Source: Actinomycetota bacterium (GTDB taxonomy: Bacteria > Actinomycetota > Acidimicrobiia > Acidimicrobiales > MedAcidi-G1). Taken from it: 47,186 nt of DNA. Shown here piece by piece: positions 1 to 47,186 of this stretch; within the stretch, counting starts at the first letter, position 1; each line of letters starts with the position of its first letter. The translations under genes were made by a program, and so were the position numbers. The notes beneath the pieces are model-generated. The model ran no database searches and had not been told where the DNA came from. It was given only the letters and a program-made list of their open reading frames with translations. Location: assembly GCA_014381945.1 (NCBI GenBank), contig JACNKQ010000023.1, positions 1 to 47,186 of the forward strand. Reading direction: 5' to 3'.

Positions 1-16
1 ACCCACCGAAACCCAC

Positions 17-37
17 GGCGGCCTGAGTCAGGCCGCC
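17..37. terminator. GC-rich hairpin at left edge
   Basis: An 8-bp perfect inverted repeat (GGCGGCCT / AGGCCGCC) with a 5-nt loop GAGTC lies before the pdxH stop codon. A second short inverted repeat (CCACGG..CCGTGG) lies at 113-126. Neither has a T tract, so factor-independent termination is uncertain. I see no supportable gene in bases 1-144. Confidence 0.35.
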
Positions 38-144
38 CGGGGCACACCGCCCGAGCCAGAAACCGAGCCACAACCGACAGGGACACCTGCAAAGGCCCGA
101 CCCACCACCCCTCCACGGCACCGTGGGACACCGGCGAACCCTGG

Positions 145-780
145 TCAGGGCGCCCGTCGCTCGAGGACCCATGCATCGCCGTCGCGTCGGTAGCGGAGGC
201 GGTCGTGGAGCCGGTTGGGGCGCCCCTGCCAGAACTCCACCAGGTGTGGACGGATCCGGAAGCCGCCCCAGTGGTCGGGACGTTCGACGCCCCCTCCCGA
301 CCAGCGCTCCTCCTCTGCCGCATACGCCGCATCCAGGACCGACCGGTTGGCGACAACCGCACTCTGGTCGGAGGCCCACGCTCCGATCTGGCTGCCCCGG
401 GGCCTCGTCGACCAGTAGGCCTCTGACTCGTCGACGCCGATCCGCTCGGCGCTACCGGTCAAGCGCACCTGTCGGCGCAACTCGGTCCAACTGAACGTGA
501 GCGCCGCCCGGCCGGTGGCATCGAGCTCCTCGGCCTTGTCGCTCGTGAAGTTCGTAAAGAAGACAAACCCGTCCTCGTCGACAAGTTTCAGCAGGACGTT
601 GCGTGCCGACGGCCACCCGTCGGCTGTCACCGTGCTCACCACGAAGGCGTTGGGCTCCCAGTAGCCCGCCTCCTCGACCTCGGCGAACCAGCGCTGGAAC
701 TGGACGATCGGATCGTCGGCCATGTCGGACACATCGAGCCCCCGATCCTGATATTCCTCTCGATGCCCGCTCAGGTCCAC
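145..780 (-). CDS. pdxH: pyridoxamine 5'-phosphate oxidase
   Basis: PdxH is an FMN-dependent cytosolic enzyme that oxidises pyridoxamine/pyridoxine 5'-phosphate to PLP. The protein shows the family pattern: an N-terminal DPIVQFQRWF segment, the NVLLKLVDEDGFVFFTN core, SRQ-region equivalents (RPRGSQIGAWAS), and the C-terminal PHLVEFWQGRPNRLHDR signature ending near WVLERRAP. The GTG start at 780 was chosen because homologues begin about 20 residues before ADP-LxQF with an (R)xEY..GL motif, seen here as HREEYQDRGL. An internal ATG at 723 would remove it. The resulting 211 aa is the usual family length. It lies 56 bp downstream of the lipoprotein gene on the same strand and may be cotranscribed. 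Function is very likely; the exact start is less certain because no strong ribosome site is visible. Confidence 0.92.
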   Translation of the reverse strand: MDLSGHREEYQDRGLDVSDMADDPIVQFQRWFAEVEEAGYWEPNAFVVSTVTADGWPSARNVLLKLVDEDGFVFFTNFTSDKAEELDATGRAALTFSWTELRRQVRLTGSAERIGVDESEAYWSTRPRGSQIGAWASDQSAVVANRSVLDAAYAAEEERWSGGGVERPDHWGGFRIRPHLVEFWQGRPNRLHDRLRYRRDGDAWVLERRAP

Positions 781-836
781 GACCGGAGTCAACACCCCCG
801 GGGCAGGCCGGGCAAATGGGTGGCTCGTCCGACAGG

Positions 837-1745
837 TCAGGGAACCAGGTGCGCGATCGGCCCAGCCGGGTTGACCAGCCCGGCGACCGCCGACCATGGC
901 AGGTCCACCCGGGGCGTTCCAGCAACGCCGGGTGCCACCTGATTCTGGTCGAAGCGGAGCACCACGCCGGTCGCTGCAATCGCCACGTGTCGGAAATTGG
1001 ATGCGTCCGCAACGAGGCCCTCGGCAAACAACGTGTCGGCGCCGAACTGCGCCACCAGATCCGCCCGGGCTGCCGTGGCGAGCTTGCCCAGCCATGTCGG
1101 TCCGGCCACAAACAGGTCTGCGACAGCAATCTCGGAGCCCGTCGACAGGTCCAGGAGCAGCGTCGAGGTCTCCTGCTGGACCGTTGCTGCATCATCCCAC
1201 TCTGTCGTGAAGTCGAACACCGCGCTGAGCAGTCGGCCGTCGACGTACACCACCTTGCCGGTTCCCCGCAGCGTGCTGGAGCCAGCGCCGGAACCCGCAC
1301 CCGAACCCTCTTCTTCGAGCACCGACGCCCGGAACGCCGAATATGCCTCGGCGACAACCGCTTCGAGGGCGCCGTTCACGGCATGATCGACCGGAGTCCC
1401 CGACACCTGCGGGTAGGCGAGGTCGTAGTCGGCCAACTCCACGATCTGTCCGGACATCCGACTGGAAGAGACCTTCGGCGCACCCTCAACGCTCTGCACG
1501 GAATCCTCGGTCCCGCCCGATCCGGCACCTGCGGCAGTACCGCCGACGTCCTGTGCATCGTCCTGCACATCGTCCTGCACATCGTCCTGCACATCGTCCT
1601 GCACATCAACCAACACGCCGGCTGTGTCCGATGGGCTCGCTCCACGCATTTCCCGGCCATCACCCGGAGCGCAACCAACTGCCAGGACGCCAGCCAGGAC
1701 CACAGCGCCCCACACCGCCCTGATGCCCGCCGAATACCGCTTCAC
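837..1745 (-). CDS. DUF3298/RsiV-like lipoprotein
   Basis: Predicted exported lipoprotein of 302 aa. It starts VKRYSAG, followed by a hydrophobic segment and a lipobox-like LAVGC. A low-complexity linker follows, with VQDD repeats and Gly/Ser-rich stretches. The C-terminal half (about residues 95-300) resembles DUF3298: a paired-strand region, LLLDLSTGSEIAVADLF, and the end pattern VVLRFDQNQVAPGVAGTPRVDLPW, which matches the family's F-x(3)-(I/V)AP-x(2)-G signature. The GTG start at 1745 is preferred because a TATCCT box sits 7 nt upstream. An ATG at 1793 with a GAGGG ribosome site is the alternative and adds 16 residues ahead of the signal peptide. Role unknown; such domains occur in extracytoplasmic sensors and anti-sigma factors. 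Confidence 0.7.
   Translation of the reverse strand: MKRYSAGIRAVWGAVVLAGVLAVGCAPGDGREMRGASPSDTAGVLVDVQDDVQDDVQDDVQDDAQDVGGTAAGAGSGGTEDSVQSVEGAPKVSSSRMSGQIVELADYDLAYPQVSGTPVDHAVNGALEAVVAEAYSAFRASVLEEEGSGAGSGAGSSTLRGTGKVVYVDGRLLSAVFDFTTEWDDAATVQQETSTLLLDLSTGSEIAVADLFVAGPTWLGKLATAARADLVAQFGADTLFAEGLVADASNFRHVAIAATGVVLRFDQNQVAPGVAGTPRVDLPWSAVAGLVNPAGPIAHLVP
1556..1603. repeat. 12-bp tandem repeat, 4 copies
   Basis: Four perfect head-to-tail copies of a 12-bp unit (CATCGTCCTGCA on the plus strand) followed by a partial copy. On the minus strand it encodes the VQDD repeats in the linker of the lipoprotein. The unit is a multiple of three, so copy-number change keeps the frame. Confidence 0.95.
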
Positions 1746-1752
1746 AGGCGGC

Positions 1753-1758
1753 AGGATA
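1753..1758 (-). promoter_or_regulatory. -10 box, leaderless
   Basis: TATCCT on the minus strand ends 7 nt before the GTG at 1745. It fits TANNNT and places the transcription start at or beside the start codon. It decides between the GTG at 1745 and the ATG at 1793. Confidence 0.55.
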
Positions 1759-1810
1759 CCGACCGGGGTGCACCACCCGGATTCGCCCCACATGGTGCCC
1801 TCAGGGTTGG

Positions 1811-1816
1811 TACGGT
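1811..1816 (+). promoter_or_regulatory. -10 box, leaderless
   Basis: TACGGT ends 7 nt before the ATG at 1824, as expected for a leaderless transcript. It lies back to back with the -10 box of the divergent lipoprotein gene. Confidence 0.55.
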
Positions 1817-1823
1817 CGCGCTG

Positions 1824-2216
1824 ATGCCCCGAAAGCGCCGAGGAACCCCACCCCGCCGGGAAGGCACCGCCGAGCCGGACCAGTTGCTGCTCGACCTCGT
1901 CAACGGCCTCCGCGAACTCGACGAACGCGTAGCCACCCTTGAACGGCGATTCGACGCACTCGGCGAGAGTGCCTCCGGCGACCACGAGGATGCCGTCATG
2001 GAACTCAGACTCCACGTCGCACGCCTGTCCGCCGAACTGACCCGGGCGACCGTCGAGTTTCGGGGCCAACTGGCCGAGTTGGCGGGTCGATCCGGCGACG
2101 ACCTCCCCGAATCACCTGAGTTGGCGAGCGACGAGGCCTTCGAAGACCTCACGGTCGACTCACCGGCTCGGGCGCCCGAACGAAGCCACACGAGCGGCTG
2201 GCAGCCTGCCGAATAG
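1824..2216 (+). CDS. small predicted coiled-coil protein
   Basis: Protein of 130 aa that I do not recognise. The N-terminus is very basic (MPRKRRGTPPRREG). Residues about 20-90 show leucine heptads (LLLDLVNGLRELDERVATLERRF, then MELRLHVARLSAELTRATVEF), which suggests a coiled coil. The tail is acidic and Ser/Pro-rich. There is no signal peptide or membrane segment. It is transcribed divergently from the lipoprotein and preceded by a good -10 box. A longer open frame extends upstream (from 603) but is antisense to real genes, so the ATG at 1824 was taken. Codon usage at third positions looks normal for the window, which supports a real gene. Confidence 0.6.
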   Translation: MPRKRRGTPPRREGTAEPDQLLLDLVNGLRELDERVATLERRFDALGESASGDHEDAVMELRLHVARLSAELTRATVEFRGQLAELAGRSGDDLPESPELASDEAFEDLTVDSPARAPERSHTSGWQPAE

Positions 2217-2312
2217 CCAAGAACACACAGGCAAGCCTGAACCGGCAAGAAGTAACCGGCAAGCCTGCAGAATCTCCCCCAGTACGCGCCCACCCGGCTA
2301 TCAGGTCGCCCC

Positions 2313-5300
2313 CTACGACGAGGCGGCGACCAGTGCGTCCAACAGTTCCTGGAACCTCGCCTGGACTCGGCCGAACTCGATCCAGTCAGGCGGATCCTCG
2401 GCCAGGGCCTTCGCCGCATCGACCTGCAGCCGACCAAGTTCGTCAGCGATACCGGCCAACGAGTCGGGTAGGTCGGCGATCCCCGGATCGGAACCGGCAC
2501 CTGTGCCATCGCCTGTGCCATCGCCTGCGCCATCGCCTGCGCCATCGCCTGCGCCATCGCCTGCGCCATCGCCTGCGCCATCGCCTGCGCCATCGCCTGC
2601 GCCATCGCCCGAAGGCGTAGACGAACCCGTGACCGTGCCGAACAGGCTGCTCATGTCAGCGCCCGTCAACTCCTCGAGCGCCTCCTGCAACGATTCGGCC
2701 ATGACCACGTCCTCGCCGACAGCCACGATCACCCGCTCGAGTTCTGGAACCGTGTTGTCGCCTTCTGCCTGCACGTAGAGGGGCCGCACATAGAGCACGG
2801 AGTTCTCGATCGGAACGAGCAGGAGCTCGCCGAACAGGACCGTCGACCCCCTCTGGCTGAGCAGGGTCTGGAGGGTCGCGACGTCGTCGTCGTTACGGAT
2901 CCGTTCCTCCGAAAGCGCAGGCCCGTCGAAGTTGGAGGTCGGCGGCCGATACAGCACCAATTCGCCGTAGTGCTCGCCGTCGCTGCGCCCGACCATGTAG
3001 GCGGCCAGTTCCTTGCGGGCATCATCCTCGTCGAGGGGCACGAATGCCCGCAGGATCACGAACTCGGTGTCGTCGCCGCCGGGTAGGTCGAGCATCATCC
3101 GGTAGGGGGCCATGCGCATATCGCGGGTCCCGACCCGCATGCCCTGCTCGTCGACTATCACCAGGTTGAGCGCCCCCTCGCCGGTGCGTCCCGGATCCTG
3201 CGAAACCGCCCACTCGGAGGCCCGCTGGTAGAAGTTCTCCGTGTCGTCAACGTGATAGGCGCCCCACATCTCGGTCTGGACCCGGAACAGGTCCTCGGCA
3301 TACCGGAGGTGTTCGGCCAGCCCGTCGGGCATCTCGGAGATCGGACGGAAGAGGCTCCCGAAGGCACTCTCGTACGCACTGATGATCGGATCTTCGGAGT
3401 CGGCCACGTAGAAGACGACCCCACCGTCAAAGGCATCGACGACAGCCTTGACCGAGTTGCGGACGTAGTTGAAACGGGTCCGAAGGCCACTCTCCGACGA
3501 GAGTTCCCCCACCGGCGCCTGCTGGGAGTTTGGGAAGCGGCTGGTCGTCGTGTAGCCGTCGATCACGTAGACCATCCGGCCCTCATGGAGAACCGGATAC
3601 GGATCGGCGTCGAACCGCAGGAAAGGCGCCAGCTTCTCGACCCGTTCCCTGACGTCACGGACGTAGATGACCCGCGAATCGTCGGTGACGAAGTTCGAGA
3701 TCAACGGTTCGAGTTGGCCGAACCTGAGTGAGAACGCAGCACGGCGAAGGAACGAGCCCATGGACACGCCCCCCTCGCCGCCGATGTCCGCATAGCGGAC
3801 CTCCAGGGTCTCCTGGTTCTCGTCCGTGTAGTCGACCTCGTTCCTGCTGGCCCCGACAACGGAATATCCACCAAGGTCCTCCCCGACGTAGATCTGCGGC
3901 CGGTCGATTGCCACGTCGATCGACGGGTCAATCGAAATGGGCAGGTCACCGATGAGGAACTCGGGGTCGCCGGTCGCCCGGACACGGCTCACCGGAGCCA
4001 GGGCCACGCCGTAGCCGTGTGTGAACGCCACATGCTGGCTCTCCCACGAACGGGTCGCGTTCGGCTCCAACTCACGTGCGCCGATCATCACCTGCGTTAC
4101 CTCGCCGTCGACCGTGTAGCGGTCGGAGTCGAGCTCACGGCTGAAGCGGTAGAACTCTCGCTCGCCCTGGAGCCGGTCGAAGGTCCCCTGGACGATGAGC
4201 GGATCGAGCACCCGGATGTTGCGGACCGTGCCCGGGTTGCCGAGAAGGTCCTCGGCGGTGATCTCGTTGTCCATGCCGCCCATCTGCAGCACCTCGACCC
4301 CGTCGAGGCCGAAGGCCAGGCGGGTCGCCTCGATGTTGCGGCCGATGAACTCTGCCTCCTTCTCAGACTCCGCCGGCTCGACACGGAGGTTCTGGATCAC
4401 CGCCGGATAGATGTTGCCCATCACAAGTGCCACGAACGCCCACAGGCCGACGGCAAGCGCCGGCAGCACCCAGCCTCGACGCCGGATGTTCACAATCAGC
4501 AGGAGGACGGCGAACAGCGAAATGAGGATCAGGAGGTTGATCGCCGGCAGTTGTGCGTTGACATCCGTGTAGGTCGCCCCGTGGACGGCGCCACGGGTCG
4601 AGGTCGTGAGCTCGTAGCGGGCCAACCAGTAGTCGGCGGCCTTCACTACGGCGAGGAGCCCAAGCAGGACCGAGAGGTGTGCCTTGACCGCCGGTTGGAC
4701 CCGCTCTCCCAACGTCTGGAGCCGGATGCCGCCATTGAGGTAATGGAACACCGTCGTCACGACCAGCGTGACCATCAGGGTCCCGAACAGCCATCCGACC
4801 ACGAAGCTCGTGAACGGCAACTTGAAGACGTAGAAGCCGACGTCCTGACCGAACTGGGCATCCTCGACGCCGAAGTCGCCACCGTTCGTGAACAACAACC
4901 ACTCCTGCCATCGACCCGAGACACCGAGGCCTGCGAGGAGGGCGAGCAGCGCCGACCCACCGACCCGAACCATCCAGGCCCGGCGGCCCACGGCCAGGTG
5001 GTACCGGGCCAACAGGTCCTCTTCGGGTCCGGGCGGCCTGATCGTAGGAGCGAGGCGATCTGCGACGGTCAGGTTGACGAAGCAGACCACGAAGAACAGC
5101 GAGGTGAACAACACCACCAGCACGACCTGTGCAAAGAACACCGATCGGAACACGTCGCCGTATCCGAGTTGATCGAACCACAGGTAGTCCGTGTAGAAGC
5201 CGGCGAGGCCCCGCAAGGACAACATGATGACGCTGCCGACGAGCAACAGCCCGAAGGCGATCATTCGGATTCGGCGAGGCCCTGACCCACGGCCACGACG

Positions 5301-5360
5301 GCTGAACGCAGGCCGCAGTCGCTGTGGCGGGGGTGGGGGTGCTGATTCCTGATCCGACAT
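2313..5360 (-). CDS. UPF0182 family large membrane protein
   Basis: Protein of 1015 aa matching the actinobacterial UPF0182/COG1615 family, whose function is unknown. About seven membrane segments lie in residues 30-330 (for example IRMIAFGLLLVGSVIML and INLLILISLFAVLLLIVNI). A large extracytoplasmic domain follows, with family-typical stretches such as YTDVNAQLP, ESQHVAFTHGYGV and YVRPLYVQ. The C-terminal region (about residues 920-960) carries nine GDG(A/T) repeats before a helical tail. The ATG at 5360 is supported by a TAGGAT box 8 nt upstream. The gene is monocistronic and convergent with the small coiled-coil gene. Confidence 0.9.
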   Translation of the reverse strand: MSDQESAPPPPPQRLRPAFSRRGRGSGPRRIRMIAFGLLLVGSVIMLSLRGLAGFYTDYLWFDQLGYGDVFRSVFFAQVVLVVLFTSLFFVVCFVNLTVADRLAPTIRPPGPEEDLLARYHLAVGRRAWMVRVGGSALLALLAGLGVSGRWQEWLLFTNGGDFGVEDAQFGQDVGFYVFKLPFTSFVVGWLFGTLMVTLVVTTVFHYLNGGIRLQTLGERVQPAVKAHLSVLLGLLAVVKAADYWLARYELTTSTRGAVHGATYTDVNAQLPAINLLILISLFAVLLLIVNIRRRGWVLPALAVGLWAFVALVMGNIYPAVIQNLRVEPAESEKEAEFIGRNIEATRLAFGLDGVEVLQMGGMDNEITAEDLLGNPGTVRNIRVLDPLIVQGTFDRLQGEREFYRFSRELDSDRYTVDGEVTQVMIGARELEPNATRSWESQHVAFTHGYGVALAPVSRVRATGDPEFLIGDLPISIDPSIDVAIDRPQIYVGEDLGGYSVVGASRNEVDYTDENQETLEVRYADIGGEGGVSMGSFLRRAAFSLRFGQLEPLISNFVTDDSRVIYVRDVRERVEKLAPFLRFDADPYPVLHEGRMVYVIDGYTTTSRFPNSQQAPVGELSSESGLRTRFNYVRNSVKAVVDAFDGGVVFYVADSEDPIISAYESAFGSLFRPISEMPDGLAEHLRYAEDLFRVQTEMWGAYHVDDTENFYQRASEWAVSQDPGRTGEGALNLVIVDEQGMRVGTRDMRMAPYRMMLDLPGGDDTEFVILRAFVPLDEDDARKELAAYMVGRSDGEHYGELVLYRPPTSNFDGPALSEERIRNDDDVATLQTLLSQRGSTVLFGELLLVPIENSVLYVRPLYVQAEGDNTVPELERVIVAVGEDVVMAESLQEALEELTGADMSSLFGTVTGSSTPSGDGAGDGAGDGAGDGAGDGAGDGAGDGAGDGTGDGTGAGSDPGIADLPDSLAGIADELGRLQVDAAKALAEDPPDWIEFGRVQARFQELLDALVAASS
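2505..2610. repeat. 12-bp tandem repeat, ~8-9 copies
   Basis: A 12-bp unit (GCCATCGCCTGC on the plus strand) is repeated eight times with almost no divergence, plus a partial ninth. It encodes the (GDGA)n linker of the UPF0182 protein on the minus strand. The near-identity at DNA level indicates recent slippage or expansion rather than protein-level selection only. Confidence 0.95.
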
Positions 5361-5368
5361 CGGGCGGA

Positions 5369-5374
5369 ATCCTA
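5369..5374 (-). promoter_or_regulatory. -10 box, leaderless
   Basis: TAGGAT on the minus strand ends 8 nt before the ATG at 5360 of the UPF0182 gene. Confidence 0.5.
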
Positions 5375-5421
5375 ACGGCGGGCCCTGTCAATCCCCAGAG
5401 CGGGCCGAGTCGCATTCACGT

Positions 5422-6420
5422 TCAGGGCAGGGCAAGCTCCTGTGCGTTGCCGCCCAGTTCGGCCAGGACCACCAGTGCATCCTCGAGCGTCGCAACCGGC
5501 TCGACCCGAAGGTCGCCGGCGTGCCGGGAAGCGGCCTCGTACTCGTTTGCGGGGACCAGGAACAGGTCGACTCCGGCATCCCGGGCAGCGATCGTCTTTT
5601 GCACCACGCCCCCTATGGGACCGACCGAACCGTCGAAGCCGATCGTCCCGGTCGTGGCGACATCCAGCCCTCCTGTCATCTCACCCGGTGTGACGAGGTC
5701 GAGGATCGCCAGGGTCAACGCCAGCCCCGCTGAGTTCCCCCCGACCCTCCCAGTTTCGATTCGAACATCGATGGGCAGGTCTTCGACGTCCTCCCACCGG
5801 GTCTGGACCCTGACGCCGAGAAACGCCGTCGTCAAGTCGTCAGCCCGGGCGCCGAGCGCAACCTCCACCGTACGGCTGGAGGCTCCGTCAATCGACTCGA
5901 CGCCGAGGGAGACGACCTGGCCAGGAGACCGTCCCCGGATCTCTTCGACCAACGCATCGGCGGTGAGCACCGCCTGGCCGTCGACAGCGACAATCACGTC
6001 GTCCGTAGTGAGCAGGCCCTGCGCCGGGCCCTCGACGCCGGCCATCCCCACTCCGGTGGCCTCGTACGGGTCGATACCGAGGTGGCGGAAGGCCACCGCC
6101 ACCGCCGTCGACTTCGACACCTGCATGAGTTCGAGGTTGAACGCGGTGTTCTCGTCGCGGCTGCGCTGGCCGAGGACGGCATCCTCGCCGTACAGCACTA
6201 TGTCGCCGTTGAAGAAGGCCTCGATGTACTCCCAGCCGTTGACCGAAGAGTCCTGGCGGACGGTCGTGAAGAACACCTCGCCCTCCGGCTCGAACCGGTC
6301 GCCCAGCGTTACGACAATCCGGTCGGTCAGGGCGTTGACGGTTCCGGGCCGGTAGGCAAAGTACGGAAGCCGGACGAAGGTCAGGACGCCGGCGACCAGG
6401 GCTGCAAGGAGGAGTGGCAC
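5422..6420 (-). CDS. YlbL-type PDZ/Lon (S16) membrane protease
   Basis: Membrane-anchored serine protease of the YlbL family. An N-terminal membrane segment (LLLAALVAGVLTFV) is followed by RLPYFAYRPGTV, a PDZ domain (residues about 120-200; TDDVIVAVDGQAVLTADALVEEI) and a Lon-type proteolytic domain. The domain has the catalytic Ser in GGNSAGLALTLAILDL and the catalytic Lys in GGVVQKTIAARDAG. The start is uncertain. No ATG lies in frame, and the first usable codon before the membrane segment is GTG at 6420, giving 332 aa, without a clear ribosome site or -10 box. Target proteins cannot be inferred. Confidence 0.85.
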   Translation of the reverse strand: MPLLLAALVAGVLTFVRLPYFAYRPGTVNALTDRIVVTLGDRFEPEGEVFFTTVRQDSSVNGWEYIEAFFNGDIVLYGEDAVLGQRSRDENTAFNLELMQVSKSTAVAVAFRHLGIDPYEATGVGMAGVEGPAQGLLTTDDVIVAVDGQAVLTADALVEEIRGRSPGQVVSLGVESIDGASSRTVEVALGARADDLTTAFLGVRVQTRWEDVEDLPIDVRIETGRVGGNSAGLALTLAILDLVTPGEMTGGLDVATTGTIGFDGSVGPIGGVVQKTIAARDAGVDLFLVPANEYEAASRHAGDLRVEPVATLEDALVVLAELGGNAQELALP

Positions 6421-6535
6421 CCAAACACGTGCCCGGACGCGCTTGTGGAAACCATGAGAGGCGCCCCCGGTCGTGGCAGGGCCAGAAAAGGCGGGACCGG
6501 ACCCGTCAGGGCCGGGCGATAGGGTTTCGACTGCC

Positions 6536-6973
6536 GTGTCCACGCTGTTGTTCGGTCTCGTCCTCGGCGCCCTGGCGCTCTTCGACTCCCGGTCGGCGCC
6601 GGGCGTCCCCCAGCCTGCCACGGCACGGGCCCGTCGGGACGCCGACCCTGTACTGGGATTCGTACTGGGATTCGCCACGGCGCAACACAGGCCCACCCTT
6701 GTGCACGCCATCCTCGGTCGCCAACTGGCCCCGTCCGGCAGCACGGAGACCGCCGTCGAACGGGGCTGGAGCGTGCTCGGCCGTCTGGGAATCGGCCTCC
6801 AGCCCCCCCGCAAGGTGCTCACCGGCAAGCGGGCACGTATCCGCTGGTGGCACCGAATCTTCTCGCTCGCCCTGCTGCTGGCCATCGTCGTGCTGGTCGG
6901 TCTGGCGCTCGCCTCGTTCACCGCCATCCTCATCGTCGCCGGCGGCTTCCTCCTCGAGCAGGCGATCGGCTGA
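6536..6973 (+). CDS. small membrane protein, unknown
   Basis: Protein of 145 aa that I do not recognise. An N-terminal hydrophobic segment (STLLFGLVLGALALF), a middle region resembling a short soluble domain (RPTLVHAILGRQLAPSGSTETAVERGWSVLGRLGIG), then RIRWWHRIFSLALLLAIVVLVGLALASFTAILIVAGGFLLEQAIG, which gives one or two more membrane passes. The GTG at 6536 was chosen because the frame upstream is Gly/Pro-rich noise and a TAGGGT box lies 10 nt before it. It is followed after 3 nt by the HEAT-repeat gene, so the two are probably one operon. A 12-bp direct repeat encodes VLGFVLGF. Confidence 0.6.
   Translation: MSTLLFGLVLGALALFDSRSAPGVPQPATARARRDADPVLGFVLGFATAQHRPTLVHAILGRQLAPSGSTETAVERGWSVLGRLGIGLQPPRKVLTGKRARIRWWHRIFSLALLLAIVVLVGLALASFTAILIVAGGFLLEQAIG
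6651..6674. repeat. 12-bp direct duplication
   Basis: TACTGGGATTCG occurs twice head to tail, in frame in the small membrane protein gene. Confidence 0.9.
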
Positions 6974-6976
6974 CCG

Positions 6977-7672
6977 GTGGCCGAGCGCCACCTCCACGGG
7001 GCGCCCCCGCCCGACAGCGAGGTCGCCAAACGTCGACGGACTGCCATCGCCGCCGGCCACTCGGGTGACCACGCCACCGCTATCCGGCTATGCGCCGACC
7101 CCGAACCGGTCGTACGTGCCGCCGCCCTCGGGGCACTCGCCCGATTCGGCGTGCTGACAGATTCTGCCCTCGGACATGCACTCGCCGACACGGCCCCCGA
7201 AGTACGGCGACGCGCCCTCGAGTTGAGTATCGAGACCAGCACCAACATTGCATCCGACATATCCACCGGCACCGGCACCGGCACGCTGCTCGACGACCCG
7301 GACCCGACCGTCGTGGAGGTCGCCTGCTGGGTTGCCGGTGAGCGAACCACCCACGCCGACCAGTCGGTCGGTCCGCTGACCCGCATCGCCACAAGCCACG
7401 ACGACCCGCTCTGCCGGGAGGCCGCCGTCGCCGCCCTCGGGGCACTCGGACATCCCGACGGACTAGATGCCGTGCTCGCCGGCCTCGACGACAAGCCCGC
7501 CATCCGGCGACGTGCTGTCCTGGCCCTCGCTGCCTTCGAAGGACCTGAAGTTGTCGACGCCCTCGAAGCCGCCCTGGGGGATCGCGACTGGCAGGTCCGT
7601 CAGGGTGCTGAGGACCTGAAGCACCTGGCAGGTCGACCGGGCAGGGAAACGCTCCCTGGCTATGACAACTAG
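6977..7672 (+). CDS. HEAT-repeat domain protein
   Basis: Protein of 231 aa built from HEAT-like helical repeats, recognisable as alternating units such as DPEPVVRAAALGALARFGVL, APEVRRRALELS, DPLCREAAVAALGALGHPDGLDAVLAGL, KPAIRRRAVLALAAF and DWQVRQGAEDLKHLAG. The family is an interaction scaffold, as in PBS-lyase-type HEAT proteins. There is no catalytic motif and no signal peptide. GTG start at 6977, 3 nt after the preceding membrane protein. A (TG)n stretch STGTGTGT from a short GGCACC repeat interrupts the second repeat. Its stop codon overlaps the stop of mreB on the other strand. Confidence 0.75.
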   Translation: MAERHLHGAPPPDSEVAKRRRTAIAAGHSGDHATAIRLCADPEPVVRAAALGALARFGVLTDSALGHALADTAPEVRRRALELSIETSTNIASDISTGTGTGTLLDDPDPTVVEVACWVAGERTTHADQSVGPLTRIATSHDDPLCREAAVAALGALGHPDGLDAVLAGLDDKPAIRRRAVLALAAFEGPEVVDALEAALGDRDWQVRQGAEDLKHLAGRPGRETLPGYDN

Positions 7673-8673
7673 CGCCGGGATTCCATGAACATCACGCGCA
7701 TCGCCTCGAACGACTCGATGCACTGACCAGCCCCGAGCACGACGCACTCCATCGGCGCATCGACATGGTGCACCGGCACACCCGTCTCCTCGGCGAGGCG
7801 CAGGTCGAGCCCGCGCAACAGGCTGCCCCCACCGACCAGGTGGATGCCCTGCACCAGCAGGTCCTGGGCGAGCTCCGGAGGCGCCTGCGACAGGCAGGTC
7901 ACCACCGACTCGATGATCGTCGCCAGCGGTTCCTCGATGGCCCGACGGATCTCCTGGGGCGTGAGGACAACGGTCCTGGGCATGCCCGTCATGATCTCCC
8001 TGCCGCGCACCTCGGCCCGCATCTCGTCCGACGTAGGCGCCGCCGACCCGATGGTCAACTTGATCTCCTCCGCCGTGCGTTCGCCAATGGCCAGGCCGTA
8101 CTCGCGACGAACGAAGGCCTGGATGTGGGCGTCCAGATCGAACGAACCGGTTCTCACGGCCTCGAGTGCGACTACGCCGCCCAACGACAACAACGCCGAC
8201 TCCGACGTGCCGCCACCGATGTCTACGACCATGTTCCCCACCGGTTCGCTGATCGGCAGGTCGGCGCCTATCGCCGCCGCCAACGGCTGCTCGATCAATT
8301 GTGCGTCAGCAGCCCCGGAGCGACGTGCCGCCTCTGTGACCGCCCGTCGTTCCACGGCGGTGATGGCCGACGGTACGCAGATGAGAACCTTCGGCCGGTT
8401 GAAGCGACTCACCCCCACCCGTTCGAGCAGCAGCCGAACCATGCGCTGCGTGACGTCGAAGTCTGTGATCGCCCCCTTGCGCAGGGGTCGGACCGCCACG
8501 ATGTGCGACGGCGTCCGTCCGATCATCTGCCAGGCGTCGCGCCCCATGGCCAGGACCTCGTTGGTGCGCTGGTTCAGTGCGAGAACCGACGGCTCGGCCA
8601 GGACCACCCCCTCGCCCCGCATGTAGACGAGCGTGTTGGCGGTGCCGAGGTCGATTGCGAGGTCACGTGCCAT
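7669..8673 (-). CDS. mreB: MreB-type actin-like cell-shape protein
   Basis: Actin-fold ATPase of 334 aa. The phosphate-1 loop is DLAIDLGTANTLVYM, the phosphate-2 loop VVDIGGGTSESALLSLGG, and the adenosine motif GIHLVGGGSLLRGLDLRLAEETGVPV. The MreB-typical segments VRPLRKGAITDFD and AEEIKLTIGSA are present. It polymerises under the membrane and guides wall synthesis. The ATG at 8673 (MARDLAIDLG) was chosen because it matches the family N-terminus. It follows the small membrane protein by one base (TGA-C-ATG). mreC, mreD or rodA do not follow, unlike the usual mre operon. Its stop shares bases with the convergent HEAT gene. Confidence 0.9.
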   Translation of the reverse strand: MARDLAIDLGTANTLVYMRGEGVVLAEPSVLALNQRTNEVLAMGRDAWQMIGRTPSHIVAVRPLRKGAITDFDVTQRMVRLLLERVGVSRFNRPKVLICVPSAITAVERRAVTEAARRSGAADAQLIEQPLAAAIGADLPISEPVGNMVVDIGGGTSESALLSLGGVVALEAVRTGSFDLDAHIQAFVRREYGLAIGERTAEEIKLTIGSAAPTSDEMRAEVRGREIMTGMPRTVVLTPQEIRRAIEEPLATIIESVVTCLSQAPPELAQDLLVQGIHLVGGGSLLRGLDLRLAEETGVPVHHVDAPMECVVLGAGQCIESFEAMRVMFMESRR

Positions 8674-8674
8674 G

Positions 8675-8956
8675 TCAGCCCAGATCCCCGCTCTCTTCCG
8701 GGGAGCGCTCTTCTGGTACGTCATGACCACCGGATGAGCCGGGCTGTTCCTCGCGGGGCAGTACACGCATGCCGCTCGCCTCCGGGCCGCTCGACTGCCG
8801 GTACTCATGATGGCCGCGCGAAAGGGACTTGAGGGTGTTTCGGAACTCGTGCGGATCGTTCGCCCGTTGGCGCGGCCGGCTCACAAGCCACACCAGCAGA
8901 GACCCGACGGATGCCAGCACGACGGCACCGATGAGGAAAAGGGGCGCGGAGCTCAC
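8675..8956 (-). CDS. small single-pass membrane protein
   Basis: Protein of 93 aa. One N-terminal membrane helix (LFLIGAVVLASVGSLLVWLVS) is followed by a basic, then polar and acidic cytoplasmic tail (RPRQRANDPHEFRNTLKSLS .. PEERSPEESGDLG). I do not recognise the family. Its ATG overlaps the stop of moaE (ATGA), and its stop is one base before mreB. Translational coupling to MreB suggests a membrane partner of the cytoskeleton; that is inference only. Confidence 0.65.
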   Translation of the reverse strand: MSSAPLFLIGAVVLASVGSLLVWLVSRPRQRANDPHEFRNTLKSLSRGHHEYRQSSGPEASGMRVLPREEQPGSSGGHDVPEERSPEESGDLG

Positions 8957-9495
8957 GAGGATCCCCCAGTCGGAACCGTGTCCGGATCCCCGAGATCCGC
9001 GAGATCAACCAGATCCCCGAGATCCACCAGGTGCTGTGCGTCAAGACCCCAGTGCTCGCCACCGTCCCACGCCTCACGTTTCCAGATCGGCACGGTGGCC
9101 TTCAGGGCATCGATGCAGAAGCGGTTGGCTGCATATGCGGCATCGCGATGTGGCGACGACGTCACGACAACGACCGCCGGCTCGCCTATGTCGACGACGC
9201 CCGTCCGATGGAGCAGGGCAACACATCGCAGGTCGCTCCAACGCCGCCGGGCCTCGACAGCGATGCATTCCATTCGAGGAACCGCCTGCTCCTCGTAGGC
9301 TTCGTAGGCCAACTCGGTCACACCGACGCGGCCGGGCGAATGGTCGCGGGCGTTGCCGGTGAACACGACCACCGCTCCACAGTCCGGCCGGCCCGCCCAT
9401 TGCGTGACCTGCTCGACCGGAAGGGCCTCCGCAGAGAACGCTACCCATGTGTCGCCATCCGGCGAACGGGGTCGGGAAGTTGCGGCCGTGGACAT
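8953..9495 (-). CDS. moaE: molybdopterin synthase large subunit MoaE
   Basis: MoaE converts cyclic pyranopterin monophosphate to molybdopterin with thiocarboxylated MoaD. The 180-aa protein has the MoaE core: VVVFTGNARDHSPG, YEAYEEQA, HRTGVVDIGEPAVVVVTSSPHR, and the active-site block KATVPIWKRE at residues 132-141, whose two lysines correspond to the catalytic pair. The C-terminus is longer than usual and ends in a leucine/aspartate ladder (LVDLGDLVDLADLGD) made by a short DNA repeat. The ATG at 9495 has a TACTAT box 7 nt upstream. It leads the unit moaE - membrane protein - mreB. No moaD or moaA is nearby. Confidence 0.92.
   Translation of the reverse strand: MSTAATSRPRSPDGDTWVAFSAEALPVEQVTQWAGRPDCGAVVVFTGNARDHSPGRVGVTELAYEAYEEQAVPRMECIAVEARRRWSDLRCVALLHRTGVVDIGEPAVVVVTSSPHRDAAYAANRFCIDALKATVPIWKREAWDGGEHWGLDAQHLVDLGDLVDLADLGDPDTVPTGGSS
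8987..9035. repeat. degenerate 9-bp repeat in the moaE tail
   Basis: Imperfect 9-bp units containing GAGATC/CAGATC follow each other on the plus strand and encode the DLGDLVDLADLGD tail of MoaE. The copies are diverged but clearly related. Confidence 0.6.
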
Positions 9496-9502
9496 CGGCG
9501 CA

Positions 9503-9508
9503 ATAGTA
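9503..9508 (-). promoter_or_regulatory. -10 box, leaderless
   Basis: TACTAT on the minus strand ends 7 nt before the moaE ATG at 9495; it is the closest to consensus in this window. Confidence 0.6.
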
Positions 9509-9548
9509 CGACCCCACCCGGAGCCCACCACCGGCATGCCGGCGACTG

Positions 9549-10601
9549 TCAGTCGGACCCGTTCGCCGACGGTCCGCCGAGCCGGCGCACCAGCCACGTG
9601 AGGCCCGACACCAGCCCGACCACAAGCACGAGGGCGACACCGAGCGAGAGGGCCTGTCGGCTTCGGGCATTGAGTTGGTCGAACGCTCCCGGCTCGTGGC
9701 CGGCGACGTATGCCTCCTCGTTGGAGTGCCGCGCCTCCCACCCCAACTCACGCAGCCGATCGTTGGACACCACCCACGAATGGACCGTGTAGGGCTGGAT
9801 CCCGGGCGGGGCCTCGGTCAGGCCCAGTGCCCAGCGCAACCGGGCCACTCCGGCACCCAGCGGCGCCGGCAGCCGCAGCCGCGGCACCGGTCCGCCCAGT
9901 TCGGCCATGAGCGGCGCCGGAATCCAGCCATCGGGCGCCACGTTGACCGGCCCGATCGGTCGCCGGTCGACGACGACCACCACGGCCTCGGCCAGGTCGT
10001 CGGCATGGAGGAACTGACCCATGGGGTCGCCCTCCTCGCTCCTGATCGCCTTGGCAGAGGTCAAAAGCCGGGCCAGCCCTCCCGGCTTCTCCTCTGCAAC
10101 AGTCACCGCCGGTCGCAGCATGGTGGCCACCCGTTCCGGTCGACCTCGGCCCCATTCCTCGGCACGCCGCTCAAGGTCGGCTCGGCGGACCGCGAACCTG
10201 AAGTCCGGGCACGGCTGCACCTCGGCCTCCTCGGTGAGCGGAACAGGGTTGTCCGGCCGGGCCCCGTAGACCATCGCCGTGGACAGCACCACGAGATGGG
10301 TGACCGAACTGTCCTCGAGCGCGGCAAGGAGGCGTTGGGCGACAGCAGGGATGGCATGTCCCGGATCAGCTCCGACCTCCTGGGGCCGGAGCCCGGAGGC
10401 CAGGTGGACGACCGTGTCGACACCCATGAAGAGCTGCCGCAGGTCGGTGACCGCCAGATCCGCCGTCACGAGTTCGACGCCTGGCGCAGGCCGGACGCTC
10501 GACCGTCGGTCGACGCCGACCACCTCATGGCCCGCATCGGCCAGCACGGCGCAGACGCGTCTGCCGACAGCACCAGTAGAGCCGGTCACCAGGATCTTCA
10601 T
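9549..10601 (-). CDS. NAD-dependent epimerase/dehydratase (SDR)
   Basis: Extended short-chain dehydrogenase of 350 aa with the N-terminal Rossmann motif KILVTGSTGAVGRRVCAVL (GxxGxxG) and an NAD-ribose region VVGVDRR. DTVVHLASGL corresponds to the usual strand-4 motif. The catalytic Tyr of YxxxK is not clear: STAMVYGARPDNPVP has a Tyr but no Lys four residues on, so activity may be altered or binding-only. The C-terminus carries one membrane helix (LGVALVLVVGLVSGLTWLV), which would tether it to the membrane. Substrate unknown. ATG at 10601; the region between it and the divergent protease gene is only 52 bp. Confidence 0.75.
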   Translation of the reverse strand: MKILVTGSTGAVGRRVCAVLADAGHEVVGVDRRSSVRPAPGVELVTADLAVTDLRQLFMGVDTVVHLASGLRPQEVGADPGHAIPAVAQRLLAALEDSSVTHLVVLSTAMVYGARPDNPVPLTEEAEVQPCPDFRFAVRRADLERRAEEWGRGRPERVATMLRPAVTVAEEKPGGLARLLTSAKAIRSEEGDPMGQFLHADDLAEAVVVVVDRRPIGPVNVAPDGWIPAPLMAELGGPVPRLRLPAPLGAGVARLRWALGLTEAPPGIQPYTVHSWVVSNDRLRELGWEARHSNEEAYVAGHEPGAFDQLNARSRQALSLGVALVLVVGLVSGLTWLVRRLGGPSANGSD

Positions 10602-10641
10602 GGGAGAGATCTCGCGCCAGCCGTCGTTTGGATCATGACCC

Positions 10642-10647
10642 TACGAT
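10642..10647 (+). promoter_or_regulatory. -10 box, leaderless
   Basis: TACGAT ends 6 nt before the GTG at 10654 of the DUF2342 protease gene. Confidence 0.6.
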
Positions 10648-10653
10648 GCCCCT

Positions 10654-11910
10654 GTGAGCGACCACGATCCACCCGCGGGCGACCCTGACCACTCGTCGTC
10701 GAATGACCCTCCCTTCAATCCCTTCTCTGGCGTTCCCTTCATGGGCGACCTGTTCCGGGCCATGGGCACTGCCGGCCAGGGCGGTGATCCCGGGCGCCAG
10801 ATAGCGATGTCCGTTGCCGCCGGGGGCCATAGCGAGCCCAACGTCGACCCCATCGAGCGCATCGAATGGGAGCGCCTCGTGCGTGTCGCCGAGCTGCAGG
10901 TCGCCGACCGCACCGGACTCGACGTCACCCGGGGACATTCGCTCACGATCGAACCCGTCACCCGGGCGGCCTGGGCATCACGCAGCTTCGACGCCCTGAG
11001 CCCCCTCCTGGGACGCCTCACCGAGACCCTCAACCAGAACCATGGCGAGAACGAGGGCGAGAGCCAGGACCGGGTCGAGACATCCGGCCTGCCCAGCGAT
11101 GGCCCGGAGAGCGACATGTTCGCCGGCTGGATGCAGGGGCTGCTCGACACGATCGGCCCGCTCATGGCCGGCGTGATGTCCGGCACTCTCGTCGGCAGGC
11201 TTGCAGCCCGCAGCCTCGGAACCTACGACCTCCCGATCCCACGTGCCGACGACTCGCTCCTCGTGGTCTCCCCGAACGTGGCCGGCTTCGGCAGCGAGTG
11301 GAACATTCCAGCCGACGACCTGCGGCTGTGGGTATGCCTCCACGAGGCGCTGCACCATGCCGTGCTCGGTGTGCCGCACGTGCGCGAGACCCTCAACGAC
11401 CTCCTCGCCAGGCATGCCGGCGCCTTCCGCAACGACCCATCGACCCTCCAGGAACTCCTGGGAGACCTCGATCCAATGGCCGGCCCAGAGGTCCTCGTCG
11501 AGTTGCAGCAGGTGATGAGCCCGGATCTCGTCCTCGGTGCGGTCCGGTCACCCGAGCAGGAGGCGCTGCTCCCCCGGATCGAGGCGCTGGTCGCCGTCGT
11601 GATCGGCTACGCCGACCACTTCATGGACGAAATCGGCGGTCGCCTCATCACCAACTACCCGATGCTCACCGAGGCGCTGCGCCGGCGGCGTGTCCAGACC
11701 GACGAGGCCGACCGGTTCATCGAGCGCATCCTGGGGTTGAACCTCACCCAGGACCAGGTCGAGCGGGGAACGACCTTCGTAGCCGGTGTGGTCGATCGTG
11801 CCGGCGACGATGGGCTCCAGCGGCTCTGGAACGACGAACGGCACCTACCGACACCCAGCGAGGTCGACGCACCCGGACTGTGGCTGGCACGGATCGACCT
11901 GGTCGAATAA
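10654..11910 (+). CDS. DUF2342 zinc-dependent metalloprotease-like protein
   Basis: Protein of 418 aa of the actinobacterial DUF2342/COG5282 family, annotated elsewhere as putative hydrolase or F420-associated protein. Family features seen: an N-terminal NPFSGVPFMGDLFRAM segment, GLLDTIGPLMAGVMSGTLVGRLA, DLPIPR, and the zinc motif HEALHH (HExxH) in LRLWVCLHEALHHAVLGVPHVRE. A second conserved block is LVAVVIGYADHFMDEI. It is cytosolic, with no signal peptide. GTG start at 10654, fixed by the adjacent -10 box. It converges on the MFS gene with a hairpin between them. The physiological substrate is unknown. Confidence 0.85.
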   Translation: MSDHDPPAGDPDHSSSNDPPFNPFSGVPFMGDLFRAMGTAGQGGDPGRQIAMSVAAGGHSEPNVDPIERIEWERLVRVAELQVADRTGLDVTRGHSLTIEPVTRAAWASRSFDALSPLLGRLTETLNQNHGENEGESQDRVETSGLPSDGPESDMFAGWMQGLLDTIGPLMAGVMSGTLVGRLAARSLGTYDLPIPRADDSLLVVSPNVAGFGSEWNIPADDLRLWVCLHEALHHAVLGVPHVRETLNDLLARHAGAFRNDPSTLQELLGDLDPMAGPEVLVELQQVMSPDLVLGAVRSPEQEALLPRIEALVAVVIGYADHFMDEIGGRLITNYPMLTEALRRRRVQTDEADRFIERILGLNLTQDQVERGTTFVAGVVDRAGDDGLQRLWNDERHLPTPSEVDAPGLWLARIDLVE

Positions 11911-11912
11911 CC

Positions 11913-11935
11913 GGGCGCGCCCCCACAACGCGCCC
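11913..11935. terminator. bidirectional hairpin between convergent genes
   Basis: GGGCGCG and CGCGCCC form a 7-bp stem around a 9-nt loop. The hairpin fills the 26-bp gap between the stop codons of the protease (+) and MFS (-) genes. There is no U tract. Confidence 0.5.
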
Positions 11936-11936
11936 C

Positions 11937-13289
11937 CTACACGCCTTCTTCGCCCTCCTGGCCTCGGTTCCACAACGGCAGTTGCCCGTCCGGCCTGTCC
12001 GAATGCTCAGGTGTCTGGATCCTGAGGATCCGGTCGAAGACACCCGAGTGGAACATGATGGTCAGTCCCATCGCCACAAGGACCGTGATGTAGCCCACGA
12101 CCGGTCGCAGCGGCAGGATCGTCGGGGCGAACGCACCGGCCGCCCAACTCAATTGGAACCGGCCCTCGAACCGGGCGAACGAGCGACCGTGGTTGGCATC
12201 CGGGGCATCGCGTTGGACGAGCGAGTCGAACGCCAACTTGGCAGCCAGGGCGCAGCCGGCGACGGCTACGGCCATGACCACCGCCCCCGCCACCGGCTGG
12301 GCCCAGGTGGCGACTGCGGCACCCACCATCACCAGCAGCATCGCTCCGCTGATGATCTGCTCCTCTGTCACCCTCCGGCGGAGACGTGGGGCCACTACCG
12401 CTCCCAGCAGGGCGCCGAGGCCTGCCCCTGCCAGGACGGCACCGAAGTGCCAGGCGGGTGCGCCCGGCGAGCCCAGGACGTTCTCACCACGAGCCAGGCC
12501 GACGGCGGCTCCCCCTGCACGGCCCACCCCCTCCAGTGCGACCCCCTCCTCGCCGCCCCGGAATGCGAAGGCCAGGAGGAAGCTGACGAAGCCGACGGTC
12601 GCACGCAGCATGGCTATGGCCACGGCCCCGTACAGGATTCCATGGCGTCGCAGGTCGGCTCGTTCACCAGCCGCCAGCGGTTCTTCAGCGACCGTGACAG
12701 CCTTGAGGCCGATCGCAACGAGCGCGGTGATGACGAAGCCGAAACATGCGACCCTCGGCGGCCACTCATGCCCGACCAGCAGGGCCAGGCCACCGATCCC
12801 TGCCCCGACCATGCTGCTCACGGCGCTCAGCAGGGCCAGCTTCGAGTTGGCCTCGACGAGCTCGACGTCGGTCCGCACGAGTTCGGGGACTACGGCGCTC
12901 TTGGCGACCGAGTAGCCCTTCTGGAGGATGAGGAAGCCGAAGGCCTCGGGGAACAACAGCAGCCCGTCGATGTGGATGGACATGAGGTACGCCAGAACCG
13001 CACGGCCCATCACCGTGAACACGATCATCAGGCGCCGGCCACCCCGGATCCGATCGACGGCAGGACCGATCAGCGGCGTTACGACGGCGAAGGGGGCGAT
13101 CGTGAGAACCAGGTAGAGGGCGACCCGCCAGCGGGCGGCGCTCGGGTCGATCGAGAAGAAGATGGAGCCGGCGAGGGCCACGGCGATCATGGCGTCGCAC
13201 ATGGCGGACAGACCGTGTGTCCGCGCCATCTGTTCGAACGGTCTGACCGCTCGGCGTGAGTTGCGGGGGCGGGGTGCGGAGGGCTCCAC
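11937..13289 (-). CDS. MFS transporter
   Basis: Protein of 450 aa with about 12 hydrophobic segments and a major-facilitator pattern, including the loop 2-3 motif-A-like IGPAVDRIRGGRRLMIVF. The N-terminus is basic (PRNSRRAVRPFEQMARTHGLS). Substrate cannot be inferred. GTG start at 13289 (VEPSAPRP), with a TAACCT box 6 nt upstream. It lies 33 bp downstream of the RegX3-like regulator on the same strand but has its own promoter, so membership in the phosphate cluster is not shown. Confidence 0.8.
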   Translation of the reverse strand: MEPSAPRPRNSRRAVRPFEQMARTHGLSAMCDAMIAVALAGSIFFSIDPSAARWRVALYLVLTIAPFAVVTPLIGPAVDRIRGGRRLMIVFTVMGRAVLAYLMSIHIDGLLLFPEAFGFLILQKGYSVAKSAVVPELVRTDVELVEANSKLALLSAVSSMVGAGIGGLALLVGHEWPPRVACFGFVITALVAIGLKAVTVAEEPLAAGERADLRRHGILYGAVAIAMLRATVGFVSFLLAFAFRGGEEGVALEGVGRAGGAAVGLARGENVLGSPGAPAWHFGAVLAGAGLGALLGAVVAPRLRRRVTEEQIISGAMLLVMVGAAVATWAQPVAGAVVMAVAVAGCALAAKLAFDSLVQRDAPDANHGRSFARFEGRFQLSWAAGAFAPTILPLRPVVGYITVLVAMGLTIMFHSGVFDRILRIQTPEHSDRPDGQLPLWNRGQEGEEGV

Positions 13290-13295
13290 GGGCTC

Positions 13296-13301
13296 AGGTT
13301 A
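13296..13301 (-). promoter_or_regulatory. -10 box, leaderless
   Basis: TAACCT on the minus strand ends 6 nt before the GTG at 13289 of the MFS gene. Confidence 0.5.
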
Positions 13302-13322
13302 GGAGCCGAGGCCCCCCTGCGG

Positions 13323-14039
13323 TCAGGTGACCGGCATTTCGTACCGGTAGCCCACACCCCGGATGGTGACCAGCCGCTCGGGGTGACGCGGATCGGTCTC
13401 TATCTTCGACCGGATCCGCTTCACGTGGACATCGAGCGTCTTGGTGTCGCCGACGTAGTCGTAGCCCCAGACCCGGTCGATCAGCACGTCGCGGGTGAGA
13501 ACCCGTCCTACGTTGTCCATCAGCAGCCTCAACAGTTCGAATTCCCGCAGCGGCATCGCCATCACCTCGCCCCGGACCTGGACCTCATGTCGACCGGGAT
13601 CGACGGTCACGTCCCCGATTTCCACGGTCGCATCCGAAGGGCCGTCACCGATGGCCGGCCGCTCCTGTTCCCCGGCGCGCCTGAGCACGGCCCGCATCCT
13701 GGCCACCAGTTCCCGCAGGCTGTATGGCTTTGACATGTAGTCGTCGGCACCGATCTCGAGCCCGACGACGGTGTCGACCTCGGCGCCCTTGGCCGTGACC
13801 ATGATGACTGGAACGTGCGACCTGGCCCTGATCTCCCGGCAGACGTCGAGGCCGGAGAGCCTGGGGAGCATCAGGTCCAGAAGGACGATGTCGGGAGGAC
13901 GACGGTCGAACGCCTCGAGGGCGGCTACGCCGTCGGTCGCCACCTCGACCTCGAAACCCTCGCGTTGCAGCCCGACGGTCAGGGCGTCGACAAAGGACTG
14001 CTCGTCCTCGACCACCAGAACCCGTGTCGTGTTGTTCAC
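13323..14039 (-). CDS. OmpR/PhoB-type response regulator, RegX3-like
   Basis: Response regulator of 238 aa. The receiver domain (residues 6-120) has the acidic pair VVEDEQ, the phospho-acceptor D55 in IVLLDLMLP, and the conserved Lys in VTAKG. The winged-helix DNA-binding domain (about 140-235) has REFELLRLLMDNVGRVLTR and the recognition-helix region VWGYDYVGDTKTLDVHVKRIRSKIE. This last stretch closely follows the RegX3 pattern of actinobacteria, which controls phosphate starvation genes. Its GTG start overlaps the kinase stop by 4 bp (GTGA), so the two are coupled. The likely target is the 11-nt direct-repeat box upstream of the Na+/Pi cotransporter in the same cluster. Confidence 0.9.
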   Translation of the reverse strand: MNNTTRVLVVEDEQSFVDALTVGLQREGFEVEVATDGVAALEAFDRRPPDIVLLDLMLPRLSGLDVCREIRARSHVPVIMVTAKGAEVDTVVGLEIGADDYMSKPYSLRELVARMRAVLRRAGEQERPAIGDGPSDATVEIGDVTVDPGRHEVQVRGEVMAMPLREFELLRLLMDNVGRVLTRDVLIDRVWGYDYVGDTKTLDVHVKRIRSKIETDPRHPERLVTIRGVGYRYEMPVT

Positions 14040-15190
14040 GGAGCACCCGTCCCTGGAGCACCCGTCCCTGGGCGAACGGGGAGACGCACTGTCACGGTCG
14101 TACCCTGCCCCTCCGTCGAAGCCAGGTCCACCCGGCCTCCATGGGACTGGGCGACATGGCGGACGATCGACAGGCCGAGCCCGCTGCCCCCGGTCTCCCT
14201 GGCCCGTGCACGGTCAACCCGGTAGAACCGTTCGAAGACACGTTCGTGGTCAGCAGCGGGGATGCCCATCCCCTGGTCGACCACCTCGATCAGGGCATTG
14301 GTCTCGTCGCCGGCAAGGCGGATCGTCACCGCATCGCCGTCGTTCGAGTACTTGACCGCATTCTCGACCAGGTTCCGGACCATGCTCAACAGTTGGCCAC
14401 GGCTCCCGAAGATGCCGATGGCGTCTGTGGCGTCTACATCGACGGAGACGCCCCGCCGTCCCGCCGTCGCCCGCATGCGTTCGACCACCTCGTGGGCAAC
14501 ATCTGCCAGGTCGACCGGCTCGATCGCCTCGACCGGCGCCTCCTCGATTCGGCTCAGGTCCAACAGGCTCTCGACGATTGCCGCAGCACGCAGTGATTCC
14601 GTGCCGATATGGGAGGTGAGTCGGGCGACAACCTCGGGTTCGTGTTCGTCGACAAGCGTCTCTGCCAGCAGGCACAACGCCCCGATCGGCGTCTTCAACT
14701 CGTGGCTGACGTTGGCCACGAAGTCACGGCGCACGCCTTCCTGGCGATGACGTTCCGTGATGTCGTCAAATATCACGACAGCCGACGCTCCGGGGGCGGC
14801 CAGCGCAACTGCGGTGACCTCGATCAGCCGCGGCGGGCTGCCCGGCATCCTCACCTGGCCCGAGGAGCCCTGGCCACCGGCTGCGTCTACCAGACGCTCG
14901 GCAACCAGGCGGCCGACGACCCCGTCCTCCCAGGAATCGACGAGCGCATCCGCTGCAGAGTTGCGGAACACCGGAACCCCGGAGGAGTCGCCGACCACGA
15001 CACCCAACGGGATGCTGTCGAGGACCGCCTCGCCGACCCGGTCGGAGAGGGGAAGCAGAACCTCGGAGTCCGCCGAATCCGGCATACGCCGACGGCTACC
15101 GACCCGGGCCCGAATGCCCAGAGCCAGAGCCAGGGCCGTGGCCAGCACAACGAGACAGGCCCAGAGCAGCGTCAACGGCTCATCCACCAC
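14036..15190 (-). CDS. sensor histidine kinase, SenX3/PhoR-like
   Basis: Membrane sensor kinase of 384 aa. One N-terminal helix (LTLLWACLVVLATALALALGI), a PAS domain (about residues 52-145; DSIPLGVVVGDSSGVPVFRNSAA), and a HisKA domain with phospho-accepting H163 in DFVANVSHELKTP. The HATPase domain has N-box LVENAVKYS, DQGMGIP, FERFYRVDRAR and GGSGLGLSIVRH. The single membrane helix and PAS layout fit SenX3-type phosphate sensors, which work with PhoU. The GTG at 15190 (or the adjacent GTG at 15187) overlaps the end of surE by 19 bp; upstream frame sequence is antisense noise. The C-terminus ends in a duplicated GTGAP. Confidence 0.88.
   Translation of the reverse strand: MVDEPLTLLWACLVVLATALALALGIRARVGSRRRMPDSADSEVLLPLSDRVGEAVLDSIPLGVVVGDSSGVPVFRNSAADALVDSWEDGVVGRLVAERLVDAAGGQGSSGQVRMPGSPPRLIEVTAVALAAPGASAVVIFDDITERHRQEGVRRDFVANVSHELKTPIGALCLLAETLVDEHEPEVVARLTSHIGTESLRAAAIVESLLDLSRIEEAPVEAIEPVDLADVAHEVVERMRATAGRRGVSVDVDATDAIGIFGSRGQLLSMVRNLVENAVKYSNDGDAVTIRLAGDETNALIEVVDQGMGIPAADHERVFERFYRVDRARARETGGSGLGLSIVRHVAQSHGGRVDLASTEGQGTTVTVRLPVRPGTGAPGTGAP
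14040..14069. repeat. 15-bp direct duplication at kinase 3' end
   Basis: The 15-bp unit GGAGCACCCGTCCCT occurs twice in tandem (14040-14054, 14055-14069). It encodes the GTGAP-GTGAP tail of the kinase on the minus strand, directly against the regulator start codon. Confidence 0.9.
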
Positions 15191-15921
15191 CGTTCGGTCG
15201 GCAGGTCGATGTCCAGGGCGGTAGGCGGGGCGAGTGCGCTGACGGTGGCCCAGCCCTCGCGCAGCAGCGTCGAGTCGAGGCCGGGGGGGAGTTCGCTCCT
15301 GGTCGGTACCAGATCGATGTCGATGCCGGTCTCGTCGCGTCCGGTCACCACCGTCTCGACACCTCCGACATGGGCCAGGCCCGCCTGACGCAGGCCGAGA
15401 AGTTCGTCGGGATCGACGTTTGGCACGTTGAGGTTCAGGAGCGTGGTGGCCGGATGGCTGCACAACCAGTCCAGGAGCGGTCCGGCCACCGCTGCCGCCG
15501 TCGACCAGCACTGGGGGGCGCCGTCGACCTGGCTGACCGCCAGACCCGACCGGCCGTGGTAGCCGGCGACGAGTACCGCCGCCACCGTCGCCGAGTGCAG
15601 GGTCGACCTGCCGGTGTTCGGGCCGTTGTTGATCCCCGACACCACCAGGTCGGGCACCTCGCCGAACCCCCCCTGCATGGCCAACATGACGATAAGGGCC
15701 GTCGGTGCATGGACGGCATGGGCATCCAGGCCGTCGACGGTGACCCGTTCGATGGTGACCCGGTCGGGGTCGTCCAGGGGCCCGAGTGCTGCCGCTACGC
15801 CGCTCTGGTCACGAACCGGGGCCGCCACGACGGGGGTGTGGCCGGCCTCGCGGACGAGTGCAGCGAGTGCGGCGAGTCCGAGCGAGTCGAATCCGTCGTC
15901 GTTGGTGATCAGAACCCGCAT
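15172..15921 (-). CDS. surE: 5'/3'-nucleotidase SurE
   Basis: SurE-type metal-dependent phosphatase of 249 aa that releases phosphate from nucleoside monophosphates. It has the metal-binding NDDG motif in RVLITNDDGFDS, a DQSG segment in the position of the family's DRSG metal/substrate loop, and LVVSGINNGPNTG. TLLNLNVPNVDPDE and a C-terminal DLPTERWW follow. The last 19 bp overlap the kinase start, so it is coupled to the two-component genes; phoU lies 47 bp upstream. A near-consensus -10 box (TAGACC, minus strand) lies 6 nt before the ATG. Its place between phoU and the sensor suggests phosphate recycling. Confidence 0.92.
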   Translation of the reverse strand: MRVLITNDDGFDSLGLAALAALVREAGHTPVVAAPVRDQSGVAAALGPLDDPDRVTIERVTVDGLDAHAVHAPTALIVMLAMQGGFGEVPDLVVSGINNGPNTGRSTLHSATVAAVLVAGYHGRSGLAVSQVDGAPQCWSTAAAVAGPLLDWLCSHPATTLLNLNVPNVDPDELLGLRQAGLAHVGGVETVVTGRDETGIDIDLVPTRSELPPGLDSTLLREGWATVSALAPPTALDIDLPTERWWMSR

Positions 15922-15968
15922 GCAGAGGGTCTACACGGTCGGAGCCGGATGCACCCGACCCGTCGAAA

Positions 15969-16637
15969 TCAGATCCGCGTGTCTTCGTCCTCGTCGAAAT
16001 AATCAAGCCTGTCCACCGGCATGACGATCGCCGAGACGACGTTGAGCGAGTGGGCCGTGACCCGCTTGAGGAACCGGTAGAGAAGGGCTCGTGGCACGGC
16101 GACCATGGCCGTCTCGGTGGAATGGAGCAACTCGACGATCCGGGCGTCGAAATCGCGGCGCATTTCGTCGCCGCGGGCGATGTAGGCACGGGCCCGATCA
16201 GCGTCTCGGGTGGTGAGGAGCTCGCCCATGAGCGCTATGCGTGACGAGACTTCGTCGCGATAGCCGAGTATCTGGTCGAGGTCCGGTGCCTCGGCCATCG
16301 ACACGCCGTCGTTGGCGAGGTCGAAGATGTTCTTGTTGTAGTCGCCGATCCTCTCGAGGTCCTTGACCATGTTCATGAACACGAGCACCTCGGGGGTGTC
16401 GGTTCCGCCGTGAACCGAGGCATGGACCACCAGTTCCCGTCGGATCTCCATTTCGGTGACGTTGATCTGGCGATCGGTCCGTCGGACCTCGTCTGCAATC
16501 GTTGTCACCGGTCCGCCGGTCAGGGCGTTCATGGCCAGGTCGAAAGTGTGGCGGGCGTCGTTGATCATCCGCTGCACCTGTGCATCGATCTGACTGAGGC
16601 CCCCTTCCTCGGGCCTCCGGAAAAAGCTCATCACCAT
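15969..16637 (-). CDS. phoU: PhoU-family phosphate signalling protein
   Basis: Helical protein of 222 aa with two PhoU repeats. Diagnostic segments are IADEVRRTDRQINVTEMEIRREL and VFMNMVKDLERIGDYNKNIFDLA (the metal-binding E/D-x3-R-IGD motif). The second repeat has ARAYIARGDEMRRDFDARI and a degenerate ending. PhoU links transporter state to the sensor kinase. The ATG at 16637 is supported by a strong AGGAGG site 8 nt upstream; a second ATG two codons on is possible. It lies 64 bp downstream of the Na+/Pi cotransporter, likely in the same transcript. Confidence 0.9.
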   Translation of the reverse strand: MVMSFFRRPEEGGLSQIDAQVQRMINDARHTFDLAMNALTGGPVTTIADEVRRTDRQINVTEMEIRRELVVHASVHGGTDTPEVLVFMNMVKDLERIGDYNKNIFDLANDGVSMAEAPDLDQILGYRDEVSSRIALMGELLTTRDADRARAYIARGDEMRRDFDARIVELLHSTETAMVAVPRALLYRFLKRVTAHSLNVVSAIVMPVDRLDYFDEDEDTRI

Positions 16638-16701
16638 GGTCGTTGCCTCCTGTGTCCTGGTTGTTCGAACGTTGTGGGGCGGGTAGCCATTGAAGGGTTA
16701 C

Positions 16702-17844
16702 TCATCGCAGGACCAGCACGCCGACCAGGGGCAGCACCACGAACATACCCACCGTGTAGGCGACCGCCGCAGACCGTCGCTCGACCGCCATCGAGGCCAG
16801 GCCGTTGGCCAGTCGGAGCGGGATGCGGCGCAACGCCTGCAGCGGGTAGAAAGCGACGATGCCGCTGATGTTGAACAGAGTGTGCACGATCGCCACGGTG
16901 ACTGCGGCGGGACTCCCCGTGGCGAGTGCGGCCAGCAGGGCCGTGACGGTGGTTCCCAGGTTGGCGCCCAGGGTCACCGGGTAGATGTTTTCGAGGGTAA
17001 GTACCCCGGAGGCGGCCAACGGGACCAGCACCGACGTGGTGATCGACGACGACTGCACCGAGATGGTGACGATCGTGCCCAGCACGATCGCCACTATTCC
17101 GGAACCGGCGCCCAGGGTCCGGTTGATCGCGACCTCGACCCGGTCGGCGACGAGGAGGCGCATGTTGATGGTGATGTAGGCGAGCGCCAGGAAGATGAAG
17201 GCGAGGCCGATGACGATCAGCAGGCCGCCCTTGACGTCGCCATGCGCACCGAGGTTCGCCAGCAGGTCCTTGACCAGGCCGGCGGGCCACTTGACCGCCT
17301 GCTTGAGGGGGCTCTTGAAGCTTGCTCCTGAGGTACCGATGACGCGCTCGGTGATCCAGCTGGCGGTGCTCGACAGGTAGCCGGTCGCCAGTTCGATGGG
17401 CAGGAAGACGGCCACGGCGAGGATGTTGAAGAAGTCGTGGACGGTCGACGCTGCGAAGGCCCGGCGGAACTCCTGGTCGTGTCGCACGTGGCCGAGCGAT
17501 GCCAACGTGTTGGTGACGGTGGTTCCGAGGTTGGCGCCCATGATCATCGGCACGGCATCGTCGATGCCGAGCACCTCGCTTGCGACGAGGCCGACGATGA
17601 CCGACGTCGATACCGACGACGACTGGACGAGGACGGTGGCGAGCAGGCCGACGAACAGGCCGCCCAGCGGATTCGACACGCCTTCGAACAGGCCATCGAC
17701 GAGGTCCTTGCCGAGGGACTTGAAGCCACCGCCGAGGAGCGAGACCCCGGTCAGGAAGAGGTAGAGCAGCACGAGGACGACGAGGGCCCGTACCAGGGTG
17801 GGAACCTGGCGCGTGTTCGTCCGGGCGCTCGAAGCGTCGGTCAT
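16702..17844 (-). CDS. Na+/phosphate cotransporter (NptA/SLC34-like)
   Basis: Membrane protein of 380 aa with the inverted duplication of the type II Na/Pi family. QSSSVSTS (residues 74-81) and QSSSITTS (264-271) are the paired signature motifs, each followed by a GANLGTTVT element. It would import phosphate with sodium. The ATG at 17844 has an AGGAG site 7 nt upstream. It heads the minus-strand series transporter - phoU - surE - kinase - regulator. The 5' region carries a -10 box without a -35 and an 11-nt direct-repeat PHO box, which suggests activator-dependent expression under phosphate limitation. Confidence 0.9.
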   Translation of the reverse strand: MTDASSARTNTRQVPTLVRALVVLVLLYLFLTGVSLLGGGFKSLGKDLVDGLFEGVSNPLGGLFVGLLATVLVQSSSVSTSVIVGLVASEVLGIDDAVPMIMGANLGTTVTNTLASLGHVRHDQEFRRAFAASTVHDFFNILAVAVFLPIELATGYLSSTASWITERVIGTSGASFKSPLKQAVKWPAGLVKDLLANLGAHGDVKGGLLIVIGLAFIFLALAYITINMRLLVADRVEVAINRTLGAGSGIVAIVLGTIVTISVQSSSITTSVLVPLAASGVLTLENIYPVTLGANLGTTVTALLAALATGSPAAVTVAIVHTLFNISGIVAFYPLQALRRIPLRLANGLASMAVERRSAAVAYTVGMFVVLPLVGVLVLR

Positions 17845-17856
17845 CAGGACTCCTGT

Positions 17857-17897
17857 CCTGAGCAGTGAATTCTTGAACAGTCGAATCCTGAGCAGTG
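17857..17897. repeat. 11-bp direct repeat in transporter leader
   Basis: CCTGAGCAGTG occurs at 17857-17867 and 17887-17897, 30 bp start to start, in the presumed 5' leader of the cotransporter. Role unknown. Confidence 0.7.
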
Positions 17898-17917
17898 GGT
17901 TCGTGACATCGGGATGC

Positions 17918-17923
17918 AACCTA
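17918..17923 (-). promoter_or_regulatory. -10 box of the Na+/Pi cotransporter
   Basis: TAGGTT on the minus strand lies 27 bp downstream of the PHO box. No -35 consensus is seen at the proper distance, as expected where an activator replaces it. Confidence 0.5.
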
Positions 17924-17950
17924 GGAAACCGGAGTGTCCCAGCGCTGGCC

Positions 17951-17994
17951 AACGGGTGAACAGGAAATGAACACCCGACCGGCGGTTCATGAAC
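17951..17994 (-). promoter_or_regulatory. candidate PHO box (11-nt direct repeats)
   Basis: On the minus strand four consecutive 11-nt units run GTTCATGAACC, GCCGGTCGGGT, GTTCATTTCCT and GTTCACCCGTT. Three begin with GTTCA in exact 11-nt phase, the spacing used by PhoP/RegX3-type regulators in actinobacteria. The box lies about 107-150 nt before the cotransporter start and just upstream of its -10 box. It sits in the region shared with the divergent whiB gene. Confidence 0.75.
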
Positions 17995-18099
17995 GGCCTT
18001 TACATGGCCTTTCGCCCCGATCTGGCATGAATGGCATCTGTGGGCGGGAACCGACGAAGTCCCGGGGTGATCTCCGGAAGAAAGGGAGCAGCAGAACCG

Positions 18100-18342
18100 A
18101 TGTTGAACACACTCTGGATGGAGCGGGCAAGGTGCCAGGAAATCCCGCCGAACACGTTCTTCCCCAGCGACGGGCTGGGTGTCGAGGTCGCCAAGGCCAT
18201 CTGCGCCGAGTGCGCCGTGAGCGGTAACTGCCTCGAGTACGCGCTATCCCAGCGCATCGACCACGGTGTCTGGGGCGGTTGCTCGGAGAGGCAGCGCCGA
18301 CGTATCAGGCGGGAAAGGCGGCGCTCCGCCGTGGCGGCATAG
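18100..18342 (+). CDS. WhiB-family iron-sulfur regulator (copy 1)
   Basis: WhiB-like protein of 80 aa that would bind a 4Fe-4S cluster and act with the housekeeping sigma factor. Cysteines: RCQEI near residue 12, then C-x2-C-x5-C in ICAECAVSGNCLEYAL. The GVWGG turn and a basic C-terminal DNA-contact region (RQRRRIRRERRRS) follow. An ATG at 18100 is used; a GGGAG site lies about 12 nt upstream. An internal ATG six codons on (MERARC) is the alternative. It faces the cotransporter promoter, so the PHO box could affect it too. The WhiB subtype is not assigned. Confidence 0.9.
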   Translation: MLNTLWMERARCQEIPPNTFFPSDGLGVEVAKAICAECAVSGNCLEYALSQRIDHGVWGGCSERQRRRIRRERRRSAVAA

Positions 18343-18369
18343 GGGAACTTGGTCGGCAAACAAGCTCGC

Positions 18370-18395
18370 CGGGGGCGGTCCCCTCCCTGCCCCCG
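18370..18395 (+). terminator. hairpin after whiB copy 1
   Basis: CGGGGGC and GCCCCCG form a 7-bp stem with a 12-nt loop, 28 bp after the whiB stop. There is no U tract. Confidence 0.4.
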
Positions 18396-18443
18396 ACCTG
18401 AACGGTCCTGGCATCCGCCAAGGGTGCCGGGGCCGTTGTCGCG

Positions 18444-18462
18444 CCGGGGACAGCTTCCCCGG
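18444..18462. terminator. hairpin between convergent genes
   Basis: CCGGGGA and TCCCCGG form a 7-bp stem with loop CAGCT, just beyond the stop of the minus-strand hypothetical gene; it may terminate either strand. Confidence 0.45.
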
Positions 18463-18471
18463 TCGCAGGAC

Positions 18472-18753
18472 CTAGCTCCCGGAATCTTCTTCCTCGTAGC
18501 CGAGGTCCCAGGCGATGCGGACGTTTTCGCGCTCGGCATCGCGGTTGATGCGCTCGCGGTTGCGGCGGAACTGGGGATCATGTGGCGGGAGGAGCATGAG
18601 CCGTGCGTTGATCCGGTCGCGGAAGGACTGGATCAGGATCCGGTCGCCGAACGTGGAGCGGATGTCCCAATGGGGAGCCACGGGGCCGAGGTAGACGACC
18701 ATCACGTCGCCGACAGGCGGCTGTGGCGGAAGGTCCTGAGTGATGTCGGTCAT
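18472..18753 (-). CDS. small hypothetical protein
   Basis: Protein of 93 aa that I do not recognise. It begins MTDITQDLPPQPPVGDVMVVYLGPVAPHWDIRS and ends in a charged, acidic tail (NRDAERENVRIAWDLGYEEEDSGS). Soluble, without signal peptide or known motif. The ATG at 18753 has an AGGAG site 9 nt upstream and a TACACT box further up, so it probably has a short leader. It lies 50 bp downstream of tatA on the same strand, between the two whiB genes. Confidence 0.6.
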   Translation of the reverse strand: MTDITQDLPPQPPVGDVMVVYLGPVAPHWDIRSTFGDRILIQSFRDRINARLMLLPPHDPQFRRNRERINRDAERENVRIAWDLGYEEEDSGS

Positions 18754-18802
18754 GGCCCGGGGCTCCTGTATCGGTGGGCGGGAGCCGCCGAGTGTACCGA
18801 GG

Positions 18803-19006
18803 TCAGTCGGAGGAGTCGTCGGCGCGGTCGGCTTCTGCGGCGCGGTCGACCTCGGCCGCGCCCTCAGCCAGGCCCTTCTGGAGTTCCTTCTGGGCACGAC
18901 CCAGGTTGCGGGCCAGCTTCGGGAGTTGGCTGCCGCCGAATACCACGACCGCCAGAACGGCGACCCAGATCAACTCGGTGCTGCTGAGGAATGCGAGGGT
19001 TGACAT
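18803..19006 (-). CDS. tatA: Sec-independent translocase TatA/TatE
   Basis: TatA-type protein of 67 aa. One N-terminal membrane helix (ELIWVAVLAVVVFGG) is followed by the FGxxxLPxLAR hinge (FGGSQLPKLARNLGRAQKELQKGL), an amphipathic helix and an acidic tail. TatA forms the pore part of the twin-arginine export system for folded proteins. No tatB or tatC is nearby. The ATG at 19006 has a TACGCT box 6 nt upstream, so it is probably leaderless. A TatB role cannot be excluded, but the short length fits TatA. Confidence 0.9.
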   Translation of the reverse strand: MSTLAFLSSTELIWVAVLAVVVFGGSQLPKLARNLGRAQKELQKGLAEGAAEVDRAAEADRADDSSD

Positions 19007-19012
19007 GCTGAG

Positions 19013-19018
19013 AGCGTA
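19013..19018 (-). promoter_or_regulatory. -10 box, leaderless
   Basis: TACGCT on the minus strand ends 6 nt before the tatA ATG at 19006. Confidence 0.55.
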
Positions 19019-19043
19019 TCGGTGAAGAAGCTGGCTGGCCTCC

Positions 19044-19334
19044 TCAGGCGGTTTCCGCTTCGGCCGCTTCGGCGGCTGCCGCCCTGGCGAGTGCCCGCTG
19101 GCGACGGATGCGACGGCGTTCCCGTTCGCTCATGCCGCCCCATATGCCGAACTTCTCGCCGTTCTGGAGGGCGTACTCGAGGCAGTCGGCCTGAACGACG
19201 CAACCACGGCAGACCTCCTTGGCCTCTCGGGTGCTGGCGCCCCGCTCGGGGAAGAACAGGTCCGGGTCGACGCCCAGGCAGTTCGAGAACTCCTGCCAGG
19301 TCATGTCGAGATCGGGTTTCGCGTATATGCCCAT
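19044..19334 (-). CDS. WhiB-family iron-sulfur regulator (copy 2)
   Basis: WhiB-like protein of 96 aa. Four cluster cysteines: NCLGVDPDLFFP, then C-x2-C-x5-C in VCRGCVVQADCLEYAL. The GIWGG turn is followed by SERERRRIRRQRALAR and an Ala-rich tail. It starts at the ATG at 19334, which has GGGAGG 9 nt upstream; further in-frame ATGs at 19355 and 19376 lack such a site. The AT-richer stretch at 19335-19478 is its promoter region and contains TAATTACAT on the minus strand. It is a paralogue of the WhiB gene at 18100 but differs in the N-terminal arm. Confidence 0.92.
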   Translation of the reverse strand: MGIYAKPDLDMTWQEFSNCLGVDPDLFFPERGASTREAKEVCRGCVVQADCLEYALQNGEKFGIWGGMSERERRRIRRQRALARAAAAEAAEAETA

Positions 19335-19478
19335 GTGGGTGAGCCTCCCGGCCATTGGTCCGTGCTTTGCACGCAACCGGAGCCTCTGGGGGTTACAAGG
19401 ATGTAATTAGACCACCCATGTAGCCCCAAAAGCAAGGGAAAACCCGATTTCCACAGGATTTTGCAGATCCGGGCCTTG

Positions 19479-21530
19479 TCACCGCGACGTGCGCATCGTG
19501 CGTCGCTGCTCAACGAAGTCGACCAGGAGGTAGTCGCCGAGTTCGTGGTTCGTGGTGAAAAACGCCCGTCCGCCGTTCATCTTCGTCACGGTCTCGATGA
19601 ACCGGGTCAGGTACGGCGTGGCGTCGAGCATGAACACGTTGATCCGGATGCCATCACGGGTACACCGGCGCACCTCGGTGAGCGTGCGATCGACGGTCTC
19701 CTGCGACGGCGGATAGTTGAACACGGGGTAACCCTGGTCGGTGATGTGGGCAGTGGGCTCGCCGTCGGTGACCATGATGATCTGACGGGTGCCGGTCTGG
19801 CGGGCCAGCATCTGGCGGGCCAGGACGAGGCCGTGCTGCATGTTGGTGCCGTACACGTAGTCCCAGGAGACCTCCGGGATGCGTTCGGGTCGGATCTCAC
19901 GGGCGACCTCGCTGAAGGTCACCACCCCCAGATAGTCGCGGGGGTACTGGGTCGAGATCAACGACTGCAGCGCCATCGCCACCTTCTTCGCCGGCAGGAA
20001 GTTGCCGCGCATCGGCATCGAGAGCGACAGGTCGAGCATCAGCACGGTGGCGGCCTGCACGGTCGCCTCGGTGCGTTCGACCTCGAAGTCGTCTGGTGTG
20101 AGTTGCACCGGTGTTCCGGCTCCGCTGCGGGTGACGGCGTTGCGCAGGGTGCGTTCGATGTGGAGGTTGAACGGGTCGCCGAACTCGTACGGCTTGGTCG
20201 TGTGCTCGCGTTCGTGGCCGGAGCCGGCCCTTTCCAGGTCGTGGCGTCCCGCCCGGTCGCGCAGGAGGCGCCGGTAGAGGTCGCCGAGGGCGTTCTGGCC
20301 GAGGCGCCGAATCGCCCGTGGGGTCAGGCTCAGCCGGCCCTCGTGGTTGTCGACCAGGCCTGCGTCTTCGAGCATCCGGGCCATCTCGGACAGCCGTTCG
20401 AGGCTTTCGGCGGACTGGTCGCCCAACAGGTCACGCACCCGGTCGATGTCGACCTCGGCCAGCGCCCCGGGGCTCGATGCCCCCCGCAGCATCTGCTCCA
20501 GTTGGTCCAGGTCGGCCAGGTCCTCGAACAGATCCATGGCCTCGCCCATGTCGAGCGGATCCTGGCCGGTGAGGTCGCGTTGCTGCTCCCAGCCCATCTG
20601 CGGGAACAGCTCGCGCAGGTTGTCACCCAACTGGTCCATCTGCCACTGGAGGTCCATGTCGCCGAGCAACTGTTCGGACAGTTCCTGGATCTGGGCCCGC
20701 TGCTCGGGGGTCATGGAGTTCAGCATCTGCTGCATCGCCGCCATCCGCCTGGCCATCACCTCGAGCAGCTCGTCGAGGGTCTGCGGGTTCTCGGGGAAGA
20801 AGTCACCGAAGCGCTCCATGAACCCGTCGAAGTCGGGTACCTCGCCGGCCCGGTGCTGTTCGAGCATCCGGTTCAGCTCGGCGAGCATGTCCTTCATGCG
20901 GGCGAGGTCCTCGGGTGAGAGGTTCTCCATGGCGCCCGCCATCTGGTCGACCGCCTGCTGCATCAACTGCTTCCGGAGTTCTTCGAGGAGTTCCTCGAAG
21001 TGCTCGGCGGCCTCGGCGGAGGTGAAGTCGTAGTCCGTCAGGCCACGGACCTGCCCGGCGAGGTTTTCGTGTTCGATCAGGTCGAGGTCCTGGCGGCGGC
21101 GCTGCGCCGACTCGGCGACGACGTCATCGTCGGCTGCCTCCAGGGCTTGCAGCGACCCTCTCTCCGTTTCCATGACCTCACCGAGCGCATCGCGGATCTC
21201 GTCGTAGACACCACCGAGGTCGTTCGCTTCGAGCATCTCCTGACGCTGTTGACGCAACCGTTCGAGCATCTCGCGCAGGCCCTGGAGGCGTTCGCCATCG
21301 ACCTCGAACCCGTCCTGGAGGATGCGGCGTAGGGCGTCGTTGGGGTCACCGTGTTCGATCAACTCGTCGCCCATGGCCCGGAGGAGGGCATCGGCATCGA
21401 GGTCCGGACCGGTCTGGGTGCCGTCCCAACGCGAGTAGGTAAAGCGCCTCGACTCCCTACGGCGTCGCCTGGTTCTCTCGCCCCTCTCGCCCCTCACGCC
21501 CCTCTCGCCTCTCTCGTCTCTCACGCGCAT
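19479..21530 (-). CDS. VWA-domain protein, MoxR-associated
   Basis: Protein of 683 aa. The N-terminus is a low-complexity basic stretch. Residues about 50-330 are helical and charged, rich in Gln, Glu and Met. The C-terminal VWA domain (about 495-680) has the MIDAS motif in MLDLSLSMPM (DxSxS), a threonine at GTNMQHG and the aspartate in MVTDGEPTAH. Such proteins act with MoxR-type AAA ATPases in metal insertion or assembly of complexes. The likely partner is the ATPase at 26369-27874, here separated by five genes. The ATG at 21530 is supported by CACGGT 6 nt upstream, close to the TANNNT pattern. Homologues usually start nearer RYSRWDGTQ, so a later start is possible. Confidence 0.82.
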   Translation of the reverse strand: MRVRDERGERGVRGERGERTRRRRRESRRFTYSRWDGTQTGPDLDADALLRAMGDELIEHGDPNDALRRILQDGFEVDGERLQGLREMLERLRQQRQEMLEANDLGGVYDEIRDALGEVMETERGSLQALEAADDDVVAESAQRRRQDLDLIEHENLAGQVRGLTDYDFTSAEAAEHFEELLEELRKQLMQQAVDQMAGAMENLSPEDLARMKDMLAELNRMLEQHRAGEVPDFDGFMERFGDFFPENPQTLDELLEVMARRMAAMQQMLNSMTPEQRAQIQELSEQLLGDMDLQWQMDQLGDNLRELFPQMGWEQQRDLTGQDPLDMGEAMDLFEDLADLDQLEQMLRGASSPGALAEVDIDRVRDLLGDQSAESLERLSEMARMLEDAGLVDNHEGRLSLTPRAIRRLGQNALGDLYRRLLRDRAGRHDLERAGSGHEREHTTKPYEFGDPFNLHIERTLRNAVTRSGAGTPVQLTPDDFEVERTEATVQAATVLMLDLSLSMPMRGNFLPAKKVAMALQSLISTQYPRDYLGVVTFSEVAREIRPERIPEVSWDYVYGTNMQHGLVLARQMLARQTGTRQIIMVTDGEPTAHITDQGYPVFNYPPSQETVDRTLTEVRRCTRDGIRINVFMLDATPYLTRFIETVTKMNGGRAFFTTNHELGDYLLVDFVEQRRTMRTSR
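21478..21526. repeat. purine/pyrimidine-biased repeat at VWA gene start
   Basis: CTCTCGCCCCTC-like units repeat on the plus strand. On the minus strand they give GAGAGGCGAGAGGGGCG repeats coding the ERGERGVRGERGER stretch. Copies are imperfect. Confidence 0.65.
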
Positions 21531-21564
21531 TGCCCGACCGTGTTGCCCATCCTGTCTTCTGCGC

Positions 21565-22587
21565 TCACCAGTCGGCTCCCTCGGCAGCCAGGCGGCGGGC
21601 GCGGCCGATCAGGTCGAGCACCAGCTGGGCGATGAACTCGCTGGCCTCACGGGTCGGATCCTCTGACTGGCGCACGTACACCCCCTCGAGCATGCAGGCC
21701 AGCTTGAACGTGGTCATGGCCGCGTACCACCCCAGCGCCTCGGGTTGCCGGCCGGATCGCCCCGACCAGCGGGCCACGGCCTCGGCACGGGTCGGTAGGT
21801 CGGGGTCGTCGTCAGACCAGCCGGCCAGCAGGTAGCCGAGGTCCATGAGCGGGTCACCTACGGTGGCGTTCTCCCAGTCGAGCACCGCCAACAGGCGGGT
21901 CGAAGCGGTCTTGTCATCGAGTCGGCCGAACAACATGTTGTGGCGGTTGTAGTCGCCGTGCATGATCCCGGGGACCGTGGTCGACGGCCGGTTGGCGGCC
22001 AGCCAGGCGGTGACCTCGTCGACGCCGGGGATCTCGCGCTGCTGGTACGACTCGAGTTGCCCCTGCCAGCGGTCGACCTGGCGTTCGAGGAACCCCTCGG
22101 GCCGCCCCATGTCGGCGATCCCTGCCGCCTCGTGGTCGACAGCGGCCAGAGCGCCGAGGGCGTCGAGCATCTCGTCGGCGATCAGCCGGGATGCGGCCGG
22201 GCCGCCCAGTTCATCGGGGATCGGCTCACCGGCGATGAGGCCGTCGACGAACTCCATGACGTAGAAGACGGCCCCGGTGACCTCAGTATCGGTGCAAAGC
22301 GCCACCGGCTCGGCGTGGGGAACGCCGGTGCCGGCCAGCGCCCGCTGGAACCGGAACTCGCGTTCCATGATCCTGTTGGCGCCGTCGACCGACAACGGCA
22401 CTGCCGCCGGGCGCCGCAGCACCCACCGCTCATCCCCCCGGTACGCCACGAACACCTCGTTGGACTCGCCCATGGCGATGCGCTCGAAGCGCAGGTCGGC
22501 GCCGCTTCCAAGGCCGGCCTCGTCGAACCAGCGGCGCAGCGGTTCGATGCACAGCAGGCCCGGGAACGGGTCGTCGGGATCGGCCAT
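21565..22587 (-). CDS. APH/ChoK-type phosphotransferase
   Basis: Aminoglycoside-phosphotransferase-fold protein of 340 aa, of the subgroup often found with acyl-CoA dehydrogenases. Motifs: nucleotide-binding GESNEVFVAYRGDERWVLRRP (catalytic Lys replaced by Arg, as common in this subgroup), hinge FYVMEFVDG, the Brenner motif MHGDYNRHNMLF and the metal-binding VLDWENATVGDPLMDLGYLLAGW. Substrate unknown. The ATG at 22587 has a TACGGT box 6 nt upstream, so it is probably leaderless. It is divergent from the MaoC gene, which fits a role in acyl-CoA metabolism. Confidence 0.85.
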   Translation of the reverse strand: MADPDDPFPGLLCIEPLRRWFDEAGLGSGADLRFERIAMGESNEVFVAYRGDERWVLRRPAAVPLSVDGANRIMEREFRFQRALAGTGVPHAEPVALCTDTEVTGAVFYVMEFVDGLIAGEPIPDELGGPAASRLIADEMLDALGALAAVDHEAAGIADMGRPEGFLERQVDRWQGQLESYQQREIPGVDEVTAWLAANRPSTTVPGIMHGDYNRHNMLFGRLDDKTASTRLLAVLDWENATVGDPLMDLGYLLAGWSDDDPDLPTRAEAVARWSGRSGRQPEALGWYAAMTTFKLACMLEGVYVRQSEDPTREASEFIAQLVLDLIGRARRLAAEGADW

Positions 22588-22593
22588 GTCGCG

Positions 22594-22599
22594 ACCGTA
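22594..22599 (-). promoter_or_regulatory. -10 box, leaderless
   Basis: TACGGT on the minus strand ends 6 nt before the ATG at 22587 of the phosphotransferase. Confidence 0.6.
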
Positions 22600-22698
22600 G
22601 CGACGGTGGACGCCGGCCCTCCGGTTGGCCGACCAGACCCGGCGGCCCGTAGCGTCGCTCCCACCTCCACCGCACGTTCCCGAGAAACGAGGCCTCCC

Positions 22699-23550
22699 AT
22701 GCCGATCAACCCCGATGCCGCCGGATCCGTCGGCGAACCCAGCGAGTTCTCCTGGACCTCGAAGGACAGCCTGCTCTACGCACTCGGCGTCGGTGCCGGC
22801 GTCGCCGACCCCACCGGATTCGAACTCGAGTTCACGACCGAGAACAGCAACGGCGTGACGCAGGCCTCCCTGCCGACCCAGGTCGTGGTGATGGGTGGTG
22901 GCCGCACCCCGGGATTCGGTGACTTCAACCCGATGTTCCTGCTCCACGCCGAACAGCACATCACCCTCCACCAACCGCTGCCATCCGAGGGCACCGCCAT
23001 CGCCACCGGCGGGGTCGGCGAGATCTACGACAAGGGCAAGGCGGCGCTGGTCTACCTCGAGACCGATGTGGCCGACGCCGACGGCAACCCGATGTGGAGC
23101 ACCAGGTCAGGCCTGTTCATCGGCGGCGAGGGCGGCTGGGGCGGTGACCGCGGCCCGGCCAACACCTGGGAACTCCCCGACCGCGACGCCGACCAGGTGG
23201 TGACGTATCCGACCCGCACCGACCAGGCCCTGCTCTACCGGCTCAACGGCGACCGCAACCCGCTGCACTCCGACCCGACCTTCGCCGCCGGAGCCGGCTT
23301 CGACGCACCGATCCTCCACGGCCTGTGCACCTACGGGTTCACCGGCCGGGCACTGCTCCACGCCGCCTGCGGTTCGGATCCCGCCCGCTTCGCAGGCATG
23401 GGCGGCCGCTTCAAGTCGCCGGTGATGCCCGGCGAGACCCTCGAGGTACACCTCTGGGAGACCGGAGGCGACAATGACGAGGTCCTGTTCCAGACCCGGG
23501 CCACCGACGACCGCGTGGTGTTCGACGGCGGCGTGCTCACCAGGCACTGA
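22699..23550 (+). CDS. MaoC-type (R)-specific enoyl-CoA hydratase
   Basis: Double hot-dog hydratase of 283 aa of the MaoC/hydratase-2 group. The N-terminal half is the degenerate hot-dog; the C-terminal half has the catalytic signature LYRLNGDRNPLHSDP (D-x-N-x2-H) followed by ILHGLCTYGFTGRAL. It would hydrate trans-2-enoyl-CoA to (R)-3-hydroxyacyl-CoA. ATG at 22699 with GAGG upstream; a TAGCGT box near 22650 gives a short leader. It is followed after 12 bp by the GH1-like gene. Confidence 0.9.
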   Translation: MPINPDAAGSVGEPSEFSWTSKDSLLYALGVGAGVADPTGFELEFTTENSNGVTQASLPTQVVVMGGGRTPGFGDFNPMFLLHAEQHITLHQPLPSEGTAIATGGVGEIYDKGKAALVYLETDVADADGNPMWSTRSGLFIGGEGGWGGDRGPANTWELPDRDADQVVTYPTRTDQALLYRLNGDRNPLHSDPTFAAGAGFDAPILHGLCTYGFTGRALLHAACGSDPARFAGMGGRFKSPVMPGETLEVHLWETGGDNDEVLFQTRATDDRVVFDGGVLTRH

Positions 23551-23562
23551 CCGGCAACAACC

Positions 23563-24780
23563 GTGGCGCTGCCCGAGGGCTTCCGCTGGGGCGCCACCGC
23601 CTCTTCGGTGTCGGCCGACGGCGTGGCCCCCACCGCCGACTGGTCCACGTGGGAGCGCGACGGCCTGGCGCCCCGTTCCGGAGCCGGCGGCGGCTTCACC
23701 AGCGACTACGCCGACGACCTCGATCTGGCGGCACGGATCGGGCTGACCGACGTCCGGGTCACCGTCGAGTGGGCCCGGATCGAGCCGCGCCCCGGGGTCG
23801 TCGATTCCGGCGTCGTCGACCACTACCGCGAGGTCCTGGGAGCTGCCCGCGAGGCTGGCCTGGAACCCTGGGTGACGTTGCACCACACGTCGCTTCCCGG
23901 CTGGTTCGCGGAGGACGAGCGGGGCTTCCGGGACGCCTCGTCCCGCACCCGGTTCTGGGCCCGCCACGTCGACCGCACCGCCGAGCAGTTCGACGACCTG
24001 GCCGCCGGCTGGGCGCCCATCGAGGACCCGATCGGCTGGGCGCTGCGGGGCTTCCTGCTCGGCACCCGCCCGCCCGGCAGGCATGACCCGGAGCGGGCCC
24101 GGGAGGCGATCGGGGGCGTCGTCGAGGCGGCCTTCGATGCCTGGCGGCTGCTCGCCTCCGGACGCCAGCCGGTCATGGCGGTGCTGGGGATGCCGAGCGT
24201 GGTTCCGGTCGATGCCGAAGCCCGCGGCGAGGCCCGCCTGTGGGAGTCGGTGCTGTGGGACACGTGGCTGCGGGCGCTCGGCGACGGCGAGTTCGGCCTC
24301 CCCTGGAAGGCGAACATCGACCGACCCGACCTACAGGGCGTCGTGGACGTGGTCGGTGTCGTGGCCGACCACCCGGTCGGCATCGACCGCCACGGCGGCT
24401 TCCATCCGTACCCGGCCGACGGCCGCACGGACGGCAGTGGCTTCTGCCCGGTGCCCGAGGAGCTGGGCTTCGTGCTGCGCCGTGTCCACGATGCACTGCC
24501 CGACCATGACCTCGTGGTCGCCGCCACGGGCGTCGGCACCACCGACGACGACTGGCGCGACGAACTCCTCACCGCCACCATCGACCAGGTCGAGTCGGCG
24601 GTCTCCGACGGAGTGCCCGTGACCGGCCTCTTCCACGACTCGCTGGTCGACGGCTACGAGTGGACCCGCGGCTTCGACGCCCCCCGGGGCCTCGTGACCA
24701 GGGACCGCCGCCTCAAGGAGAGCGGCCGCAACCTCAGCCAACGAATCACCGGCCACCCCCCGGGCGCGTCGCTGAGCTAA
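23563..24780 (+). CDS. GH1-like protein lacking both catalytic glutamates
   Basis: Protein of 405 aa with the family 1 glycosidase fold: FRWGATASSVSADG at the N-terminus, DVRVTVEWARIEPRPG (residues 63-78), TLHHTSLPGWF, and GLFHDSLVDGYEWTRGFDAPRGLVTRD at the end. The acid/base motif TxNEP is replaced by APIEDP (151-156), with Asp in place of the catalytic Glu. The nucleophile motif TENG is replaced by AATG (340-343), with no Glu. The fold is kept but normal retaining hydrolysis is not expected. It is a binding protein or diverged enzyme; the reading frame is intact. GTG start at 23563, 12 bp after the MaoC stop, so probably cotranscribed. Confidence 0.78.
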   Translation: MALPEGFRWGATASSVSADGVAPTADWSTWERDGLAPRSGAGGGFTSDYADDLDLAARIGLTDVRVTVEWARIEPRPGVVDSGVVDHYREVLGAAREAGLEPWVTLHHTSLPGWFAEDERGFRDASSRTRFWARHVDRTAEQFDDLAAGWAPIEDPIGWALRGFLLGTRPPGRHDPERAREAIGGVVEAAFDAWRLLASGRQPVMAVLGMPSVVPVDAEARGEARLWESVLWDTWLRALGDGEFGLPWKANIDRPDLQGVVDVVGVVADHPVGIDRHGGFHPYPADGRTDGSGFCPVPEELGFVLRRVHDALPDHDLVVAATGVGTTDDDWRDELLTATIDQVESAVSDGVPVTGLFHDSLVDGYEWTRGFDAPRGLVTRDRRLKESGRNLSQRITGHPPGASLS

Positions 24781-24787
24781 ATCAGGC

Positions 24788-26101
24788 TCACGAACCCGTT
24801 TCGTCGAGGACCATGGGGTAGCCGTCGTCCATCGTCGGCGCCACGGTGTCCCTACCGACGGGAAGCGGAGACCCGACATGGCGGAACCGCCCGTCCGACT
24901 GGGGCCACTCGATCAGGCTCTCGTCGGTCTCGGGTCCGAGCCACACACACCCCTCAGCCCTCCCTGCCAACTCTCCGGGCAGGCCGTCGAACCCGACCCG
25001 GCCGTGGTCCAGGACCACCACCCGGTCGAACGACGCCTCGACATCGTCGGTCTGGTGCGTCGACACGATCACCGTGGCCGTCCTGGCGGCGACGGCCAGC
25101 ACCCGCACGAAGCTGATCCTCTCGTGCGGGTCGAGACCGGCGACGGGCTCGTCGAGCAGCACCAGCCCGGGTTGGTCCAGCAGGGCCACGGCGATCCCCA
25201 GCCTGCGACTCATACCACCCGACAGCTTGCCGACCTTCTTGTCGCGCTCGTCGGCAAGGTTGACCCGCTCGAACGCCCGAACGACCCCGTCGAACCGCTC
25301 ACCGCTCGGGATGCCCCGCAGCAGCGCCACGTAGTCGAGGAACTCGAAAGCACTGAAATGATCGTAGAACGCCAGTTGTTGCGGCAGATAGGTCAACGAC
25401 CGGCGCACCGCGACCAGATCGTCGCACGGATCGACGCCGGCCACCGTGAACCGGCCCTCGTCGGGCACCAGCACCGTGGCCAACATCCGCAACAGCGTCG
25501 TCTTCCCCGCACCGTTCGGCACCTGACGTACCCCGAAGAACAGCACTCCGCCGACGCTGGCGCCGAGGCCGAGGACGAGGACGAGGGCCAGAGGGCCACT
25601 CGCCGGCGACTTCCAGATCGATCCGGCCAGAAAGCCGAGGAGGCCCATCGCAGCGACGACGACAACTCCTGTTGTGACCTCCAGCCACACAACGAATCCG
25701 GTCGATCCTCGCAGGCTCAGGAAGGCGAGTGCGCCAATGGCGAGAACACCGGCAATGGCAGTGTCGGCAACGATCGCTGCGAGACGGGCGAGGGGTACCG
25801 CCTGTCGGGCGTATGGCTGAACCCCGATCAGTTCCGTCGTCCCCTGGTCGCCCTCACGTGTCGCCGCCCGATGGTTGATCAGCAACGAAACGGCACCCAC
25901 GAGAAACAGCGACCTGGCGACACCGACCGAGTCCCGCTGGAGCACCGACCAGTCGGAAGGGGCTTCTCTCAGATACGTGACGAAGAAGAGGACGAACGCC
26001 GCTATCCCGAACAGCCAGGCCGGATGGCGCAGACGATGCTTCATCTCAACCCACGCCAAGTCGCGGAGGAGTTCAAGCGACACCTTGCGGGACCCTTCCA
26101 T
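24788..26101 (-). CDS. chimeric ABC permease-ATPase, probable deletion fusion
   Basis: A 437-aa open frame. Residues 1-190 look like the N-terminal half of an ABC-2-type permease (membrane segments such as WLFGIAAFVLFFVTYL and GVVVVAAMGLLGFLAGSIW). Around residues 190-195 it passes directly into the middle of an ABC ATPase: VPNGAGKTTLLRML (Walker A without its first Gly), Q-loop YLPQQLAFY, signature LSGGMSRRLGIA, Walker B LVLLDEPVAGLDP and H-loop STHQTDD. The first ~40 residues of a normal ATPase and the second half of the permease are absent. This looks like an in-frame deletion joining two genes, so function is doubtful. ATG at 26101, weak ribosome site. Confidence 0.75.
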   Translation of the reverse strand: MEGSRKVSLELLRDLAWVEMKHRLRHPAWLFGIAAFVLFFVTYLREAPSDWSVLQRDSVGVARSLFLVGAVSLLINHRAATREGDQGTTELIGVQPYARQAVPLARLAAIVADTAIAGVLAIGALAFLSLRGSTGFVVWLEVTTGVVVVAAMGLLGFLAGSIWKSPASGPLALVLVLGLGASVGGVLFFGVRQVPNGAGKTTLLRMLATVLVPDEGRFTVAGVDPCDDLVAVRRSLTYLPQQLAFYDHFSAFEFLDYVALLRGIPSGERFDGVVRAFERVNLADERDKKVGKLSGGMSRRLGIAVALLDQPGLVLLDEPVAGLDPHERISFVRVLAVAARTATVIVSTHQTDDVEASFDRVVVLDHGRVGFDGLPGELAGRAEGCVWLGPETDESLIEWPQSDGRFRHVGSPLPVGRDTVAPTMDDGYPMVLDETGS

Positions 26102-26131
26102 GCCAGGGACTCGTCGTCGGGGGACAGACTC

Positions 26132-26242
26132 CTAGAGCGTCATCGCCGAACCGTGGCTGGCCGAAGCCTGTGATGCGCTCGCCAGCATCAACCCGCCAGT
26201 CAGCACCGCCGCCACACAACTCGCCCGGATGAATCGCTTCAT
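26132..26242 (-). CDS. 36-aa signal-peptide ORF (truncated secreted protein?)
   Basis: Short frame starting ATG at 26242 with a basic start (MKRFIRAS), a hydrophobic core (CVAAVLTGGLMLASAS) and an AxA-type cleavage site (QASA), then only SHGSAMTL and a TAG stop. The mature part would be about eight residues. It sits 30 bp upstream of the chimeric ABC gene. It may be a gene remnant cut by the same deletion, or a true small secreted peptide. Confidence 0.45.
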   Translation of the reverse strand: MKRFIRASCVAAVLTGGLMLASASQASASHGSAMTL

Positions 26243-26368
26243 GGTCGCCCAGCTTTCGATCGGGTCACTGCCACCTATCGGGAGCGACCGTGTCGGAGGC
26301 ACTGCCCCTCGTCAAGAACATCCCACATTGTCACTTGCGCGAACGGGTACCCATATGCAAACGATGCG

Positions 26369-27874
26369 TCAGGTGCGGGCCTGGTAGCGGGTTCTCGGGC
26401 CGGCGGAGTGCTTGTTGAGGCGCTTCGACAGGTGCAGCCCCTCGAGGATCAGCTCGACGGCGCTGGCGACCACGGCCGGGCCGGTGTCGTCCTCGTCGGC
26501 GAGCAGGGCGTCGACGGCCGGCTGGAGCACCGGGATCTCGTCGGCCACCAGCACCGCATAGGCAGCCGACCCCATGTCCTCGCCGGTCGAGACGCCCTCA
26601 TGTTCGTCGAACGCCTCCACGATCGCACGGTGGGTGTCGCCCGGCACCTGTTCGCGAAACACTGACAACACCGCCGCAGCGACGATGCGCTGGAGGACCT
26701 CGGCATCGCGGTCCTCGTCGAGGCTCTCGACCTCGACCTTGCCCGCCATCGAGGCGGCCACCGCGTCGAGGTCGGACACCCGCGGCACCGCCACGGTCTC
26801 CTCGGAGCGCAGCGCCCGTCGGACGGCGTTGGCCACCACCGCCTCGAGGTTCGTGACGCTGAGGCGCACCGACACGCCCGACCGCTGGTTGAGGTGCGGG
26901 CTGCGGCGGGCCTCCTGACTGATCGTGGCGACCACCCGGGCCATGAAGTCGGGCACCGAGACGGTGAGGTCGGCCACCGTCGGGACCGTCGCCTCCTGCT
27001 CGACGATGTCCATCTCGACCTCGACGTCGAGCGGATAGTGGGTGCGGATCTGGGAGCCGAAGCGGTCCTTGAGCGGCGTGATGATGCGACCCCTGTTCGT
27101 GTAGTCCTCGGGGTTCGCCGAGGCGAACATGACCACATCGAGCGGCAGGCGGATCTTGTAGCCACGGACCTGGACATCACGCTCCTCGAGCACGTTGAGC
27201 AGGCCCACCTGGATCCGTTCGGCCAGGTCAGGCAGCTCGTTGATGGCGAAGATTCCCCGGTTCGTGCGCGGCACCAGCCCGTAGTGGAGCGTGAGCTCGT
27301 CGGACAGGTAGCGGCCCTCGGCGACCTTGATGGGATCGACCTCGCCGATCAGGTCGGCGATCGAAGTATCGGGCGTGGCCAACTTCTCGCCGTAGCGGGC
27401 ATCGCTGTGCACCCAGTCGATCGGCGTGTCGTCGCCGTGCCCGGCGACAAGGTCGCGGGCATGGCGCGAAACCGGGTCGTAGGGGTCGTCGTTGATCTCG
27501 GAACCGGCGACGATCGGCATCCACTCGTCGAGCAGGCCGGTCAGGCTGCGAATCAGGCGGGTCTTGGCCTGACCCCGCTCGCCAAGGAAGATCACATCGT
27601 GGCCGGCCAGCAGAGCGTTTTCGAGCTGCGGCAGGACAGTGTTTTCGAAACCCAGCACCTCGGGGAACAACGGCTCACCCGCCCGGATGCGGGCTATGGC
27701 GTTGCGCCGGAGCTCCTCTTTGACCGGCACCGACTCCCAGCCGGACGCCCGGAGCCCACCGAGGGTGGAGGGCTGCGTCGTCGCGGCACGATCGGCGTTC
27801 CGGCCCATGACGGTGGCCAGGAGCCTCGCCGAGGCGCCAACCCTCGATCCACCGGCGGTCGTTGGTTGGGTCAT
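26369..27874 (-). CDS. MoxR/magnesium-chelatase-type AAA ATPase
   Basis: AAA+ ATPase of 501 aa. The Walker A variant is LGERGQAKTRL, Walker B is GIFAINELPDLAERIQVGLLNVLEERDVQVRGYKIRLPLDVVMFASANPEDY (Walker B, sensor 1 and the hairpin insert typical of chelatase-like ATPases), and the sensor/Arg region is IITPLKDRFGSQIRTHYP. It pairs functionally with a VWA protein, here most likely 19479-21530. The ATG at 27874 is fixed by a TAGTGT box 6 nt upstream. It is divergent from the GH2-like gene. Its substrate complex is unknown. Confidence 0.88.
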   Translation of the reverse strand: MTQPTTAGGSRVGASARLLATVMGRNADRAATTQPSTLGGLRASGWESVPVKEELRRNAIARIRAGEPLFPEVLGFENTVLPQLENALLAGHDVIFLGERGQAKTRLIRSLTGLLDEWMPIVAGSEINDDPYDPVSRHARDLVAGHGDDTPIDWVHSDARYGEKLATPDTSIADLIGEVDPIKVAEGRYLSDELTLHYGLVPRTNRGIFAINELPDLAERIQVGLLNVLEERDVQVRGYKIRLPLDVVMFASANPEDYTNRGRIITPLKDRFGSQIRTHYPLDVEVEMDIVEQEATVPTVADLTVSVPDFMARVVATISQEARRSPHLNQRSGVSVRLSVTNLEAVVANAVRRALRSEETVAVPRVSDLDAVAASMAGKVEVESLDEDRDAEVLQRIVAAAVLSVFREQVPGDTHRAIVEAFDEHEGVSTGEDMGSAAYAVLVADEIPVLQPAVDALLADEDDTGPAVVASAVELILEGLHLSKRLNKHSAGPRTRYQART

Positions 27875-27880
27875 GGCCGA

Positions 27881-27886
27881 ACACTA
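27881..27886 (-). promoter_or_regulatory. -10 box, leaderless
   Basis: TAGTGT on the minus strand ends 6 nt before the ATG at 27874 of the MoxR-type ATPase. Confidence 0.55.
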
Positions 27887-27940
27887 GGCACGCAGGCCCC
27901 GTCCACCCACAGCCGCGGACGACCCGGGCCACATGGCCGG

Positions 27941-27946
27941 TACCGT
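27941..27946 (+). promoter_or_regulatory. -10 box, leaderless
   Basis: TACCGT ends 8 nt before the ATG at 27955 of the GH2-like gene. Confidence 0.5.
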
Positions 27947-27954
27947 CACCAGCG

Positions 27955-30051
27955 ATGGACCTGACCGGACCCTGGCTCGCCCAGCCCGCCGACGATGCCC
28001 TCCGCCGCACCTTTCCCGACGACGGCCTCGATGACAGCGCCTGGCCCGAGATTCCGGTGCCCGGCCACTGGCGGCAGCACCCCGAATTCGCCGACGAGGA
28101 CGGGCCGCTGCTGTACCGCACCCGCTTCGAGGCCGAGGCACCCGATGAGGGCCGCCGGACCTGGCTTGAACTCGACGGCGTCTTCACGCTCGGCGACGTC
28201 TGGCTGGACGGCTCGTACCTCGGCGCCACCGAGGGCTACTTCTTCACCCACGCCCTCGAGGTCACCCGGCACCTGCGCCGGCGCTCCGACCATCTGCTGG
28301 CCGTCGAGGTCACCAGCCCGCCGACCCTGGGCCGCACCGAACAGCGGAACCTGACCGGCGCCGCCCAGGGCGCCTGGAACCCCGGCGGCATCTGGCAGCC
28401 GGTGCGCCTCCGGGAAACCGGCCCGGTCCCCCTGCGTTACGTCCGTGTCGTGTGCACCGATGCCTCGCCCACGGTCGCCACGCTGGCACTGCGAGCCGTC
28501 GTCGACACCGACCGGCCCAGAGAGGTGGTGTTCCACACGACCGTTCTGGGTGTCGACCACCGCCACCAGCAGCCGCTGGCAGCCGGCGAGAACCGCGTCG
28601 AATGGACCGTCCGCGTGCCCCGCCCCCAACTCTGGTGGCCCCATGAACTCGGAGACCAACCCCTGTCCGAGGTGACCCTCACCGTCACCACCGAGGACAG
28701 CGTCGTGAGCGACCGGGCCACCCGCCGCATCGGGTTCCGCTCGATCCGTATGCGCGACCACCTCTGGCGGGTCAACGGTGAACGGCTGTTCCTGCGCGGT
28801 GCCATCGTCCCGCCCCTGCGCCGCGACCTGGCCGATGTCACCCCCGAATCCGCCGCCGTCGATGTGTCCCTCGCCCGCGACACCGGCCTCAACCTGCTGC
28901 GAATAGGCGCCCACGTGTCGCACCCGGCCCTCTACGACGCCGCCGACGAGGCCGGGATGTTGATCTGGCAGGACCTGCCGATGCGGGGCGAGTACCACCG
29001 CTCGGCCCGCAGCCAGGCCATGCGCCAGGCCCGCGAGATGGTCGACCTCCTCGGGCACCACCCATCGGTCATCGTGTGGTGCGGCCACGACGCCCCCGAC
29101 CCCGCCGACACCACCCGCCCCGCACCGAGCCTGCTCGAACAGCAGCGGCCCAACTGGAACCGCACGGTGCTGGACCGCTCGATCCGGCGGGCCCTGCGTC
29201 GTGCCGACGCCTCCCGACCGGTCATAGCCCACACCGGCGTGCTCCCGAGCCCACCCGTGGTCGAGGACGCCGCCGCCCACCTCCGGTTCGGCTGGTACGG
29301 CGGCCGGGCCGACGACCTGGCCGATTTTCTGCGCAACTCACCCCGGGCGGGCGGGTTCGTGGCAGCGTTCGGCGCCCACTCCGTGCCCGACATCGATCCG
29401 GAACTCCTGGGCCTCGACCCGCAACGCTGGCCACAACCCGACTGGAGCCGGCTCACCGGCGATCCCGACGGCGAACTCGAGATCCTGTTGGGGCTCTTCC
29501 CACCCGACGAGCACCCCGACCCCGCCACCTGGGCCGACGCCACCCGAACCCATCAGGCCGAGGTGCTGCGCCTCCAGATCGAGGCCATGCGGCGACGCAA
29601 GTACCTGCCCTGCGGGGGCTTCGCCATCGACCGCCTGCTCGACGGCGAACCGTGCATCAGCGGCTCGCTCCTCGACCACGACCGGCAACCCAAGCCGGCC
29701 CACGCCGCCGTCGCCGCCGCCTGCGCCACCACCATCGTCGTCGCCGACCCGCTACCTGCCCGCCTCCGTCGGGGAGCGACGCTGCTCACCGACGTCGCCG
29801 TCGTCCACGACGGACGGGACGCCCTCGGCACCACACGTGTCGATGCACGCCTCACCCTTGGATCCGATCACGCTGCCGAAACCCTCACCTGGGCCTGGGA
29901 GGGCGAGGTCGGGGTCGACTCGTCCGTCCACGTGGGCCGCATCGAGTGGCCGCTCGGAAACACACAGGGGGACGTCGAACTGGCGCTGGTACTCTCGGCA
30001 GGCGGCATCAGGGCCGCCAACCGGTACGCCTCCACCGTCGCGGGCGTCTGA
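27955..30051 (+). CDS. GH2-like protein lacking both catalytic glutamates
   Basis: Protein of 698 aa with beta-mannosidase/GH2 architecture: a sugar-binding jelly roll (about 1-155; [36 protein letters not shown]), an Ig-like domain (about 160-270; [12 protein letters not shown]), and a TIM-barrel domain from [23 protein letters not shown]. The acid/base region, normally WCGNNE, reads WCGHDA (375-380), so the Glu is Ala. The nucleophile region, normally SEFGxxS, reads AAFGAHS (470-476), so the Glu is Ala. The frame is intact over its whole length. It is cytosolic with no signal peptide. ATG at 27955 next to a TACCGT box. Probably a non-catalytic carbohydrate-binding or regulatory protein. Confidence 0.8.
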
Positions 30052-30141
30052 ATCGGGCGCCCTCGGGTCGCCCGCCCCCGACAGGGCCGCTACCTTCTCG
30101 GCAACGCCGGACGACCCGGCAACCGCGATCTGGAGGAACCC

Positions 30142-30987
30142 ATGGCACAGACCACCGGCGAGCGCTACCGCGTCGCCCCGGTCCACCGCCGCGGCAGGGA
30201 ATGGCCGTTCCCGCTGAACCTCTACCAGACCGCCGTCGGGCGCAAGTGGGTGATGGCCCTGACCGGCATCGGGCTCATCGGCTTCGTCATGGTCCACATG
30301 ATCGGCAACCTCCACGTGTACGAGGGCCCGGCCCGCATGTACGAATACGCCGAATCGCTTCGCACCATCGGCGGCGGCCTCGTCCCGAAGGGCACCGTGC
30401 TCTGGCTGCTGCGCCTCGGGCTGCTCTCCATGTTCGTCCTGCACCTGCACTCGGCGATCAGCCTCAGCAACATGAGCCGCACCTCGAGCGACAAGGCCGG
30501 CCTCGTCAGCGGCGCCAAGAAGTACGCCGGTGGCCGGGAGCACCCCGCCGCCACCTACGCCAGCCGCACCATGCGCTGGACCGGGCCGATCATCGCCCTG
30601 TTCATCCTCTACCACCTGGCCGACCTGACCTGGGGCTGGTGGCTGGGCGACGACTTCGTGGCCGGCGACCCGTACCACAACGTCTCGTCGTCGCTGTCGG
30701 CCCTGCCGGTGGCGATCCTCTACGTGGTCGCCAACCTGGCGCTGGCGTTCCACATCTTCCACGGCGCCTGGTCGATGTTCCAGAGCCTCGGCATCAACAA
30801 CCCCCGCTACAACCACCTGCGCCGAGGCCTGGCCACCCTGCTCGCCGGCCTGATCCTGGTCGGCAACCTCTCGTTCCCGATTCTCACCCAGGCCGGCCTC
30901 ATCAGCGAAGACGACCGGACCTGCCCGATCAGCGAGGTCGAGGGCAATGCGTGCCTCGCCAAGCAGGCCGAAGGACACGGGGGCTGA
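30142..30987 (+). CDS. sdhC: succinate dehydrogenase cytochrome b subunit
   Basis: Single-subunit membrane anchor of 281 aa, cytochrome b558 type. It has five membrane helices, for example [85 protein letters not shown] and [19 protein letters not shown]. Histidines in the helices are candidate haem ligands ([28 protein letters not shown]). ATG at 30142 with GGAGG 6 nt upstream; a TACCTT box near 30091 gives a short leader. First gene of sdhCAB. Confidence 0.92.
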
Positions 30988-30989
30988 CG

Positions 30990-32909
<1,920 letters not shown>

Positions 32910-32929
32910 CCGAGGGAGAAAGCGTCGCC

Positions 32930-33712
32930 ATGTCCGGATCCAACGGCGAGACCATCAACGTCACACTCAAGGTGTGGCGCCAGGCCGACGCCGACGCCCC
33001 CGGCGGCTTCGAGGTCCACCGGCAGGCCATCAGCACCGACGCCTCGTTCCTCGAGATGCTCGACCTGCTCAACGAAGAGCTCAACGCAGCCGGCCGGGAA
33101 CCCATTGCCTTTGAAAGCGACTGCCGTGAAGGAATCTGCGGAACCTGTGGCGTGATGATCAACGGCCGCGCCCACGGCCCCCAGAAGGCCACCGCCACCT
33201 GCCAACTCCACATGCGCGAGTTCCGCGACGGCGACGAGATCGTCATCGAACCCTTCCGGGCCGCCGGGTTCCCCGTGATCCGCGACCTCGCTGTCGACCG
33301 GTCGCCCCTCGACGCCATCGTCGAGGCCGGCGGCTACATCTCGGTCAACACCGGCGCTGCCTCCGACGCCAACCTCACCCCCGTCCCCAAGGTCGCCTCC
33401 GACCACGCCTTCGACGCCGCCGCCTGCATCGGCTGCGGAGCCTGCATTGCCGCATGCCCCAACTCGGCCGCCCAACTGTTCACCTCCGCCAAGATCGGCC
33501 ACCTCGGCCTGCTTCCCCAGGGCCAGGCCGAACGGTGGAGCCGCACAGAGGCCATGGTCGAGACCATGGAGGACTTCTTCGGGTCGTGCACCAACCACGG
33601 CGAGTGCACCGAGGCGTGCCCCAAGGAGATCAGCCTCGACTTCATCGCCCTCATGAACCGTGACTACATGAAGGCCAAGGTCAGGAACCGGGCCCTCACC
33701 GCCCAGCGCTGA
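32930..33712 (+). CDS. sdhB: succinate dehydrogenase iron-sulfur subunit
   Basis: Iron-sulfur protein of 260 aa. The 2Fe-2S ferredoxin-like domain has [15 protein letters not shown] with a distal ATCQLH. The second domain has [15 protein letters not shown] and [15 protein letters not shown] for the 4Fe-4S and 3Fe-4S clusters. It passes electrons from the flavoprotein to the membrane anchor. ATG at 32930 with GAGGGAG upstream, 20 bp after sdhA. Confidence 0.96.
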
Positions 33713-33725
33713 GTTTCTCCTCCTG

Positions 33726-33754
33726 CCCGTGGCGGAAGTCACCTCCCACACGGG
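33726..33754 (+). terminator. weak hairpin after sdhB
   Basis: CCCGTG and CACGGG can form a 6-bp stem around a 17-nt loop 13 bp after the sdhB stop. No T tract follows; weak evidence. Confidence 0.25.
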
Positions 33755-33827
33755 ACCTTCGTCCGTACGCGCCCCCGAACGGCCAAAGGAGAATTCATGG
33801 GTACCCCAACGACATCGGAGGCTGACG

Positions 33828-35216
33828 ATGCCCAAGACCATTCGCACAACATTCGCCCTTTTCCTGCTCGTCTCGCTGGTCGCCGTCGCCTGCGCCAAGG
33901 ACGAGGACGCCGGGACCGCCCAGCCGGATGCAGCCGGCACCGCGGTCTCCGGGGAGATAGAGGCAACCCCGGTCGTAGAGGTCGAAGGTGCCCACGTGGC
34001 CACGCTGACCCTCACCGAGTTCGCGATAGGCGGCGACCTGACCGTTCCCGCCGGACAGGTGGTCCTCTCGCTCGTGAACAAGGGAGCCATCGACCACAAC
34101 GTTCGCTTCGACGGCGACACCATCTCGCCTGACATCGCAGCCGGCGGGTCAGCGACGCTCGACCTCGGCAACCTCGAGCCGGGCACCTACGAACTGCTCT
34201 GTGAGATCGCCGGCCACAAGGAAGCCGGCATGGTCACCACCCTCACCGTGGTAGACGACGACGGCACGATGGCCGCATCCGACGGCCACGGACACGATGA
34301 CGAAATCGACTGGGCCGAGATGGACCGCATCATGCTCGAGTCGATCAGGGCGTTCCCGGCAGAAACAGAGGGAGTCGGCAACGAGGCCCTCGAGCCGACC
34401 GTGCTCGCAGACGGCACCAGGGAGTTCCACATCACCGCCGAGATCACCCCCTGGGAGGTTGAGCCCGGACGGATCGTGGACGCCTGGACCTACAACGGTC
34501 AGGTGCCCGGACCGACCATCCGGGTCGAAGACGGTGACAAGGTCCGGGTGGTGCTCGACAACCAGTTGCCGCTCGGAACCGACATCCACTGGCACGGGAT
34601 CCAGACGCCCAACTCCATGGACGGCGTGGCGCCTCTCACCCAGGACCTGGTCGAGTCGGGTGATTCGTTTGTTTACGAGTTCGTCGCCGAAGGGCCGAGG
34701 GTCGGCATGTACCACGCCCACCACATGGGCCACATGGCCATCCCCAACGGGCTATTCGGCGTGTTCACGATCGGCGAGGTGGCGTTGCCGCTCGGTCGCA
34801 CCATCAGCGGGATCGAGATCCCCGACGTGGTCGAGGTCGCCCAGAGGATCCCCATGGTGCTCAACGACGCCGGCGTCATCGGCTACTCGCTCAACGGCAA
34901 GTCGTTTCCGGCAACCCAGCCGTACGTAGCAACCGTCGGCGACTGGATCGTCGTCGACTACTACAACGAGGGCCTCCAGATCCACCCGATGCACATGCAC
35001 CAGTTCCCACAGGTGGTGTTCGCCAAGGACGGCTTCCCCCTCGACCATCCGTATGCCGCCGACACGATCAACGTCGCACCCGGCGAGCGGTACTCGGTGC
35101 TCGTCCAGGTCGACACGCCCGGCGTCTGGGTCTGGCACTGCCACATCCTCAGCCACGTCGAGCGCGATTCCGGCATGTTCGGCATGGTCACCGCCATAAT
35201 CGTGCAGGAGGCATGA
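33828..35216 (+). CDS. multicopper oxidase with N-terminal cupredoxin domain
   Basis: Predicted lipoprotein of 462 aa with lipobox VAVAC (Cys22). Residues about 50-142 are a plastocyanin-like domain with type 1 copper ligands H90, C125, H130 and M135 (DHNV; LLCEIAGHKEAGM). A His/Asp linker follows. Residues about 195-460 are a two-domain multicopper oxidase with HWH (254-256), HAH (296-298), HPMHMH (386-391) and HCHILSHVERDSGM (437-450), which supply the trinuclear cluster and a type 1 site. It would oxidise a phenolic, metal or nitrogen substrate outside the membrane. ATG at 33828 with GGAGG 6 nt upstream. An out-of-frame ATG at 33797 also has a strong ribosome site. Confidence 0.88.
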   Translation: MPKTIRTTFALFLLVSLVAVACAKDEDAGTAQPDAAGTAVSGEIEATPVVEVEGAHVATLTLTEFAIGGDLTVPAGQVVLSLVNKGAIDHNVRFDGDTISPDIAAGGSATLDLGNLEPGTYELLCEIAGHKEAGMVTTLTVVDDDGTMAASDGHGHDDEIDWAEMDRIMLESIRAFPAETEGVGNEALEPTVLADGTREFHITAEITPWEVEPGRIVDAWTYNGQVPGPTIRVEDGDKVRVVLDNQLPLGTDIHWHGIQTPNSMDGVAPLTQDLVESGDSFVYEFVAEGPRVGMYHAHHMGHMAIPNGLFGVFTIGEVALPLGRTISGIEIPDVVEVAQRIPMVLNDAGVIGYSLNGKSFPATQPYVATVGDWIVVDYYNEGLQIHPMHMHQFPQVVFAKDGFPLDHPYAADTINVAPGERYSVLVQVDTPGVWVWHCHILSHVERDSGMFGMVTAIIVQEA

Positions 35217-35238
35217 ACCGCGTGCCCTGCCCGAACGG

Positions 35239-35267
35239 TTGACAAACCGGCGCTGCGGCGCGACAGT
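35239..35267 (+). promoter_or_regulatory. promoter of the candidate RNA
   Basis: A perfect -35 TTGACA (35239-35244) and a weak -10 GACAGT (35262-35267) with a 17-bp spacer, 22 bp after the oxidase stop. Predicted start of transcription near 35274. Confidence 0.45.
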
Positions 35268-35279
35268 GACATAGGTCAC
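35266..35279. promoter_or_regulatory. CRP/GlxR-like palindrome
   Basis: GTGAC-ATAG-GTCAC is a perfect 5+5 inverted repeat that fits GTGA-N2-TA-N2-TCAC, the core of CRP/GlxR sites. It covers the -10 box and the predicted start, so a bound regulator would be expected to repress. Confidence 0.5.
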
Positions 35280-35343
35280 CCTGCCTACAAGGTGGGGGGC
35301 TGATCGACACGGTCTTATGTCCACGAGCGACGGGAGGCTGAAC

Positions 35344-35394
35344 GTGCGATCCGACCGGTTCGAGGGACGGTGTCGAGCCCCACCCTGCGGGTGA
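35344..35394 (+). CDS. possible 16-aa leader peptide
   Basis: GTG at 35344 is preceded by GGGAGG at 6-nt spacing and runs 16 codons (VRSDRFEGRCRAPPCG) to a TGA inside the hairpin loop region. The position inside the candidate RNA arm would suit translation-dependent attenuation. No downstream pathway gene makes this obvious, so it may be chance. Confidence 0.25.
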   Translation: MRSDRFEGRCRAPPCG

Positions 35395-35506
35395 GTCCGA
35401 GGTCCCGGTAGAGAGCCGGTCCCCTCACGTTCTCGCAACCAACGCCCTGCTGGGCCTCGGAGAACGGCTGACGCGAGACGACTCGATCCCGGGCCTTGAA
35501 ATGGAG

Positions 35507-35539
35507 CGGCGTCCTCCCCATCCATTGAGGAGGGCGCCG
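35507..35539 (+). terminator. terminator-like hairpin of the candidate RNA
   Basis: CGGCGTCCTCC and GGAGGGCGCCG form an 11-bp stem with one G-T pair and an 11-nt loop, followed by TTT at 35540-35542. It is the best intrinsic-terminator candidate in the window. Confidence 0.65.
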
Positions 35540-35582
35540 TTTCGCGTGTCACAGGATGGTACTGACGGGGTTCATCGACCGA

Positions 35583-35611
35583 TTGACACAGATCCGGACC
35601 AGATATACGTT
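35583..35611 (+). promoter_or_regulatory. near-consensus housekeeping promoter
   Basis: TTGACA (35583-35588), a 17-bp spacer and TACGTT (35606-35611). Predicted start near 35618, about 20 nt before the GTG at 35638; the frame's first GTG at 35614 would lie upstream of the transcript. Confidence 0.7.
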
Positions 35612-35637
35612 CCGTGGATATACGGTGTTCCATAGAC

Positions 35638-36165
35638 GTGTGGCAACGACGGGCGAAAAGGGCAACTGGTCTGGTCGCCGGTGTGCTCCTCATCGTTGCC
35701 TCACCGGCAAATGCCCAAGCCGTATCTTCTGATGAGCCGCAGCGAGAGGAACTGGTTGAGTCCGCACTCGGGGTCCTCACCATTGAGTCAGACGGGTTGG
35801 AATTGGTGAGAACCGTACGCACCTGGATCCGCCCAGATGGAGTCTTCCGTTCGACGTCACAGACGACGAGCGGCATAGGCCTCGGAGCTTCTGAAGATGT
35901 CTATGGACTCGGTGACGGCCGACAGATCGCCATCATCTCGCCTGCACGCGGGGTGCCTGGTCAAGCAACGCTGGTTGACAACAGTGCGCACTATGCGATC
36001 GATGGCAACGGTGAACGGTTGTCTGAGGGCTTTTCGAGGTCGACGGGATCGGCCAGCGTCGCCTATCGCGTCTTGCAGGTCGATCGCGTCGCTGCCACTC
36101 AAGCCTTTTTAGCAACTGCCGCTGCTATTGAAGACCGCTGTTCCGGTACACCAGGCTTCCGTTGA
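35638..36165 (+). CDS. exported orphan protein, possibly frameshifted
   Basis: Protein of 175 aa that I do not recognise. The signal peptide is VWQRRAKRATGLVAGVLLIVASPANAQA, with an AxA cleavage site. The mature part is strand-rich and polar (ESDGLELVRTVRTWIRPDGVFRSTSQTTSG .. YGLGDGRQIAIISP). GTG at 35638 was chosen over 35614 from the promoter position. The region is visibly less GC-rich than its neighbours with more varied third positions, which suggests foreign origin. Its end overlaps the next frame by 38 bp; a one-base change between 36113 and 36165 would join the two. Confidence 0.6.
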   Translation: MWQRRAKRATGLVAGVLLIVASPANAQAVSSDEPQREELVESALGVLTIESDGLELVRTVRTWIRPDGVFRSTSQTTSGIGLGASEDVYGLGDGRQIAIISPARGVPGQATLVDNSAHYAIDGNGERLSEGFSRSTGSASVAYRVLQVDRVAATQAFLATAAAIEDRCSGTPGFR

Positions 36166-36541
36166 GTCGCCGTCCACTGGAGACCCACGCTCCTCGGCAT
36201 GGAACTTCGGCTACGGAATGCTCGCGTACGGAACCCAGCCATGCTCTCTGCACTACAACTACCGAAACAACGTGAGCGACTTCTTCTATGCCTACACCCT
36301 GCGCCGTCCCGCGTGTCGCTGGGTCCAGGTATCCCTGTGGAACTGGGCGCTCGGAAGTCCATGCGGTGGCGCGTTCGTCGGCGTCGGACCGCTCTCCACC
36401 TACTTCTCCTCAGCGTCCACCTATTCGGACACCATCAACGGCTACTCGTACGAATACATGTGCTCCAACCATGCAGCGTGGGATGAGGATTGGGTGCTCC
36501 ATGTGCCTTGGGTCTCCCTCCGCGCCGGTGTGCCGGGCTGA
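36128..36541 (+). CDS. Trp/Tyr/Cys-rich orphan, likely continuation of previous gene
   Basis: Frame of 137 aa, starting at TTG if independent. Aromatic- and Cys-rich (SAWNFGYGMLAYGTQPCSLHYNYRNN; CRWVQVSLWNWALGSPCGG; YEYMCSNHAAWDEDW), a composition typical of secreted domains, but it has no signal peptide. It opens at 36113 after a TAG in that frame, inside the end of the previous gene. The most economical reading is one secreted protein of about 300 aa broken by a single-base frameshift. A translationally coupled second gene is the alternative. Confidence 0.5.
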   Translation: MKTAVPVHQASVESPSTGDPRSSAWNFGYGMLAYGTQPCSLHYNYRNNVSDFFYAYTLRRPACRWVQVSLWNWALGSPCGGAFVGVGPLSTYFSSASTYSDTINGYSYEYMCSNHAAWDEDWVLHVPWVSLRAGVPG

Positions 36542-36549
36542 TCCGAATC

Positions 36550-36915
36550 ATGCGGGATTGGTCGAGGTCAGTTCATGTCCTGCTCGCACTCGGTCTCTTG
36601 TTCGGCTGCGCATCCGCGGCAGACGCCCGCTACCGGGAATCGGCTGAGCACGCGGTTGTGCAGTGGATCAACACCACCGGGCTCGTGACGACAGTCGGTA
36701 CGTGGGAGGATCGGCTGGCTGACCTTTGTGCCACCGACCCGTGGAACGAAGCCACGGCACGAGCCTTCGCCGAGGAGTTCCTCGATGCCGACGGTGGCGG
36801 CGACCAACTGCTCGCCCACGCCATGGGGTCGGTCTGGCTCAACGCCCTCGACGCCTGCCGAGAACGCTTTCCCGCATCGGCCATCGAGTCCGGCCCACCC
36901 CGTCCCGGGCCCTAA
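36550..36915 (+). CDS. small predicted lipoprotein
   Basis: Protein of 121 aa. The signal peptide VHVLLALGLLFG is followed by lipobox LFGC; the mature part is YRESAEHAVVQWINTTGLVTTVGTWEDRLADLCATDP with several Cys and Trp residues. ATG at 36550, 8 bp after the preceding frame, so it is probably the last gene of the same small exported-protein operon. Not recognised. A longer frame upstream (from 36490) lacks a signal-peptide-like start. Confidence 0.6.
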   Translation: MRDWSRSVHVLLALGLLFGCASAADARYRESAEHAVVQWINTTGLVTTVGTWEDRLADLCATDPWNEATARAFAEEFLDADGGGDQLLAHAMGSVWLNALDACRERFPASAIESGPPRPGP

Positions 36916-36933
36916 GCCGGCCGTTCCGCTCGA

Positions 36934-37761
36934 CTACGCGGCCAGGTGCTTCAGCACCTTCGGCAGCAACTCGGGCAGGCAGGCGTCCGGGACCTCGTGG
37001 CCGAGGCCCTCGACCAGCCAGAGTTCAGCGCCGGGGATGCCCTCGGCGAGGGCGATGCCGTGCTCGACCGGAAACACCGGGTCGGCAGTGCCGTGGACAA
37101 CGAGCGTCCGGGCCGCGATGTCGTCCAGCCGGTCGAGGCGTGACGGCGACGAGTTGACGGCCGGACCGTGCCCCGTCTCGGGGAACCAGCAACGGGCCAC
37201 ATCGGTGTCGGCGACAAGCGTCGCTGCCGTCTCATCGAACGGGTAGCGGTTGCCGACGAAGAGCCGGTCGAGTTCGACAAGCCACGCCACCTTCTCGACA
37301 TGTCCGACGGGAGGTGGGGCGAAGAGGCGCTCGGTCATCTGGTCGACCAGCCTGTCGTCCGGGGGTGGAAGGCGATCGTCGCCGAGCCCCGGGGTGGAGC
37401 ACAACAGGGTCAGCGACCGCACCCGTTCGGGGTGCTCGAGCGCCATGACCTGGGCGACCATTCCTCCCATCGAACGGCCGATCAGATGGGCGGCCTCGGT
37501 TCCCTCGCCGTCGAGCACCCGGCAGGCGTCGACCTCCAGGTCGTCGAGCGTGTAGCCGACATCGGAGGGCAGTTTCGTGGAAAGCCCACAATCGCGTGTG
37601 TCGAACCGCACCACCCGATGGCCGGCTCCGACAAGCGGATCCACGAATGCCGGCGTCCACCGCGTGCACTGGGCGTCGGCACCCGACAACAGCAGCACCG
37701 GCTCGCCGTCGACCGGCCCGAGGGCCTCGACGTGCAGTTCGACCGACGACCCATCACCCAT
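36934..37761 (-). CDS. alpha/beta hydrolase
   Basis: Alpha/beta hydrolase fold protein of 275 aa: strand-3 LLLSGADAQCTRWTP, DTRDCGLSTK, nucleophile elbow LIGRSMGGMVAQ (Ser in GxSxG), acid region VVHGTADPVFPVEHG (Asp), and the catalytic His in VEGLGHEVPD. Cytosolic. It resembles esterase/carboxylesterase-type members such as tropinesterase-like proteins; substrate unknown. The ATG at 37761 has a TACCCT box 8 nt upstream. Convergent with the lipoprotein gene and divergent from the thioesterase. Confidence 0.88.
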   Translation of the reverse strand: MGDGSSVELHVEALGPVDGEPVLLLSGADAQCTRWTPAFVDPLVGAGHRVVRFDTRDCGLSTKLPSDVGYTLDDLEVDACRVLDGEGTEAAHLIGRSMGGMVAQVMALEHPERVRSLTLLCSTPGLGDDRLPPPDDRLVDQMTERLFAPPPVGHVEKVAWLVELDRLFVGNRYPFDETAATLVADTDVARCWFPETGHGPAVNSSPSRLDRLDDIAARTLVVHGTADPVFPVEHGIALAEGIPGAELWLVEGLGHEVPDACLPELLPKVLKHLAA

Positions 37762-37769
37762 GGCTCGGG

Positions 37770-37775
37770 AGGGTA
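37770..37775 (-). promoter_or_regulatory. -10 box, leaderless
   Basis: TACCCT on the minus strand ends 8 nt before the ATG at 37761 of the hydrolase. Confidence 0.5.
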
Positions 37776-37802
37776 CCCACGCCGACCCGGTAGGACGAGG
37801 GC

Positions 37803-37808
37803 TAGCGT
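37803..37808 (+). promoter_or_regulatory. -10 box, leaderless
   Basis: TAGCGT ends 7 nt before the ATG at 37816 of the thioesterase. Confidence 0.55.
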
Positions 37809-37815
37809 CCTCCCG

Positions 37816-38238
37816 ATGCCCGAATGCCACCGACACACAGTCAAGGTCCGCTTCTACGAGCTCGACCCCTACGGACACCTCAACCATTCCGTGTACGTGC
37901 AGTTGTTCGAGACCGGCCGCATCGAGCTGCTCGACTCGGTGGGGCTCGGGCTCCAGGACCTCGAGGGTCGTGGCTACCGGTTCATCGTCTCGCGCATCGA
38001 GACCCGGTTCCTCGCCTCGGCCGTAGGTGGCGACTCCCTCGTCATCGAGACCGAGGTGGTCCAGAACCGGCGAGCGTCGTCACGGTGGGGCCAGCGGATC
38101 CTGCGCGGCGACGAGGTCCTCGCCACCCAGGAGGTGCTCGTTGCGGTCACCGACACCGACGGCAGGCCGGTGCGGATCCCGGCCCTGATCAGCGATGCGC
38201 TCGCCCCGTACGCGATCGATCATGAAGGGCCGACCTGA
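37816..38238 (+). CDS. 4HBT/YbgC-type acyl-CoA thioesterase
   Basis: Single hot-dog protein of 140 aa. The active-site helix motif is VRFYELDPYGHLNHSVYVQLFETGRIELL, with the catalytic Asp in D-x2-GH-x-N. A typical second half follows (FIVSRIETRFLASAVGGDSLVIETEV). It would hydrolyse an acyl-CoA or acyl carrier thioester. The TGA stop overlaps the ATG of the DUF368 gene (TGATG), so the two are coupled. Confidence 0.88.
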   Translation: MPECHRHTVKVRFYELDPYGHLNHSVYVQLFETGRIELLDSVGLGLQDLEGRGYRFIVSRIETRFLASAVGGDSLVIETEVVQNRRASSRWGQRILRGDEVLATQEVLVAVTDTDGRPVRIPALISDALAPYAIDHEGPT

Positions 38239-39146
38239 TGGCCACCCAGGCAAGCACGGCCACGCGCGTTGCCCAGGGTGCCCTCATGGGGGCGGCCAAC
38301 ATCGTGCCCGGGGTCTCGGGCGGGACCCTCGCCCTCATGTTCGGCATCTACGAGCGTCTCATCGGTGCGATCCGAGACGGCGCCGGATCGCTGCTCCGGT
38401 TCGCCCGCGGTGACGTACGGGGGGGCATCGACCGCCTGAAGTCGGTCGAGTGGGGGCTCCTGCTACCGCTGGCCGGCGGAGCGTTCATAACGGTCGTCGT
38501 GCTCGCCGGGCTGCTCGAATCCGGACTCGAGAACCATCCTGAGGAGATGGCCGGACTGTTCCTCGGCCTCGTGATGGCGTCGATCGTGGTGTCGTGGCGG
38601 CTCCCCAAATGGGACGGCCCCCGCCTGGTCCTGATGGCGGTCGTCGGCGTGATCCTGTTCGCCGCCCTCGGCTGGCAGACCGGACCGGTCGTCGACCCGT
38701 CACCGCTCGTACTGTTCGTGGCCGGGGCGATCGCCGTCTGCGCAATGATCCTGCCCGGCCTGTCCGGTTCGTTCCTTCTGCTCATGTTCGGCATGTACGA
38801 GGCCGTCCTGACCGTGATCGACGAGCGGACGATCGGCGATGCCGTCGTGTTCGGCGTGGGCGCCCTGCTGGGCCTGGCGCTGTTCGCCTCGCTGCTCACC
38901 CGACTCCTCGAACGTCACCACGACACGATGCTGGCCGTGCTCATCGGCCTCATGGTCGGCTCGTTGCGGGTGCTGTGGCCCTGGCCCAACGGCGTGGGCG
39001 TCATCGGCGACACCGCCGACTCGTCGATTTCCGGCACGGACCTCGAATGGCCACCGGCCGGCGACCTGCCGGTTCCGCTGCTGCTCGCCGCCGCAGCGTT
39101 CGCCGTCGTGCTCATCGTCGACCGCCTAGCCCACAATCGCTCCTGA
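38238..39146 (+). CDS. popT: DUF368 undecaprenyl-phosphate translocase (PopT-type)
   Basis: Membrane protein of 302 aa of the DUF368 family, members of which (PopT) recycle undecaprenyl phosphate across the membrane. The N-terminal signature GALMGAANIVPGVSGGTLALMFGIYERLI is repeated in the second half as AMILPGLSGSFLLLMFGMYEAVL, the inverted-repeat hallmark. About nine membrane segments. Start overlaps the thioesterase stop. The assignment rests on the family; PopT has been shown in other bacteria. Confidence 0.88.
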   Translation: MATQASTATRVAQGALMGAANIVPGVSGGTLALMFGIYERLIGAIRDGAGSLLRFARGDVRGGIDRLKSVEWGLLLPLAGGAFITVVVLAGLLESGLENHPEEMAGLFLGLVMASIVVSWRLPKWDGPRLVLMAVVGVILFAALGWQTGPVVDPSPLVLFVAGAIAVCAMILPGLSGSFLLLMFGMYEAVLTVIDERTIGDAVVFGVGALLGLALFASLLTRLLERHHDTMLAVLIGLMVGSLRVLWPWPNGVGVIGDTADSSISGTDLEWPPAGDLPVPLLLAAAAFAVVLIVDRLAHNRS

Positions 39147-39160
39147 GCGAATCCAGTTCC

Positions 39161-39205
39161 AGGTCAGCCAGGTCAGCCAGGTCAGCCAGGTCAGCCAGGT
39201 CAGCC
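39161..39205. repeat. 9-bp tandem repeat, 5 perfect copies
   Basis: AGGTCAGCC repeated five times without a mismatch in the gap between popT and the convergent unknown gene. On the minus strand each unit gives TGA-CCT-GGC in the frame of the unknown gene, so its stop codon is the first of five in-frame TGA codons. Confidence 0.97.
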
Positions 39206-40300
39206 GTACAGGGGATACGGGTCGGCGTCGGGGTCCTGTTCCGGGGGTTCGAAGTCGGCGGTCACCAGTGGATACAGGTCGGCCGGCGTGTCCCGGGGAC
39301 AGGTCCAGTCGATCTGATCGGCCACCCCGGCGATCTCGGCGAACGGCCGCAGGAACGTGAAGTACACGTAGGCGCCGCAGGCGATCTGCTCGTCACGGTC
39401 CATGCCGACGATGGACCGGTAGTGCGCCTTCTGCGCGGACCTCGCAACTGCGGCAGTGGCCACCAGGTCATCGTCGGACACCGGCTCCAGGCGCCCGCCG
39501 TCGGTCGTGTAGAGGGCGAACCCCGTGAGGTGGTCGAGGTAGTCCTCCGGATCAGACACGGTGGTCCCGAAGTCGGTGACGCTCAGTTCGAGGTCCCCAT
39601 CGAAGGCGAGCACCGCCGTCAGCCCCGAGTAGGACACGGCGGCGGCGACCTCCGACCATGCGAAGTCGCTGCGCCCCATCCTGAAGAAGTCCCGGACGAT
39701 CATCTGCCGGCCATCCGGCAGGCGGTACGGGCCGGTGTCGCCGTGGCCGACCCTCGTGTCGAAGTAGAGCAGGAACAGGTGGTTGACGAGTGTGGCGACC
39801 GCCTTTCTGAGCACGGCTCGCCGCTCCTCGTCGACCGGCGTCAACCCGACTGCCAGGTCGGCCAGGGTCGCCTTGTCGAAGGCGTCGATCCGATTGCCGG
39901 CGTCGGCGGCATGGAGCAGGCCGTCACCCCGGTACGACCGCGACACCCGGGACCAGAAGTCGAGAACGGTGTCGGTCCGTTCGACGGTGTCGAGCGACGG
40001 ATCCACCATGCCCATGACATTGCGGCCGATCAGGAAGAAGTTCGCAACACCCCACAGGAACACTGAATCCGCCTGGCAGCCAGGCCTACGGGCACGGGTT
40101 CCGATCTCCTCGGGCGACATTGCCGCCGTGATCTCACCGATGGCCTCCGGGTAGCGGCAAAACGCCTCGATGCACGACACGACCACGTACTGCGAAACCG
40201 GGATCAACTGCGAGTCGTACGAGGTGCGCTCCCGCGTCAGCACCTTGGACACCGCGTTTACCTCGCCGACGAGGGCATTTACCCGCTCCCGGACGCTCAT
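39200..40300 (-). CDS. unknown conserved-looking protein coupled to swivel domain
   Basis: Soluble protein of 366 aa that I do not recognise. It is mostly helical in its first two thirds (VRERVNALVGEVNAVSKVLTRERTSYDSQLIPVSQYVVVSCIEAFCRYPEA), with a mid-part LLYFDTRVGHGDTGPYRLPDGRQMIVRDFFRMGRSDF and an acidic C-terminus. No signal peptide, membrane helix or nucleotide-binding motif is obvious. The ATG at 40300 overlaps the stop of the swivel-domain gene by 4 bp (ATGA), so the two are translationally coupled. Ends in a repeat of stop codons. Confidence 0.7.
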   Translation of the reverse strand: MSVRERVNALVGEVNAVSKVLTRERTSYDSQLIPVSQYVVVSCIEAFCRYPEAIGEITAAMSPEEIGTRARRPGCQADSVFLWGVANFFLIGRNVMGMVDPSLDTVERTDTVLDFWSRVSRSYRGDGLLHAADAGNRIDAFDKATLADLAVGLTPVDEERRAVLRKAVATLVNHLFLLYFDTRVGHGDTGPYRLPDGRQMIVRDFFRMGRSDFAWSEVAAAVSYSGLTAVLAFDGDLELSVTDFGTTVSDPEDYLDHLTGFALYTTDGGRLEPVSDDDLVATAAVARSAQKAHYRSIVGMDRDEQIACGAYVYFTFLRPFAEIAGVADQIDWTCPRDTPADLYPLVTADFEPPEQDPDADPYPLYG

Positions 40301-40638
40301 CCTTCGATCCTAAGAATCGTGCCGCTGCTCGTCATCTCTACCTCGGTGCCGGCGTCCGGTTCCTCGTTGATGACAGCGGCAACTACCCCCGGGACCTGGA
40401 ACTCGCGGCTGATTATCCCTATGTGGCTGCGGATCGTGCCCCCGGTACACACCACCCCCGCCAACTCGTCGAAGATCGGAGACAGGAACGTGGCACCGGC
40501 ATCCCGGATCGCCGCCACGATCCCCTCGGCCCCCGAGTCCATCAGGTCGAGCACGTCAGCCGGCCCTTCGAGGCGCCGCCAGATACCCCGGGTCGGCTCG
40601 AAGTTGAAAGTCGGGTCGCCTCGGCCTATCTCCTGCAC
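40297..40638 (-). CDS. stand-alone PEP-utilising enzyme swivel domain
   Basis: Protein of 113 aa formed only by the mobile phosphohistidine domain of PEP-utilising enzymes. The signature GVVCTGGTIRSHIGIISREFQVPGVV matches the GG-x2-SH-x2-I-x2-RE-x3-P pattern, with the phospho-accepting His in RSHIGI. Normal family members (PPDK, PpsA, enzyme I) fuse it to ATP- or PEP-binding domains, absent here and in the neighbours. GTG at 40638 is fixed by a TACGGT box 6 nt upstream. It probably acts with the coupled unknown protein. Confidence 0.75.
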   Translation of the reverse strand: MQEIGRGDPTFNFEPTRGIWRRLEGPADVLDLMDSGAEGIVAAIRDAGATFLSPIFDELAGVVCTGGTIRSHIGIISREFQVPGVVAAVINEEPDAGTEVEMTSSGTILRIEG

Positions 40639-40644
40639 AGCCGG

Positions 40645-40650
40645 ACCGTA
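40645..40650 (-). promoter_or_regulatory. -10 box, leaderless
   Basis: TACGGT on the minus strand ends 6 nt before the GTG at 40638. Confidence 0.6.
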
Positions 40651-40689
40651 GCGCCGACACCTCCGGCAGGTCGCACCCGTCGGGCTCCC

Positions 40690-40695
40690 TAGGCT
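40690..40695 (+). promoter_or_regulatory. -10 box, leaderless
   Basis: TAGGCT ends 6 nt before the ATG at 40702 of the SCP2 gene. Confidence 0.55.
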
Positions 40696-40701
40696 GCCCG
40701 G

Positions 40702-41079
40702 ATGGTCCAGCCCGCCCCCCTCTCCGATGCGTGGATCGCTGCGCTCGACGGGGCCGCCAGTGCCCACGACACCCTGTGCGACATGGCCTCCACGGTCACG
40801 CTCAGCCTCGAGTACCGGGTCACCGAGGGCCCCATCTGGCATATCTCCCTCGGTGACGGCGAGGCCCGGGTCCGGACAGGTCCGGCACCGGAACCCACGG
40901 TGACGTTCTCGACCGACAGGGCAACGGCCATCGGGATGATGAACGGTTCCATCGACCCACTCGACGCTGTCATCACAGGTGACCTCTCCATGAGCGGCGA
41001 CCCCCGACACCTGGTCGGACAACACGACCTCCTCGCAACCCTGGGCGACGTCTTCGGCAGCGTCCGGGCGGGCACCTGA
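40702..41079 (+). CDS. SCP2 sterol-transfer-like domain protein
   Basis: Protein of 125 aa with SCP2 pattern: SLEYRVTEGPIWHISLGDGEARVRTGPAPEPTVTFSTDRATAIGMMNGSIDPLDAVITGDLSMSGDPRHL. Such proteins bind lipids or acyl-CoA in a hydrophobic tunnel. Cytosolic. ATG at 40702 next to a TAGGCT box; divergent from the swivel-domain gene. Followed after 20 bp by the MOSC gene, which has its own -10 box. Confidence 0.82.
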   Translation: MVQPAPLSDAWIAALDGAASAHDTLCDMASTVTLSLEYRVTEGPIWHISLGDGEARVRTGPAPEPTVTFSTDRATAIGMMNGSIDPLDAVITGDLSMSGDPRHLVGQHDLLATLGDVFGSVRAGT

Positions 41080-41085
41080 ATCGAA

Positions 41086-41091
41086 TACAGT
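41086..41091 (+). promoter_or_regulatory. -10 box, leaderless
   Basis: TACAGT ends 8 nt before the ATG at 41100 of the MOSC gene. Confidence 0.5.
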
Positions 41092-41099
41092 CCCACGCC

Positions 41100-41540
41100 A
41101 TGGCAGATAAGAGGTCGCTCCTGAAGATCTGGATCAAGCCCGCAATGGGCGAGCCCATGGTCCCGGTCGACAATGCCGATGTGATCGCAGACACTGGCCT
41201 GGCTGGAAACGCCGACCAGGGTGGCAAGCGACAGATCACGATCCTGGCGGCTGAGCGCTGGGCCGACACCGAAGCCGAACTCGGCCATCCGGTGGAACCC
41301 GCCATCCGGCGGGCCAACCTGTTCATCAACGGAATCGAACTCGCTGACAGCGCGGGACGCGTCCTGTGTGTGGGCGACGCCAGGATCGAGATCCGTGGCC
41401 AGACCCACCCCTGCCACCTCATGGAGGCGGCTGTGGACGGCCTCCGGAGGGCCCTCGAACCCGACTGGAGGGGCGGCGCCTACGGCGTGGTACTGAGCGA
41501 CGCCCAGATCAGCATCGGCGACGCGGTTTGCTGGGAGTAG
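41100..41540 (+). CDS. MOSC-domain protein
   Basis: MOSC-domain protein of 146 aa: GLAGNADQGGKRQITILAAERWADTEAELG, RRANLFINGIEL, LCVGDARIEIRGQTHPCHLME, with Cys105 in the position that binds the molybdenum cofactor in MOSC proteins. It could be a molybdenum-cofactor sulfur carrier or a small reductase component. No partner is nearby; moaE lies 32 kb away. Probably leaderless. Confidence 0.85.
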   Translation: MADKRSLLKIWIKPAMGEPMVPVDNADVIADTGLAGNADQGGKRQITILAAERWADTEAELGHPVEPAIRRANLFINGIELADSAGRVLCVGDARIEIRGQTHPCHLMEAAVDGLRRALEPDWRGGAYGVVLSDAQISIGDAVCWE

Positions 41541-41556
41541 CCGTCTCCCGGGACCG

Positions 41557-42546
41557 CTAGATCAGGCCCAACTCCCGGACCGTGTCGCGCTCCTGGGCCA
41601 GTTCGGCCACGGAGGTGTCGATTCTGCTGCGCGAGAACCCGTCGATCCCGAGCCCCTGCACGATCGACCACTCGCCGCCCGAGCAGGTGACCGGGAACGA
41701 CGAGATGAGGCCCTCGGGGACGCCGTAGCTGCCGTCCGACGGCACGGCCATCGAGACCCAGTCGCCGTCCGGCGTGCCGAGCACCCAGTCGTGGACATGG
41801 TCGATGGCGGCGTTGGCCGCCGAGGCCGCACTCGAGGCTCCCCGTGCCTCGATGATGGCAGCGCCACGCTGCTGCACGGTCGGGATGAACTCGCCCTCCA
41901 GCCAGGCCTGGTCGTCAACGGCTACCGCTGCGGTCTGGGCTCCCACCTCGCAGTGGAACAGGTCGGGGTACTGGGTTGCCGAGTGGTTGCCCCAGATCGT
42001 CATCCTCCGGACCTCCGAGAGCGGCACACCGAGCCGTCGGGCCACCTGCGAGAGAGCCCGGTTGTGGTCGAGCCGGGTCATGGCTGTGAACCGACCTTTC
42101 GGCACGTCAGGGGCGCTGTGCATGGCGATCAGCGCATTGGTGTTGGCCGGGTTGCCGACAACCAGCACCCGCAGGTCGTCGGCAGCGTGGTCGTTGAGCG
42201 CACGTCCCTGAACAGTGAAGATGGCGCCGTTGGCCTCGAGCAGGTCCCTACGCTCCATGCCCTTGCTGCGGGGCCGTGATCCGACCAACAGCGCCACACC
42301 GGTGCCGTCGAATGCCACATTCGGATCGTCGCTGACCACCATCGAGTCGACCAGCGGGAAGGCGCAGTCGTCGATCTCCATCGCAACACCCTCCAGGGCG
42401 CCCATGGCGGGCGGGATCTCGAGCAGTTGCAGGATGACCGGCTGGTCGGGCCCCAGCAACTGGCCGCTGGCGATGCGGAAGACGAGGGCGTAGCCGATCT
42501 GGCCGGCCGCTCCGGTGACTGTGACTCGAACGGGGGTGGGGCTCAC
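41557..42546 (-). CDS. mdh: malate dehydrogenase
   Basis: NAD-dependent malate dehydrogenase of 329 aa of the cytosolic-type group. Rossmann motif [48 protein letters not shown]; substrate arginines in [15 protein letters not shown] and [19 protein letters not shown]; catalytic His in [15 protein letters not shown]. It interconverts malate and oxaloacetate. GTG at 42546 has AGGAG 5 nt upstream; a TAGCCT box near 42582 gives a leader of about 30 nt. Convergent with the MOSC gene. Confidence 0.95.
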
Positions 42547-42581
42547 GTGGGCTCCTGGGACTCGTACACGGGGACCCGGCA

Positions 42582-42587
42582 AGGCTA
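42582..42587 (-). promoter_or_regulatory. -10 box of mdh
   Basis: TAGCCT on the minus strand, about 35 nt before the mdh GTG; here the transcript has a leader with a ribosome site, unlike most genes around it. Confidence 0.4.
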
Positions 42588-42648
42588 CCGACGGACCCGC
42601 AGACGATCCCAGCCAGCAACCGGTGACATCGGTCCCCTCATCTGCCCC

Positions 42649-44523
42649 TCACCGGTCCCTGGTGCTCCCCAGCCACGACTCATGCAGACCCGAATAGACG
42701 CCACCGGCGGCCACCAGGTCGGCGTGGCGTCCGCTCTCGACCACGTGCCCGTCGTCGAACACGAGGACCAGGTCGGCCCGTTCCGCCGTCGAGAGGCGAT
42801 GGGCGACGCTGATCGTGGTCCGGCCCTCCGAGAGCCTCGCCAGTGCCTGCTCGAGCGCCTGCTCGGTCTCGGGATCGACCGCCGATGTGGCCTCGTCGAG
42901 GATGAGCAGGCCCGGATCGGCGAGGTGTGCACGGGCCAGGGCCACCAACTGCCGTTCGCCGACGGACAACGATTCGCCCCGCTCGCCGACCGGTGTGTCG
43001 ATCCCGACGGGAAGCGACGCCACCCACCCGTCCAAACCCAGTGCTGCAACGGCATCAGCGGCATCCGCCCGGGTCGCACCGCGTCTACCGAAACGGATGT
43101 TCTCACCGACGGTGGTGTCGAACAGGAAGCCGTCCTGGGGAACCATGCGCACGGCTGCCCGGCGCTCGTCGGCACCGACATCACGCAGGTCGATGCCCGC
43201 AATGAGCATCCGGCCCGCCGTCGGGTCGGCCAGGCGGGCAGCCAGCTTCACGAACGTGGTCTTGCCCGACCCGGTCTCGCCCACCACGGCGACCGAGGAA
43301 CCGGACGGAATGTCGATGTCGAGGCCGTGGAGGACGAGACCACCCTCGCGGTAGCGGAACTCGAGGGCCTCGGCCCGCACACCCAGTGAACCCTCCGGCA
43401 GTCCAAGCCCCACATCGGGTTCGACGACGTCGGGTTCGGTGTCGAGTACGTCGAGGATCTTCCACCAACCGGCCAACGCCGTCTGCGTCTGGTCGAGCAC
43501 CTCCCCCAACTGGGTGATCGGTGCCACGAACAGGTTGGCGAGGAAGATGAAGGCGACCAACTCGCCGGCGCTCACGCCCCATGCGCCTCCCCACCAGACA
43601 CCGGAGGCGACCACGGTGGCGATCGCAGCCATTCCGACGACATCGGTGAACGGCAGGACGAGGGCGAAGTAGCGCATGGCGCGCAATTGCTGCCGGTACT
43701 GCTGGTCGACGGCCTCGTGCAGGTCGGCCCGGTGCACCTCACGCTGGCCGTAGGCCCGGATGACCCCCATGCCGAGCACCGACTCCGAGACCCGTCCCAG
43801 CATGTCGGAGACCCTGGTCCGCAGGCGGTCGTAGGCCCGGAGTTGCCCCTTCTGGACGCTTCGCAGGACCGGCAGCAACGGCAGATGCACCAGAAGCATC
43901 ACCAGGGCCAGTTGCCACGAGAACACCAGCATGATCGCCAGCACGGCAACGATCTGCACGGCGCTGATGATCCAGGCGACGGCCCCCCACTGGGCGAACC
44001 TGTTGAGCGCCTCGATGTCGCTCGTGATGCGTGCAGTGAGCACGCCCTTTCTGGATGCGGTGTGCTCGGCGAGGCTGAGGCGGTGCAGGTGGGCGAAGGT
44101 GCGGACCCGGAGCCCGTAGAGGACGTTCTCGGCGGTGACGGTCAACCTCAGGTAGGTGATCCTCTCCAGCAGGATGCCGATCAGGACAAGACCTGCCGCC
44201 AGGCCGGTGAGCTCCATGACGACGCCGATGTCGACATCGCCGGCGAGCACGCCCTTGTCCAGGACCATCTGGATCGTGAGCGGGACGAGCAGCTTGCCGG
44301 CCGCCACCGCCAGCGCCATCAAGGCTGTCAGGAGCAGCCCGGAACGAAGTTCCGGTGACGCCGCCAGCCCACGTCGGAGCACCGCCAGAGACCCTGCGGC
44401 CTCGATACCCCCACTCTCCTCGGGCGCCTGGAACTCGTGTTCCTCCCATGGCCCGACGAGGTCGCCGCCGGCAATCGGCTCGACGGACGCGCCCGTGTCC
44501 TCGCCGGGGACGTGTGTGCTCAT
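42649..44523 (-). CDS. ABC exporter half-transporter, consensus Walker B
   Basis: Protein of 624 aa with a type IV ABC exporter layout: six membrane helices (about 65-330) and an NBD (about 370-615). Walker A is GETGSGKTT, the signature is variant LSVGERQLVALARA, Walker B is LLILDEATSAVDPETE with the catalytic Glu, and the H-loop is VAHRLST. It overlaps the stop of the preceding half-transporter by 4 bp (ATGA). Together they form a heterodimer; this subunit has the intact Walker B and the degenerate signature. Drug, lipid or peptide export is possible. Confidence 0.9.
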   Translation of the reverse strand: MSTHVPGEDTGASVEPIAGGDLVGPWEEHEFQAPEESGGIEAAGSLAVLRRGLAASPELRSGLLLTALMALAVAAGKLLVPLTIQMVLDKGVLAGDVDIGVVMELTGLAAGLVLIGILLERITYLRLTVTAENVLYGLRVRTFAHLHRLSLAEHTASRKGVLTARITSDIEALNRFAQWGAVAWIISAVQIVAVLAIMLVFSWQLALVMLLVHLPLLPVLRSVQKGQLRAYDRLRTRVSDMLGRVSESVLGMGVIRAYGQREVHRADLHEAVDQQYRQQLRAMRYFALVLPFTDVVGMAAIATVVASGVWWGGAWGVSAGELVAFIFLANLFVAPITQLGEVLDQTQTALAGWWKILDVLDTEPDVVEPDVGLGLPEGSLGVRAEALEFRYREGGLVLHGLDIDIPSGSSVAVVGETGSGKTTFVKLAARLADPTAGRMLIAGIDLRDVGADERRAAVRMVPQDGFLFDTTVGENIRFGRRGATRADAADAVAALGLDGWVASLPVGIDTPVGERGESLSVGERQLVALARAHLADPGLLILDEATSAVDPETEQALEQALARLSEGRTTISVAHRLSTAERADLVLVFDDGHVVESGRHADLVAAGGVYSGLHESWLGSTRDR

Positions 44524-46287
44524 CCGGTGACCCCTTCGTAGGCGCGCACCAGCGCGGCGTAGGCGGGAACGGCCAGCAGTTCGCGGTGGGGGCCGTCGGC
44601 GGCTATGCGGCCGTCTTCGAGGAACAGGACGCGGTCGGCCAGGCGGATCGTGGCCAGGCGATGGGCGATCACGAGCAGCGTGCGTCCGACCTCGGACCGG
44701 AGGTTCTGCAGGATCGCCGCCTCTACCACCGGGTCGACAGCGGACGTGGCGTCATCGAGCAGGAGCACCCTGGGTCGACGCAGCAGCGCCCGGGCCAGGG
44801 CGATGCGTTGGCGCTGGCCGCCGGACAGCGTGACGCCGCGCTCGCCGAGCACGGTCCCGAGCCCGAGCGGTAGGGCCGCCACGAACCCGTCAGCCGCCAC
44901 GAGGCGCAGCACACGGTCGATCTCCTCGTCGGATACCTCGCCGTCGAGGATCAGGTTGTTACGCACCGTGTCGGCGAACAGGTAAGTCTCCTGGAAGACC
45001 GGTGCGACCACGTCGGGGATGCCGTCGGCGCCGAGTTCGGCTAGGTCGACACCTCCGAGGAGGATGTGGCCGCCGGTCACCGGCATCAGGCCGGTGAGGA
45101 GGTCGAACAGGGTGCTCTTCCCCGAACCGGTCGCACCGACCAGGGCAACCGATTCGCCGGCACCGATGTGGACAGAGAGATGGTCGAGCACCGGCGTGCC
45201 GTCGTCGAACGAGAACGAGACGTCGTCGAACACGACATCCACGGAGGCCGGAACGGACGGCGGGTCGGACGGCCGGACCTCGAGGTCGGTCGCCAGGATC
45301 CCGTCCAGGCGGTCCATCGACACCACCGAGCGGGGCATTTCCTGGAAGAGGAAGCCCAGGATCTCCATCGGAACCGTCAACAGGTTGAACAGGGCCATCG
45401 ACCTGACCACATCGCCCACCGAAGCAGAACCCTGGTCAACCAGCCAGGAGCCGAGCAACAGCACGACCAGGATCCCGAGGTTCGGCAGTGCGTAGATGGG
45501 TGGCAGGTAGACGGCCCGCAGCCTGCCGATCTCGATCCGCTCGTCGCGCAGGACATCGGAGGCCTCTGCCAGGCGTTCGACCTCGTCGTCCTCGCGACCG
45601 AGGGTCTTGACGACGAAGACCCCGTCGAGGCTCTCGTGGGCTATCCCCGACACGACCCCCACCGCAGCCTGGGCGCGTGCCGCCGGCGCCTCGACCAACC
45701 GGGTGTAGCGCTGGTTGAGCACGGCCAGCACCGGGAACAGGATGAGCGCCACCAGGGCGAACAGCGGGTGGACCACCAGCAGGCTCACGAGCGATACCAC
45801 CACCAGCGCCACGACGGACATCGAATACGCCAGGGGCATCAGCATCGACGCTGCAGTCTCGACGTCGGCGTCGGCGTGTGCCAGGAGCTGTCCGGCGGGT
45901 CGGGACCGGTGGAACGACAGCGGGGCATCGAGGTAGTGGTCGAGGACGGCGAGGCGCCAGGTCCGTTGGGTCCGCGACACCGCTATGAAGTTGAAGAACC
46001 GCCGCACCATCATCGAGAGCCCGCGCACCACGCCGACGGCAGCCAACGCCGCCGCCCCGGCCAGGGCCGTTCCCCGGTCGACACCCCCGCCGTCGAGGCC
46101 CGGAAGGATCAGCTCGTCGGTGACGCGCCCCAGCACGATCGTGGTGCCGACGACAGCAACGGCGAACACGTTGGCGCCGGCGATGGCGAGGACGTGCGGA
46201 AGGGGATGCTCCCGGAAGGACCGCAGTACGAGGCGGCCGCCACGCCGGAAGATGCCATCTGGCCGGACCGGTGCCGGCCCGGAACCA

Positions 46288-46301
<14 letters not shown>
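44520..46301 (-). CDS. ABC exporter half-transporter, degenerate Walker B
   Basis: Protein of 593 aa, six membrane helices followed by an NBD. Walker A is GATGSGKST, the signature is canonical [14 protein letters not shown], Walker B is [13 protein letters not shown] with Asp in place of the catalytic Glu, and the H-loop is IAHRLAT. In the heterodimer this gives one active and one degenerate ATP site. A TTG at 46301 is used since no ATG or GTG lies before the first membrane helix; it overlaps the icd stop by 14 bp. The start is uncertain. Confidence 0.85.

Positions 46302-47186
<885 letters not shown>

Follow-up and report, generated by a model that had tools for sequence, protein, structure and literature searches.

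Several described bacterial systems resemble, in one respect or another, a structured RNA that we find beside the succinate dehydrogenase genes of Acidimicrobiales. Ms1 (MTS2823, scr3559) is made from a stand-alone gene with its own promoter, is about 230-300 nt long, and folds into a long hairpin with short hairpins near its ends (PMC4191392, PMC9130861). Its conserved neighbors are an HAD hydrolase, an oxidoreductase, and a morphological-differentiation gene (PMC9130861), and the orders for which Ms1 is listed do not include Acidimicrobiia. 6S RNA (RF00013) also combines a long hairpin, a closing helix, and a terminal stem-loop, and it has been proposed that each species has one abundant polymerase-binding RNA (PMC11077062). 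SdhX (RybD) of enteric bacteria lies downstream of the sdh genes on the same strand, is processed from mRNA, and depends on Hfq (PMC6393394). Finally, the RAPP arrest peptides ApdA, ApdP, and CruR have R-A/S-P-P a few residues from the stop codon of a short open reading frame (ORF). Ribosome stalling by RAPP is proven, with RSPP partly permissive (PMC10951233, PMC10987492, PMC12992588), and in CruR, which acts in copper control, RAPP lies three residues from the C terminus (PMC9426467). Our search of the literature on RNAs of Acidimicrobiia found nothing relevant.

The locus lies in a 47,186-nucleotide stretch of contig JACNKQ010000023.1 (assembly GCA_014381945.1), here called the window. Position, promoter, terminator, and fold are all conserved, and on these grounds it is almost certain that the window holds a real RNA gene next to sdhB, at about 35274-35545 on the plus strand, with both ends placed by the promoter and terminator and the assignment drawn from conservation, covariation, and synteny. 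A perfect -35 element had been noted in the preliminary description, and it was indeed found: TTGACA at 35239-35244 is followed after 17 bases by the -10-like GACAGT at 35262-35267, both on the plus strand and conserved in loci of the window's own family (f1) with identical spacing. In a second family (f35), TTGAC occurs at a similar distance upstream of the RNA in all 20 loci. The 11-bp terminator-like hairpin followed by TTT also stood in substance, although we count 10 bp rather than 11: a GC-rich helix of 35508-35517 with 35529-35538, including one G-U pair, precedes GTTT, and the whole element (35508-35542, plus strand) is kept in f1. The corresponding helix in f35 shows changes on both sides in 9 of 13 pairs. 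A strict consensus scan of the stretch called neither a sigma-70 promoter nor a T-rich terminator; it misses GACAGT because this hexamer diverges from TATAAT, and the assignment of both elements rests on conservation rather than on the scan.

A DNA search covering 149 related genomes recovered the stretch in f1, and in an alignment of 22 f1 loci the promoter, core, and terminator are conserved. A covariance model, R1, places the RNA in 22 of 48 f1 genomes. It is missing from several f1 genomes that are more than 90% complete and is therefore dispensable, although most of these assemblies are metagenomic and an absence may reflect an assembly gap. When the region 3' of sdhB was scanned in other families, a single match came up in f35, weak but in the right place, and its sequence shows double compensatory changes (CGnUCUC/GAGAACG to GCUUCUC/GAGAAGC). 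A model including that match, R2, found the RNA in 20 of 41 f35 genomes and in 6 of the 10 genera sampled, with E-values from 7e-13 to 0.06; the weak matches are supported too because of their syntenic position. R1 had recovered only f1 in a search of 345 genomes of the class, which, given what R2 later found in f35, makes it an insensitive model. Apart from f35 genus g40, the region 3' of sdhB in other families gave noise-level matches only, and near 25 multicopper oxidase loci of other families there were two weak, unverified RNA matches. All 16 named public matches to the core pattern come from assemblies labeled Acidimicrobiales, Acidimicrobiia, Ca. Microthrix, or Actinomycetota.

In both families the RNA is single copy and lies in synteny downstream of sdhAB. 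The upstream neighbor in the window is sdhB itself (succinate dehydrogenase iron-sulfur subunit; 32918-33712, plus strand), and the conserved convergent neighbor downstream is an alpha/beta hydrolase ORF (36934-37887, minus strand; the true start may lie inside the ORF), both identified by Pfam and synteny. Among 20 f1 loci, sdhB is upstream in 18, one of the remaining two starting at a contig end; the convergent hydrolase is downstream in all 20, followed by a thioesterase and, in nearly all, by a PF04018 protein. Gene order in f35 is sdhAB, RNA, hydrolase, PF04018 protein, except that genus g40 lacks the hydrolase, locus L205 shows none, and sdhB is not seen in the available flank of three loci. 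The PF04018 gene (undecaprenyl phosphate translocase-like; 38238-39146 in the window) belongs to the conserved neighborhood and lies directly 3' of the RNA in genus g40. In readable genomes without the RNA, the hydrolase comes directly after sdhB. One of these, the close relative G001, has bases past sdhB (L144, after 2286) similar to the terminator that ends the RNA gene, which suggests a recent deletion. An intact multicopper oxidase gene precedes the RNA in the window (33828-35216) and in genome G008 (L058). At L044, L054, L056, L060, L061, and L146, in six other genomes, the C-terminal end of the oxidase alone remains just 5' of the RNA, as though these genomes had lost the oxidase but kept the RNA. 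This neighborhood is suggestive beside the copper control of CruR, and it is not functional evidence.

The energy of a single folded sequence says little. It only mildly beats shuffled versions (z = -2.08, with 4 of 200 as good; z = -1.80 for the reverse strand), and folding energy alone is therefore weak evidence. It is the comparison of homologues that proves a secondary structure. The core is a long imperfect hairpin at 35401-35495 (plus strand), with helices 35401-35406/35490-35495, 35412-35421/35477-35485, 35422-35429/35465-35476, 35431-35434/35460-35463, and 35444-35447/35452-35455, and its compensatory changes extend to those between f1 and f35. In a joint alignment of the two families, 91.6% of core cells pair, and changes on both sides occur in 9 of 24 pairs, compared with 4.6 +/- 1.2 in shuffles (0 of 500 reach this count), and the score for covariation is 0.207 against 0.112. 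In the apical stem and the outer helix the two families are misregistered by one base, which lowers these pairing counts rather than raising them. Over the full length of the f35 RNAs, pairing extends to 88.9% of cells (39-48% in slid controls), and both-side changes affect 27 pairs and 102 cells, where shuffles average 17.2 and 33.3, with 0 of 500 as high. Some of this margin is expected, as this alignment also supplied the structure and such counts are inflated by related sequences, but 102 double-changed cells against 7-33 in the slid versions are hard to attribute to inflation of that kind.

The f35 fold comprises a 5' helix (GUCAC/GUGAC), a long-range closing helix (AGGGAGG/CCUUCCU), a side domain, the core hairpin, and the terminator; core and terminator are kept in f1, where the closing helix is not evident. 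At columns 228-232, 262-267, and 276-280 of the A5 alignment, an invariant UUCUC in f35 loci can pair with GGAGAA or with GAGAG further on, so that the f35 core may adopt two alternative folds. The call for compensatory changes in homologues was thus answered by strong covariation, for a structure other than the one first drawn. The arm that had been named, closed by 35340-35346 with 35426-35432, forms all seven pairs only in the five loci of genus g1, six of seven in genus g6 and L012, and three to five elsewhere; it is mostly unconserved, and a different long hairpin is what the homologues support.

On sequence evidence, then, this is a free-standing RNA gene, kept in place and structure across two families of Acidimicrobiales. 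The proposal of an uncharacterized structured RNA that may act as a regulatory small RNA is upheld by the conserved promoter and terminator, the synteny, and the strong covariation, and by the lack of an Rfam family. Against Rfam 15 the window gave no match at the gathering threshold, and E-value searches of the stretch (E <= 10) and of 12 homologous loci gave only noise far below gathering scores, in agreement with the earlier failure to match a known family. An aberrant tmRNA, RNase P RNA, or SRP RNA was rejected, as all three are found elsewhere in the window's genome. The 5' end of a group II intron (GUGCG) was dropped, these bases being unconserved in g2, g4, and f35. 6S RNA gave no match at E <= 1 in the genome of the window and is absent among the matches of six f35 loci at E <= 1.

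The preliminary description held that the stretch contains no supportable long gene. Taken literally this is correct, but it overlooks a short conserved ORF at 35344-35394 on the plus strand (16 codons from GTG, then TGA; MRSDRFEGRCRAPPCG), whose start codon sits within the bases of the arm first named. In f1 a Shine-Dalgarno sequence (GGGAGG at 35332-35337, plus strand, in the window) stands 6-8 bases ahead of ATG or GTG; the matching GGGAGG in f35 forms the long-range closing helix. The frame reaches TGA after 16, 26, or 32 codons in 21 of 22 f1 loci; in L021 it is broken by one base, on a contig that also has unresolved bases. The peptides of 16-32 residues end in R-(A/S/T)-P-P-x-(G/R/A)-stop, the window's R-A-P-P codons of arrest type (PMC10951233, PMC12992588) lying at 35374-35385 on the plus strand. 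The coding score of this frame is 33.0, compared with 4.4-14.1 in the other five frames, and 8 of 500 column shuffles score as high. Within the R-x-P-P block, 4 of 4 wobble positions vary and 7 of 8 others are invariant (P about 0.01), although a small hairpin involves these bases as well, and coding and pairing constraints are thus not fully separable. That hairpin (five pairs, 35381-35393, plus strand) overlaps the Pro codons and the stop codon; 97% of its cells are paired, and its changes are one-sided only. In f1 only, there is thus moderate statistical support for a translated short ORF, conserved at the peptide level and with a RAPP-like motif near the C terminus, as in a putative arrest peptide of the RAPP type. 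Among f35 loci, only L205 has a small ORF of this kind (1432-1479, MPTAVEPDERAPPAT), led by a Shine-Dalgarno sequence and ending in RAPP, with AGG rather than CGN for Arg; it may be a chance occurrence. A second ORF after GGAGAACGUUG was rejected, as neither its frame nor its stop is conserved, and so was a switch in which GUGAG at the stop codon pairs with CUCAC, the probability of which is 0-0.09 in all 22 loci.

What might such an RNA do? At most loci of both families, no conserved gene follows the RNA on its own strand, which disfavors a leader acting in cis and points to a role in trans. Our tentative choice is a protein-binding regulatory RNA laid out like Ms1 or 6S RNA, with RNA polymerase the likeliest partner, a function we infer from layout and place well short of an even chance. 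The layout and length of the RNA, together with the absence of any 6S match from the genome, make this the best single guess. The layout of the f35 RNA, with a 5' hairpin, a long double-stranded hairpin interrupted in the middle, and a 3' hairpin in about 280-350 nt, resembles Ms1 as described in print (PMC4191392, PMC9130861). The f1 RNA, unlike Ms1, carries an ORF, and the neighbors here are sdhB and an alpha/beta hydrolase. Compared with 6S RNA, with which the f35 form shares the closing helix, the RNA is longer and neither genome nor homologues match the family model. An ORF would not be expected in a polymerase-binding RNA, and long hairpins with internal loops are common rather than specific to one class; both points count against this reading, which is weakened further because the RNA is dispensable and its neighbors differ from those of Ms1. 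Were it correct, the RNA would be transcribed as a regulatory RNA, its core hairpin would be recognized by a protein, most likely RNA polymerase, and it would fill the role of Ms1 in other actinobacteria and of 6S RNA elsewhere, holding polymerase as growth slows. In f1, a ribosome translating the mini-ORF, and perhaps pausing on it, would occupy the 5' end and might couple the folding or lifetime of the RNA to translation. More doubtful is a stronger version for f1, in which the free-standing regulatory RNA has a built-in arrest mini-ORF whose RAPP peptide would hold a ribosome, or set its pace, on the small RNA itself, so that the RNA reads out the state of translation rather than controlling a downstream gene.

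Antisense action is nearly as likely as a role like that of Ms1 or 6S RNA, and likewise only a possibility. A C-rich strand (GGUCCCCUCACG in f1, CCGCUCCCACGA in f35) would pair with target mRNAs in trans, for example at ribosome-binding sites, with the hairpins stabilizing and presenting it. Its near invariance inside each family and the stand-alone gene with promoter and terminator fit this well, whereas its place within the conserved long hairpin, where it is largely paired in the consensus, does not. It is unlikely that the RNA is an arrest-peptide leader of the CruR or SecM type, in which pausing on the mini-ORF decides terminator read-through or refolding. The conserved Shine-Dalgarno sequence, start, frame, and R-(A/S/T)-P-P end, the coding score, the proven arrest motif with its partly permissive RSPP variant (PMC10951233, PMC12992588), and the parallel with CruR (PMC9426467) speak for it, but there is no conserved gene on the same strand to regulate, a convergent hydrolase lying there in relatives, and f35 RNAs other than L205 lack the ORF. 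Masking the footprint of a stalled ribosome, moreover, shifted core folding up in 5 loci and down in 5, with no consistent change, and the stalled ribosome as a folding switch was rejected. Published RAPP upstream ORFs are also far longer (about 100 residues or more) and mostly exported, whereas the peptides here have no obvious signal sequence and their stalling is predicted from the motif. Still less probable is a small RNA from the 3' end of the sdh operon, coordinating respiration with other pathways as SdhX does; the RNA is on the same strand, downstream of sdhAB wherever sdhB is in the available sequence, but unlike SdhX it is larger, highly structured, and has a conserved promoter of its own, and genes such as the multicopper oxidase of the window can intervene. 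It is hardly credible that the RNA serves as a leader for the exported-protein genes downstream, as had been suggested. Three ORFs do follow on the same strand (35614-36915), one of them exported-protein-like and none with a Pfam match, yet nothing matches them at 20 other f1 loci with the RNA. There the convergent hydrolase is the next gene, and by that comparison the three ORFs are an insertion specific to the window. The comparison refutes the leader as a general role, although the RNA may have been co-opted in the window.

Taken together, the evidence strongly supports an RNA family that Rfam lacks. It belongs to Acidimicrobiia, a class from which the literature we searched reports no RNA of this kind. 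If the RNA binds polymerase, it would be the missing counterpart of 6S RNA and Ms1 in Acidimicrobiia and would test the proposal of one polymerase-binding RNA per species. Should ribosomes stall on the mini-ORF, its product would be an arrest peptide employed outside the usual upstream-ORF setting.
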